Shown: positions 1-64,000 of the stretch, piece after piece
Layout of the letters: each line of letters starts with the position of its first letter
Position numbering within the stretch: position 1 is the stretch's first letter
Position numbers and translations under genes: made by a program
Notes under the pieces: model-generated
Seen by the model: the letters and a program-made list of their open reading frames with translations, nothing else
Databases searched by the model: none
Told to the model about the DNA's origin: nothing
Assembly (NCBI RefSeq): GCF_032362555.1
Contig: NC_083534.1
Location: 4,571,001-4,635,000 of the forward strand
Source of the DNA: Amyelois transitella
Lineage: Eukaryota > Arthropoda > Insecta > Lepidoptera > Pyralidae
Direction: 5' to 3'
DNA: 64,000 nucleotides

Positions 1-335
1 TCACACTATAAAGATGAGAGCAAAAAAAAAAAACAGGATCTTAGTGTCCGCCATTTTTATAATGGCGGATGAAAGGTCGGACGTTTATTTTTTCAAAAAC
101 GGATCTTAATTTCCGCCTGTGACCGGCTTTCGAAAATCGATCTTAGTGTTTTGCAATAAAGTCCACAATCATAAATTGTTAAACTGTTTTAATATTTAAG
201 GATAGTGTGCCTTGTTTTAATAATTTAAGATCCAATTTCGAACGTTCGAAATTCTTTGGTTCTTTTTAAGCGGGATCGCGGGTTAGGATATAATGTCAAT
301 GTTGAAAACTTGCAACTTTCTTAGATATAACATCT

Positions 336-548
336 CGCCACGTCTGTGACACCGTAGGTCCCGGGTTCGAATCCCGGCCAGGGCATTATGAGAAAAGAAC
401 TTTCTCTGATTGTCCTGGGTCTTGGATGTTTATCTATATAAGTAAGTATTTATTATAAAATTTGTATCATCGAGTTAGTATCTCGTGACACAAGTCTCGA
501 ACTTACTTCGAGGCTGTCTCAATCTGTGTAATTTGTCCAGTATATACA
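336..548 (+). repeat. SINE-B, tRNA-derived SINE, head truncated
   Basis: A box-B-like GGTTCGAATCCC is followed by the family body (AGGGCATTATGAGAAAAGAA, then GTTAGTATCTCGTGACACAAG) and a 3' end near TTTGTCC. The box A end is missing. The same body recurs at 2636, 7203, 14712, 15674 and 49820. The first 335 bases hold no gene I can support; there is only a short inverted repeat at 47-69 (9-bp stem, 5-base loop). Confidence 0.75.
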
Positions 549-783
549 GGGTGACATTTAAAACAACTGCATCCTTTTAAACATAGACTATACCCATGCT
601 TCTGAGCCGTTTGAGCCTATTTTTATTTAAATTAAACGTCATCATTTTCACATGTAAAAATCCCTCAAAAACTACGTCACACGCTTTATTAAAGACCAAA
701 ACTACAAAAGAAATTAAAACTAAACATGTAAATAAATGTCTGAAAAATTAATTATTTTTCTAGTATCAAGATCAAATAAAGTA

Positions 784-831
784 CGACGCCTAAGATTCAG
801 AGAGTCGTTGACCTCTGAATCTTAGGCGTCG
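784..831. repeat. Perfect 19-bp inverted repeat (hairpin)
   Basis: Positions 784-802 are the exact reverse complement of 813-831, with a 10-base spacer whose GTC and GAC can extend the stem after one bulged A. There is no coding context around it. It may be the core of a degraded inverted-repeat transposon or a small-RNA hairpin; neither is proven. Confidence 0.6.
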
Positions 832-1197
832 CTTTTCCGCCGGCCGGGGTGATATGACGTATTTAGGATCGTGGATTTTGATACTTTTATTTATTTTCGT
901 ACTTTCTGAAATATGAACCGATATTTTTCTTTTAACGTTTTTAAATATCCTTTAGATGAGTACACTTAACAGTTAAATTTATGCAGTTGAATTAAAAGTC
1001 ACCTTGTATAATGTATATATATTATTTATCGTCGAAGATATAATGTCTGTGCGTCACACGGCCGCTACCTAAACTCAGATCCTACCCCCAGACCAACACC
1101 AAGCCTTAATTCAATCAGATTCAAAATCTTTATTCATATAAGTACCTAGTACATCTTTGAATACTCACTATTAAAAAATACTCGTGTTATAAAAAAT

Positions 1198-1465
1198 ATG
1201 TGCCGTGTGGTTCCCGGCACTAGTACAAAAAAGAATAGGACCACTCCATCTCTCTTTCCCGCGGATGTCGTAAACGGCGACTAAGGGATAGGCTTTTAAA
1301 CTTGGTATTCTTTTGTTAGGCTTAATGATAGAATTGAGATTCAAATAGTGACAGTGACAGGTTGCTAGCCCTAAAAGAGGGAATCCCAAGTTTATTAGCC
1401 TATCCCTTAGTCGTCTTTTACGACATCCATGGGAAAGCGATGGAGTGGTCCTATTCTAAAATGCC
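1198..1465. repeat. SINE-A, two partial copies head-to-head
   Basis: 1198-1310 reads as SINE-A on the + strand (TGCCGTGTGGTTCCCGGCAC onward). From about 1311 to 1465 the same family reads on the minus strand, so the pair forms a long imperfect palindrome. It lies just downstream of serine hydrolase gene 1. Confidence 0.8.
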
Positions 1466-1485
1466 AGATTCCTGGTCTACATACA

Positions 1486-1575
1486 TAAGTACATACATAT
1501 AATCACGTCTATATCCCTTGCGGGGTAGATAGAGCCAACAGTCTTGAAAAGACTGATAGAGTGGCTTGAGGAAAA
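1486..1575 (-). repeat. SINE-A tail fragment
   Basis: The (CATA)n tail is followed by the conserved AATCACGTCTATATCCCTTG and the GTCTTGAAAAGAC hairpin. The copy is truncated after about 90 bases. Confidence 0.75.
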
Positions 1576-1697
1576 CTCACTGACATTGCGCACAAAATCC
1601 ATTGCAAAACAAATAAAATAAGAAAAGGAAAAAAAAACAAAGCAAAATTTGCTCAATTCCGGATATCACACGGCACAGAAACACACAAACATACACA

Positions 1698-4600
1698 CTA
1701 CAACTTGGACCTCCTGAGATCCTTCTCCAGGAACTGCGCTATCGTCTCCGCCATGCCGTCGGGCGTGAGGTGGGCGTCGTGCTCGCCGTGCAAGTCGACT
1801 AAGGTCATGTTGGTCCGGGCTTTCAATGCTTCCATCAGTTTCAACGCGTCTTCTCGCCCGCTCGTTATGCCCTGTCAAAGTAATACATACATATGTTCAC
1901 GTCTGTATCACTTGCGGGTTAGACAGAGCCGACGGTCTTGAAGACTGATGGGCCACGTTCAACTATTTGGCTTTAAGATAGAATACATACATACATATGG
2001 TCACGTTTGTATCACTTGCGGGTTAGACAGAGCCGACTGATAGGCTACGTTCAACTATTTGGATTTAAGATAGAATTGAGATTCAAATAGTGACGGGTTG
2101 CTAGCGCATCGCTTAAAAGAAGAATCACAAGTATATAAGCCTATCCCTTAGTCGCCTTTTACGACATCAATGGGAAAGAGATGCGAGTGGTCCTATTCTT
2201 TTTTTCTATCGCTGTCGGAAACCACACGGAACTTAAGTACCTACGTAACTTCTAAAATAGTCACTTAGTTAATGAATGTTGCTTGCATGAAGAAAGTTAT
2301 GAATGTGGATGAAGCGAAGGAAATATGCAGAGATCGTGGCAAGTGGAAAGAGGTAGTCTCTGCATATCCCTCCGGGAAAGAGGCGTGATTTTATGTATGT
2401 ATGTAGTTAATAAATCACAAATATATATTTTAATGTATACTCGTACAATGTGCATTCATCTACGATTGAGATATAAATTGACTTTCGGTGAAAATGCTGC
2501 AGTGTAGTTCGTTCCACCGCTTCTTCTACACACGCGATTCGGAAGCGGCAGTAGTTATAATTAGATTTAAGTGATGTGACGTCAATAAGTGATACCTCGT
2601 GTCCAATTTTGAAAATAAATCTATTCTATTTTTGACGGCCTCTGTGGCGCAGCTACGCTTGTCTGTGACACCGGAGGTCCCGGGCACGAATCCCGGCCAG
2701 GGCATGATGAGAAAAGAACTTTTTCTGATTGGCCTGAGTCTTGGATGTTTATCTACTTAAATAAGTATTTATTATAAAATACAGTATCGTTGAGTTAGTA
2801 TCTCGTGACACAAGTCTCGAACTTACTTCGAGGCTAACTCAATCTGTGTGATTTGTCCCGTATATATTTATCCACACTAATAATAAAGAGGAAAGATTTG
2901 TATTTTTGTATGTTTGTGTGGAATTAACTCAAAAACTACAGGTCCGATTTTGATAAAATTTGGCACAGATATAGAATAGACCTTCAAAAGTGACATAGGC
3001 ATAAATTTGTTTTTACTCTTTGTTTATTTAAAAAAAAACACAAAGATATGTCCACCCGTGCGAAGCCGGGGCGGGCCGCTAGTATTTTATATATTTACTA
3101 GCTGTCCCGGCAAACGTTGTTTTGCCATATAAATAATTTTTAGTTAAAAAATATGTTAAGTGTGGACAACCCATATCACTAAGGGGTATGAAAAATAGAT
3201 GTTAGCCGATTCTCAGACCTACTGAATATGCATGCAAAATTTGGTTAAAATCGGTAAAGCCGTTTCGGAGGAGTACGGAGACAAACATTGTGACACGAGA
3301 ATTTTATATATAAGATATTGTATATTATTGTAGTGCCGTGTGGTTCCCGGCACCATTACAAAAAAGAATAGGACCACTCCATCTCTTTCCCATGGATGTC
3401 GTAAAAGGCGACTAAGGGATAGGCTAATAAACTTGGGATTCCTCTTTTAGGCGATGGGCTAGCAACCTGTCACTATTTGAATCTCAATTCTATCACTAAG
3501 CCAAACAGCTGAGCGAGGCCTATCAGTCTTTTCAAGACTGGTGGCTCTGTCTACCCCGCTAGGGATATAGACGTGATCATATGTATGTATGTATGTATAT
3601 TGTATTCATACCTTGTGGCCGTTAGACATGTTGATGAGGACGGAAGGCGGCGCGGTGCTGAACAGCTCCGCGTAATACTCGTTGGGGAAGTTCTGCGGGA
3701 CGCAGTCGGCCGTGCGCCGGTCCCACGACAGCCTGCGACATGTGCTACTGTAGCGACCGCCTTTATGTGCGCGAGAGCAACGGTCGCCGTGGTTTTGTTG
3801 GTTAGGTAAAACAATGTCAGATATAACTCACTCGCTCGCTCGCTCGCTCGGTCGCTAGCTCGCTCACACACTCTCTCTCTAGCACGCTCGCTCACACACT
3901 CTCTCGCTAGCACGCTCGCTCACACACTCTCTCGCTAGCACGCTCACTCACTTACTCGCTCGCTCGCTAGCACGCTCACTCACTTACTCGCTCGCTCGCT
4001 AGCACGCTCACTCACTTACTCGCTCGCTCGCTCGCTCGGTCGCTAGCTCGCTCACACACTCTCACTCGCTCGCTAGCACGCTGACTCACTTACTCACACA
4101 CTTGCTCGCTCGCTAGCACGCTCACTTACTTACTTACACGCTCGCTCGCTAGCACGCTCACTCACTTACTCACTCGCTCGCTCACACAATCACGCTCGCT
4201 CACACACTCTCTCGCTAGCACGCTCACTCACTTACTCACTCGCTCCCTCGCTAGCACGCTCACTCACTTACTTACTCGCTCCCTCGCTAGCACGCCACTC
4301 ACTCACTCGCTCGCTAGCACGCTCACTCACTTACTCACTCGCTCCCTCGCTAGCACGCCACTCACTCACTCGCTCGCTAGCACGCTCACTCACTTACTCA
4401 CTCGCTCCCTCGCTAGCACGCCACTCACTCACTCGCTCGCTAGCGCGCTCACTCACTTACTCACTCGCTCCCTCGCTAGCACGCCACTCACTCACTCGCT
4501 CGCTAGCGCGCTCACTCACTTACTCACTCGCTCCCTCGCTAGCACGCCACTCACTCACTCGCTCGCTAGCACGCTCACTCACTTACTCACTCGCTCCCTC

Positions 4601-7600
4601 GCTAGCACGCCACTTACACGCTCGCTCGCTAGCACGGCCCAAGGGATACAGACGTGTTGACATGCACGCACCTGTAGTGGTCGTCCCCCAGCGCGATGAG
4701 GTTCCGCCGCAGCAGCAGCTCGGCGAGCTCGGCGCCCACGCGGCGCGCGCGCACCACCGCCTCCAGCGCTTTACGTTTCGTGTACACCTGCATCGGGAAT
4801 TTATTATCATACATACATATGGTCACGTCTATGTCCTTTGCGGGGTAGACAGAGACAACGGTCTTGTAAAGTCTGATAGGCCACGTTCAGCTGTTTGGTT
4901 TAATGATAGAATTGAGATTCATATAGTGGCATTTTATTATTTGAATCTCAATTCTATCATTAAACCAAACAGCTCAAATTACATTACATAACATAATATT
5001 CAAGTCTATATCCTTTGCGGGGTAGACAGAGCCAACTGTTATGGAAAGACTGAAAGGCCACGTTCAGCTGTTTGGCTTCATGATAGAGTTGGGATTCAAA
5101 TAGTGACAGGTTGCTAGCCCATCGCCTAAAAAAGAATCCCAAGTTTGTAAGCCTATCCCTTAGCCGTCTTTTACGACATCCAAGGGAAAGAGATGGAGTG
5201 GTCCTATTCTTTTTAGTACTGGTGCCGGGAACCACACGGCACTTACGAACAATCCAGATACTAATATAAATACCTTGAAATAATAATTATAATTGTCGTA
5301 ATTGTCGTAGAAGCTCTGAAAGTAGGTGCTGAAGTAGCGGTCGGGGCGCTCGCTGTTCTGCAGCCGCTGGAAGGTCAGCAGCGGGTCCAGGTGGACCATC
5401 CTCGTTATCATTCCAGGTCTCACCGCGTTGAAGAATAGACCTGATGGGATGAGAAAGGATATTGAAGATTTGAACAGGAGGCAAACATTTTTTTTGGCAA
5501 TGAAATTACATAGGTACATACGTACATACATACATACATAAAATCACGCCTCTTTCCCGGAGGGGTAGGCAGAGACTTCCTCTTTCCACTTGCCACGATC
5601 TCTGCATACTTCCTTTGCTTCATCCACATCCATAACTCTCTTCATGCAAGCTCGGCGGTTTCGGGTACTTTTGACCTGACCCTTTACCAGGACGTCCTTA
5701 CATAGGTACATACATACATAAGTATTATATATATATATATATATATATGTACCTATGTAAACGTGATTATATATATATATATATAATCACGTCTATATCT
5801 CTTGCGGTGTAGGCAGAGCCAAAAGTCTTGAAAATACTTAGGCAACCTGATAATATTTGAATCTCAATTCTATCAGTGGGCCAGGCGGCTGAACGTGGCC
5901 TTTCAGTCTTTTCAACACTGTCGGCTCTGTCTACCCCGCTAGGGATAAAGACGTGATTATATGTATGTATGTATGCTATTCTAATGATGAGTTACCTAGC
6001 TCGCATCCCATAGAGTGGCCCACGTATATGAACTTGAGCCATCGCAGATGTTTAACCACTACGTCTATGGCGCCTAGGTAGTAATACCGCCACACTGGGA
6101 GACCTGCGAATAAGAGTTAAGAATACATACGTACATACACATAAACACGTACATTCATACATATTTTTCGAGTATATGTATGTATGTACAATTTATTTAT
6201 TCACACTGAAATTTTTATTCAAAAAATTGAGTCACTCGAAAAATTTATTTACACAACTGTAGAAACTCTCTCAACTTACTTGTATAACAATAACGTCATA
6301 CAATGTGTGTTTGTTTAAACATATAGTTATATCAATATTAAACCAAAACATATAATAGAACAGCAGGAATAATGTGTCTTTATATCCCAACTAATATTAA
6401 CAATGTGAAAGTAAGTTTGTTGGGAAGCCAAAAGTCTTGAAAAGACTGACAGGCCACGTTCAGCTGTAAGTTATAGAATTGAGATTCAAATAGTGACAGG
6501 TTGCTAGCCCATCGCACTGTAAGAAGAATCCTAAGTTTATAAGCCTATCCTTTAGTAGACTTTTACGATATCCATTGGAAAGAGATGGAATGGTCCTATT
6601 CATTTTTATATTGGTGCCGGGAAGCACACGGTAGTATAAATATAATTTGTCATTTGGAAAGAAAAAGCTCTTTACAAAATGTCACTTAACTAGGGATTCC
6701 CCTAAACAGGAGACACCTAGCGTGGTGACAATAAACTTAGTTAAGTATATGGATGAAGCGAAGGAAGTATGCAGAGAACGTGGCAAGTGGAAAGAGGTAG
6801 TCTGCCTATCCCTCCGGGAAAGAAGCGTGATTTTATGTATGTACGTATGTCATGTGTTGTGTCATGTATGTCTTCATCCACATTCATAACTCTCTTCATG
6901 CAAGCTCGGCGGTTTCGGGTAATTTTGACCTGACCCTTTACCAGGACGTCCTTAATTTGATCAAGATACGTTCGTCTAGGTCTTCCCATTCTTACAGTAC
7001 GAAGTATCAGTTGACTTGACCATACCGGTCTTCCCACTCCGACCTTTCCCTCCACACTCTCCTTGTATATCTGCTTAGTCAACCTGCTTTCATTCATCCT
7101 CTCCACATGACCGAACCATCTCAACATACCCTTTTCTATTCCTGTAACTACATCTTCTTTCACATCACAACATTTTATGATTTTATGTATGTACCTATGT
7201 AAGTGGTAGTGCGCTTGTCTGTGACACCGGAGGTCCCGAATCCCGGCCAGGGCATGATGAGGAAAGAACTTTTTCTGATTGGCCTGGGTCTTGGATGCTT
7301 GTCTATATAAGTATCTATCATAAAATATAGTATCGTAGAGTTAGTATCTCGTAACACAAGTCTCGAACTTACTTCGAGGCTAACTCAATCTGTGTAATTT
7401 GTCCCCTATCTATACTAATATTATAAAGCTGAAGAGTTTGTTTGTTTGAACGCGCTAATCTCAGGAACTACTGGTTCGAATTGAAAAATTATTTTTGTGT
7501 TGAATAGACCATTTATCGAGGAAGGTTTTAGGCTATATAACATCACGCTGCAACTATTAGGAGCGAAAAAATAATGGAAAATGTGAAAAAAAAAACGGGA

Positions 7601-9948
7601 ATAAATTATTCATCCTTGAATCCTTCAATGATGCCCAAAATAACTAAAGCGGACGAAGTCGCGGGCACAGCTAGTACATTTATATTTATTTATTCACTTA
7701 TGCTATAATTAATGCTGGTCATGCAGTCTTACCAGCCGGGAACGGATCCGACTTCCCGTTGCCAGGCAGGTCCACGGCCACGAAGTAGTACGAGTGCGGG
7801 AGGCGCTCCGCCAGCGGCTGGAACGTGGCGGCGCTGTCCTGCCGCCCGTGCACCAGCAGCGCCGGCCTGCCGTCCGCGGAGCCCCAGGATATCACTGCAG
7901 CAGAGGAATGTATCACCATCACTACACAGTATAAAACAAAGTCGCTATTTTAGTCTGTTTGTCTGTATGGTTCCCGGCACGAATAGAAAAAAGAATAGGA
8001 CCACTCCCATCTCTTTCTCATGGATGTCGTAAAAGGCGACTAAGGGGTAGGTTTATAAACTACTGTCACTATTTGAATCTCAATTCCATCTTAAAGCCAA
8101 ACAGCTGAACGTAGCCTATTAGTCTTTACAAGACTGTTGGCTCTGTCTACCCCGCAAGGGATATAGACTTGATTATATGTATGTATGTATGTATGTTGTC
8201 TGTATGCTTAAATCTTTAAAATTACGCAACGGATTTTGATGCGCTTTTTGGTAACAGGCAGAGTGATTCAAGTGGAAGGTTTTTATGTATAATAACATTT
8301 ATAATTTTGCACCCGTGCGAAGCCGGGGCGGGTAGTCTTATATATGTACATACATAGCATTTGAATCTCAATTCTATCATTAAGCCAAATAGCTGAACGT
8401 GGTCATTCAGTCTTTTCAAGACTGTTGGCTCTGTCTACCCCGCAAGGGACAAAGACGTGACCATATGTATGTATGTATGTATACATACATAGGGATAGGC
8501 TTACAAACTTGGGATTCTTTTTTCAGGCGATGTGCTAGCAACCTGTCACTATTTGAATCTCAACATACATACATACATATGATCACGTCTATATCCCTAG
8601 CGGGGTAGACAGAGCCACCAGTCTTGAAAAGACTGATAGGCCACACTCAGCTGTTTGGCTTAGTGATAGAATTGAGATTCAAATAGTTGAATCTCAATTC
8701 TATCATTAAGCCATATAGCTGAATGTGGCCATTCAGTCGCAAGGGATATGGACGTGACTATATATAAGTATGTGTATGTATGTATACATACACATACTTA
8801 CATATAGTCACGCCTATATCCCTTGCGGGGTAGACAGAGCCAACAGCCTTCAGCTGTTTGGCTTAATGATAGAATTGAGATTCAAATAGTGACAGATTGC
8901 TAGCCTGTCGCCTAAAAGAAGAATCCCAAGTTTATAAGCCTATAGCCTTAGTCGCCTTTAACGACATCCATGTGAAAGTGATGGAGTGGTCCTATTCATT
9001 TTTGTATTGGTGCCGGGAACCACAGGGACTTATTAATATTATTTTAACATAATATAATATTATTTTAACATAAAATAATATTAATAACTTAACATTTTTT
9101 AATGTTTGTATAGAGATGATTTCTTTACACAGCTGTTACAAAATTATAAAGCCAAAAGACGAAAATACATTATGTTTTTTGAGAAATTTCTATACGAGAC
9201 TTTGCATGCAACTTTATTGTATTATGACACTGTTTTTTTTTTGAACAGCTGAACATGGCCTATTAGTCTTTTCAAGGCTTTTCCCTCTGTCTACCTCGCA
9301 AGGGATATAGACGTGATTATATGTATGCTATTTATTAAAGTCACTATCACTACATACTACAAAGCAAAGCTGCAGTGTAGTTATATAATTTTAAAATATA
9401 TAAAATATATATATATATACAGCTATTTGCAAATACTTATTATAATAAATAAAAAGAGAAAAGAAGTTATAATTTATAAATTGCGTAGTCTCTGTAAATC
9501 ATATTCATCCCCATATATTTATTTCCTAGCTTTTGCCAGCGACTTTATTTGTATGGTTTCTTTTTCACAACAAGAAGTAGCCCATGTTCTTCCTAAGGGT
9601 CAATTCTAGTCTCTATATCAATATGGGATTATGGGAGTAAACAGTATGAAAAGAAGCTTTTCCTTTGATCAGCTTTACACACTGAATGGGAATATATACT
9701 GCTGACAAAACAGTTAACTAATTTAAAAAAAAAGTTAAGTACTTAAAATTAAAACAAAAATTAATGTTGCATTCATCCTTAAACTTTTAATTGGAACAAA
9801 TTTTAATGCTGGTTACTAAGACCCGAAAATATAAATAAAAAAATATTAGTTTGTGAATAAAAAAATGTTAGTTGTTTAATTTAAAAAAACTCTCACCAGC
9901 AATATTGCCCCACGGAGCTGGCACAAACCATTCTTTGGTCAACTTCAT
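1698..9948 (-). CDS. Serine hydrolase-like protein, gene 1 (alpha/beta hydrolase, SERHL/kraken type)
   Basis: Spliced gene with exons 9948-9897, 7894-7733, 6103-5996, 5440-5274, 4787-4672, 3732-3612 and 1871-1698. All introns are GT/AG and the phases (1,1,1,0,2,0) close to exactly 900 nt, giving 299 aa, a normal SERHL length. The start MKLTKEWFVPAPWGNIAG matches the PWG-x-IA opening of this family. Residues 30-34 are LLVHG (oxyanion strand), GHSMG at 100-104 is the nucleophile elbow with Ser102, and GEHDAH at 271-276 carries the likely catalytic His273. The family consists of alpha/beta-fold serine hydrolases of largely unknown substrate; the catalytic assignment is by motif. It is divergent from gene 2. 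Introns are full of SINE-A copies, Helitron-like elements and a 63-bp minisatellite. Exact 5' and 3' UTR ends are not visible. I am confident of the family, less so of every exon edge. Confidence 0.88.
1884..2235 (-). repeat. Two SINE-A copies in tandem
   Basis: 1884-1975 is a short tail copy. 1983-2235 is a nearly full copy ending in a diverged GGAAACCACACGG. Both start at (CATA)n and lie in the last intron of gene 1. Confidence 0.8.
2283..2406 (+). repeat. LINE-F 3' tail
   Basis: The segment translates to ACMKKVMNVDEAKEICRDRG and ends SGKEA before (ATGT)n. It corresponds to the C-terminal end of a LINE reverse-transcriptase polyprotein, seen more fully at 45890-46400. Only the last ~120 bases remain. 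Confidence 0.7.
2636..2870 (+). repeat. SINE-B, tRNA-derived SINE, near full length
   Basis: Begins CGGCCTCTGTGGCGCAG (box A region), with a diverged box B (GGCACGAATCCC), then the family body, and ends at TTTGTCCCGTATATAT. It abuts a Helitron-like element. Confidence 0.8.
2871..3082 (+). mobile_element. Non-autonomous Helitron-like element
   Basis: Starts TCCACACTAATAATAAAG after an A, ends GCCGCTAG before a T, and carries GTGCGAAGCCGGGGCGGG near its 3' end. TC start, CTAG end and A/T insertion without target duplication are Helitron hallmarks. No coding sequence is present. Confidence 0.55.
3098..3315 (-). mobile_element. Non-autonomous Helitron-like element
   Basis: On the minus strand it starts TCTTATATATAAAATTCTCG after an A and ends GGGACAGCTAG before a T. 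It lies 15 bp from the previous Helitron-like element in opposite orientation. Confidence 0.55.
3332..3600 (+). repeat. SINE-A, full-length copy
   Basis: Runs from GTGCCGTGTGGTTCCCGGCA to the (ATGT)n tail. It ends about 12 bases from the donor of exon 6 of gene 1, so the tail lies at the very start of that intron. Confidence 0.85.
3826..4637. repeat. Minisatellite, CTCGCTAGCACGCTCACT type, 63-bp higher-order unit
   Basis: Short CTCG/CTCA tetramers are arranged around GCTAGCACGC. From about 4250 they settle into a 63-bp unit (for example 4312 to 4375) repeated about five to six times with few changes. The array fills most of intron 5 of gene 1 and ends about 35 bp from the donor of exon 5. 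Confidence 0.9.
4806..5246 (-). repeat. SINE-A partial copy plus near-full copy
   Basis: 4806-4925 is a truncated copy, followed by a short inverted segment to about 4975. 4990-5246 is a near-full copy ending in CCGGGAACCACACGGCAC. Both lie in intron 4 of gene 1. Confidence 0.8.
5533..5702 (-). repeat. LINE-F 3' tail
   Basis: Reverse complement of the LINE-F end: GTCAAAAGTACCCGAAACCG, then CATGAAGAGAGTTATGGATG and CCCTCCGGGAAAGAGGCGTG. Confidence 0.7.
5703..5975. repeat. (AT)n tracts with inverted SINE-A fragments
   Basis: Two (AT)n runs at 5728-5745 and 5767-5783 are joined to a minus-strand SINE-A tail (5784-5840), then a plus-strand SINE-A 3' half (5845-5975). The whole can fold back on itself. 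Confidence 0.65.
6425..6635 (-). repeat. SINE-A, diverged copy
   Basis: Conserved order is kept (AGTCTTGAAAAGACTG, ATTGAGATTCAAATAGTGAC, ACGATATCCATTGGAAAGAG, GGTGCCGGGAA), but the tail is missing. Confidence 0.75.
6745..7170. repeat. LINE-F fragments in inverted arrangement
   Basis: 6745-6850 reads on the plus strand (GATGAAGCGAAGGAAGTATG to the ATGT tail). 6868-7170 reads on the minus strand, encoding MLRWFGHVERMNESRLTKQI and a duplicated GRPRRTYLDQ block. This is the C-terminal region of a LINE ORF2 and is non-functional. Confidence 0.75.
7203..7407 (+). repeat. SINE-B copy with a small deletion at box B
   Basis: GTAGTGCGCTTGTCTGTGAC is followed by GAGGTCCCGAATCCCGGCC, a deletion inside the box B region, then the full body. 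Confidence 0.75.
7409..7674 (+). mobile_element. Non-autonomous Helitron-like element, 266 bp
   Basis: Starts TCTATACTAATATTATAAAG after an A and ends GGCACAGCTAG before a T. It includes GCGGACGAAGTCGCGGGC near the 3' end. A second, similar copy is at 41369-41653. Confidence 0.6.
7967..8200 (+). repeat. SINE-A copy
   Basis: Starts within TGGTTCCCGGCACG and ends in ATGTATGTATGTATGT. It lies in intron 1 of gene 1. Confidence 0.8.
8340..9032. repeat. Cluster of nested SINE-A copies in both orientations
   Basis: At least five pieces: 8345-8485 (+), 8490-8560 (+), 8565-8690 (-), 8690-8780 (+) and 8790-9032 (-). Junctions fall in the (ATGT)n/(CATA)n tails, consistent with repeated insertion into earlier tails. 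Confidence 0.75.
9244..9330 (+). repeat. SINE-A 3' fragment
   Basis: AACAGCTGAACATGGCC through GGGATATAGACGTGATTATA. Truncated at its 5' end. Confidence 0.65.
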
Positions 9949-11256
9949 TATAATTTTTTTTATAGTGTCAACAAAGTTTAAGTAATATTTAATTATGTTT
10001 ATTAATTAATGAAAACTGATGTAACATTAGCAATTATTTGATATCTTTGCAATTCAAAATCTGGCTAATTGTAGATAAGTAGGTAAATAATCATTTAAAT
10101 GTACTTTGTTCTTAACCGGGCCTGTATCTTCATAGCTATTGGACTTTGGTTCAACATTAAACAGCATCTATTTCACGCTATAAAAGTTGTTATCAATTTA
10201 GATAAAATATTGTAGTTTATTTTCATTACAAATTTTTATATTAATTAATTAGTTATCTAGTGATAAAAACCACCGAACTATTGACTATTTAAACATGATT
10301 TTCATTACACGTTACACGCACGCGCAATCTCGTGGAAAAATAAAGTAATATTCGTAAAATAAATTTATTGCAACTACATAAATTAAAACGGAACCTTTTG
10401 TTTGTTTACGTTTTATTAAACTACTGTTTTGACATTGACAATTCATTTTTTTTTTAAGTTTTTCATTCTTGCACAGGCGTATTAGGTCTGTATTAAATCT
10501 ACATTACTTATTTATTATCATACAAAATAATAAAACATTTTGTTTTTTATAAGTGTTGTTATTATTTACTTATATATTAAAATTAAATAAGATAGATTTA
10601 CATTCCTCTACATTCATGATATCTTTACTGAAGTCAAATGTTCACAAAAAAAAGCGTGGGAGGTGATTACTTCCGTGTTTAAAATGGACTTTGCTCGTCA
10701 TATGATTTCGAAGAAGACAACTTGCTATGCGATTTTAAATATTTCGTACTTATGTAGCAAATTTATTGATAAAAATATACGCACTTTGGCCGTTATTTAT
10801 CACTTGTGAAAAGGAAAATATACTAAAGATTTTGATACTATTGTTTCGCTCTAAATACGCAACTGTCGTATAAAGTGTCTAGGCTAGGCTCACTCCATCT
10901 GAGAATCAGACAGACACAATTCTTATCGTTTTATGACCTTGACAACAGATTTGAACAGTTTGTTGATTTAGATTCGCTTAGTATTGTTCTACATTTGAGT
11001 GTGTGTCCATGTGACTCTTGTCATTAATAGCAAATATTTTTTGTGATTGTGATAAAAAAATTATGTTTACAATTGTTTTAAACTGACGACATTTACAATG
11101 GATAATACCACTGGCCGGTTACGATTTTAGTTGGAGGAAAAATAAAAACCGCGGCAAATTTGAACAGAAAGTGCATCAGATATAAAATTTATTTAGTCAA
11201 ATTGGCAACTATTTCATTAAATATAAATAAAATCTCATCTTTTTATATTTTTGAAG
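9949..11256. promoter_or_regulatory. Intergenic region between divergent hydrolase genes 1 and 2
   Basis: This 1.3-kb AT-rich segment separates the two start codons and must hold both 5' ends. It is largely free of the common repeats, unlike its surroundings. I cannot place a TATA box or initiator with confidence. Its regulatory role is inferred from position only. Confidence 0.45.
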
Positions 11257-14200
11257 ATGAAGATAACTGGGGTTTTAAGAAATATGTAAGTATATAAAAA
11301 AAATATTATTTTAAATCGGAAAAAAGTTGCACCAACGTTTATCTACGCACCCTAAAAATTTATTTTCTATTCTATCAACAATAAAATAGTATGTATTCCG
11401 ACTTCTTTTTTTTCTTTCAGAGTAACGAATCCTTTAGTGAGCCGGTCTGAAAGAGAGGTTGTCATAAAAGCACCATGGGGTAATATTGCAGGTAAGGCCC
11501 TTTCATTTAATATATTTTTTTATTTATTTTAACATGTTCAAGTAAGGAAAGATAATACCGTTGTCCTAGAATTGGCTCCGTTTATTTCGTTGTCTATGTT
11601 GTCTATCTCTATGTGAGATTTCATCAAAATTTAACTTATACTAAGTTTAATTGTTAGAAAAAAAAAGCGGATGTCTCTTCTATATTAAAATTGTAGTGTG
11701 GACATGAAGGTGTTTAATCAGATTGAAATGATTAAACACTAATCTCTTTTTAGCATATGACGATATTCCGATATCTCATATCTGCCGTGTGGATTCGGCA
11801 TTTTAGGATAGAACCACTTCATATCTTTTCCACGGATGTCGTAAAAGGCGACTAAAGGATAGGCTTATAAACTTGGGATTCCTCTTGTAGGCGATGGGCT
11901 AGAAACCTGTCACTATTTCAAAATTAGGCAACGTTCAGCTGTATGGGTTTATGATGGAATTGAGACTCAAATAGTGACAGGTTGCTAGCCCATCGCCTAC
12001 AATAATAATAACAAGATTTTTTTAATTCTCATAACTAAGTCAGGATGTTATAACCATGTCTACAAGTTCCATTTTCACAGCACTGTCATGGGGAGACCCC
12101 AGCAACCCCCCGGTCTGCTTGGTTCACGGGAAACTGGACGCCTGTTCTTCCTTCCGTCCCCTCGTGACGTCACTCCCCGACTCCTACTTCTACGTGTCCA
12201 TAGACCTCCCGGGGAATGGCCTGTCCGACCACCTGCCTAAAGGCGTGAGGTACACTGTGATGGACTTAGTTCCAAGTCTGTTTGAGGTCAAAAAACATTT
12301 CAAGTGGGGCCAGTTCGCGTTCGTTGGTCATTCTCTTGGAGTACTCATTGGTGAGTATTGTTTGATGTTACAATAGATTTTTATGTATCAGATATACATA
12401 TGTATAATCACGTCTCTATCCCTTGCGGGGTAGACAGAGCCAACGGACTTGAAAGACTGATAGGCCACGTTCAACTGTTTGGCTTAATAATAGAATTAAA
12501 ATTCATATAGAAAATTTCGTTCGAACGAAAACAAAATGAGAACACTTTAAAAACGTTTTAATTCAAACGCAAACTCGACTCGGTCTGAAGTGAATACTTT
12601 TTACCTATCCCAATAAAAACTCTCGAAGTTAGCTTTATCTTAGTGATTGGTCTGAGAAACTTGTGTGACGAAAATAGCTAAATTATTTCAGGCAAATATT
12701 TCAACTTGGCGTATCCGGGCCAAATCAGCAAAGCTGTGGAGCTGGACCCTATACCCGCGTACTTCTCGTGGGAGATCGAGAACCTCGGCAAGTGGTACAA
12801 GTACTACTACGAGAGGTTCTACGGAGAAATGTACCCCAAGTGGAACGGCGGGAAGGACACGGCACCAACGTATACTTACGAAAAGGTAATAATTATAAGA
12901 ACACGAGCTTGCATGAAGAGACAAGGACAAGAGCGAGTTGGGCTCCGGAAAAATGCGCGATGCGCAGAAAGGCACGGGTTGGAATCCCACCTCGACCATG
13001 TACCAATGACTATTTTAAAAATTATGTTAATTAGTTTGAATACTAACCGATGCTCTTACGGTGAGGGAAAAAATCGTGTGGAAACCAGTACATTCAGGCA
13101 ACTGGATGTGTAACCATGATCGATCCAATACGGATTAGGTTCCCCTGCAAACGTCGCTTCGTGTAAAAACTTGACTCATTCAATCCACGGTCCATGGTCA
13201 AAGGCATACCTCGGGCACTTCTCCAGACAGGTGAGGAGGCAACCGTGTTTTTGAGTTTTGAGTCGTGAAAAGAGGCACCTACCTTCTTAATAATATGCAA
13301 TCTGTTCTCTGCTTCCAGGTGCAGGAGATGTTGATGAAGTCCCGCGAGTTGTCTAAGGAAGCCGTCTCGCATGTCCTCGAGAGATCTCTGGAGCCAGCCG
13401 GCGACGGCCTTTATAGGTATTTACATTTATTAAATAACGAGGCCTATCAGTCTTTTCAAGGCTGTTGGCACTGTCTACCCCGCAAGGATATAGACGTGAT
13501 TATATGTATGCATGTATTTATAATATATGATCATTATATCTTATAATTTGTGATAACTGAAAACGGTAGAACATAGTATCTGAAAGCCAAGCCCAGTTTT
13601 GTTAATATTAGAAAATAAAGAAGACCTTAATTTGAATCCCCATTGTCACTGTGTTAATGTCGAATTAAAATGAACAATCCAGGCCTAAATTTTATGGAAA
13701 TCACATTTAATTATATATATAATCGCGTCTATATATCTTGAGGGGTAGACAGAGACAACAGTCTTGAAAAGACTGATAGATAGGTCACGTTTAGCTGTTT
13801 GACTTAATGATAGAATAATAATAGGTTTAAATAGTGACAAGTTGCTAGCCCGTCGCCTAAAATAAGAAACTCAAGTTTATCTAAGCTTATCCCTTAGTCG
13901 CCATTTACGACATCAATGGGAACGAGATGGAGTGGTCCTATTCTTTTTTCTATTGGTGCTGGTAACCACACGGCACCATTTAATTTTGATAAAAGTTTTT
14001 TATCAATCAGCTTATTTATTAGGATGTGATTTGGTTTAATTTAGTTTTATAATTAAAATTCTTAATTTGCTCATTTTCAGAATAACGTACGACCAACGGA
14101 TGAAATTCGTCACGACGCCTCAAATATCAAGCGCGTACCTTCAGAAGGTTTACACAGGCCCTAAAACGCCAACATTTGTCATATTGGCTAAGAACTCTTT

Positions 14201-14360
14201 AGACGAAGGATTCTTCGACGCAGTATCTTTCATCAAAGACCCCAAATGTTGGCCAAATAACAATTTTAAGTTAAAAGTTGTCGAAGGAAATCATGACGTC
14301 CATATAGAATACCCGGGTCGCATAGCGAAAGAGATTGAGCATTTTCTAAAAGGCGCGTGA
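11257..14360 (+). CDS. Serine hydrolase-like protein, gene 2 (alpha/beta hydrolase, SERHL/kraken type)
   Basis: Exons 11257-11285, 11421-11491, 12081-12350, 12692-12885, 13319-13416 and 14081-14360. All are GT/AG with phases 2,1,1,0,2, summing to 942 nt or 313 aa. The N-terminus is longer than in genes 1 and 3, then reaches APWGNIA. VCLVHG is at 45-50, VGHSLG at 115-120 gives nucleophile Ser118, and EGNHDVH at 289-295 gives the probable His292. LDPIPAYF and the helical lid (YYYERFYGEMYP) align in order with the paralogues. Exon 3 is fused compared with gene 3, where an intron splits PG/HGKSD. The 29-nt first exon is the least certain part; it fits because exon 2 has no in-frame ATG and the phase matches. 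Two overlapping AATAAA signals follow the stop by 16-20 bases. Confidence 0.88.
11782..12005. repeat. SINE-A inverted partial pair
   Basis: 11782-11922 (+) starts with a diverged GCCGTGTGGATTCGGCA. 11925-12005 reads on the minus strand through GTGACAGGTTGCTAGCCCAT. It ends 76 bases before exon 3 of gene 2. Confidence 0.75.
12396..12512 (-). repeat. SINE-A tail-half copy
   Basis: ATGTATAATCACGTCTCTAT to AATAGAATTAAAATTCATAT. It lies in intron 3 of gene 2. Confidence 0.75.
12930..13262 (+). repeat. SINE-D, tRNA-derived SINE
   Basis: A box-B-like GGGTTGGAATCCCAC at about 12978 is followed by the family body (CCGATGCTCTTACGGTGAGG, TTCAGGCAACTGGATG, TGACTCATTCAATCCACGG). The same body is seen at 29339-29583 and 33285-33530. 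It fills intron 4 of gene 2. Confidence 0.65.
13430..13520 (+). repeat. SINE-A 3' fragment
   Basis: GGCCTATCAGTCTTTTCAAG through AGACGTGATTATATGTATG. It begins only about 20 bases after the donor of exon 5 of gene 2. Confidence 0.75.
13716..13976 (-). repeat. SINE-A near-full copy
   Basis: ATATAATCGCGTCTATATAT through GGTAACCACACGGCACC. It lies in intron 5 of gene 2. Confidence 0.8.
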
Positions 14361-14375
14361 TTTGAGTTTGGAATC

Positions 14376-14385
14376 AATAAATAAA
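14376..14385 (+). promoter_or_regulatory. Overlapping AATAAA polyadenylation signals of gene 2
   Basis: AATAAATAAA begins 16 bases after the TGA of gene 2. Confidence 0.6.
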
Positions 14386-14711
14386 TTATTTTTCAACTAG
14401 TCAAATAAGATACTTTTTAAATTTAAATTTGTACTTTTTGAGTAACGTAGTCAAATGAGTTACCATTTTGTTACAGATTTCCTAATATATATATAATAGA
14501 TAATAATATTTTACTTAATAAGTAATATTTAATTACCAAGTAATATTATTGTATTAAAAGGAATAAAAATATTTGATAATTTATTTAAAAATATAAGACT
14601 ATTATTGTTTATTTTATTGGCCTTCTTGAAATATTTCCTTTTTAACCATTTTAAAACAACACACGATAAATAATTTTTCAAAATTGTAATAAATATACTT
14701 ATCTTACTTTA

Positions 14712-14950
14712 CGGCCTCTGTGGCTCAGCGGTAGTACGCTTGTCTGTGACAACAGAGGTCCCGGGTTCGAATCTCGGCCAGGGCATGATGAGAAAAGAAC
14801 TTTTCTGATTGGCCTGGGTCTTGGATGTTTATCTATATAAGTATTTATTATAAAATATAGTATCGTTGAGTTAGTATCTCGTAACACAAGTTTCGAACTT
14901 ACTTCGAGGCTAACTCAATCAGTGTAATTTGTCCCGTATATATTTATTAT
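14712..14950 (+). repeat. SINE-B, full-length copy with intact box A and box B
   Basis: CGGCCTCTGTGGCTCAGCGG starts the copy, and GGGTTCGAATCTC is box B. The body and a TTTGTCCCGTATATAT end with (TTA)n complete it. It is the best preserved head of this family in the window. Confidence 0.85.
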
Positions 14951-15673
14951 TATTATTATTATATATTTAAGATATGTATATTTATTATAATAGACATTTT
15001 GTATATTTTTGGTTAATAACGAGTGAGATTAACGTTGCCCGTACCGAACTATCTAAGTGAAAAAGTCTTTATTCCTACCAATAGATGGCGTTGCTCCATA
15101 TTACTACGCGCTATGGTTTGGTCGTCCAAATCTAACAGGGTCAAGTTCTAGTTATAGTTATAACCAATCGGTTCAGTAGTTTTGAAGAGTTTTTGAAGTA
15201 TGCGGCATTAGATCGATGAATGGTGTAACGCTTAGCATACAAAAATTTAAGACGTTGTTCTGCCCTGGTATAACTAAAATGCCGTTATCTGCCAAATCCT
15301 TGTTGTAAATAAAACGTCAAAAATGCGGTTAAAAATTTGAACTGATGCCATTCATCAATGAGAACGCCTATTTATGACTTAAAGGTACCAGAAAGTCGTA
15401 TATACAGATCGAAAGGGATTTTTTTTCTTATTCTACTGGTAAAAAGGTGAAAATCCTGATGTCAGATATGTAAAGGCGAATTTTAAAATAGGGATGGCAA
15501 TTCTTTTCTAAAAAAAGCGTCTTTTGAAAATCGATTTCAATCGAAAGTGGTTCACAAAAAGTCGAGGTAGGTATACTATAAAATATAAATTCGTTTTCAA
15601 GTTTGCATTTATAATGTAAATATAAGTTTATTTTATGAAAAACAAGATAACATAATAACTTTGAATTGAGAAT

Positions 15674-15905
15674 CGGCCTCTGTGGCGCGGTAGTGCCCTT
15701 TCTTTCTGTGACACCGGAGGTCCCGGGCTCGAATCCCGGCCAGGGCATGATGTGAAACGAACATTCTCTGATTGTCCTGGGTCTTGGATGTTAATCTTCA
15801 TAAGTTTTTATTATAAAATATAGTGTCGTTGGGTTAGTATCTCGTAACACAAGTCTCGAACTCACTTCGAGGCTGACTCGATCTGTGTAATTTGTCCCGT
15901 ATTGT
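15674..15905 (+). repeat. SINE-B copy
   Basis: CGGCCTCTGTGGCGCGGTAG at the start and GGGCTCGAATCCCGG at box B, ending at TTTGTCCCGTATTG. The stretch 14951-15673 before it holds nothing I can identify. Confidence 0.8.
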
Positions 15906-16074
15906 ATCTATTAATTTATTATATTACAACCAACACTGTAATTAAATATAATTTAACAAACATTAGTTGCCGTCCGCGACTTTGAACGCATGTAAGATTT
16001 AATTTATACGACAACAAAAAAGGATCATCAGGCCGTGTATTTGTATTAGTTAACTTAACTGGGGTCTGAGGAAA

Positions 16075-16312
16075 TATACAAGGAGAGTATAATGCAAAGG
16101 TCGGAGTGGGAAGGCCTAGGCGTACGTACCTTGATTAAATTAAGGACGTCCTGGCAAAGGATCAGGTCAAAAGTCGAAACCGCGCTTGCATGAAGAGAGT
16201 GAATGTGAAAGCGAAAGAAGTGTGCAGAGATCGTGGCAAGTGGAGAGATGTAGTCTCTGCCTGCCCCTCCGGGAAAAAGGCGTGATTTTATGTATTTATG
16301 TAAGTATGTTAA
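16075..16312 (+). repeat. LINE-F 3' tail
   Basis: AAGGTCGGAGTGGGAAGGCC, CTTGATTAAATTAAGGACGTC, GCTTGCATGAAGAGAG and CCCTCCGGGAAAAAGGCGTG appear in the family order, ending in a short ATGT tail. Confidence 0.7.
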
Positions 16313-16555
16313 CTTGACTGATAACTGTAGTTTTCTTGTTTTTAATTCATTCATGTTTTTTAATGTAGACAATGTGCATTCGTCCACGATTTAGATTTAA
16401 GAGATCTATATTTGTAAATTGATGTTTGGTGAAAGTGCTGCACAGTGTAGTTTGTTCCGCCGCTTTTTCAACACATGCACATGCGCTTTGGAAGTGGTAG
16501 AAGTTATAATTAGATTTAAGTGATGTGACGACAATAAGTGATACGAGTACATTGT

Positions 16556-16822
16556 ACATACCTACATACATACATATGGTCACGTCTAAATCCCTTGCGG
16601 GGTAGACAGAGCCAACAGTCTTGAAAAGACTGAATGGCCACGTTCAGCTATTTGGCTTAATGATAGAATTGAGATTCAAATAGTGACAGGTTGCTAGCCC
16701 ATCGTCTAAAGAAGAATCCCAAGTTTGTAAGCCTATCCCTTAGTCGCCTTTTACGACATCTATGGGAAAGAGATGGAGTGGTCCTATTCTTTTTTTCATT
16801 GGTGCCGGGAACCACACGGCAT
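16556..16822 (-). repeat. SINE-A full-length copy
   Basis: Runs from (CATA)n TATGGTCACGTC to GGTGCCGGGAACCACACGGCA. A short possible target duplication (ATTGTA) flanks it at about 16550 and 16821. Confidence 0.85.
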
Positions 16823-16857
16823 TGTATCTATTTTGGAAATATATTCTATTCTGTTCC

Positions 16858-17077
16858 TAAAGCGGGAGCGATTATTCGGCCTGAGTGCCACCACACTGAA
16901 GATTTTCCGCCGGGCTAGGTGTTATGCCTGTAAACAGACGATGTTCTGTCAGAGGTTGTATATATGCTCCAATCCGTGAAATCTTTGCTTGCGCGATTAA
17001 GACTCTTCGTTGTTATAAGGTTCTTAGCGTCGCTTGATTCGCTGTTGTGACTTCTGGCGTAGAGATGTCGCCACTGG
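16858..17077 (+). repeat. Repeat C, unclassified interspersed repeat
   Basis: CCTAAAGCGGGAGCGATTAT to GGCGTAGAGATGTCGCCA. Related sequence is found inverted at 23605-23741, 48055-48215 and 46478-46508. No ORF or terminal repeats are evident. Confidence 0.6.
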
Positions 17078-17458
17078 TTGCAAAAAGTTAAAAGTCAGTG
17101 CGTACAAACATACATATTTTCTGTTTTATTATAGTTATGTATGAACATGAGTGATGAGGTGACACGTAATTATAAGTTAATTACGTTCATACAAGTATCT
17201 TACGCAGTGCTGGGTTTGAATTAATCTAAGAAAACATTATCTTTTTGTCGTTAGAGTCATCTCGAGTGTTGTTCAAATTTAAAAAAATACATATTTTGAG
17301 CTACTGCGGGTATAAGGGATTGAATCATCAGATCCTAGGGGGGAGCCCGGGGTCCACCTATGACCTTGTGTCCACAGTCAGGTTAAGAAGTAGGAAAGCC
17401 AGGTAATAATGTAGGTAAACTTCAATCAGACCACTAAGCCTTCTATAAATTTATAATA

Positions 17459-17665
17459 ACGTCTATATATCCCTTGCGGGGAAACAGAGCCAAGAGTTCA
17501 GCTGTACGGTTTTATGATGGAATAGAGATTCGAATAGTGACAGGTTGCTAGCCCATCGCCTACAAGAGGAATCGCAAGTTTATTAGCTTTAGTCGCCTTT
17601 TACGACATCCATGCAAAAGATATGGAGTGGTTCTATTGTAAAATGGCTGGAACCACAAGGCACAT
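17459..17665 (-). repeat. SINE-A diverged copy
   Basis: ACGTCTATATATCCCTTGCG to GGAACCACAAGGCAC. It lies upstream of gene 3. 17320-17420 resembles a short SINE-D fragment (GGAGCCCGGGGTCCACC). Confidence 0.7.
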
Positions 17666-18091
17666 AACTATGTTCCAATTTGAAAACAATAATAGTTAAT
17701 GAACGCTTAACAATTTATGCACATATTGAAATTCCTTTTCGAATTAGGCGCAATTTACATGTTTCTAAGTAGGTACCTATTCTTTAGATGTAAATTAGGT
17801 GATTTTAATTAACTATTTTCTATTACAAGTTCGTTATTTGGTTTGAATGCATTCGTTTTACAATCGAGAGTTAGAATTTAACTTTTTAAAATATTTAACG
17901 CGGGAAATAAAATGTATTGGCTTACTAAGAATCGATTACGTAGGTACATGTAAAGGCTAAAAATCGATATTTTATGTTTTTATAAATGAAATGGTGTCAG
18001 TGTTAATCTAACTTGATTTTTTTTTTCTAATGTGAATAATATTAATGTTAAAGTTTTATATATTTTTAAGTTTGTGGACGACTGGTCAAAA

Positions 18092-21000
18092 ATGAAGGAA
18101 GTGACCGAGTGGACGATTGATGTGGTTGGACTTAAAATAGCGAGTAAGTTAAATATATATATACATTTTTTATTTTATTTATTTAGGAATCAACATTTGA
18201 AATATGACAATCGTATTAATAAAACTTAATGCCAATAAGAGATTATTGATTAAAACTACTTTGAAAAAAAAACGCATCACTCACATAGCGTAAGTATGAT
18301 TGATCAATTGAAATTAAAAAAAAAATTAGTCATTATCATGGTACATTTCAGACATCACTTAATAATTGCCGTTTCTTTGGTTTCACAACATTGTTGACGT
18401 CAAATAAATAACGTAAAACGAAATTTACTGTCGCTTCCGAAGCGTCAGTGCAGAAGAAGCGGTAGCAAACTGCACTGCTTCATTTTCTTCAATAATGCCA
18501 ACTTCACAATTATTATCCAAACTTAGAATTTGAATAGAAATTTGGACGAGAGAATATATTGTTATGTCTATATATTGTATTTAATTGAAATTTAAATGTG
18601 TTTGTAGTAAGTACGCATACTGATGAGTGAGTATGTACTGTGTCACACGTCTGTGAGGCGTGGCGGTGGCATATTTACTTCATTTATTTATTTACTAATT
18701 TATGCTATGCGTATATTAATGCCGTGTGGTTTCCGGCACCAACACAAAAAAGAATAGGACCACTCCATCTCTTTCCCATGGATGTCGTAAAAGGCGACTA
18801 AGGGATAGGCTTAATCTCTTGGGTTTCTTCTTTTAGGCGATGGGCTAGAAAACTGTCACTATTTGACTCTCAATTCTATCACTAAGCCAAATAGCTGAAC
18901 GTGGCCATTCAGTCTTTTCAAGACTGATGGCTCTGTCTACCCCGCAAGGGATATAGACATGACCATATGTATGTATGGACTAATTTATGTACTTACACAG
19001 AAAACATCGAGACTGATAAACACAGAAACAAAATTACACAGGTTCTGCTTATTTCAAAAGAAATCTCTTCCAGCAGACCCGAGATAGGAGACGTGATGGA
19101 AAGGGTGACAGGCGTGTACTCCACTCACACTACCAATATATTTACTTTATTTCTCTTTCCAAGACTGTTGGCTCTGTCTACCCCGCAAGGGATATAGACG
19201 TGAGCATATGTATGTATGTTCTCTGCCATCTTTACGATGTTAACACGCTGTTCTGGTGCCTATATTCTTATTTATCTTTGTTATTTTCTTCCTCCTGGCT
19301 TCAGTCCCGGTTGCATCCTCACCGCTCTGGAGAGGAGCCCGGGGTACGCCTTTGACCGTGGACCCTGGGTAGGGTGAGTCAGGTTTTGCCACCATACCTG
19401 ACCAGCATATTAGCTTTACTTACAGCTTTGCTCGCGCGAATTTAGTGCCATACATACATACATATTGTACAAACTAATGAATACAACTGTTTTATTGCTT
19501 TTAATTAACTTTGTTTTATTGGAGCTAAACGATGCACACTACATGACATACAGGAAGTGTTCTACCATAACAAAGCAGCCAACCGTAAAATTATAAAAAT
19601 TAAAACTTATAATGCCACCATAAGAAGATTATTTGTGTTGCCATATTCTAACACCCCTTCTCAACACAAATATATTTTCTATGATATACGTCTATATATA
19701 ACAAAAGGTAGAAACAAAACAATATCCTTATCCATGTAACAGTTAGGCATTAATTTTTACTTAAATTTGTCACACGACACTCATTCAAATGTTTTACAAT
19801 TAATTCCTTACTTAGACCTTGGTTAACATATCTGCAGGTTGCTCGTTAGTCTTAATGTATTTAATACATATTTTATTTTCTTTTACTAGATCCTTAATAA
19901 AATGATAGCGAATGTCTACATGTTTTAATCTTTTTAAAGTGTCTGAATTTGCATTTATTATTGCTGCCTGGTTATCAAAAAATATATTAACAGGGCAAAC
20001 ATTTTCACAATTGAAATCCGCTAATAAATTTATTAACCAAGATACATCACTAGCTGCCATACTCAATAACACATACTCAGATTCGGTGGAAGACAGACTT
20101 ACTGAAGCTTGCTTTTTGGAAGACCACGAAATCAAACAATCTGACAACTTGAACATATAACCTGAGGTGGACTTTCTGTCCAATACATCACCTGCCCAAT
20201 CAGCATCACAATAGCCTTGTAAATTAATATCTTTACATTTAAAAATCAATTTATAATTTAATGTATGTTTAGTATATCTTAAAACTCTTTTTAAGGCACT
20301 TAATAACTCACTATTTGCGATTGATTGATATCTACTCAGCAAGGAAACGGGATAGCAAAGATCAGGTCTTGTGCACAAGTTGTGTACCTATTTTTAAAAC
20401 ACTTAAACTTTTAACACTACCCTGTGTTTATATAATGGAAATATGTATTTTTGTTAAATCTAATCCGCACTTATTTCAAAAATTAATAGACACTAGAAAG
20501 AGACTAAATAATTTGAGATCCCAATATCAACTAAAACTGGCAACTGGAGGTCATAAGACTGCTATGCTTGGCAAGAGTGTGATTGGTATGGCTCCTATTA
20601 TTTTTAACAAATTACCGGATTATCTAAAAAAATTGGACATAGTAACATTTAAAAAGGAAATAAAATTATTACTAACTGATAAGTGCTATTATTATAGCGT
20701 CAATGACTTTTTAAAAGATATTGTGACATAATTATTATATTTTATTTTTATTAAATATTAATTGATGACATTATTGCTAAATATATATTATTTTTAATTA
20801 AGTATAAATTAAGGCGAAATTTTGATTTTTAATTTATTATTGAATGATTTAAATTCAAAATGAAAAAAAATGATCTGACTGAATTATTGTACGTCTTATG
20901 AAGACAGATCACAGTGACACGAACTGTTTTGTATCATCTTTTCTACCTGTGTTTCCGCAATAAAGAGATTTGATTTGATTTGATTTGTGCCTGATGCTGC

Positions 21001-24000
21001 ATACATTAAGCAACCTATTATTTCTCTGCACATCTTCTCAATATTTTTATCTTTATGAACATTTTCATTTGCAAATATTTTAGTGTTAAAATTGATGTCC
21101 ATAGGGGTTGACATAGCTTTACAATTTTCACCTAGGACCTAGACCAAAGTCTAACCTGCTCAAAACCCCTAGCCTAGTTTTGTACTGGTTATTACTATTT
21201 ACTTTAAGCTTAAAACCCACTTACTACTTATAATATTTTCACTCACCGGAGCATCAGTAAAAGTCCAAGTATTATTATCATTTAAGGTTTGTGATTCTAT
21301 CTTAATTGCCTCCTTCCACTTGCTTGCATCTTTCCTTTCCATAGCCTCTTGGTATGTAGTTGGTTCACTCTTCTTACTTACAATATTATGGCACTGGTAG
21401 AATGACGTCGGTTTCCTCCCTCGCCTACTCTTTTCGTTCCTCCTCCTCCTCCGTGTCCTCCATCTCTGATTCCTCTTCACAGGGCTCATATTCGCTGTGA
21501 GATTCATCTCCCCGGTAGACTCGTCATTGAAAGAAGTAAAAGTTTCGCTTGCACTTCGGGTCTCTCTGTCTTCAGTTGTCTCACTGACCTTCATATCTTC
21601 CTGAATTTCATCTTGAATATGTAATGGCCCGCAGCCATTCAAATCCAATGTGACAATTGATTCATTTTCTTTACAAACATCTTGTTTTAAGAAAATCACA
21701 TCCCTTTTAGTATCTATAGTTTCTCTCGGGAAAATAAACTGTAACATAACATCTTCCGACATTCTTGTCACCAGAAGTGTTTGAGCCTTTGCCTCCTTAG
21801 ACTCCCAACTAATTCGTTCTGCAGTATCCTTAGGTTTCACAATCCATATCCAACCATCCCTGACCCCTCAAAATTACGGTCATTTGAAATTTCCATATAT
21901 TCCAGTTTCGGGCTCCTTCCAGTTTCATTACATTGTTCGTGCTATTTATTGGATTTACTTCCATCGTGCTGTCCTTCCTTACTCTTTAGCTGGAGCAAGT
22001 ATTAAAGTTTTCGACGGAAATTTTATTGGCAGACCTACCCTCACTTTTCGCCTATAATAAAATAACTAACGCTCGATGTCACTGATTTTAGATTTTCTTA
22101 CAGGTAGGCGTTACTGGGCCATAACCTGTACAAACTAATGAATAAAACTGTTTTATTGCTTTTAATTAATTATGTTTTATTTGAGCTAAACGATGCACAC
22201 AACATGACATACAGGAAGTGTTCTACCATAACAATGCAGCCAACTGTAAAATTATAAAAATTAAAACTTATAATGCCACAATAAGAAGATTATTTGTGTT
22301 GCCATATTCTAACACATATAATCACGTCTACATCCTTTGCGGGGTAGACAGAGCCAACAGTCTTGAAAATAATGATAGGCCACGTTCAGCTATTTGGCTT
22401 TAAGATAGAATTGAGATTCAAATATAGTGACAGGTTGCTAGCCTATCGCCTAAAAGAATCTCAAGTTTATAAGCCTATCCCTTAGTCGCCTTTTACGACG
22501 GGAAAGAGTTGGAGTGGTCCTATTCTTTTTTCTATTGGTGCCGGTGTTTTGTGTCATTTAGTGCTATTTAGTGTCATCTGCAAAAGAACACAGGATTTTC
22601 GCAAATCGCACGAGAACTATAGCTTTACCGGGATGAAATGTATTATGATATCCTTCTCCAGACTCTTAAATATCAAGAAGAGTGGTTCGTAGATTACCCG
22701 TGACATACATACATACATACATATGATCACGTCTATATCCCTAGCGGGGTAGACAGAGCCACCAGTCTTGAAAAGACTGAAAGGCCACGCTCAGCTGTTT
22801 GGCTTAGTGACCCGTGAAGAGGTAACAAACAAACCTTTTAAAGCGTTGTTATTCCAGTGCTAAGCTGGGGCTCCCGCGGCGCCCCCGGGGTGCTCCTGCT
22901 GCACGGGCACGGAGACTCCGCGGCCACCTTCGCGCCGCTGCTCGCCCTGCTGCCTGGAGGGTTCCACTATGTCGGCTTCGACTTCCCAGGTTTGTTTGTA
23001 AATTCAATTTAAAAAAATAAAAAAAATATTCATTATTATAGGATACTATATATCGCTCAATAATTGTCGTATGGTTTAACAACATACATATATGCAGGCA
23101 ACCTTCTTGGTGTGCGCCATAGCAACGGTTGCCATGATGTTTTATGTTACAGATATAATTTTAATTGTTAGATGTTCTATGATGTGCCGTGTGGTTCCCG
23201 GCACCAATACAAAAAAGAATAGGACCACTCCATCTCTTTCCCATGGATGTCGTAAAAGGCGACTAAAGGATAGGCTTACAAACTTGAGATTCTTTTTTTT
23301 TAGGCGATGGGCTGGCAACTTGTCACTATTCGAATCTCAATTCTATCTTAAAGCCAAATAGCTGAACGTGGCCTATCAGTCCGCTCAGGACTGTTGGCTC
23401 TGTCTACCCCGCAAGGGATATAGACGTGATTATATGTATGTATGTATGTATGTTAGATGTTCTTAATTTTATGTTGAATAATATAGTGATTTTTAACTGA
23501 TTATTTCTCTCCTCTTTTCTCCTTTCTTCTGTAGGAATTAAATAACTTTAATAACTATGTACCCTTTCTACAAATACGTACATATGTACATGTAATCACG
23601 TCTGTGGCGACATCTCTACGCCACAAGTCACAAAAAGAAAATCACGCGACGCTATCAGTGTAATCCCAGGCATAACACCTAGCCTGGCGGAAGATCTTCC
23701 CTTTGGTGGCGGTCGAGCCCGAATCATCGCTCCCGCTACGCGTCTATATCCCTTGCGGGGTCGACAGTCTTGAAAAGACCGAAAGGCCACATTCAATTTG
23801 TATATCTTAAGAATGGAATCGAGATTCAAATAGTAACAAGTTGCTAGTTTTCGCCTACAAGAAGAAACCCTAGTTTACTAGCCTTTTTCTAAATCGCCTT
23901 TTACGAAATCCATGGGAAACATATGAAGTCCTTTTATTATCCTAGCGGCCGGGAATCGTAAAGTCGATCATAACTCTCAAAGCCAGAATTTCCAAACATT

Positions 24001-27000
24001 ATGTTTTCGGATTTAACTTCCAGGTCACGGCAAGTCTGACTTCCTCCCGGCCGGGCCGCTGCCTACCCACTCCCTCTTCCTGGAGGTCATCAGGAAGGTG
24101 CTGCAGCATTTGGAGTGGGAGACCTTCATGTGCATCAGCCATTCCATGGGAGGAGCATTGGGTACGTAATTCTGATTTTATTTATTTATATAAACTTTAT
24201 GCACGTAAAATGCATCTCTGCCAGTCGAATCTTGTTCTGACGCCATGTCATGTCACACAGTTTGAAGACATGTCGTGTCATGTTGTGGCCATATTCTTTA
24301 AGTCACATGTAGCATCCATCTTGTAGATACCATGCAGCGGCCATCTTGTTGATGTCACATGTTGAAGTCATCTTGTTGATGTCACATGTTGAAGTCATCT
24401 AATTAACAAATGTGACAAGTTCCAGTCATTTTGTTCCACCGTCTGTGATGATGTGGCCATTTTCTTTATGTCACGTGTAGCATCCATCTTGTTCATACCA
24501 TGCAGCGGCCATCTTGTTGATTTCATGTAGCTGCCATCTTGTCATCAAATGTGTCGTGTTCCAGCCATCTTGTTCCACCGCCTGCGGCCGGGGCTGACCC
24601 GGCTGGTCTGCCTGGACCCGCTGTACGGGCTGTTGCGCTACTCCGGCATGACGGAGCACCACAGCAAATATCTTAGTCTCATGTCACATGTGTCATTTTG
24701 CAGCCATCTTGTTGATGTCTAATGTTGAAGTCATCTAATTAATAAATGTGACATGTTCCACGGTCTGAAACCATCCGTCACATGTAGCATCCATCTTGTA
24801 GATACCATGCAGCGGCCATCTTGTTGATGTCATGTAGCATCCATCTTGTAGCCATGCAGCGGCCATCTTGTTGATGTCATGTAGCATCCATCTTGTAGCC
24901 ATGCAGCGGCCATCTTGTTGATGTCATGTAGCATCCATCTTGTAGCCATGCAGCGGCCATCTTGTTGATGTCATGTAGCATCCATCTTGTAGCCATGCAG
25001 CGGCCATCTTGTTGATGTTATATAGCAGCCATCTTGTTGATGTCATGTAGCATCCGTCTTGTAGCCATGCAGCGGCCATCTTGTTGATGTTATATAGCAG
25101 CCATCTTGTTGATGTCATGTAGCATCCATCTTGTAGCCATGCAGCGGCCATCTTGTTGATGTTATATAGCAGCCATCTTGTTGATGTCATGTAGCATCCG
25201 TCTTGTAGCCATGCAGCGGCCATCTTGTTGATGTCATGTAGCATCCGTCTTGTAGCCATGCAGCGGCCATCTTGTTGATGTTATATAGCAGCCATCTTGT
25301 TGATGTCATGTAGCATCCGTCTTGTAGCCATGCAGCGGCCATCTTGTTGATGTTATATAGCAGCCATCTTGTTGATGTCATGTAGCATCCATCTTGTAGC
25401 CATGCAGCGGCCATCTTGTTGATGTCATGTAGCATCCATCTTGTAGCCATGCAGCGGCCATCTTGTTGATGTTATATAGCAGCCATCTTGTTGATGTCAT
25501 GTAGCATCCGTCTTGTAGCCATGCAGCGGCCATCTTGTTGATGTTATATAGCAGCCATCTTGTTGATGTCATGTAGCATCCATCTTGTAGCCATGCAGCG
25601 GCCATCTTGTTGATGTCATGTAGCATCCATCTTGTAGCCATGCAGCGGCCATCTTGTTGATGTTATATAGCAGCCATCTTGTTGATGTCATGTAGCATCC
25701 GTCTTGTAGCCATGCAGCGGCCATCTTGTTGATGTTATATAGCAGCCATCTTGTTGATGTCATGTAGCATCCATCTTGTAGCCATGCAGCGGCCATCTTG
25801 TTGATGTCATGTAGCATCCATCTTGTAGCCATGCAGCGGCCATCTTGTTGATGTTATATAGCAGCCATCTTGTTGATGTCATGTAGCATCCGTCTTGTAG
25901 CCATGCAGCGGCCATCTTGTTGATGTTATATAGCAGCCATCTTGTTAATGTCATGTTGCAGCCATCTTGTTCCATCGCCTGCGGCCGGGGCTGACCCGGC
26001 TGGTCTGCCTGGACCCGCTGTACGGGCTGCTGCGCTACTCCGGCATGACGGAGCACCACAGCAAGTTCGTCAGTCTCATGTTCTACGAGCGGTACTACGA
26101 CACGCTCTACCGCAATTTCAGGTAAACATGTTCAGACAAATCCTAGTTAATTGGTAGTTAATAGGTACATACATATAATCGCGTCTTTCTCCCTTACGTG
26201 TGCCGTGTGGTTCCCGACACCAAAAGAAAAAAGAATAGGATCACTCCATCTGTTTCCCATGGATGTCGTAAAAGGCGACTATCGGGTAGGCATAAGCCTA
26301 CCTAAAAGAAGAATCCCAAGTTTATAAAAACTTGGGATTCTTCTTTTAGGCGATGGGCTAGCAACCTGTCACTATTTGAATCTCATTTCTACCTTAAAGC
26401 CAAATAGCTGAACGAGGCCTTTCAGTGTTTTCAAGACTGTTGCCTCTGTCTACCCCGCAAGGGATATAGACGTGATTATATGTATGTTTGCATGTATTTA
26501 CCCCCTACGGGGTGGACGGAAACAATAGGTTGCTAGCCCATCGCCTACAAGAGGAATCCCAAGTTTTATCCAATCCTTCAGCATTTAAAATTAAAGTAAG
26601 TAATACAATTCAATTTAATTTAATTTATCATGGACCTGGTCTGAAATATATTAATATCTCTCAAACGTACGTTCACGTAATAAGTATACTCATTCCAGCG
26701 AGCCGAAGATATCAACGTACGAGGAAGCGCTTGAGTCAGTGATGCGCACGCGCAAGCTGACGCGGGAGCGAGCCGAACTCATTCTGTCCAGGAACCTCAC
26801 TCCCGCCGGCGAAGGTCTTTACAAGTGAGCCGCAATCTTTGACCAAACTAGCTTTTGCCGGTGGATTCGATCCCGTGTGTATTTCAAAATTAAATGTTAG
26901 TGCGTTGCCGTGTGGTTGCCGGCACCAATGGAAACAAAAAAATAGGACCACTCCGTAATTTTTGAGGGATGTCGTAAAAAGCTACAAAGGAATAGGGTTA

Positions 27001-27475
27001 TAAACTTGGCGATGGGATAGCAACCTGTCACTATTTTAATTACATTATATTACATCATTAAGCTGAACGTGCTGTTCTAGTCTTTTCAAGACTGTTGGCT
27101 CTGTCTACCCCGCAAGGGATATAGACGTGACCATATGTATGTATGTTTGTTAAGTTTTGGTATCCTGGTCTGCCTTCCAGGCTGTCTCCCCAGAAGGCGG
27201 CCTTCCAGACGGCGCACATCCCAGTCACCTTCGACCTCCTGGAACAGATCCTGAGCGACGTCTCCCTGCCCCTGCTCATCTTCCACACCACCCAGGCTTT
27301 GTCCCTCTACAACCAGATCCAGTGTTCCTCGCAGTCTGTCTGCCTGTTCGACCACAGCACCAGGAAGTATAAGGTGGTCTGCGTGGACGGCAGCCACGAC
27401 CACCACCTGCTGAAGCCTGAAGACTTCGTGGATCATATTGTTGACTTTTTAAATACTTGTTCATCGAAGATTTGA
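18092..27475 (+). CDS. Serine hydrolase-like protein, gene 3 (alpha/beta hydrolase, SERHL/kraken type)
   Basis: Exons 18092-18143, 22858-22989, 24024-24161, 25962-26121, 26699-26824 and 27181-27475. All are GT/AG with phases 1,1,1,2,2, totalling 903 nt or 300 aa. Exon 1 (MKEVTEWTIDVVGLKIA) was chosen because it is 52 nt and phase 1, exactly like exon 1 of gene 1, and joins to give KIA-M-LSWGSRG. VLLLHGHGDSAATF follows, then FDFPGHGKSDF. The nucleophile elbow reads SHSMG at 100-104 with Ser102, so the first Gly of G-x-S-x-G is Ser. DGSHDHH at 272-277 carries the probable His275. Exon 4 opens AILFHRLRPGLTRLVCLDPL. Intron 1 holds a Copia element, and intron 3 holds a minisatellite and a truncated extra copy of exon 4. 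An AATAAA lies 56 bases after the stop. Confidence 0.85.
18660..19090. repeat. SINE-A (+, 18719-18980) inserted in a LINE 3' tail
   Basis: The SINE-A copy interrupts a second repeat whose halves (TTTATTTACTAATTTATG before, ACTAATTTATGTACTTACAC after) repeat ACTAATTTATG at the joins, an 11-bp candidate target duplication. Fifteen extra bases lie between the left copy and the SINE start. The host repeat is also seen at 44760-44895. Confidence 0.65.
19140..19395. repeat. SINE-A 3' fragment and SINE-D fragment
   Basis: 19155-19220 is a plus-strand SINE-A tail. 19290-19395 is a minus-strand SINE-D piece (CTTCAGTCCCGGTTGCATCC, GGAGCCCGGGGTACGCC). Confidence 0.65.
19466..19653 (-). repeat. 3' LTR of the Copia element
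   Basis: 188 bp, TG...CA on the minus strand, highly similar to the LTR at 22127-22314 with a handful of substitutions. It is preceded on the minus strand by the purine tract. Confidence 0.92.
19812..21964 (-). pseudogene. Degenerate Copia gag-pol
   Basis: On the minus strand an ATG at 21964 opens MEVNPINSTNNVMKLEGARN, then NWNIWKFQM, a typical Copia gag start. A one-base shift near 21840 leads into the next frame, and gag runs abruptly into a post-integrase linker. The start of the RT domain (EAIKIESQTLNDNNTW, ISSKWVLSLK) ends near 21199. After a deletion comes REIIGCLMYAASGT, a 610-bp LINE insertion, then RPDLCYPVSLLSRY and the RNase H region (GYCDADWAGD, STSGYMFKL, SSTESEYV, HVDIRYHFI) to the end at 19812. 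It cannot encode an active element. Confidence 0.88.
20375..20984 (+). mobile_element. 5'-truncated LINE inserted in the Copia pol region
   Basis: TTGTGC at 20369-20374 and 20985-20990 is the target duplication; removing the insert restores the Copia reading through GTRPDLC. The insert encodes an ORF2 C-terminus to 20731 (LKLLTLPCVYIMEICIF, NLRSQYQLKLATGG, NKLPDYLKKL, FKKEIKLLL), a pattern common at the end of insect LINE ORF2 proteins. A 3' UTR follows, with an AATAAA and a terminal (TTTGA)n tail. It lies in the opposite orientation to the Copia element. Confidence 0.88.
22127..22314 (-). repeat. 5' LTR of the Copia element
   Basis: 188 bp, matching 19466-19653. On the minus strand its last bases TTTGTACA are followed directly by the tRNA-Met-type primer binding site at about 22107-22126. 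Confidence 0.92.
22315..22545 (-). repeat. SINE-A body split from its tail by the Copia element
   Basis: CATATAATCACGTCTACATC through TTCTATTGGTGCCGG. Its (CATA)n tail lies on the other side of the Copia element at 19449-19465, so this SINE-A was present first. Confidence 0.8.
22700..22812 (-). repeat. SINE-A tail-half copy
   Basis: (CATA)n TATGATCACGTCTATATCCC to TTGGCTTAGTGA. It ends about 45 bases before the acceptor of exon 2 of gene 3. Confidence 0.75.
23183..23451 (+). repeat. SINE-A full copy with 12-bp target duplication
   Basis: GTTAGATGTTCT occurs at 23167-23178 and again at 23452-23463 directly after the (ATGT)n tail. A few extra bases (ATGATG) separate the left copy from TGCCGTGTGG. 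Confidence 0.88.
23580..23965 (-). repeat. SINE-A interrupted by repeat C
   Basis: The SINE-A tail ATGTAATCACGTCT breaks at 23603, and repeat C runs to about 23741. SINE-A resumes at CGTCTATATCCCTTGCGGGG. CGTCT is present at both joins, suggesting a 5-bp target duplication for repeat C. Confidence 0.7.
24290..25961. repeat. Minisatellite with 191-bp higher-order unit in intron 3 of gene 3
   Basis: Units are built on GCAGCGGCCATCTTGTTGAT and GTAGCATCCATCTTGTAGCC. From about 24830 a 191-bp higher-order unit (47 + 72 + 72 bp) repeats about five times with very few changes; 24290-24830 is more diverged. The subunit phrase GCAGCCATCTTGTT is the same as the acceptor and first bases of exon 4 at 25959-25971 (CAG then CCATCTTGTT). 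The array therefore appears to have grown from the exon border. Confidence 0.92.
24565..24682 (+). pseudogene. Truncated duplicate of exon 4 of hydrolase gene 3
   Basis: After TTCCAG, the sequence matches 25962-26079 with a few substitutions and would encode AILFHRLRPGLTRLVCLDPL up to HSKYLSLM. It then breaks into repeat sequence with no plausible GT donor, so it cannot replace the downstream exon. It keeps an acceptor-like end and an open frame. More degraded echoes of the same border (TTCCAGTCATTTTGTTCCAC) lie at about 24419. Confidence 0.88.
26160..26495 (+). repeat. SINE-A copy with internal inverted segment
   Basis: A minus-strand tail (26160-26200) precedes a copy starting GTGCCGTGTGGTTCCCGACA. 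At 26293-26350 the AAGAATCCCAAGTTTATAAA block is inverted against itself. The tail is ATGTATGTTTGCATGT. Confidence 0.75.
26905..27148 (+). repeat. SINE-A copy next to the last-exon acceptor of gene 3
   Basis: GTTGCCGTGTGGTTGCCGGCAC to ATGTATGTATGTTTG. Its tail ends about 33 bases before the exon at 27181, so the polypyrimidine stretch GGTCTGCCTTCCAG is all the original intron left there. Confidence 0.8.
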
Positions 27476-27530
27476 TGTGTTTTAATAGATTTTGTTATTT
27501 AATATTTATTTATTTAAACAATTTTATAGA

Positions 27531-27536
27531 AATAAA
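27531..27536 (+). promoter_or_regulatory. AATAAA polyadenylation signal of gene 3
   Basis: Canonical hexamer 56 bases after the stop codon of gene 3. Confidence 0.6.
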
Positions 27537-27740
27537 GAGTTTTGAAATATATTTTATTGTCTACTGCATGAATTTAATCTTAAACCCTCAAATGGTGATA
27601 ACTGAAAATCAGCGTTTTTGTACTCTTTCAGTGCAAAAAGATCGCTGAGTTATGACCATTTCGACTTACTACAGCACATCCGTGTTAGTTTTAAGGATTT
27701 GTTATTGTTATATTTGTTTGTGTTTGTAGCATTGTCGAAT

Positions 27741-27935
27741 AAACAAGTCGTAGAAGGCGATAAGGGATAGGCTTATAATCTTGAGATTCTTTTAGGCTAG
27801 CAATCTGTCACTATTTGAATCTAAATTTATCATTAAGCCATAAAGGTTAACGTGGCCCTATCAGCCTTTTCAAGACTGTTGGCTCTGTCAACCCCGAAAG
27901 GGATATAGACGTAATACCTAATATGTATCTATGTA
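27741..27935 (+). repeat. SINE-A diverged copy
   Basis: CAAGTCGTAGAAGGCGATAAG to GGGATATAGACGTAATACC. It lies just downstream of gene 3. Confidence 0.7.
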
Positions 27936-27957
27936 TGAATGTAATTATAAAAATCCT

Positions 27958-28160
27958 ACCCTACTTAATATTATAAATGCGAAAGTTTGTGATTATATCA
28001 GGATGTCAGTTACTCATTCACGCAAAAACTACTGAACCGATTACGATGAAATTTGGTATGTAGGTAGCTGAAGACCCAGTATGACATATAGGCTACTTTT
28101 TATCCCGGAGTTCCCGCGGGATTGATTCCACGCGGACGACGTCGCGGGAGGCCTGTAGTA
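27958..28160 (+). repeat. Helitron-like repeat, ATTATAAATGCGAAAG type
   Basis: ACTTAATATTATAAATGCGA, ACTGAACCGATTACGATGAA, and CGCGGACGACGTCGCGGGAG near the end. Ends are diverged. A related copy is at 44483-44670. Confidence 0.5.
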
Positions 28161-28497
28161 TACAAAAAATATGTGTGTAGTTAAGACATAGGTACCTACA
28201 CTTATTTTGAAGAGGCAATCAAGGGTCAGGTATTATTAATCAGATACCTTACTGTTGATAGGTCACCTCAGTAACGTCAAATGAATTGAGAAAAATAAAG
28301 TTTAGATCTCGTATATTTGTATGTAAATCTGTTCATGTTTGTTTTAAACACAATGTTATATGACTGTTGTTTGCAAGAACCGAATCGTTGTCGGAAAACT
28401 TTGTCTTTCATCAGCGGTTCATCTTTACGGTGCGCGTCGTTTGCAGGATAGGATCTGAAATGTAAAGTTAACATTACATAACGTGGAAGATATATAT

Positions 28498-29330
28498 ACA
28501 TACATACATATGGTCACGTCTATATCCCTTGCGGGGTAGACAGAGCCAACAGTCTTGAAAAGACTGAATGGCCACGTTCAGCTATTTGGCTTTAAGATAG
28601 AATTGAGATTCAAATAGTCATTTGATGAATTATCTCTATTCATCTTCTTCTGTTCCTTAAGACATTGAGACTTTAGTACCTTAAGCTAAGCACTACTTTG
28701 CTAGACTAAAACACATTCAGCTGCGACTGCTTATGAAAGCCGACTGCCAAAGAAAGAAACGAATTCGGGAACCTCGTAGCTGACCTAAAAATGACTTTTT
28801 TTTTCGTTTGAATTCTCAAATTCTCAGTGAGTTGATAACATTGATCTGAGTGCGGTGTGAGGCAAGTCAAAATTGTAATTACCTTTGTTGACAAACAGAT
28901 CTGTAGTCCGCAACCCAACCGTCAAAATCCGTGAACCAACGGTGGAGGCCTTGTGTCGAATCTACAAAAAAAAATAATTATATTCCTGCATACATATAAT
29001 TACGTCTATATTCCTTGCGGCGCAGACAGAGCCGACAGTCTCGAAAATACTGAAAGGTCACGTTCAGCTGTATTGCTTCACAATGGAACTGACATTCAAA
29101 TAGTGACAGGTTGCTAGCTCATCGCCTACAAGAGGAATCGCAAGTTAATTAGCCCTAAGTCGTGTTTTACGACATCCATGGAAAATATAATGAAGTGGTT
29201 CTATTCTAAATCTGGGAAAACCACTCGTATTATCATATAATAATAGCTGAACGTGGCCATTCAGTCTTTTCAAGACTGTTGGCTCTGTCTACCACGCAAG
29301 GGATATAGACGTGACCATGTGTATGTATGT
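28498..29330. repeat. Three SINE-A copies
   Basis: 28498-28620 (-, tail half), 28990-29225 (-, near-full, diverged) and 29245-29330 (+, 3' fragment). 28621-28985 between them holds no recognisable feature. Confidence 0.75.
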
Positions 29331-29338
29331 GGTATTAT

Positions 29339-29945
29339 CATATTACTCCTCATCTCTTTGGAGAGGAGCCAGGGGTATCTGCCAGTGACGACGAGCCTGA
29401 ACTGCGTAGGTGAGGGTTTTACAGGAAGCGACTCCCGTCTGACTTCCGCAACTCAGGAACCTAACCCATACAGGGTCATGGTAACACATCCAGTTGTCTG
29501 AATGTGCAGTATTTTCACGTTTTTCCTCACCGTAAGAGCACCAGTTATCAAAAAAACTAATGTAGTAACTCAGGAAAGAGTTACATACATACATTCATAT
29601 GGTCACGTCCATATCCCTTGCGGGGTAGACAGAGCCAACAGTCTTGAAAAGACTGAATGGCCACGTTCAGCTGTTTGGCTTAATGATAGAATTGAGATTC
29701 AAATAGTGCCACATTGCTGGCCGATCGCCTAAAAATAAGAGTCCCAAGTTTGTAAGCCTATCCCTTAGTCGCCTTTTACGACATCCATGGGAAAGAGATG
29801 GAGTGGTCCTATTCTTTTTTGGTATTGGTGCCGGGAACCACACGGCACAGGAAAGAGTTATCGCTACATAACCACAGCGGGATTCGAACCCCATGCCTTT
29901 CAATTATAACTCAGACACCTTAACAACTTGGCTATAGTCGCTCGG
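29339..29945 (-). repeat. SINE-D, tRNA-derived, split by a SINE-A insertion
   Basis: On the minus strand the head (29945-29861) has ATAGCCAAGTTGTTAAGG as box A and GGGGTTCGAATCCCGC as box B. The body resumes at 29583 and runs to 29339 (GGTGAGGAAAAACG, CAGACAACTGGATG, GGAGTCGCTTCC). Confidence 0.75.
29584..29847 (-). repeat. SINE-A full copy with 13-bp target duplication
   Basis: 264 bp from CATACATACAT to CCACACGGCA, flanked by CAGGAAAGAGTTA at 29571-29583 and 29848-29860. Because it interrupts SINE-D, the empty site is known and both element ends are fixed. Confidence 0.93.
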
Positions 29946-30084
29946 GTCATACGCAGTAATTTTTCCTAACAATGTAATAAGTGCATTAATTATAATTACG
30001 TGGTCCAAGGTTCACATTTCATCATATATGTTACTTGCGTTATTAAAGATTACACATCACGTCTCCGTGTAGCTTTGAAATACA

Positions 30085-30200
30085 CAAAAATCAAGTTTAT
30101 ATCTCTTGTAAACGGGGTAGGCAGAGCCAACAGTCTCGAGAGGACCACGGGAAGGATACGGAGTGGTCCTATTCTGAAGTGCCAGAACCACACGGCACTA
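30085..30200 (-). repeat. SINE-A remnant with large internal deletion
   Basis: AAGTTTATATCTCTTGTAAACGGGGTAG then GGAGTGGTCCTATTCTGAAG and AACCACACGGCAC. Confidence 0.6.
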
Positions 30201-30359
30201 AACAGAGATAACTATCTTGTTAAAAGAAAGGTGACCTTTAACTGGCGTAAATGAACAATAAAATCTTTAATTTTGACGTTAAAGACGACTAAGTGAATTA
30301 GCGCTGTTACTTGTTGCAGCTACAAGGATCCAAGCCGAGACAAATTTAAACAAAAAGTC

Positions 30360-30540
30360 AAAAAGGCAAAATTTTATAGCATAATGACGACAGCATGAAG
30401 TTTTTAGAATATGTAATAATAGTTTGGCATAACTTTTTATTTCTAAACCATTATGCGACATGATGATTATGCGTAAAGTAGATTATGCCAAAAAACGTTA
30501 TGCAGTCTTCAGATTATACCATTAAAATTAATTATTTTTT
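30360..30540. repeat. Imperfect palindromic repeat rich in CATAAT/ATTATG
   Basis: Contains GATTATGCGTAAAGTAGATTATGCC and AACGTTATGC with several inverted matches. Similar GGCATAATCAT palindromes occur at 34785-34905 and 37700-37770. Confidence 0.4.
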
Positions 30541-30999
30541 TTTGTAGTTTGTTACCGCTTCTTCTGCACTGACGCCTTGGAAGCGGCAGTAAACTTAGTT
30601 TTAAAGTAATTTATTTGACGTCAACCAATGTTGTTAAACCATACGTTTTGACAATTATTAAGCGATATATTGTATCCTATAGTAATGAATAAAAATTTTG
30701 AATTTTGAATTAACCTAGCGGATGAAGAGTTGACAAATAAACAAATCCGACTTGTTTTTATATGTTCTGGTGATGGGAGAGAAGAGAATAAGATGGCGCG
30801 TGTCAGTTGCTTCGCTTCCTGTGCAGCTCGTGAAAGACAATCAAGAGAGAGGTCAGCAACCTGACACTATCTCTGAATGGCAATTAGGAATGTCATCAAC
30901 GTAGCCTTCTAATATGCACTGTCTACCCCGTTAGAGAAACAGACGTAATGTTTGTGTGTGTGTTGAAAAATACGTCTAGTTCCTTTATTGTTTGCCGGT

Positions 31000-31130
31000 T
31001 GACTGGAAGAGATCCCTTCATGGGATAAGTCCGCCATTGCAAGTGATTTGTTTCTTTTATAACTGTGTACTATTTTCTTGTTAGGTACTGTGTAAATTTC
31101 TATGCAATAAAGATATTACAATCAAACGTC
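31000..31130 (+). repeat. LINE 3' UTR fragment
   Basis: GACTGGAAGAGATCCCTTCA, GATAAGTCCGCCATTGCA and TATGCAATAAAGATATT are typical of LINE 3' ends. Inverted relatives lie at 35290-35430 and 36905-37090. Confidence 0.5.
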
Positions 31131-31659
31131 TTAGACGCGGTAACCGCTTGCCATCAGTCTTGTTGTTGACAACGAAAAATCTTATCTGTGTTGGTACTTA
31201 CCATAATTGTTGTGATAAACCATTTTTTTATATTTATATATATATTTAGATCAGAACATCACTTAAACACAAAAGAAATATCGATAAATTACTTAGCAAC
31301 TTTCTTTAGGTGACTAAATAATTTATAATACCTTTTATATCAAAAGTTTGTATAATTTGAAGTATGTTTAAATATTATTATACTTTTAACTTATTTGTTA
31401 TTATACAAACGTCTTAGTGTTATAAAATGTAAACAAACACTGCGTCCGATATGAATGTGATAGTGAGTAGTGTTGCGCACGCGCAGCGATATCGACGTTT
31501 CGACATTTATCGATACCTATCTCACGTTGGTAATGTTTTGTTTTATTGCTGATAATAATAATGTATTTGTTTCATTTTTTTTAAATTTCTCATGTTAGTT
31601 CGGTAACGAAAAAAAAACATAGTGTGTGCACAGCGGCTTCTCTTCCTATCCTACATACA

Positions 31660-31890
31660 TATATACATATAATCACAGCTATATTCCTTGTGGGGTAGAC
31701 AGAGCCTACAGTCTTGAAAGGTCACGTTCAGCTGTATGGCTCAATGATGGATTTGTGATTTAAATAGTGACAGGCTACTAGCCCATGTCCCCCAAGGAGA
31801 ATCCCAAGTTCATTGCCAGTCCCTCAGTGATCTTTTACGACGTCCATGGCAGTGGTCCCGTTTTAAAGTACCAGGAACCACACGGCACAC
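31660..31890 (-). repeat. SINE-A diverged copy
   Basis: ACATATAATCACAGCTATAT to CCAGGAACCACACGGCAC. 31131-31655 and 31891-32300 show no gene I can support. Confidence 0.75.
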
Positions 31891-32304
31891 GCTACCAATA
31901 TTGTTTCTTCGTTACCAACCAATCTTAGAAGTGAAATTACAAACAGATATTTGTATATAAGTCCGTGTGTGTGTTTGTGCCGCCGTCCCTACCAAACCGG
32001 TTGGTTGCGTTGCGACGTCTTCCTAGTTGGAGCAATGCGTTTTGCAATCAATGCTTCTTGGTCGCGTAACATTCTAATCTGTGGTAAGGTGCCGTTAACA
32101 CGAATCGACAAGATTAAACAAATAAATCTGGGTAAGTGCGTGTCGGGCCGCACGAAGGGCTTGACATGTTCATTGTTCTAAAGGTTGGTTGGTGAAATAA
32201 ATACCACTAAATAACCCATTTGTGCCGTGTGGATCTGATATACATATATGTTCAAAGAAGTTTGAGATGATATACAAACTCCTTCTTGTTATGTTCTTGT
32301 TTAT

Positions 32305-32575
32305 CTGTGCCCGCGACGTCGTCCGCGTGAAATAGTTATTATGGGCATCATTGAAGCCCTCAAGGATGAATAATTTTCCCCGTTTTTTTCACATTTTCCA
32401 TTATTTCTTTGCTCCTTAAAGTTGCAGCGTGATGTTATATAGCCCAAAGCCTTCCTCGATAAATGGCCTATTCAATGCAAAAAGAATTTTTCAATTCAGA
32501 CTAGTAGTACCTGAGAGAAGCACGTTCAAACAAATAAACACACAAACTCTTTAGCTTTATAAAATTAGTACAGAT
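32305..32575 (-). mobile_element. Diverged Helitron-like element
   Basis: Read on the minus strand: TCTGTACTAATTTTATAAAGC at the start and GCGGACGACGTCGCGGGCAC at the end, the same family as 7409-7674, with the terminal CTAG mutated. Confidence 0.45.
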
Positions 32576-33029
32576 GACATAGCAAACGCTGCTTTGTTTA
32601 CGCGCGTACGCAACTACCTTCTATTCTATTCTTTCCTATCAGCCTCTTCCTCATCTGCATTCTCTAAATTTGCGCGTGACATAATGTTTATAACACATTC
32701 TTCCTCATAATGACTTCTCAACAACCCCATTAGCATTTCCTCCTCCCCTTCATAAACGCGGAGACATTTAGAAATTATGATAGTGCGTTTGAGAGAAATA
32801 AAATACGAGAAGTATTTCAAATCGCTTATAATTAATGACTCGTTAATTTACATTAATATTGTAGATAATTATTATACAGCGGTACTTACTTATGACTGAT
32901 TTGGTATAAGTCTTAATCAAATTACTTTTAATAAAATAATAACAAATGTAATAAAGTCTTGATCATCAATCGGTTTATAAATATAACATAATCTTGCCTT
33001 AGGTTACTGATTTGACATAATAAATACAT

Positions 33030-33245
33030 ACATACATTAGTCACGTTGAAATCCCTTGCGGGGTAGACAGAGCTCGCAGTTTCGACAAAAACTAATAGGC
33101 CATGTTCAGCTGTTTGGCTCATCGAATTGAGATTCAAATAGTGACAGGATGCTAGTTCATCGCGTAAAAGCAGGATCCCAAGTTTATAAGCATATCCCTT
33201 GGTCGTCTTTTACGACATCCATGGGAACGAGATGGAGTGATCACA
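33030..33245 (-). repeat. SINE-A diverged copy
   Basis: CATACATACATTAGTCACGT to GGGAACGAGATGGAGTG. The TGCCGTGTGG end is missing. Confidence 0.7.
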
Positions 33246-33284
33246 TTAGAAACAAACAAACAGTCAAAGTGACAGTTAAGTTAG

Positions 33285-33530
33285 TTTGAATATTAACCGA
33301 TGCTCTCACGGTGAGGGAAAACATCGTGAGGAAACCTGCACATTCAGGCAACTGGATGCGGAACCATGATCCAATACGGGTCAGGTTCCCCTGCAAAGGT
33401 CGCGGAGGTCAGACGGGAGTCGCTTCGTGTGAAAACCTGACTCACTCAATCCAGGGTCCATGGTCAAGGCGCACCCCGGGCTCCTCTCCAGAGCGGTGAG
33501 GATGCAACCGGGACTGAAGCCAGGAGGAAG
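33285..33530 (+). repeat. SINE-D body
   Basis: AATATTAACCGATGCTCTCACGG, CAGGCAACTGGATGCGGAAC, TCAGACGGGAGTCGCTTCG and GGGCTCCTCTCCAGAGCGG. It is the best body copy, without the tRNA-like head. Confidence 0.7.
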
Positions 33531-33779
33531 AAGAAAAAACAATCAAACTTCTTATAATTCGAATTACCTACTTAATACAGATTGCTGCGAAGAAGGGAAT
33601 TAAGAATATTGCGACAAATATGATACTAATGTGCTTCAACTGCAAAACATTGTAAGTGGAATTTTGCTTATACTTTTTACGACTGATAATATATTTTATC
33701 GCATATATCGTTTTTCTGAGCTTACGTAGCAGAAAGCAAAATGGTCTCTTGATTGATTGAAGTAAAGCCATAGGGAGTG

Positions 33780-34090
33780 AAACACAATCCCCTGTTCTTG
33801 AAAAACTTGTAGCTAAAGCGATATTACGGGCTCGACCGCCATTATAAGGAAATATATAGATATCGTCCGCCAGATTTGGTGAGGTGCCCGGGGAACCGCG
33901 CGATAGACGATGTTAATTCGTAATAATATTTAATTGCGCGATTTAGATTCTACGCTGTTATTGGTTGAGCGTTCCCATTCTTCGTTGTGATTGGCGGATG
34001 GCGTGTGACGTCGTCACAAGTTTAAACCACAGGTTGGTCAAGTTTCTTTGACGTTGACTCTACTACGCGTTCCCGAGAAAAAAGGCCTGA
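33780..34090. promoter_or_regulatory. Repeat-free island with CCAAT-type and CRE-like motifs
   Basis: Two ATTGG (inverted CCAAT) motifs about 35 bp apart (33958 and 33992) are followed by the inverted repeat GTGACGTCGTCAC (34012-34024). The GC content is higher than the surroundings and common repeats are absent. It could be an enhancer or promoter of the homeobox gene downstream region or of an unseen transcript. This is motif-based inference only. Confidence 0.3.
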
Positions 34091-34784
34091 TAGACAGATA
34101 ACTTAGTGCCATGGTTATGGTAGGTCATGATCTTAAGTGTATCAAATTTGCGTCCTTTGTATATTTCATTTTAACTTCGTCAAACGTAAGGCCGATGTAC
34201 GTTTTAGCAAATTACCATAAAACTAAATAAACATACTTACGTATTTATTTACAAATTCGCAAAAAAACATTCGAAACCGATGTTACAGAAAACATTAAAG
34301 TTTGATTCACTTCCTGTATCGCTTACATGATACAACACTTGTTTTTACACTTGGTATGTTTTGAAAACAATAATATTTGCCACAAAAATACAGCCTACTT
34401 ACATGATGATGATTTGTAAATAAAAACCTGTACTTAAAGATGTAAAAACAATGAATTTTTACCTTGAAACATTTATTGTATTAAAAGTACATTAGACGTA
34501 TCAGAATGGATATATCTAAGAAGGTTAAATTATAATAACTAACATTTTCTAATATTGTAATGTCAGTATTTACAAAATGTTGTATAAAAATGTGCGGGCT
34601 ATATTTGATGGCTGGTCACACACAGCAACGAAGTCATGATTTAAAACTAGTCTCATGTTATTTCTTTTCACTTATTTCAAAAAATAATTACATTTTATCA
34701 CTAAAAGTAATTACGAATTTTAGGTAACACATTGCATCCCATTATTTTTTTCATAAATTTTGATCACATAATTAGAAAACGGCG

Positions 34785-34905
34785 TTATTTTTTGGCATAA
34801 TCATATTTTTTTTTATAAATTTTCACAATTTATGCTAAACGATAATTATGTCAAAAAAAAACAATATGTCCGTAAATTATGCAATAAATTTTATGAGATC
34901 CCATA
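34785..34905. repeat. Palindromic GGCATAATCAT repeat
   Basis: TTTTTGGCATAATCAT pairs imperfectly with AATTATGTCAAAAAAA across about 40 bases. It lies just 3' of the homeobox gene coding end. Confidence 0.4.
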
Positions 34906-35043
34906 TGGACCCAATAGTAACGGTATATTACGCATTAGACGGGTGCTGGCGGCAGCCCCTCGCTCGCGTCGCCATCAGCTGGTGTTTCCTCAGACAGATG
35001 TCGAGAAGGCTGGCAGCATGAAGGGTGCGCGGAGAGCGGCGGC

Positions 35044-38000
35044 TCACACGTCGTCGTCCTCGGGCCGGTGCCGCTGTAAGACCGCCAGCCGCTGCTGCGT
35101 CACCTCCAGGTGATGCTTCCTCCATTTTATGCGACGGTTTTGGAACCACACTTTAACCTGTCGAGGTGTGGGAAAATTAGTTTTAAATAACCTTTTTTTT
35201 GGCAACAGGTTTGTTTTTTACGTTATAATTTTGCATATAAGAACGATTTAGAAATCACTTTAAGACTAATTTCGACAATTTGCACCAGATAGATAGATAG
35301 TAAGATAAATAAACTCTTTATTGCACTAAAAGAAAAATAGAATCAGAAAAATAAAACACATGTTATGGGTACAACGGCGGACTTATCGCTTGAGCAATCT
35401 CTTCCAGTCAACCTAACTAACTAAGTAGAGGAAAGTTCCGGATTTAGAATTTATTAAAAGTTGGATCTTTTACTACTACACGGTGTGACCGTTTTAATTT
35501 TTTTTTACGATGAAATAGAAACCTGCCACTGCACTGAATCACAATTCCATTGTGACGTCGTGCTGCTGCGGTCTCCTCTGCGTAGTCTTCGCGCCCGGGG
35601 ACCCTTTATAAGGACCGTCTCCTTTGGTCTACTCCAACGCTCATTAAGTTAGTACCTAGTAGCACGCTATCCTCAGCGGCTACTTGCCGAATCTCGTGTC
35701 TATAGCTAAAGCCAAGACCTCTTAAAAAAATTCAAACAAGTCCAATAAAGATTCTATGGATTTTTAAATTATCTCTCATCCCTCTTTCTCTGCGACGATT
35801 TACCTAAACGTCACACCATCAATAAGCCTTCCAGGTGAAAGTGAACCACGAGTATTGTGATGTACCTACATACTGGCATTGTCTGGGACACTGTCTGAAA
35901 TGTGTAAAGACTTTTACGATAGTCATGTTGGATTGGAGTAGTGACCTGCGCCTCGGTGAGCTGCAGCGCATGCGCGAGGTACAGCCGCTCGGGGCCCACC
36001 ATGTACTGCTGCCGCTCAAACTCCGCCTCCAGCCTCTCCAGCTGCTCCGGGGTGAAGATCGTGCGGATTCTCTTACTTCTACCTGAACTGGAATGAACAC
36101 AAAAATAATTTTCAATTTGAAACAAGAATTTCCTGAGATTAGCGCGTTTAGACAAACAAACAAACTCTTCAGCTTTATAATATTAGTATAGATTTCAGGT
36201 CTCTCGACAAAGCTTTTTAGGGTGTACATGTATATAGGTCACTCATTAAGTCAGTAAATACGCTCTTTTATCACTAAATTGGCAGAGTATAAAACAAAAT
36301 CCCTATGAATGCTTAGATTTTTCAAACTTTACAACGGATTTTGATGTAGGTTCATTTAAAGATAGATTGAGAGAGAACTTTACGAGTGCGAAACCGCGGT
36401 CATTTAAGTTTTGGTTAAAAATGAATATTCTGAAATGAGATTTCAGATTTCAATAGAGAGTACAAACGGAATGAACAGTTATACAAGTATCATCAGGTGT
36501 TGTCAGTAGAACTGTTAATATTTACGAGTAAGACTCACCTATTGCTACATGATATGGACTGCGCCCGCGTGCTCTTCAGCGCGGCGGCCGGCGCGCGCGG
36601 CTCGGCGCGGGGGCTGTCTGCGCACAAATGTTGCTTAGTTAATCTTCCCTAGTCTATATCCCTTGTGAGGTAGACAGAGCCAACAGTCTTGAAAAGACTG
36701 ATAGGCCACGCTCAGCTATTTGGCTTAATGATAGAATTGAGATTCAAATAGTGACAGGTTGCTAGCCCATCGCCTAAAAAAAGAACCCCACGTTTGTAAG
36801 CCTATCCCTTAGTCGCCTTTTACGACATCCATGGTAAAGAGATGGGGTGGTCCTATTCTTTTTTGTACTGGTGCCGGGAACCACACGGCAGATCCGGAAT
36901 CTATCTATTTATTTATTTAAAACTTTATAGCACAAAAAATGTGTAAGAGGCGGACTTAATGCCGTTTGGCATTCTCTACCAGTCAACCAGCTGACCGAAC
37001 AGAAAAAACTTTAAGTTGGTGGTGCGATAAAGTGCACATGCATACTGTAAAATACAAACATTACAAAAAAAATGCATAAATACATACAATATACTCGTAC
37101 ATTATAAACACATAAAACACCCATTATTGATCTGCCGAAGGAAGAACCCTTCACAGCATGCTTGAACGCAGAATCTATTATGCAATAGGTACTCGTAGTA
37201 ATAATCTCGGTTTCGAAAACTCATAATTCGCAGTTTTTGTTATCCAAACCCCTATTATTTGAATCTCAATTCCACCATTAAGCCAAATAGCTGAACGTAA
37301 CCTTTCAGTCTTTTCAAGACTGTTGGAGCTGTCTACCCCGCAAGGGATTAGTGTATGTATGTGTTATAATGTTATGTAAAGTGCCGTGTGGTTCCCGGCA
37401 CCAATACAAAAAAGAATAGGACCACTCCATCTCTTTCCCATGGATGTCGTAAAAGGCGACTAAGGGATAGGCTTACAAACTTGAGATTCTTTTTTTAGGC
37501 GATAGGCTAGCAACTTGTCACTATTCGAATCTCAATTCTATCTTAAAGCCAAATAGCTGAACGTGGCCTATCAGTCCGCTCAGGACTGTTGGCTCTGTCT
37601 ACCCCGCAAGGGATATAGACGTGATTATATGTATGTATGTAAAATTTATAGGATTATTGTTGTTTATGGGATTAATAGGTAAATTTAAATGCATATTGTT
37701 TGACGTTTTTGGCATAATCATCACATCATAAAATGATTATGACAAAAACCATTATGCAAATGCAAAATACTTTTATTTAATAATACTTGTATGTATATGA
37801 CATTGAATGCAGTCTGTATCGATCAAGTCAGTAGTCCCTCCTGGGAAAGAGGCGAGATTTTATGTTTGTAGTTTCTAGTTAGCGAAGAAACATAGTAAAC
37901 ATAAAATATAAAACATAGTGTGGGCCAGCTGCTTTTCTTCCCATATAGTTTGTGAAAGTCAATCAAGGGAAAAATTAATTAACTTGGCATTTCAGGCGAT

Positions 38001-41000
38001 AGGCTGCCAACCTGTCACTATTTGAATGAAAATTACATCATCATGCCATACAGCTGAACGTGACCGTTCAATGTTTTCGAAACTGTTGGCTCTGTCCACC
38101 CCCTGAAGAATAAAGACGAGATCACAAATAGCGATGTATGTTACTTTTTCAAAAGATTTAGTAGGCTTCTTGTGTCTCGTAATAATTTGTTTAAGTAACC
38201 TTTAAAGAATAATAGTTTTAGGGCTTTATACTTGTTTGTTGACATGTCCCTCGCGAGAACAAGGCGCAGACGATGCCTAGCAATAAATAAAATGTAGCCA
38301 ATAAGCAGATTGCGGGCCCGCGCGGAGAACCCTCGATTGTTATAAATTTGTCCCGTTTGGCACAGGGCCGGGTTTGGGGACTGCTATTATTTAATTAAAA
38401 TAAAATTCCCTCTGAGCTACAAGAGTTGTTCATACATCTACACATATAATCACGTCTATATCCCTTGCGGAGTAGACGGAGCCAGCGATCTTGAAAGAAT
38501 GATAGACTTGAGATTCAAATAGTGACAGATTCTGATTGCTATCCCATCGCTCAAAAGAAGTATCCCAAGTTTATAAGCCTATCCCATGGTCGCTTTTTAC
38601 GATATCCATGAGAAAGAGATGAAGTGGTCCTATTCTTTTTTATATTGTTGCCGGGAACCTTTTTTATATTTTAATAGAAAATGTAATTTTAATAGAAAAG
38701 AACAATTATTTTTATTTGTTATTTTTTTTGTTACTTTTTTTATTACTCATCACATTAAATACGAGTACATTCAAATACAAATGTATGAAAATTGTTCTTT
38801 AATATAAAATATTAACCAGGGTAGTGCAAGTTAATATTGTCAAATGATAAAAGCTTTATATATTTTCACATTTTATATTTGTGCCGGGAACCACACGGCT
38901 GTAAAAACATTTTTTTTCTATAAATTACTTAAAAATTATTTTTATGGCAAAACAACGTTTAGTGTTAATATAAAATACCACAATTAATTAATGTCTAATA
39001 AAGTCGGAGTGGGAAACTCTAGACAGACGTATCTTTATTAAGGACATCCTGACAAAGGGTCTGGTCAAGAGTACCGGCAACGAAGCTATGAAGCGGAGGA
39101 AGTATGCAGAGATCGTGGCAAATGGAAACATGTAGTCGCTGCCTACCCCTCCGGGAAAAGGCGTGATTTTATATATGTACTAGCTGTTGGCCGCGACTTC
39201 GTCCGCGTAAATTGCGAATTTTTCCGCGTCAACTTATTTGCAGGCAAACTAATGCCTTGAGTTCATTCAAATGCCGATAACTTTTTTTTAGTGAACCGAT
39301 TTTGATGAAACAAACTTTAAATGTTTTTCTGAGTTAAAATAAAGCATTTGGTGAAAGTTTTAAGTAAATCGGTTCAGTACTTCCGGAGATAATCGTGATC
39401 ATACATACAGACAGACAGACAAGAAATTAAAAAAAATATTTTTGCTTTCTATCATTCATTTTAAGTGTCCCTCTATCCATTTCAGTTAAAAATACTAAAT
39501 GTACAGACAAAATATTTTTACTGTTTTATTATATGTATGTATGTATAAAATATCTAAATCCCCTCAATCCGCCCCCGTGGTCAGGAATGCTTGGCATTTA
39601 AATTAATCCTATAGCTGCGCCTCGCCCGCCTCGCCGCGAGCGCCCGTGTCGTCTCTTTGACCGACTGCTAAAGGATAGTACTGTTTCTACACGGATTCAT
39701 TTGAGGACCTTTAAATTGTAGCGAATGATAAGTCAGCCCATTACTTCGAGGTTGTGGGTACGATTTTTAATAAGCGTAATCCTTGGGATCATTTAACACA
39801 TGAAGTAGAGTTGTAGATTATAAAAAGAGTCACTATGTTGATAAAAAGGTTTATTTGATACACAGAATTAATATATAAAACTATTTAGATGAGAACAAGG
39901 GTTTGAGTTCTTAAAATGAATTAGCCCTGACCAGGGTATTTTACAAACAGTGTTAGGAAAGACGCGCACGCGGTGACTTGCACGAGGAGAAGAAGGAACA
40001 TTTTTTTTCGTGGATGTATTAAAAGACGACTAAGGGAATAAATCTATTCCTAGTTATGTTTAAATCAAGTGAGACTGAGATCACGCAATGATCAAAGAGA
40101 AAATAATGTTGTGTGAAGCCTCATGTTTAGCACTAGTGTATTGTTTCATGGCTACAAGATAACTAACAAAGTGTTCAATACTTAAGTACTTACTTATATT
40201 TTTTAAAGGAGGATTATAATTAGGTACTGGAGTGCTTTCACTTTGTTATTAACTTTTAACATACAAACATACATTCGTATAATCACGTCTATATCTCTTG
40301 CGGGGTAGACAGAGCCAACAGTTTCGAAAAGAATTAAAAGCCTCGTTCAGCTGTATAGCTTTATGATGGAATTGAGATTCCAATAGTGACAGGGCGCTAG
40401 TCCGTCGCCTACAAGAAGAATCCCAAGTACAATGGTACTTACCTAATTGTTGGAATTTACTTTTGATTGAATTCCTAATTACATACATTGCCATTCAACG
40501 TGGCAATGCTGCCAGCCTTCTGGGCACTCTACCTCAAGACTCCGATCTGCCGGGACTTGCATTTTTGTGAATAAGTGTAAGTTATTGTTTTTATTTTATT
40601 TAGCCTTAAGATAAAACTACATTTTATCTTTTAGTTTTCATTAATTAGTTTTATTTAGATTTATTTTTGAAAGGTAATATACAAGTAAGTAAATAATGAC
40701 ACAATATAGACTAAAATTTTCTTCAATAATCTTGTAACAAAAAAATCTAATCAAAAGGTGTAATATGTACCTATGTACAAGGAACAAATTTAATAATTAC
40801 AATATTCATATTTATTAGTATAGGTATGTTATCTGTTTGTATTCCTATTACTTCAAGACTGTTGGCTCTGTCTACCCTGCAAGGGATATAGACGTGAGTA
40901 CATACGTATGCATACATATGGTCACGTCTATATCCCTTGAGGGGTAGACAAAGCCGACAGTCTTGAAAAGCCTGATCGGCCACTTTCAGCTATTTGGCTT

Positions 41001-43899
41001 AATGATAGAATTGAGATCCAAATAGAGACAGGTTGCTAGCCCATCGCCCAAAAAAATCCCAAGTTTGTAAGCCTATCCCTTAGTCGCCTTTTAGGACATC
41101 CATGGAAAAGAGATGAGAGTGATCCCATTCTTTTTGTATAGGTGCCGGGAACCACACGGCACTGGACGTGAGTATATGTATGTAGGTACATGTGTCATTA
41201 TACTAGCAAAATGCGCATTGAAAATTCAAATAAATCTGTCTTCGAAGGAGCTCTACCCACGCCCATGTGCTTCTCGGAACCGCGCCCAGAACAAGCGGAG
41301 TTTCTACCTTCGGGTAAAGATAAGAAGTTATACGACACGCGACGAATCTATACTAATATTATAATCTATCCTACTAATATTATAAAGCTGAAGAGTTTAT
41401 TTGTTTGAACGCGCTAATCTCAGGAAGTACTGGTTCGATACGATACGACTGGTTTTTATTGCGTTGAATAGACCATTTACCGAGGAAGGCTTTAGGCTAT
41501 ATAACATCACGCTGCAAATTTTAAGAGCGAAGAAATAATGGAAATTGTGAAATAAAATGGGGAAAATTATTAATTTTTGAAATTATTAATCCTTTATCCT
41601 CGGGGTAAATTTAAAAAACTATTTTACGCGGACGAAGTCGAAGGCACAGCTAGTATCTACGATAAAATAACAATTCATCCGCGGTTTCTCGCGTATACTG
41701 TCTTCTACCTCCCGGCTTTAGTCCCGGTGGCATCCTCACCGCTCTGGAAAGGAGCCCGGGGTATGCCTTTTACCGTGGATCCTGGATTGGGTGAGTCAGG
41801 TTTTTACACGAAGCGACTCCCGTCTTATCACCGGCACCAATAGAAAAAAGAATAGGACCACTCCATCTCTTTCCCATGGATGTCGTAAAAGGCCACTGAG
41901 GGATAGGTTTATATACTTGTTATTCCTCTTGTAGGCGATGGGCTAACAACCTGTCACTATTTGATTTATATTGTCAATTCTATCATTAAGCCGAGCAGCT
42001 GAACGTGGCCTTTCAGTCTTTTGATGACAGTCGGCTCTGTCTACCCCGCAAGGGATATAGACGTGAGTATATGTTATGTTATGTAATGACTTCCATCTTA
42101 CCTCCACAACCTTTGCAGGGAAACCTAACTCATATTGAAAACCCATAAAAACAAGATGAATGTACTTTTTCCACTAGTCACATGTTACGACATCCATTTG
42201 AAAGATATCCTATTTATAAGTGCCGGGAACCACACGGCGCAACACAAGTGCTACGAAGCTGTAACTACGCTACGACATTGGGCTGTACAGTTGATGTGCT
42301 ACGAAAGTCTACGATTTGCTACGAGCCGTTTAGCGTCGGTTTCTAAATTCTAAGGAGAGCTACGAACTACGCTTTTTAGGGTTCCGAAGGTCAAAACGGG
42401 ACGCTGTACTACGTAGCCTCCGCTGTCTGTCCGTCTGTCTGTTACCAGGCTATATATCTCATAAACCGCGATAGCTAGAAAGCTGAAAGTATCACAAATT
42501 ATGTATTTTACTTTAATAAACAAATACTAAAAATTTTAAAAAATATATATTAAGGGAGTATAATACAATGAACGTGGTTTCTTGCATTTTTTTTTTGCTT
42601 AATATTAATAACGGTAAAAGGTAGATGCTTAAAATTTTCACAGAATAGGTATTTACTTGTAAGTATATTTAATTTCAAAATGAATAATTAAATAACAATA
42701 AAGTAATTATAAAAGGGGGTTCAAAAACTCTCAAATGAAACGTTATTTTTAATAATTTTTTTGGTGTGTTTTTAACAAACATGTATAAACGTGAATATAA
42801 AAAATAAATATTTAAGTAACAAACGCGAGGATGGTACGGAACCCCGCGCGCGCGATCCGACTCGCACTTGGCCGGTGTTTTTGTTTTTTTCTTTGTTGTA
42901 TTTACACAATTAGTATGTCAAGGGCATTTAAATGGATCAGAGTGATAAATTCAAAACAAAAATGAGAACTAAAATGGTACATATTTACACAAATCCACAA
43001 AAAAGTATTTGTTTATTTGGATACCACATAGGTACCAAAATATTCATTAATTCATATACATACTACATACATATAGTCACGTCTATATCCCTGGCAGGGT
43101 AGACAGAGCCAACAGTCCTGAAGAGACTGACAGGCCTCGTTCAGCTGTTTGGCTTAATGATAGAATTGAGATTCAAATAGTGACAGGTTGCTAGCCCATC
43201 GCCTAAAGAAGAATTCCAAGTATAAGCCTGTCCCTTAGTTGCCTTTTACGACACCCGTGTGAAAGAGATGGAGTGGTCCTATGCTTTTTTTCAGTTTATG
43301 TTCACAAACACACGTCACTATTTTATCTACTTATCATTAAGGTACTTACTTATTTCAGAGTTGCTATCATTTAAGTGCTTACATGACTTACATCAAAATG
43401 AGTACATCAAATTGTTACCTTGTGTCAAGGCCGCGGGTCCCACCAAGCTCCGGCAGAAGCCGTCGTGCAGCCGGTGCGCGCCGCGGCCGGCGTACAGGTA
43501 GCTCTGCAGCTGTCTCTGCCCCTGCAACCGCTCCTGCACGCTGAGGTTCATCACGTCCTCGTCGCCGTTCGTCAGCCCCAAGATGGCGGCGATCGTGAAA
43601 GATTTCCCCGCCAAATTCGTCGACTTCCCCGTCAAATCCACGCCGAAAGAACTCTCCCCGTCGTCCAGAGATGGCGACGAGGATCTGTCGGCGAAGCCCC
43701 CAGTGTCGACGTAACTGTCCACGTTGTCGGTGAAGTCCAGCCGGCCGTCGGCGTTGTACTTCTCTTCGCCGTCGGGCTTGACCGACACGGAAACATTTTG
43801 ACCGTACGCCGACACCGCCAGCAACTCCGTTATATTTGCCGGGTACACCGCGCTCTGCCGCTGCTCCATCATCATGAGTTTTAATGAACCGTGTAACAA
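35044..43899 (-). CDS. Homeobox transcription factor, NOTO/floating-head-like
   Basis: Exons 43899-43419, 36617-36539, 36087-35946 and 35157-35044. Phases 1, 2 and 0 close exactly to 816 nt, 271 aa. Residues 101-109 (FTIAAILGL) form an eh1-type Groucho-binding motif. The homeodomain is at about 191-250, with RTIFTPEQLERLEAEFERQQ, YMVGPERLYL and VKVWFQNRRIKWRKHH. Trp48, Phe49, Gln50 and Asn51 of the homeodomain are all present. The last intron falls at homeodomain position 44/45. The short tail ends RHRPEDDDV. FTPEQLE, QQYMVG and the NRRIKWRK ending are NOTO-like; EMX and VAX are close alternatives. The donor after exon 3 (GTCACT) is weak. The protein should be nuclear and bind TAAT-type sites. 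Intron 1 is 6.8 kb. Confidence 0.85.
35290..35430 (-). repeat. LINE 3' UTR fragment with (GATA)n tail
   Basis: AGATAGATAGATAG precedes AACTCTTTATTGCAC, GGCGGACTTATCGCTTGAGC and AATCTCTTCCAGTCAACC, the reverse of a LINE 3' end. It lies in the last intron of the homeobox gene. Confidence 0.55.
36645..37090 (-). repeat. SINE-A copy followed by LINE 3' fragment
   Basis: 36645-36890 is SINE-A lacking its tail (CTATATCCCTTGTGAGG to GAACCACACGGCA). 36905-37090 is a LINE 3' tail piece (CACAAAAAATGTGTAAGAGGC, TCTCTACCAGTCAACC). Confidence 0.7.
37255..37645 (+). repeat. SINE-A 3' fragment and full SINE-A copy
   Basis: 37255-37365 is a 3' half. 37382-37645 is full length; ATGTAAA before it and after its tail is a short candidate target duplication. 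It is very like the copy at 23183, sharing CAGTCCGCTCAGGACTG. Confidence 0.8.
37700..37770. repeat. Palindromic GGCATAATCAT repeat
   Basis: TTTTTGGCATAATCATCACA and TGATTATGACAAAAACCATTATGC form an inverted repeat with a short centre. Confidence 0.45.
37965..38140 (+). repeat. SINE-A diverged 3' part
   Basis: AACTTGGCATTTCAGGCGATAGG to AATAAAGACGAGATCAC. Confidence 0.6.
38215..38410. other. Repeat-free island in intron 1 of the homeobox gene
   Basis: Contains GGGCTTTATAC, AGCCAATAAGC, CGATTGTTATAAATTTG and TTATTTAATTAAAATAAAA. It lacks any of the interspersed repeats and is a candidate intronic enhancer by position only. Confidence 0.25.
38440..38660 (-). repeat. SINE-A diverged copy
   Basis: ACATATAATCACGTCTATATCCC to ATATTGTTGCCGGGAACC. 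Confidence 0.75.
38999..39178 (+). repeat. LINE-F 3' tail
   Basis: AAAGTCGGAGTGGGAAAC, ATTAAGGACATCCTGACAAAGGG and CCCTCCGGGAAAAGGCGTG. Confidence 0.65.
39178..39430 (-). mobile_element. Helitron-like repeat, ACTAGCTGTTGGCCGCG end
   Basis: The minus-strand 3' end is CGCGGCCAACAGCTAG followed by T. AAATCGGTTCAGTACTTCCG and GACAGACAGACAAG mark the other side. The 5' TC end is unclear. Confidence 0.45.
40262..40432 (-). repeat. SINE-A partial copy
   Basis: ACATTCGTATAATCACGTCT to ACAAGAAGAATCCCAAGT. It stops before the TGCCGTGTGG end. 39431-40260 contains no supported feature. Confidence 0.75.
40850..41165. repeat. SINE-A 3' fragment and inverted full copy
   Basis: 40852-40905 (+) and 40908-41165 (-) meet tail to tail at ACATACGTATGCATACATAT. 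Confidence 0.8.
41369..41653 (+). mobile_element. Non-autonomous Helitron-like element
   Basis: Starts TCCTACTAATATTATAAAGC after A and ends GGCACAGCTAG before T. It is a sister of 7409-7674. A short extra start (TCTATACTAATATTATAA) at 41346 suggests one copy inside another. Confidence 0.55.
41705..42080. repeat. SINE-D fragment followed by 5'-truncated SINE-A
   Basis: 41705-41828 is SINE-D on the minus strand (CTTTAGTCCCGGTGGCATCC to AAGCGACTCCCGTC). 41829-42080 is SINE-A on the plus strand beginning at CCGGCACCAATAG. Confidence 0.75.
42240..42372 (+). repeat. CTACGA-rich segment
   Basis: GCTACGA or CTACGA occurs about seven times in 130 bases. The same words cluster in the 5' part of the LINE at 51410-51660, so this may be a fragment of that 5' UTR. 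Confidence 0.4.
42375..42895 (+). repeat. Interspersed repeat with inverted ends (AGGGTTCCG ... CGGAACCC)
   Basis: TTTTTAGGGTTCCGAAGGTC, CTCCGCTGTCTGTCCGTCTG, CTCATAAACCGCGATAGCTAG and GTACGGAACCCCGCGCG with ACTCGCACTTGGCCGG. This pattern is very common in Lepidoptera. The ends are inverted relative to each other. No ORF is present. Confidence 0.6.
43063..43300 (-). repeat. SINE-A copy
   Basis: ACATACATATAGTCACGTCT to GAGTGGTCCTATGCTTTT. It lies about 120 bases from the donor of exon 1 of the homeobox gene. Confidence 0.8.
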
Positions 43900-44340
43900 A
43901 TTGTCTCCGTTATTTGCATTTTAAAATTCACAGCCACAATGTCAATTAAAAGTTAATTAAGGGTGTGTATTAGGGCCTTGAGGACGAGCGCGCGAGCTGG
44001 CAACCGAGACACAATTGCGGTTTATGATTAAAAAGCTACAATTTTAAAATTGGAACGAGGGCGGGGCACGTCGAGCGATCGGTTTGGCGCGAAAAAAATG
44101 ACATCGCATAAAGAGGTCAATTGAGGGTGCATGATTGCCGATTTGAGTGGCTGGAGGGGGGAGGGCGAGGGCTGGAGGGGGGAGGGCGCGGGCTGTGATT
44201 GGCTGGCGCCGCGCGTGCGCGCAGGGGGCGGGGCCGGCCCGGGGGGTGTGGTTCCGCAGTGATTTGCGGTCGACAAAGCCTTTGATTGAGGCAGCGTCGG
44301 ATTCAGGGGATTCGGATAATTTTACATAAAATCGTAGAGC
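43900..44340 (-). promoter_or_regulatory. GC-rich upstream region of the homeobox gene
   Basis: A CpG-rich block at 44140-44280 contains GATTGGCTGG (inverted CCAAT on this strand), GGGGCGGGGCC (GC box) and direct copies of GGGAGGGCG. It lies 250-380 bases upstream of the start codon. No TATA box is evident, which suits a developmental gene with a CpG-type promoter. The assignment is by position and composition. Confidence 0.45.
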
Positions 44341-44482
44341 ATTTCTTGATGAGCAATGTTAAGCAGTGTGGAGAAAGATTGAAAAAGGAAAATACTTCTA
44401 AGACCTACCCGTTAGATAAATAATTATGGTGCTGGATGAAGTTTATTTATTTATTTAGATTCTTTACACAGAAAAAATTCCT

Positions 44483-44895
44483 ACTAATATTATAAATGCG
44501 AAAGTTTGTGAGTATGTCAGGATGTCAGTATGGATGTTTGTTACTCTTTCACGCAAAAACTACTGAACCGATTACGATGAAATTTGGTACGTAGGTAGCT
44601 GAAGATCATAACATATAGGCTATTCTGGGTCTTCAGCTATTTTTATCCCGGAGTTCCCGCGTATACATAACTCTGAAAAGAGTCATTGCTGAGGTACATA
44701 GGATTTGAACCCATTTATTCGCTATTCGCATTTTACACAGGCACTGTGGTAACTGACCATCGACACTCTCATTTATTTATTTACTCATTTATGTAGGAGT
44801 ACACAGAAAAACATCGATATTGATAAAAACAAGAAAAATAAATTACATACGTTCTGCTCATTTCTAAAGAAATCTGTTCCAGCAGACCTGAGATA
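44483..44895. repeat. Helitron-like repeat and LINE tail fragment
   Basis: 44483-44670 carries ACTAATATTATAAATGCGAAAG and CCGATTACGATGAAATTTGG. 44760-44895 carries TTTATTTACTCATTTATG and AAGAAATCTGTTCCAGCAGACC, as at 18985-19085. Confidence 0.5.
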
Positions 44896-45274
44896 TGATA
44901 AGTAGGTTTAGTTTAGCTACTTATTTGCATCATTTCCAATATCAATACACGTTATAAATCGATTTGAAAACCGAATTTCTCCCTGAAGCCGCCCCTGTGC
45001 CCCCCTCGCCCCCCACCCCCTCTCGTGAAACAATTTAATATCATAATCTGAGTGCGGCCCAACACAGATACCGTAGGTATAGACACGGCTGTTGTACATT
45101 TGACAGTAATTAATATATTTGTGTAATTATGTAGCTTCAGGTGCTTCGTGGGGGAATAATTACGGATGTTTTTGTTGCCTCCAAGTTTGCTCGCGTGAAT
45201 TTAGTTTATTGGAAAAGTACTTTGTTTGTAGGTAGATACTATGTATAATTGAACACACAATTTTACATACTAAC

Positions 45275-45830
45275 ATACATAAGTACCTTCATATTATAAC
45301 GTCGAAATGCTCTGCGGAGTAGACAGAGCCATTAGTCTTGAATAGACTTACCTAAAGGTCTCTCACAGCTGTTTGGCTTAATGACAGAATTGAGATTCAA
45401 ATAAGAAGTGACAGGTCGCTAGCCCATCGCTTAAAACAAGTATTCCAAGTACATAAGCCTTTCTCTTAGTCACCTTTTACGACATCCATGGGAAAGAGAT
45501 GAAGTATTCCTATTCTTTTATCTGTTGGTGTCGGGAACCACAGGCGTGCCGTGTTTAATTTAAATCTATATAGGTACCTAAGTAGATATGTAAGTTTGTA
45601 CCTCCTCCATACATACCTACTTAGCTTTAGGTATTCTATACGTACCTACCTACATGTTACAAACTCGTAAACGAACAGTGCCGAGTGGTTTCCGGCAGGT
45701 TAGAATAGTACCATTTCATAAGTAAAACAAAACTATTTAAATCTCAATTATATCATTAAGCCGTATAGCTGTGGCCTTTCATGGCTGTTGGCTCTGTCTA
45801 GTCTGCAAGGGATATAGACGTGATAATATG
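45275..45830. repeat. SINE-A copies
   Basis: 45275-45548 (-, near-full, diverged) and 45680-45830 (+, with internal deletion). Confidence 0.7.
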
Positions 45831-45889
45831 TACTGACATTAAAAACCAGTAAAAAGCTGAAAATAATTGAAAACTAAAGTAACACTGGC

Positions 45890-46405
45890 TGTGCACAGGG
45901 CCGTGTTGGTCCCGACATTAATGTATGGGAGTGTTGGGTATGGCAAAAGAAGCACAAAAGCAGAATAAATGCAGTGGAAATGAGAGCGTTAAGGAGTATG
46001 ATGGGTGTGAAATTGAGTGACAGGATAAGGAACAGCGTGACAAGGGAATGTTGTGATGTAAAAGAAGATGTAGTTACAGGAATAGAAAAGGGTATGTTGA
46101 GATGGTTCGGTCATGTGGAGAGGATGAATTAAAGCAGGTTGACTAAGCAGCTATACAAGGAGAGTGTGGAGGGAAAGGTCGGAGTGGGAAGGCCTAGACG
46201 AACGTATCTTGATCAAATTAAGGACGTCCTGGTAAAGGGTCAGGTCAAAAGTATCCGAAACCGCCAAGCTTGCATGAAGAGAGTTATATGAATGTGGATG
46301 AAGCGAAGGAAGTATGCAGAGATCGTGGCAAGTGGTAAGATGTAGTTTTTTGCCTACTCCTCCGGGAAAGGGGCGTCATTTTATGTATGTATGTATGTAT
46401 TTAAA
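45890..46405 (+). pseudogene. LINE-F, C-terminal part of a LINE polyprotein
   Basis: The longest copy in the window. It encodes PTLMYGSVGYGKRSTKA, NAVEMRALRSMMGVKLSD, IEKGMLRWFGHVERMN, then GRPRRTYLDQIKDVLVKGQV, and ends near PPGKGRH with an (ATGT)n tail. In-frame stops and a frameshift break it. These words are typical of the region after the reverse transcriptase in a common insect LINE group. It supplies the reference for the shorter tails listed elsewhere. Confidence 0.75.
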
Positions 46406-46477
46406 CTAACAATACGTCGTACCGATTAGTGGGCTGGTACCCACCTACCTGCATCAATTTCACGTCAAAAAGTTTTT

Positions 46478-46508
46478 GGCGACATCTCTACGCCACAAGT
46501 CACAAAAC
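46478..46508 (-). repeat. Repeat C end fragment
   Basis: TTGGCGACATCTCTACGCCA with the following AAGTCACAAAA matches the start of the copy at 23605. Confidence 0.5.
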
Positions 46509-46524
46509 ATAAATACCTAATAGT

Positions 46525-46730
46525 TAAAAAAACTAAAAAACTACGCTTTTTATTCAGATTTAAATTGTTTTGTTTATTAATTTAATTTTGTTATAATTTT
46601 AATCGGAGGTAATTGACTAAACTGATTGTTCGACTTGCTACTACTATTTTATAATTCCTTTGTCATTAATTTTTATTTTCTATTTTTTAGTTCGATTAGC
46701 AATAAAACGCATAGTTTTTTAGTTTTTTTA
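46525..46730. mobile_element. MITE-like element with 30-bp terminal inverted repeats
   Basis: 46525-46554 is the reverse complement of 46701-46730 with about three mismatches (core AACTAAAAAACTACGC). No coding region. Its inside is repeated inverted at 59416-59570. The target duplication is obscured by A/T runs. Confidence 0.6.
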
Positions 46731-48050
46731 TACAATTATTTTTTGGAAGTTAACACTTCTAGTATAACTATCTTACTAGAAAAGACTTTCGCAACCATGC
46801 GCCCATCGCCGGAGGTTTTCACAACTAACTTTCTTAAAGTTATACGTGGCCTGATTGGATTAAATCTCATAATATTCTCATAGTGATGATTGTTAAACCC
46901 AGTTGAAAAGAATTTTACTTATAGGGAAAAATTACTGTTAACAATATTTTTGACTATCCAGCAAACATAATAATTTTCGATTGTGGCCTTGCCAGGAATC
47001 AAACCACAAGATTAAGAGGCAGATTGATACAGGAACAAAAATATTTCAAACATACCTCCACTGCCTTTACAACCAGGAACGCAACAATGTTTATCTGAAG
47101 ACATCGTGGCACTTTTGTTGTAAAATCTGTCTTTCACAAAAACAAACACAAACTTGGGAGTCCTATCTCAAATAATCAGGTAGGTACTTTTTACAGGAGT
47201 CCTATCTCAAAATGTCTGCACAACACAGTGAACACAGTCAGACGTCAGTCATGATAAAATCACACGAATATCCGGAAGAACAAAGCTCGACTCAACGGAA
47301 GATTCCAAACTCCAATAACGACAAGTTATCAGCACAAAACAAAGTGCAAATAAATACACAGGCACCGGTAAAAAAAAACTAAAGAAAGTTTACAGGTGTT
47401 CGAATCGAATTCAAAACTTATTTGAAGTAAATAAACTGTCACTCATTTTCCAAACGAGTATTACAGTGTTGCTATTATCAAAAGATACCTAATGTTAATT
47501 CAAGAATTGCATTAATATGTTAAATACGTATCTATTAAATATCGCAAACTTCTGTAGGTAGTAACTTTATTCTTGTATTATTGTAAATTTAGTTGTTCAA
47601 TTTTCATTTATTACTTTTGTTTTATTACTTATATATTTTTTAATGTTTTAAAATATTCTACTAATTCTACTATTGTTTCTAATGGTAATTATAAATGGAG
47701 CGATGCGATGAAATAAAAAAGCCTCAGGTTAATAGTAACATTATATGGAAATATATTACATCTCTTTTTGGACTCGTTATACGTCAGAACTTCTCGGTTT
47801 CTTGTATGGAGATTACTGGCACTGGTGCTATCTCTGTCTCTCTTACTCTCCTACGAAGGATCTAAAAATGAATTTATTAATCCTGGCAGTTTTAATAAGG
47901 ATAATGAGAAACTCTTATCAAAATATTGCATTGTCATCGGTCCTTGATACGTTTGCAAAGTTCCAAGTTGATCAGACGTTTATAAACCAGTGAAAATTAA
48001 GCTCAAAGATTCCGTTACATACATACAACCCAAGCTAATAAAAGCGTAGT
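46731..48050. other. Gene-free stretch
   Basis: AT-rich sequence with no convincing exon, RNA gene or known repeat. Short open frames at 46981-47175 and 47745-47993 lack family motifs. Confidence 0.5.
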
Positions 48051-48054
48051 AAAA

Positions 48055-48215
48055 ATCACGCGACGCTATCAGACAAAAACAGCGAAAAGTCTACATCGCG
48101 CAAGCAAAGATTTCACGGATTGGAGCATATATACAACCTCCGACACAACATCGTCTGTCGTGCGGTTCTCCAGGCGTGACACCTAACCTGGCGGACGATC
48201 TTCCCTTTGTGGCTA
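48055..48215 (-). repeat. Repeat C copy
   Basis: CGCGACGCTATCAG, TGCGCAAGCAAAGATTTCACGG-type sequence, and GTGACACCTAACCTGGCGGA, the inverse of 16858-17077. Confidence 0.6.
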
Positions 48216-48249
48216 AGGGATTAAGTAAATATTATTAGTATACTTACTT

Positions 48250-48550
48250 ATTTCACACACACATAAAGTCACGTCTATATCCCTAGCGGGGTAGACAGAG
48301 CCAAGAGTCTTGAAAAGACTGACAGGCCACATTCAGCTGTTTGTTATTAGATACTTATTGTTTGCTATATATACCTACTTATGAATTGCATTCTTTCATT
48401 AATTGAAACATCAAATTAATTCAATACAAAAAACTGAACGTGGCTTATCAGTATTTTCAAGACTGTTGGCTCTGTCTACCCCAGACAGAGCCAACAGTCT
48501 TGAAAATACTTAGCAAGGGATATAGACGTGACTATATGTATGTATGTATC
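48250..48550. repeat. SINE-A fragments, inverted and broken
   Basis: 48250-48345 (-) and 48430-48550 (+). The second contains an internal inverted duplication of AGACAGAGCCAACAGTCTTG. Confidence 0.7.
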
Positions 48551-49819
48551 AAATTAGGCGAGTGTATTGCTTTTGTATTATTTGTAAGTAGCTAGGTACT
48601 TTAGCGGGCACTCCTAAATTGGTAATCTCAAATGCTGGTCCATTAGTGATGACTACAAAATCTATCCCCAACTCTTACCTGACTGTATAAGAGAAGGAGA
48701 AAATGAAAAATTATTTATTAAAGAAACTACTTTTGACCGTAAATGCTACTAGATACCTACAGGTACACTGGACAAGTCCTTAAGCTATAGATATATTGAC
48801 ATTTAAATTATTTTTTATTGCTACATATCATTTCAATTATTAAATTTTAAGTTTATTGCTAATAAAGTTTCCTTAATAGATTTTTTTGATTAGATTTTTT
48901 TATTATTGTTATAAGTATTCCTAACAATAGCCGATATAGACCGGCCCGCCGAGGGTGCATATTGAACCTAGAAGTAACTGTTATTCAACTGTGTAAGTAC
49001 CTACTTTATGATATGCAATAAAGATTTTGAATTTAATTAAATTTGATTTATGTAGGTGAAGTACCAACCCAATAGTCGCCTAGGTACAACATTTTTGTTG
49101 TAGCTAAGTATGTGTATAAATGCATATAGTGGTCATCCCTTCTCCTTGTGAGATGCCTACGCCATAAAATGTACATAGGTACGAGTAAGTACCTAAGTAC
49201 ACTATTATTTACAAAAGAGTATGCCAACTCGTGCCTATAATATTTTTAAAATAGTTTTGTAAATATTCTTGCACTCAGGCCTGTTTTGGGAATATAAACT
49301 GGATCACTTCTATTTGCGTACAATTTTTTTGTTTTTATTGTTTGAAATCTGTTTGGTGTGCTAAATAAATAAATAAACTTAACTGCAGAGCTCATTCTGT
49401 TTATTTTTGAGATGTTCCCTGGAATATCTTCCACGTTTATGATCAAATCTTAACCAATTTTCTATGGGACCAATCGGAAACTACTCTTTTGAATGCAAAA
49501 ATAATTTACATTCAAATAGTATCAAAAATGCCGGAGATATGCGGTAAAATACCTGCATTAAAAAAAATATATAATTAACGACTTCACCTTAATTACGCAT
49601 TTAACAATATTCGTACAATATGCTGGAGAGCTCAGGAGGTCGCGAATGAGCAAACGAAGCAATAAAAGCAGGAGCGAGTGCGGAGCGGCCGCCCTCCGCG
49701 CGATGCTCTTTTCATCATTTGGACACCCCACTTAGTGACAGGGCTGCCGCTGACTAGACCTATTATATTATGAGATGCCTCTTATTTTGTTGTTTTATGT
49801 ATTTACCTGTTTTATGTTA
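48551..49819. other. Gene-free stretch upstream of the homeobox gene
   Basis: No supported gene. A GC-rich island at 49625-49735 (GCGAGTGCGGAGCGGCCGCC) stands out from AT-rich flanks and lacks known repeats; its role is unknown. Confidence 0.4.
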
Positions 49820-50095
<276 letters not shown>

Positions 50096-50194
50096 CTTGT
50101 ATGAGATGTAGTTAATTAGGTAAGTATTAAATAAAATTAAAGGCAGCCTGAATGGTACGCAGATATTGCTTTAATTACGAATTAAGACGGCCTC

Positions 50195-50425
50195 GATCAG
50201 CTAGCTTTCTAGCCCATCGCCTACAAGAAGAATCTCAAGTTAATAAACTTATCCCCTTTTACGACATCCATGGGAAAGAAATGGAGTGATCCTATTCTTC
50301 TTTCTATTGGTGCCGGAAACTACACTGCACTGAACGTGGCGTATTGGTCTTTTCGAGACTGTTGGCTCTGTCTACCCCGCAATGGCTACAGACGTGATTA
50401 TTATGTATGTGTGTAAGACTGCCAC
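50195..50425. repeat. SINE-A partial copies, inverted
   Basis: 50205-50330 (-) and 50333-50425 (+) meet at the TGCCGTGTGG end. Confidence 0.7.
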
Positions 50426-50514
50426 AAAAGCTTGAAGTACTTATTAGTAAAAGTGCCATATTAAAATAGAGTTCATGTATTTTTGTAGCGAAACATAATG
50501 TGTCAGTTTTTAGT

Positions 50515-51140
50515 TGATCAAGCGAAAGATGCCTGAACTATGGCAGGGATCGTGATAAGTGAAAATATCATAGTCTCTGCCTACCTCTCCGGGAAAGAGT
50601 GTCTGAAAGTTTAATTTCGACTTACACTTATAACTGATTATTCATATTTATACTTATAAGTACCTAATAGTTTTGCGTCACCCCTGCATTAGGCCCTCCA
50701 TGTCGCGGTGATTAAAATTCCTGTCGCTAATATCGGGACGCGTCGCGGCCGCTGCGGGGAGACAGTGTCCTATTGTCATCGCGACGAATAAAAATAACGT
50801 GTAATTAATGTGAGCCACCTGTGTCTGCAGCGGGACTTGTTGGTGGCGGCAGCCACCAATGTTTCTCTAAGGGGTTTTTAGAAAGAGCGTTCGCGGGGGA
50901 AATGGTGAGTAAATCTGTATATTCAGGCAACCATGATCCATTATGAGAAAGCTTACAATCATAAATCATAGCCCGGAGGTGTAGGCAGAGACTACATTTT
51001 TTCTTACATACGAATTGTCTTTATCCCTTGCGGGGTAGACAGATCATACAGTCTTGAAAAGACTGAAAAGGACTCTACATCTCGTTCCTATGGATGTCGT
51101 AAAATGCGACTAAGGCATAGGCTTATAAACTTGGGATTCT
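50515..51140. repeat. LINE-F scrap, single-copy block, SINE-A scraps
   Basis: 50520-50605 is a diverged LINE-F tail. 50655-50900 is repeat-free and GC-rich (CGGGACGCGTCGCGGCCGCT, GTGTAATTAATGTGAGCC), a possible regulatory island. 51010-51140 has SINE-A pieces of both orientations. Confidence 0.45.
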
Positions 51141-51675
51141 CTTCGCCCAGTGACTTCTTAGTGAGTGGACGTGTGCGCGTAATTTTGCAATAATTCTGTG
51201 CAGTTATAGTAACAAGTGCAATCAATACAGTTTACTGGGGCTATTGACCTAAGTGCGACTTTCGGTTCCAAAGCATTAAATAAAATTTTAAAACATTCCA
51301 CTACATTTCGCACGGTTTGACAAGCCGCGGAGCGGGTAAGCGAGCGGGGGGCCTCCTTCACCTCCGCGAGAACAAACAGCTGCATTTTTTAACTCTTTCC
51401 CACACCGCTCGCTTCTGCGGTCCGCTGCAAGCTACGACATTCTACATGTGCTACGGGCTACGAGCTACGAGCCCCACCATCAACTACTTGCAACGTGTGC
51501 GCGGGGCCCGGGCGGTGGAGCAAACCCTCTACGCCACTATACGTGTCGTAGCATATAGACTGCTTCAATCAGCACTACTTAACTCAGAGGTCTACGACAT
51601 TCCTTTCCGTCGCCTGTGCTACGAAATAAGGTATTATCCGTTTAAGCATACTACGGCTGTTGTGTACTGTAATAG

Positions 51676-52569
51676 ATGTCGATGTTAAAATTAAAACGTA
51701 CTCCACCACAAACACCGACCTCGGCTTCTGCGCCAAATATTTCGGCCTTGGAGCTGGATACTCAAGTTGCGCAAACTTCATGTGAAAACGTTACATTAAG
51801 GAGTTTAAAACGCTCCCGTGATGATTTTGCTGAATTAAAAGAGTACTTACTTGATATCGTCACTGCGTCTAAGCAAGAACAGAATGCCAAGCTTAATACT
51901 TTAATCAGTGCAGTATCGGAAATCAAGGAACAAAATAACGATATACGCAACTCTGTGGAATTTGTTTCTGCCAAGTACGACGAGTTAGCTACAAAAGTGA
52001 GCTCCCTTGAAGAAGAACGAAAACACGATCGTGCGTACATAAAGGATCTTGAGACCAGAGTTGAGATATTGGAGCGACATATAAAATCTTCATCTTTGGA
52101 GTTACGAAATATTCCATGTCAAAAAAACGAGACTAGAGAATATTTACTGAATATTGTTAAAGCTACTGGGTCAGCGTTAGACATTCGTGTGGAGCCGTCA
52201 GACATCAAAAATGTGTATAGAGTGCCTGGCAAGACTGAAGACAACAAACCAATTGTTGCTGAGTTGAATAGTGTCGGGTTAAAAGATAACCTTATCAGAG
52301 CGGTCAAAGCTCACAATAAAAGGAATCCCGAAAACAAGTTCTCAACCTCTAACCTGAACTTAAACGGTCCGTCTAAACCAGTATACATATCTGAGAGTCT
52401 TTCTTCAAAAACCAAAAAACTATTTTATTTGGCCAGGTATGCAGCATCGGCCAACGGATATAAGTTCTGCTGGGTCTATAATGGCAAGGTCTTTCTTCGC
52501 AAATCCGAGGGTTCACCGCAGATACGCATAGGGTCAGAAGAGGATCTCAATTGTGCAATCACACAATAG
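51676..52569 (+). CDS. LINE ORF1 protein with coiled coil and FP25K-like C-terminal domain
   Basis: 297 aa, intact. Residues 1-45 are basic and Pro/Thr/Ser-rich. About 50-140 form a heptad-rich coiled coil (LSEIKEQNND-type spacing, KVSSLEEERK, LETRVEILERHI). About 140-290 (SSSLELRNIPCQ, YLLNIVKATGSAL, DIKNVYRVPG, VAEL, NLIRAVKAHNK) match my memory of the domain shared by baculovirus few-polyhedra (FP25K) proteins and lepidopteran LINE ORF1 proteins. Its role would be RNA binding and particle assembly for retrotransposition. No zinc knuckle is seen. It starts at the first ATG after a 5' UTR and precedes ORF2. Family confidence is moderate; no search was run. Confidence 0.78.
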   Translation: MSMLKLKRTPPQTPTSASAPNISALELDTQVAQTSCENVTLRSLKRSRDDFAELKEYLLDIVTASKQEQNAKLNTLISAVSEIKEQNNDIRNSVEFVSAKYDELATKVSSLEEERKHDRAYIKDLETRVEILERHIKSSSLELRNIPCQKNETREYLLNIVKATGSALDIRVEPSDIKNVYRVPGKTEDNKPIVAELNSVGLKDNLIRAVKAHNKRNPENKFSTSNLNLNGPSKPVYISESLSSKTKKLFYLARYAASANGYKFCWVYNGKVFLRKSEGSPQIRIGSEEDLNCAITQ

Positions 52570-52868
52570 TTTTTGTCCTGCTCGTTCATTACATCAAGAA
52601 AAACACTAGTTAGTGTTTTTCTTTTTATTATTATTTTTGTTTTGTGTACACTATACTACGTGTTATTTACTTAACATTTTGTAATCACTCCACACGCTCG
52701 GGAAAGAGGTATCTCCTTCGGGGTTGATTTGTTCTGCAATTAATTAATCAGAAAAAAACTAGTAAACATATTAAATTTATTCGTTTCCCTACACCATTGC
52801 ATTTGCCTATATCTTCTTTTAGCATTATATATATATCTTCTCTTTCTAATTATAATAACTCTTATACA

Positions 52869-53645
52869 ATGGAGGAAGTTCTTAACCAAATAGATGAACT
52901 TTCAATAGCTAGGGCCGTAACGTGTAGTCCCGAACAAGTGTCTAATACCATCTTGAGCTCAAATAACAATCTAACTGTACTTACCCAAAACATACGTAGC
53001 ATTTCTGCCAACTTCTCCCAATTTTTGGTACTCTTAACAAGGATGGGTATAGGAATGGATGTTATTGTGCTCACTGAGTGCTGGCTTTTGTCCAATCCCC
53101 TCATTCCCAGTCTAGAGGGTTATTCACACTGGCTTAGTACTAACAATACCCTGCAAAACGATGGAGTCGTTGTTTACGTCAAAAACTCCCTATCAAATGT
53201 AGTGACTATGTCATTCGACTTACTTGATGCAAACAATGTGATCATTAGATTGGGGCAGCATACTGTAATAATGGCGATATATCGGTCTCCGTCATTTCAA
53301 GATACTACAAACTTCCTCCTTTCTCTAGATAACATTCTCACTAAACTAAGTTCCTTTAAAAACATTATTGTCGTTGGTGATATAAATATTAATATTGCAA
53401 ATAGCCATGATGAAAAGGCGTGCAAATACTTGGATCTCTTAGCATTTCACGGTCTTCTACCGGGCCACAGTATTCTAACACGTGTTGATTCGTGCCTAGA
53501 CCACATCATGCTTAAAACTTGTTCTCCTGCCGTAACTATGGTGGTGGATTCTGTGATAACAGATCATCATCCAGTACTACTCGCCCTTTCAACAAAAAAG
53601 TCATCTAACTCCAAGTCAAAGCGAATTAATATTAACTACTCAAAA
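52869..53645 (+). pseudogene. LINE ORF2, endonuclease domain only
   Basis: From MEEVLNQIDEL the frame is open and shows the APE-type endonuclease motifs in order: TQNIRS (Asn), LTECW (Glu), VVVYVKNSL, AIYRSPS, VVGDININI (Asp/Asn), DSCLDHIM and ITDHHPVL (Asp-His). The catalytic residues seem intact. The protein would normally continue for several hundred residues through a reverse transcriptase, but homology ends after KRININYSKP at the joint with a SINE-A tail. An upstream in-frame ATG at 52797 is possible but the extra residues look like untranslated sequence. Confidence 0.82.
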
Positions 53646-53845
53646 CCCGCAGGGGATATAGACGTGATTATATGTAGGTATGTGTGTATTATTTTTATTT
53701 CAAGGTCAGGTAAAGAGTTTAGGTACCCTTTAGCGATAAGCTTGCATGACGAGAGTGATGAATGTGGATGAAGCGAAGGAATTAAATGGGAAGTCTCTTT
53801 CTACTTATGTATGTACTCCTCGGGAAAGAGGCGTGGTTTGATATC
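53646..53845 (+). repeat. SINE-A tail and LINE-F tail at the LINE breakpoint
   Basis: 53646-53692 is the last 45 bases of SINE-A (CCCGCAGGGGATATAGACGT plus ATGT-like tail). 53740-53845 is a rearranged LINE-F tail. Confidence 0.7.
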
Positions 53846-54412
53846 TTTGAAAGCCATAAAAGCCCAAGTTAAAATCAGGTGTTCAATAATAATGACATAA
53901 TCCGCTATCATTAACAGCGAAGCACAATGATTAATATCGTTAATTCAATGTCGGCTAACGAGGCGGCGGCAATATGTTCCGCACATAATTTAATATCGCG
54001 TTCAGACTATCATGATGTGGCGCACCTACTGAATCACGCGGCGCAGCGGCGCGGTGGAGACGGCATTCACCAAAAATATCTCCTTTTAAAAGCGATGAGT
54101 AGATATATCAGCACAAGTCTTTTGGCATGGAGTTACAAAGACTATTTGAATAAATTACATATCTACTTAGAATATCTATCTGAATACCTACATAAATGGA
54201 ATTTTCAATATGTGTATTAGTTCAAAAGTAGTCGATGTAATTCCGGAACGTTGCGACTGTTTTTGTGCCATATATCATTAAAATCGGGTTAACTTATAGT
54301 TTTTCAGTTAATTTATTACAAATATTATTTAATAATTTTTACACAGATATACACTTACACATTCTCAATGCTTCATCTATAACTGTATTTGAATCAAGAG
54401 TACAACAAACAT
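53846..54412. other. Repeat-free island, possible regulatory DNA
   Basis: GAAAGCCATAAAAGCCC, TCCGCTATCATTAACAGCG and GAATCACGCGGCGCAGCG lie in 53850-54060. A 97-residue open frame here has no family motif. No splice pair was found. Function is unknown. Confidence 0.25.
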
Positions 54413-54560
54413 ACATATAGACTCGTTTTTATCTCTTGGGGGTTACACAGAACTAATGGTAGAATTGAGATTCAAATAGTCACAAGTTGCTGGCCCATCG
54501 CTTAGAAGAAGAATCCCAAGTTTATAAGCTTTTCTTTTTATAGCCTTTTACGGGAATTAA
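54413..54560 (-). repeat. SINE-A remnant
   Basis: ACATATAGACTCGTTTTTAT to GCCTTTTACGGGAATT. Confidence 0.6.
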
Positions 54561-56595
54561 CTTACCATTACCAGCAGGTAGCGAATCGAAAGCCATTTTA
54601 AAAATTATCGTTACTTAAAACTAAATAAAATGTATAATAGTGAGTCCAATGATTTCTTTATCCGACAAACTCGCAAAGTACCCTCATAACGTCGCCCAAT
54701 ATACCTTATTCCTTTGTGGAGGGCAATTTGTCATGTATTGTAGCGGCCCGGGCGGCGCGCGGACTTGATGTCGAGTGCCGCCACGCGCCGGGTAACAATT
54801 AAATATTTTGTCTGTGGCGCGGGTGACAACCTTCGAATGTATAATCGGGGGCCGCCGTTTGAATTTGTTTTTAAAAGATTTATGAATTGTTTTCTTTACA
54901 ACACTTTTTATACTCTTTTGCATACAAATACTTAAGTATTAGGTAATGTCTTCGCCAGTAATTAATTTATTTTCTTACATATTTTTTGTAACTAACAACC
55001 ATCAATCTTTGTTAATTATTTGTTAATTTTAAATCTACAATTTCATTCATTTATTCATTGCAGCTGTAAGTAAGTATATCTGAAAATCACTGCATCAGAA
55101 ATAAATGTTTTTCTGAAATGTGAACATGGCTATAAAATTAATACAACAAATCATATTTTGCGGGCGGATCTAACTCCGCCGCGGAATGCAATAATTACCC
55201 TCCCCTTCACCTCCCTCCCCTCACCCCCGCGACCGCCGCCGTGTAGCCATGATGCCGGTTTGCGCGCGAAAATATTGCCGATATTTTGTGATTTATTCAT
55301 TTGTGTGCAGCGTTCCATTTTATCAGCGTTTGAATTTACAAAGAGAAGGTTTCGGGTTTATTGAATTTTCTTCCGTGATAAATAGATTAATTACAATTTT
55401 TCACAGGTAGGTACTTTCTGGGGAAATTCACAAAAATAAAGTTGGAAATAATTTGCGTTAGGTTCAGTCACACAATTTACACGCGTTCTTTTCAATTTTA
55501 AAGGGAGTTTTTAACATAAGGTAAGGTTTAGTTACATGCCTAAACATGACTCATCATTAAGCTAAATACTATAATATATGAGGTCCACCTGTGACGACAA
55601 ATCTAGGACTCGCCAAGTCAGAAGCGACCAAGAAGGTCATTTGGCACAAACAATAACCATGCAGTTATAATTTTTTTTTAATGCCTGCTATAATTTTATT
55701 CAAAGCTTTAAAATAAATAAAGACAAAGAAAGTAAAAACCTTTAATTTTCGTCCAACACTTTTGTAAACAATTTCATTTAACCAAACCGTGGTAGGTACC
55801 TACCTTAAGTCTTTTATTTGCAAAGTTTCGAAGCTTACTTTATATATACCTATATTTTTATAAAACTTGTCAAGATTATTAAATTGTACAAAAACATATT
55901 CTCGACTGGCAACACCAGGGACCTCTACTATGAGGTTGCCATGAGAGGTTTCGTACGCAGGTTACAATACTACTGATAAGTGCCTGCCTACCTAAAGATA
56001 CTAAAAATGACACAGCCGTTCACATATTACGGAAAGGCTGTGTCTAACTAGCCGTTGCCCGCGACTTCGTTCGCCGTAAAAATGAACTGAAAGAGCGGGG
56101 ACCCCTTGTATTGCCCCTTAGCCTTGTTACTTGTGGCGTATTTATATGTACGTATGTATGTAGGTGTTTTCCTAGATTGATTGATTGATTCCCTAAATAG
56201 ATTTCTAGTAAAATTATTTTTGAAATAAATAATAATTTTTGTTTCATATAGAAATTTATGAAATAAAACACATTCGAGCTTCGCTTGCATGATGATGCAA
56301 TCCCAAACTGATGTATTGTATGTCCGTTATAAACTGTTAGTCTATCTCTATTGACAATGACATTTACACTCATAGATAATTAATCATATGACACAATTTT
56401 ACCAATAACAGTGAACCCAGCAAATAATATAATTTAAGAAGAAGAAGATACAAAGTCTTCTTCTTGTGCTAAGTGGTCTTGTGGATGAGGTTCCAGTGGA
56501 GCGTCACCCATGTCTTTCTATTTCTTTAAATATTTTTATTTCTTGGTACTTAATTCAGTTCGGTCTCTCAATTCAGCCTCAAAATTTCTTATACA
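54561..56595. other. Gene-free stretch with GC-rich islands
   Basis: Islands at about 54660-54860 (GGCCCGGGCGGCGCGCGGAC) and 55155-55270 (GGCGGATCTAACTCCGCCGC, an inverted repeat, then C-rich sequence) are free of common repeats. 56044-56130 resembles a Helitron-like end (CTAGCCGTTGCCCGCGACTT). No gene is supported. Confidence 0.4.
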
Positions 56596-56597
56596 TA

Positions 56598-56940
56598 CCT
56601 ACATATAATCACGGCTATATCCCTTACGTGGTAGACAGAGCTAACAATCTCGAAGGGACTGATAGGCCACGTTCAACTGTTTGGCTTTATGATGTATTGA
56701 AATTTTTTACTTATCATAACAGACAGACACAGAGACAGAGCCAACAGTCACCAAAAGACTGAATGACCACGTTCAGCTATTTGGCTTAATGATAGAATTG
56801 AGATTCAAATAGTGACAGGTTGCTAACCCATCGCCTAAAAGAGGAATCTTAAGTATATAAGCCTATCCCTTAGTCGTCTTTTACGACATCCATGGGAAAG
56901 AGATGAAGTGGTCTTATTCTTTTTTCTATACCATAAATAT
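56598..56940 (-). repeat. SINE-A, two overlapping copies
   Basis: 56598-56700 is a tail-half copy. 56735-56940 is a second body (AGACAGAGCCAACAGTCACC to TGGTCTTATTCTTTTTTC). Confidence 0.75.
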
Positions 56941-57329
56941 CTCACCAAAAATTAAAATCATTTTCGTACGAAAATCGTCTAAATTCCTTAGTAGGGGCGC
57001 ACCGCGGTATGCTTTGGCGCGAAGTTATTGAATATTTTTAATATTAATGCCGAGATCAAACGCCGCTTGAAATAACCACAGAACAAGGGCGGTGGCCCTC
57101 GCGCTGAGCTCTGTGGATACAACTATGCAATAACAAAGCGCTGGATATCAAACGAACCACCAAATTTGTTCCACAGAAATAAGAATGTGGTTGACTTCAT
57201 GTTATTAATTTTAAAACAAATAAAAATATGTTATACTGACAAAAGATTATTAGAAAATCGCGTTAGAAAAATTTATATTAATTTTTGTAAATTGCGACAC
57301 AATTTATTCTTGTGGGCGAGCAACCGGTC

Positions 57330-57645
57330 ACTATGCTATCATTAAGCCAAACAGCTGAACGTGACTTTGAAAGACTTTAAGACTTTTCAAGACAAAAAAT
57401 AAAGATGTGAATATAAGGCATAAAGATGGGAATCTGTGTATGTATGTATTTTTTCTCTATAATCTAGCGAGTTTAATACATAGGTACATACAAACATATG
57501 GTCACGTCTATATCCCTTGCGGGGTAGACAGAGCCAACAGTCTTGAAGAACTGAAAGGCCACGTTCAGCTGTATGGCTTAATGATATAAGATTAAAATAG
57601 TGACAGGTTGCTAGCCCATCGCCTAAATGAAAAATGTCTAATTTA
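57330..57645. repeat. SINE-A fragments
   Basis: 57335-57400 (+, degraded) and 57482-57645 (-, tail half). The preceding 57030-57150 block (GAGATCAAACGCCGC, ATAACCACAGAAC, ATATCAAACGAACC) is repeat-free and carries TCF- and Runt-like words; its role is unknown. Confidence 0.65.
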
Positions 57646-57899
57646 TAAATCTTGCGAATTTAAACTCAAACCAAATGCAAAAAACTGATAGGAAATTCGT
57701 CGCATTTACATGTTTAGACCGAAACATAAGTAAAATCGACTCTCATGTTGACAATAATTTGATTAAAACAAAAAGTCCTGTCTGTCAAGATAGACTATTC
57801 CACGCGTACGCAGTCGCTGGCAACAACTAAACAGATAATAAATAAAAGAACAAATACTTAAAACTAATAAACACTTAAATTGTTTAATAAAAGTCTATA

Positions 57900-58100
57900 A
57901 TGAAACGTGTACATCACTCGACTCGTCACGCTCCATTACGCGCGCATAATACCTCCCCCGCCCCGCCCCCTCCGCCCTCCGCCGGCGAGGGTCGCGCACA
58001 GATTAAAAACCGTATGCCCCGTCTATAATCCCCTGACTTAATAATCTGTGATCTTTGCCTGATAAAAGGGTACGGTCCTTTGCTAGGATTTTTATTTGAA
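57900..58100. other. GC-rich repeat-free island
   Basis: CCGCCCCGCCCCCTCCGCCC, then TATAATCCCCTGACTTAATAATCTGTGATC and TGATAAAAGGG (GATA-like). It looks like regulatory DNA rather than an exon. Unproven. Confidence 0.25.
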
Positions 58101-58224
58101 TTAAAAATATTGTCCTATTATTTTATGTACGCAATATATTTTCAAATTAATTCTTTGTGACTACTCTTCGTACCAGGTGAAAGATTTTATTATAGTACTA
58201 AGTAATATTAAAAGTTACATACAT

Positions 58225-58440
58225 ACATGGAGTCACGTCTATACCCCTTGTGAGGTAGACAGAGCAACAGTCTTGAAAAGATTTGGCCAAGTTCAGCTGT
58301 ATGGCTTTATAATGGACTTGAGATTCAAATAGTAACAGGTTGTTAGCACATCGACTACAAGATGAATCCTAAGTTTATAAGGCTATCCCATAGTCGGCTT
58401 TTACGACGATCTATGGAAAATAATTGGTGCCAGCAACCAT
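58225..58440 (-). repeat. SINE-A diverged copy
   Basis: ACATACATGGAGTCACGTCT to TTGGTGCCAGCAACC. Confidence 0.75.
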
Positions 58441-59280
58441 ACCATACACTAAGTACACGAGTGAGCACCCTGATCAACTAAACATAACTTTCATACTAAC
58501 TCTATGTATCAGTAGTATTACACCGGATTAGCCCTTTGACCTGTCCAGGAACCCTTTACAAACTTTTAACTATGACAGTAATGACGATTTGATATTATCA
58601 CGAATTGTCACTGAGGGGCATCGGAATAAAGAGATATATACAATTTACCAATGTTTTCACAAACAACACAAGTACAGTTAGTAAAAAAATTAAGTATTTC
58701 GATCGAATTTAAGTTAAAAATAACCTAGATTAATTTGTGAAAAGAAATGGAAGATCCTCATCAAGAAAGAAAAGCGATTATTTGGATATAGGTACCAGTT
58801 AATGTCGTAACTACAATGGGATATTACGGTTTTAGATGATGATAGATATGTATTTATTTATCGGGTTTTGATAAAACTGTGATGGATTAATTATTCAGCC
58901 GTCATCACATGTAGTTAATATGCTATTTTCCTGGTTAAGGGGCTACAGCTAAGTGAAATTAAGAAACGCAAGCACATATTGACATAATCGACTTCAACGC
59001 CATCTATCAACAACACTTGAGAACAAAGAAGGCGCGCGTGATGAGACAAATTGAAAGGAAAACAAAATCTGAAAAAAGACACGTCATGATTGTTTTTCCG
59101 TAACAAACTTAAAAATATCATAAAATATAAAGAAATGGCGGCGATGGTGTCCGCATCCCATCACGTCTCGTTCTACTTTTCTCCCCCGACGGGAGTGAGC
59201 AACCTATATCATTCCAAGATATGCAATAATAAAAATATTTGTGGCGTTTATTGGTTTTTATTCCGACGCTCCTCAATTAA

Positions 59281-59350
59281 GGCCAATGATGACGTCACAC
59301 AATAAGGATTCAGCCCATATAAAGTTTCGCCGTGTCCGGCTATCTGTCCA
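59281..59350 (+). promoter_or_regulatory. Candidate core promoter: CCAAT, CRE and TATA-like boxes
   Basis: GGCCAAT (59281-59287), the palindrome TGACGTCA (59290-59297) and ATATAAAG (59317-59324) fall at ordinary promoter spacing. This predicts a start near 59350. No downstream ORF is recognised, so any product may be non-coding or lie beyond an intron. Confidence 0.35.
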
Positions 59351-59415
59351 TACATACAAATCGAAATAAAAATATCGGAGATGACATGCCCTGTTAAACA
59401 TAAATTAAAAAAAAA

Positions 59416-59570
59416 AACTAAAAAACTACGCTTTTATTGCTAATCGAACTAAAAAATAGAAAATAAAAATTAATGACAAAGGAATTATAAAACAGTAGTA
59501 GCAAGTCGAACAATCAGTTATAGTCAATTACCTCCGATTAAAATTATAACAAAATTAAAGGAGATCGCCC
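59416..59570 (-). repeat. MITE-like copy related to 46525-46730
   Basis: AAACTAAAAAACTACGC, AATCGAACTAAAAAATAG, TAGTAGCAAGTCGAACAATC and ATTACCTCCGATTAAAATT are the reverse complement of the first copy. The far terminal repeat is lost. A third weak relative lies at 61265-61350. Confidence 0.6.
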
Positions 59571-61908
59571 AAAACTGCCCTAGAAACGTATACATAAATG
59601 TTATTTTCCTATAATACTGAAATATTAATTTATTAATTATCACGTATTAATTTTTTTCCTAGAACTTGTCAAAATGATTTTCAATAATAAAAGATTCTTA
59701 ATCTTATTTCACTTCCTTTCATGACTTCCTTTACAACAACGAGTTAAGTGTTGCCATTCAAAAGGTTTTTATTAACTTCCCGTACGATTACTGATTTCGA
59801 TTTAATCGATATTTATGAACATGTACAGTATATACGCTTATTAGGAAGCGTTATTTTGGGACCGCTTCAATATGTTTAGGTATATTTAATAACAATCTAT
59901 ATATTTTACTTTAAAAATGATTTGTTTGCTGTACATTTGGAATTGATTGTGTTACTTAAATCGATAAAAATATATATTTATTAAAAATCGATTTGATGAT
60001 GATTTTCTGGCAACACAGGTCAGACCGACGCGAAGTAACATTTGAATTGAACATCGCTCAGACGTCACTCGTTCGTTCCTCCGTTCGTTGTTTCGTTGTG
60101 CTTTTTATCTGATACTTATTTATAATTGTTTATTTATTTTGTTTTGAGTAATGATGTTTAGTCGGCGGTGGCACTAGTTTCACATAGGGGAGCCCCTTTA
60201 ACCTTAATCAAATGGGTGTATCATGATAGACGATGCTGCTAGCAATCCATTACTATTTTGATTTCCTGTTTTTAACTATACGCTTCATGGTCTTGCTAAA
60301 TATGGCCTTAGATTCTGTATAGCCTAAGAGATAAAGACAAGTAAGATTTTTAGGATTAGCATACATCATAGTTTCACGTGTTTGGGGGATAGACAGACCT
60401 GTTGCCATAAAACACAAAGGTCACATTTATCAAGTTGGTGGGGCGTATAGTTAAATCAAGAATTCGAAATAGTGATGGATTGCTTATCGCATCGCCTGTC
60501 ATAAATCCACGGTGACTCATTCTCTAGACCAGCTTTTACGATCTGCGCAGGATGAGAAGCAGCTGCCACATTCTATATTTTTTAATTAGAAAAATATTAT
60601 TAAATGTGTTTATTGCAGTCCAAATAAATGAATCGCACTTTGAAACAATGTTTTTTATTTGAGTACTTTTTTCTCCTGAAAATATTAGTAAATCATATTT
60701 TTTTTGTTTTCATTTTCTGTATCATATCTTTTGCAACTAGTTATACATTTAGTTCTGCATAAATATTTAGAAAAAAATCTACTATAAAAAATAGTACTAT
60801 AGAAAAAAATCTATTATATGTTCAGTTCAGAGCGTATTTGAATACATGCTGTTGTTTGTGTTGATAGAATTCTCACATACATTACAAATAAATATATATT
60901 TCTTTAATATAAAGAATAACCACGCGGGCGAAGCCTCGGGGTAACTAGTACCACTTATATACCACAAATAAATACAAACTGAAATGGTACGTTGATTCAT
61001 GTTCGCACCAGACTAGTTAAGTATGCGACAGTAAAAACTCCTGAATAAAAACTTATAGCAAAAGCATTTTATAAGAAGTTGATTAATTGAGCCAGTAAAT
61101 GAGGAAGTTTATTTTTATGATTGTATACATTTGACAAGTTCCTGAAACTTTTTTCATACAAAATATGAATATACAGTGATTCAAGATTATATAAGAATAG
61201 TTGTTATGTGTATACATTCCAGGGCAGTCGTCCATACTTCAATTGGGCCATCTCCTTTATAAACAAAACAATTTTAATCGGAGTAAAAAGCGTGGGGGTG
61301 CATTTTACTTGTTTTAAATTGTTTTGTTTATAAATTTAATTTAATTTAGTTTAGTGTTATACGAAGTGCATGGCATCATTCGGCATTTATTTTAATTTTT
61401 AATTTCTGTGCATAATCTATGATAATAATGAAAGCTGTCACTGTCACATTAACAAAACATGATGCCGCGTCACAATTTATAAAAGGTTAAAATCTTGAAA
61501 CAAAGAAGACTTATATTTTAATTGTTATTTTAAATACTTAATAAAAAAGAATTGGTGAAACATGATTTTTTAAATGTTGTTTCTCTTTTCAGGTGAGTTA
61601 GTGGTAAATTAATGTGAAAGAATGTCTTGTAAAAGTGTTAATATTTGTTTACGTATAAGTCTCTTTTCAATCTATTTTCAAAGTAACAATTCTGGTTAAA
61701 GTTTTACTGTTCATTATATAATCAAAGGATAAATTAAAAAACACATTATAAATACAAAAAAAGTACGTTGTCTATTTATGAGATATTCTTGTCAACCACT
61801 CAATGGAGGTTGATTAAGTAAGTCGTTACTAGATGGCACTGCAAACAAAGTAATACGCGGTGTGGTTTCACGTTCAATAGAATCTAAAGAAACAAAATTG
61901 CCCGGGAG
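59571..61908. other. Gene-free AT-rich stretch
   Basis: No supported exon. 60040-60100 (CAGACGTCACTCGTTCGTTCC) resembles an insect 5' end region but leads to no frame. 60365-60560 is a very old SINE-A remnant (minus). 60930-60955 (GCGGGCGAAGCCTCGGGG then CTAGT) is a Helitron-like end. Confidence 0.35.
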
Positions 61909-64000
61909 GGCGGGTTAGGTTAACGGCGGGTTAGGTTAACGGCGGGTTAGGTTAACGGCGGGTTAGGTTAACGGCGGGTTAGGTTAACGGCGGGTTAGGT
62001 TAACGGCGGGTTAGGTTAACGGCGGGTTAGGTTAACGGCGGGTTAGGTTAACGGCGGGTTAGGTTAACGGCGGGTTAGGTTAACGGCGGGTTAGGTTAAC
62101 GGCGGGTTAGGTTAACGGCGGGTTAGGTTAACGGCGGGTTAGGTTAACGGCGGGTTAGGTTAACGGCGGGTTAGGTTAACGGCGGGTTAGGTTAACGGCG
62201 GGTTAGGTTAACGGCGGGTTAGGTTAACGGCGGGTTAGGTTAACGGCGGGTTAGGTTAACGGCGGGTTAGGTTAACGGCGGGTTAGGTTAACGGCGGGTT
62301 AGGTTAACGGCGGGTTAGGTTAACGGCGGGTTAGGTTAACGGCGGGTTAGGTTAACGGCGGGTTAGGTTAACGGCGGGTTAGGTTAACGGCGGGTTAGGT
62401 TAACGGCGGGTTAGGTTAACGGCGGGTTAGGTTAACGGCGGGTTAGGTTAACGGCGGGTTAGGTTAACGGCGGGTTAGGTTAACGGCGGGTTAGGTTAAC
62501 GGCGGGTTAGGTTAACGGCGGGTTAGGTTAACGGCGGGTTAGGTTAACGGCGGGTTAGGTTAACGGCGGGTTAGGTTAACGGCGGGTTAGGTTAACGGCG
62601 GGTTAGGTTAACGGCGGGTTAGGTTAACGGCGGGTTAGGTTAACGGCGGGTTAGGTTAACGGCGGGTTAGGTTAACGGCGGGTTAGGTTAACGGCGGGTT
62701 AGGTTAACGGCGGGTTAGGTTAACGGCGGGTTAGGTTAACGGCGGGTTAGGTTAACGGCGGGTTAGGTTAACGGCGGGTTAGGTTAACGGCGGGTTAGGT
62801 TAACGGCGGGTTAGGTTAACGGCGGGTTAGGTTAACGGCGGGTTAGGTTAACGGCGGGTTAGGTTAACGGCGGGTTAGGTTAACGGCGGGTTAGGTTAAC
62901 GGCGGGTTAGGTTAACGGCGGGTTAGGTTAACGGCGGGTTAGGTTAACGGCGGGTTAGGTTAACGGCGGGTTAGGTTAACGGCGGGTTAGGTTAACGGCG
63001 GGTTAGGTTAACGGCGGGTTAGGTTAACGGCGGGTTAGGTTAACGGCGGGTTAGGTTAACGGCGGGTTAGGTTAACGGCGGGTTAGGTTAACGGCGGGTT
63101 AGGTTAACGGCGGGTTAGGTTAACGGCGGGTTAGGTTAACGGCGGGTTAGGTTAACGGCGGGTTAGGTTAACGGCGGGTTAGGTTAACGGCGGGTTAGGT
63201 TAACGGCGGGTTAGGTTAACGGCGGGTTAGGTTAACGGCGGGTTAGGTTAACGGCGGGTTAGGTTAACGGCGGGTTAGGTTAACGGCGGGTTAGGTTAAC
63301 GGCGGGTTAGGTTAACGGCGGGTTAGGTTAACGGCGGGTTAGGTTAACGGCGGGTTAGGTTAACGGCGGGTTAGGTTAACGGCGGGTTAGGTTAACGGCG
63401 GGTTAGGTTAACGGCGGGTTAGGTTAACGGCGGGTTAGGTTAACGGCGGGTTAGGTTAACGGCGGGTTAGGTTAACGGCGGGTTAGGTTAACGGCGGGTT
63501 AGGTTAACGGCGGGTTAGGTTAACGGCGGGTTAGGTTAACGGCGGGTTAGGTTAACGGCGGGTTAGGTTAACGGCGGGTTAGGTTAACGGCGGGTTAGGT
63601 TAACGGCGGGTTAGGTTAACGGCGGGTTAGGTTAACGGCGGGTTAGGTTAACGGCGGGTTAGGTTAACGGCGGGTTAGGTTAACGGCGGGTTAGGTTAAC
63701 GGCGGGTTAGGTTAACGGCGGGTTAGGTTAACGGCGGGTTAGGTTAACGGCGGGTTAGGTTAACGGCGGGTTAGGTTAACGGCGGGTTAGGTTAACGGCG
63801 GGTTAGGTTAACGGCGGGTTAGGTTAACGGCGGGTTAGGTTAACGGCGGGTTAGGTTAACGGCGGGTTAGGTTAACGGCGGGTTAGGTTAACGGCGGGTT
63901 AGGTTAACGGCGGGTTAGGTTAACGGCGGGTTAGGTTAACGGCGGGTTAGGTTAACGGCGGGTTAGGTTAACGGCGGGTTAGGTTAACGGCGGGTTAGGT
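61909..64000 (+). repeat. 16-bp satellite GGCGGGTTAGGTTAAC, array open at the window edge
   Basis: About 130 tandem copies of one 16-bp unit from 61909 to the last base. I saw no variant unit. Each unit contains TTAGG, the insect telomere word, with the G-rich strand running towards the window end, and the palindrome GTTAAC. It is not a canonical (TTAGG)n array. Confidence 0.97.

What the first reader, a model, noticed from the sequence alone, without database searches (positions are those of the whole stretch)
24290..26121. Minisatellite that copies a gene's own splice acceptor and exon start
The unit phrase GCAGCCATCTTGTT in the array equals the acceptor CAG plus the first bases (CCATCTTGTT) of exon 4 of hydrolase gene 3, which starts at 25962 right at the edge of the array. 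Degraded echoes such as TTCCAGTCATTTTGTTCCAC (about 24419) and a 118-bp exon copy (24565) lie at the other edge. The simplest reading is that an exon border duplicated, and the intron-side part expanded into a 191-bp higher-order repeat. Each unit then offers a decoy acceptor ahead of the true one.
Basis: partly seen in the sequence, partly recalled or inferred. Interest (0 to 1): 0.75.

Follow-up and report, generated by a model that had tools for sequence, protein, structure and literature searches.

The report
Intron minisatellite built from splice border
In an insect hydrolase gene, one intron is almost filled by a tandem repeat whose unit is a copy of the junction between that intron and the next exon, a kind of local duplication known before from amphioxus; it is probably mostly a passenger, though its units also match the binding motif of a gene-silencing protein.

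Summary
Intron 3 (24162-25961, 1800 bp) of an alpha/beta-hydrolase gene is filled from about 24288 to the acceptor by 22-31 bp units. The last unit runs in register through CAG and 10 nt into exon 4. Longer border copies sit in the 5' half: about 20 exon nt at 24426, 120 exon nt at 24565. In the 327-Mb assembly all 31 reported matches to a 28-mer unit (up to 3 mismatches) lie in this intron. Six paralogs read have an intron at the same place and phase and no array; the two closest start exon 4 with homologous codons (A-S-L-Y-H against A-I-L-F-H), so the exon start is probably inherited and the array its copy. Amphioxus arrays of this build are called 'mirages' (PMC3087553). Decoy acceptors exist on paper: 91 YAGs in the array, 33 in frame, only the true one free of a stop; their use is untested. 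Most novel open reading: the intron has 35 matches to the Pho motif CNGCCATNDNND, all on one strand, much like the 25 x 25-bp YY1-site array of human PIK3C2B that acts as a Polycomb element in flies.

The parts
22858..22989 (+). first exon found of hydrolase gene 3 (the start of the gene was not resolved)
   Evidence: clean reading LSWGSRG...DFPG, joined with the next exons; Pfam PF00561 on the joined protein
24162..25961 (+). intron 3, 1800 bp; about 1674 bp of it is repeat or border copy
24288..24424 (+). old, diverged units (25-31 bp), first higher-order block
   Evidence: unit table; block 1 (24288-24455) aligns to block 2 (24456-24590) with score 117 against a maximum of 23 in 500 shuffles
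24420..24445 (+). degraded border copy: TTCCAG plus 20 exon-like nt (TCATTTTGTTCCACCGTCTG)
24456..24563 (+). second higher-order block of units, leading into the exon copy
24565..24684 (+). copy of exon 4 nt 1-120 with its own TTCCAG acceptor; the rest of the exon and its donor are not there
   Evidence: blastn 95% over 121 columns; alignment; junction shares TCATGT with the array unit
24703..24789 (+). third block; its border copy has lost the core between two TTCCA words (TTCCACGGTCTG from 24756)
24790..25961 (+). young, homogeneous array of 22- and 25-bp units, with the 191-bp higher-order repeat from 24905
25936..25971 (+). last unit and true border: GCCATCTTGTTAATGTCATGTTGCAG|CCATCTTGTT, 10 nt of it coding
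25962..26121 (+). exon 4 of gene 3
26699..26824 (+). exon 5 of gene 3
27181..27475 (+). last exon of gene 3, ends at a stop

Best explanation
It is a local minisatellite, with no sign of mobility, born by tandem duplication across the splice acceptor of exon 4: the seed unit joined about the last 15 nt of the intron (AATGTCATGTTGCAG) to the first 10 nt of the exon (CCATCTTGTT). Slippage or unequal crossing-over then made ~25-bp units; larger duplications that reached 20 and, separately, 120 nt into the exon left the longer border copies in the 5' half; a recent wave of 191-bp duplications near the exon made the homogeneous 3' half. The gene most likely still splices to the last CAG (25962), the only YAG of the intron's array that joins exon 4 in frame without a stop; the units before it are mostly passengers that may be used now and then as unproductive acceptors. 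Shown: anatomy, register, no other copy found in this assembly, absence in the six paralogs read, frame consequences. Inferred: order of the duplications, use of the last acceptor, near-neutrality.
For: Register and unit table; inner 191-bp copies nearly identical while the 5' blocks are diverged; an exon copy of 120 nt shows exon-to-intron flow, with TCATGT shared by exon nt 115-120 and the array unit at its junction; 31 of 31 reported unit matches in the assembly are in this intron and the array finds only itself; six of six paralogs read have a phase-1 intron at the same place and no CCATCTTG on either strand; against the two nearest paralogs the first five exon-4 residues are 3 of 5 identical, the rest 18 of 46 and 16 of 46, so this stretch does not look foreign; 33 of 91 array YAGs are in frame and only the true one lacks a stop; the same arrangement is described in amphioxus, where RT-PCR suggested regular splicing (PMC3087553, abstract and passages).
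Against: No orthologous intron from another species and no RNA reads were available. The codon test is modest: a random 10-mer meets it in 0.28% of draws, a shuffled unit in 2.2%. Against the more distant paralogs the first five residues are 1 of 5 identical (genes A and B and L065; rest 14 of 45, 17 of 45, 10 of 41). At DNA level the first 10 exon nt match the two nearest paralogs at 5 of 10 positions (counted by eye). The true acceptor scores below all training sites in a matrix from 13 acceptors (2.9 against 4.5-16.5 left out in turn; 46 of 99 other AGs of the intron score as high or higher, which corrects), so sequence does not settle which site is used; the matrix is very small.
Confidence: 0.77

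Rival explanations
1. Pho/YY1 site array: the minisatellite, whatever its origin, was kept and expanded because most units carry GCCATCTT, the core of the Pho/YY1 motif, and it works as an intronic Polycomb or Pho-dependent element on this gene or its neighbours.
For: GCCATnTT: 37 in intron 3 and 38 with the border, all on the + strand, against 7 + and 6 - in the rest of the window. Pho motif PF 37 and PM 35 in the 1.8 kb, all on the + strand, against 20 and 10 on both strands of 59 kb of the rest; no other 1.8 kb had more than 2 PM in windows stepped by 300. Motif definitions: PMC6735708 (passage), PMC2743690 (passages). A human intronic array of 25 copies of a 25-bp YY1-site unit binds YY1 and silences in flies, with rescue in a Pho mutant (PMC3689693, abstract and passages).
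Against: The motif is a by-product of the acceptor plus exon codons, so a dense array follows from the origin alone. No GAGAG, YGAGYG or EN1 motif lies in the intron, and fly Polycomb elements are told apart by pairs of motifs, not by single ones (PMC6735708, passage). 21 of 57 cores (TCCATCTTG 14, TCCGTCTTG 7) lack the GCC start. No binding data; enrichment was measured against this window only, as the genome-wide count did not complete.
Confidence: 0.12
2. Decoy-acceptor device: the string of acceptors is used to tune productive splicing of the hydrolase by drawing the spliceosome into unproductive sites.
For: 91 YAGs (37 CAG) in the array, the true one included; 14 are CAG|CCATCTTGTT; each of the 32 in-frame decoys reads into a stop; 46 of 99 other AGs of the intron score as high as the true one or higher, and the acceptor of the exon copy scores 5.5 against 2.9.
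Against: Nothing shows use or regulation; in amphioxus, RT-PCR and the Adh3 data suggest that arrays of this kind do not disturb splicing (PMC3087553, passages).
Confidence: 0.1
3. Array first: a minisatellite already in the intron spread over the acceptor and overwrote the first 10 nt of exon 4.
For: 5 of 10 first exon nt match the two nearest paralogs (by eye); Ile stands where these two have Ser; the codon test is met by 2.2% of shuffled units.
Against: Phase and spacing are kept, and four of the first five residues are identical or of the same kind as in the two nearest paralogs; no relative of the array was found elsewhere in the assembly; border copies carry 20 and 120 nt of exon, beyond the array unit.
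Confidence: 0.08

Closest known systems
Amphioxus 'mirage' minisatellites (Adh3, BflGb6, BflGb9; PMC3087553 and the work it cites)
   Same: Tandem repeats made of a splice border: intron 3' end plus exon 5' part (BflGb6), Adh3 units of 10-72 bp, homogenised clusters with the boundary units left out, many units with AG/GT splice signals (passages).
   Different: An insect-like genome, not a cephalochordate; several repeat levels (25, 47/72, 191 bp) and a 120-nt exon copy inside; copy-number variation and splicing not tested here.
PRE-PIK3C2B, intronic 25 x 25-bp YY1-site array (PMC3689693)
   Same: Intronic array of about 25-bp units with a GCCAT YY1/Pho core.
Variable internal tandem repeats in human genes in segmental duplications (PMC2812944)
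   Same: Minisatellites (about 30-bp units) that change gene structure, some at exon-intron boundaries.
   Different: There half of the repeats lie in coding sequence, and those at boundaries may make new introns (passages); here the repeat is intronic and the exon seems unchanged.

Membership tests
Mirage minisatellite (border-spanning tandem repeat) | Unit contains both sides of an exon-intron border of the host gene | tested here: met
   Unit = intron end with CAG plus exon nt 1-10, in register with the true border
Mirage minisatellite (border-spanning tandem repeat) | Array lies next to its parent border | tested here: met
   Runs into the border at 25962; 31 of 31 reported unit matches in the assembly are in this intron
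Mirage minisatellite (border-spanning tandem repeat) | Inner units homogenised, edge units excluded | tested here: met
   191-bp copies at 25208, 25399, 25590 differ by 0-1 base; the last copy by 4-5 and the one at 25017 by 7-8 from these; 5' blocks diverged
Mirage minisatellite (border-spanning tandem repeat) | Regular splicing in spite of the array | not testable with these tools
   No RNA data; only the true acceptor joins exon 4 in frame without a stop
Mirage minisatellite (border-spanning tandem repeat) | Length instability between haplotypes | not testable with these tools
   One assembly only
Polycomb response element (fly type) | Cluster of Pho motifs | tested here: met
   PF 37, PM 35 in 1.8 kb
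Polycomb response element (fly type) | GAF, Zeste or EN1 motifs paired with Pho motifs | tested here: not met
   0 GAGAG, 0 YGAGYG, 0 EN1 (EN1 searched without mismatch) in intron 3
Polycomb response element (fly type) | Pho binding, H3K27me3, silencing of a reporter | not testable with these tools
   No ChIP or reporter data
Dispersed or mobile satellite | Copies at other loci | tested here: not met
   Array and unit matched only this locus in the assembly; the tool skips very common words

The most novel reading that the evidence does not exclude
A splice border that by accident spells a Pho/YY1 site was multiplied by slippage into a dense one-strand array of about 35 sites, creating, from coding sequence, an intronic Polycomb-type silencer of a hydrolase gene about 96 kb from a contig end.
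Probability: 0.07. Interest if true: 0.8.

Novelty: new member of a known kind. Interest (0 to 1): 0.42.

Why it matters
Border-spanning minisatellites were put forward, from amphioxus, as a route to new exons and introns. A case in an unrelated lineage with a readable unit history (10, 20 and 120 exon nt copied, then a fresh 191-bp expansion) suggests that the process is more general, and gives a natural test of how a spliceosome picks one acceptor out of many near-identical ones.

Tried and rejected
Dispersed satellite or mobile repeat: rejected, no copy found outside this intron; exact scans of viral contigs (20-mer) and prokaryotic contigs (24-mer) gave 0, which says little for an insect-like sequence. 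Chance similarity of array and exon: rejected. The exon copy at 24565 as an alternative exon: unlikely, it stops at exon nt 120 and the frame runs into a stop at 24722. A relic still further upstream (about 24207-24237): weak, 1.1% of shuffles reach its score against the exon copy, left open.

The first acceptor matrix held two wrong training sites (exon 3 of L064 and L065, which lie inside coding sequence) and dropped two more that did not end in AG (genes A and B); of 17 sites collected, 13 were used (the two gene-3 exon-4 sites were left out on purpose). It gave the true site 0.1 with 86 of 99 others as high or higher. One search replaces the two: true 2.9, 46 of 99; without them (11 sites): true 0.6, 68 of 99. 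All are given little weight. In one search the 191-bp slice at 24826 is out of register (47-bp pairs lie there), so its 58-61 ungapped differences are not divergence and are not used. In one search paralog L064 did not align at its start, so its row (0 of 5) is an artefact; its exon start is read. One search printed no matches (probably my tblastn option) and was repeated without it. A genome-wide count of GCNGCCATCTTG did not complete.

Paper searches: searches found 0 papers. The listings (the last two cut at 12 of 46 and 12 of 42) showed no border minisatellite in insects; only titles and abstract starts were seen there, so this is no proof that none is in print.

Full report
What was checked. 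The window is G000:C30:4571001-4635000 of a 327-Mb, 33-contig assembly; it ends about 58 kb, and the array about 96 kb, before the end of contig C30. From repeat types that I recall it looks lepidopteran; no call names the species. Gene 3 reads cleanly over five exons (22858-22989, 24024-24161, 25962-26121, 26699-26824, 27181-27475); the start of the gene was not found. The 282 residues match the alpha/beta-hydrolase families PF00561 (E 2.1e-14), PF12697 and PF12146.

Anatomy of intron 3. The intron is 1800 bp (24162-25961); repeat and border copies fill it from about 24288 (1674 bp). A table of cores shows steps of mostly 25, 27 and 31 bp in the 5' part and 25 and 22 bp in the 3' part. The last three cores (25911, 25936, 25961) are 25 bp apart, and the last is the exon border itself: CAG|CCATCTTGTT. 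So the first 10 coding bases of exon 4 belong to an array unit. CAG|CCATCTTGTT occurs 14 times and CAG|CGGCCATCTTGTT 21 times.

Longer border copies. At 24420-24445 TTCCAG is followed by 20 exon-like nt, 4 of them different from the true exon and 3 from the exon copy; at 24565 by exon nt 1-120 (95%); at 24756 the core between two TTCCA words is missing. Blocks 24288-24455 and 24456-24590 align with score 117 against 23 at most in 500 shuffles, blocks 1 and 3 with 92 against 32, blocks 2 and 3 with 45 against 26. The 3' junction of the exon copy shares TCATGT with the array unit, which fits a duplication at short homology. The 191-bp copies at 25208, 25399 and 25590 differ by 0-1 base, the one at 25781 by 4-5 and the one at 25017 by 7-8 from these. 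So the expansion next to the exon is young and the 5' half old.

Direction of copying. The 1191-bp array finds only itself in the genome, and a 28-mer unit with up to 3 mismatches is reported 31 times, 31 of them here, control 0; the tool warns that its DNA search skips very common words and that counts of repeats can be lower bounds. A protein search of the genome gave 29 matches at E up to 10, six of them gene 3 itself with its exon copy. I read the exon-4 start of six paralogs: genes A and B of the window and four more loci (L062, L063, L064, L065); the matches on C12, C8, C4, C6, C20 and C7 were not followed. All six have a phase-1 intron at the same place, of about 340-850 bp (my arithmetic), and none of the six stretches holds CCATCTTG. 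The two nearest, C30:3.41 Mb and C9:5.73 Mb (67% and 64% identical over the first exon found), start CAG|CATCTTTGTATCAC and CAG|CATCATTGTACCAC, that is A-S-L-Y-H, against CAG|CCATCTTGTTCCAT, A-I-L-F-H; the His lies just beyond the array unit. A random 10-mer keeps A, L and an aromatic at these places in 0.28% of draws, a shuffled unit in 2.2%. Against genes A and B and L065 only 1 of the first 5 residues is identical. The exon start is therefore most likely inherited and the array its copy; overwriting of a few bases by the array is not excluded.

Splicing. Of 93 YAGs in the intron, 91 lie in the array; 33 of these are in frame with exon 4, and 32 of the 33 read into a stop; the exception is 25962 itself. 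The nearest decoys (25937 and 25934) would shift the frame. A matrix from 13 acceptors of the family (correcting two training sites) gives the true site 2.9, against 4.5-16.5 for the training sites left out in turn; 46 of 99 other AGs of the intron score as high or higher, against 10% of 3308 AGs elsewhere in the window; the acceptor of the exon copy scores 5.5. Sequence alone thus does not explain why the last AG should win, and RNA reads are needed. In amphioxus, the Adh3 data and globin RT-PCR suggest that such arrays do not disturb regular splicing (PMC3087553, passages).

Pho/YY1 motif. Not part of the finding, but striking: most units hold GCCATCTT. A YY1 paper writes the consensus core as GCCATnTT and its intact sites as (A/C)GCCATnTT (PMC2743690, passages); Pho motifs used in fly work are GCCATHWY and CNGCCATNDNND (PMC6735708, passage). 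Intron 3 has 37 GCCATnTT (38 with the border), 37 PF and 35 PM, all on the + strand, and 14 of the (A/C)GCCATnTT form, border included. The rest of the window (59 kb, the gene-B array and the end satellite left out) has 20 PF and 10 PM on both strands. A human intronic array of 25 units of 25 bp with a YY1 site each binds YY1, recruits PRC2 and silences in flies (PMC3689693, abstract and passages). Against a full Polycomb element: no GAF, Zeste or EN1 motif in the intron, and 21 of 57 cores lack the GCC start. That Lepidoptera have Pho is recalled, not tested.

Comparison. The features match the 'mirage' minisatellites of amphioxus: border-spanning unit, array beside the parent border, homogenised inside with odd edges (PMC3087553). 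Splicing and length instability remain untested. Papers were seen as listings, abstracts and passages, none in full. I file it as a new member of that kind, with more repeat levels than the amphioxus passages describe.

Noticed in passing
3827-4636 (gene B, - strand, in the intron after its exon that ends near 4672): Second intronic array in a neighbouring hydrolase paralog, 63/126-bp units built on GAGC/GAGT; read on the gene's strand, 3820-4670 holds 17 GTAAGT and 31 GTGAGT, donor-like words, the array starting about 35 nt after the likely donor, and 80 YGAGYG Zeste-type motifs on both strands. It is not an evident copy of the border.
   Followed up: partly
61909-64000: About 130 exact copies of a 16-bp unit GGCGGGTTAGGTTAAC that contains TTAGG, the insect telomere word (recalled); the window ends about 58 kb before the contig end, and the next 2500 bases of the contig read N.
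   Followed up: no
L066, last 200 bases (C30:4643801-4644000): Reads like cysteine-rich zinc-knuckle coding sequence, as in the gag-like part of LINE elements; seen by eye only.
   Followed up: no
19812-21985, - strand: Open frames that resemble a copia-type retrotransposon, by eye; no family search was run.
   Followed up: no
24205-24240: Possible still older border relic (CCAGTCGAATCTTGTTC) near the donor; 1.1% of shuffles score as high against the exon copy.
   Followed up: partly
L063 (C9:5730800-5733700, read on the - strand), 2166-2293: 31-bp tandem repeat (2.7-3.8 copies) between what look like exon 5 and the last exon of this paralog: a third hydrolase gene with a probably intronic minisatellite.
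   Followed up: no
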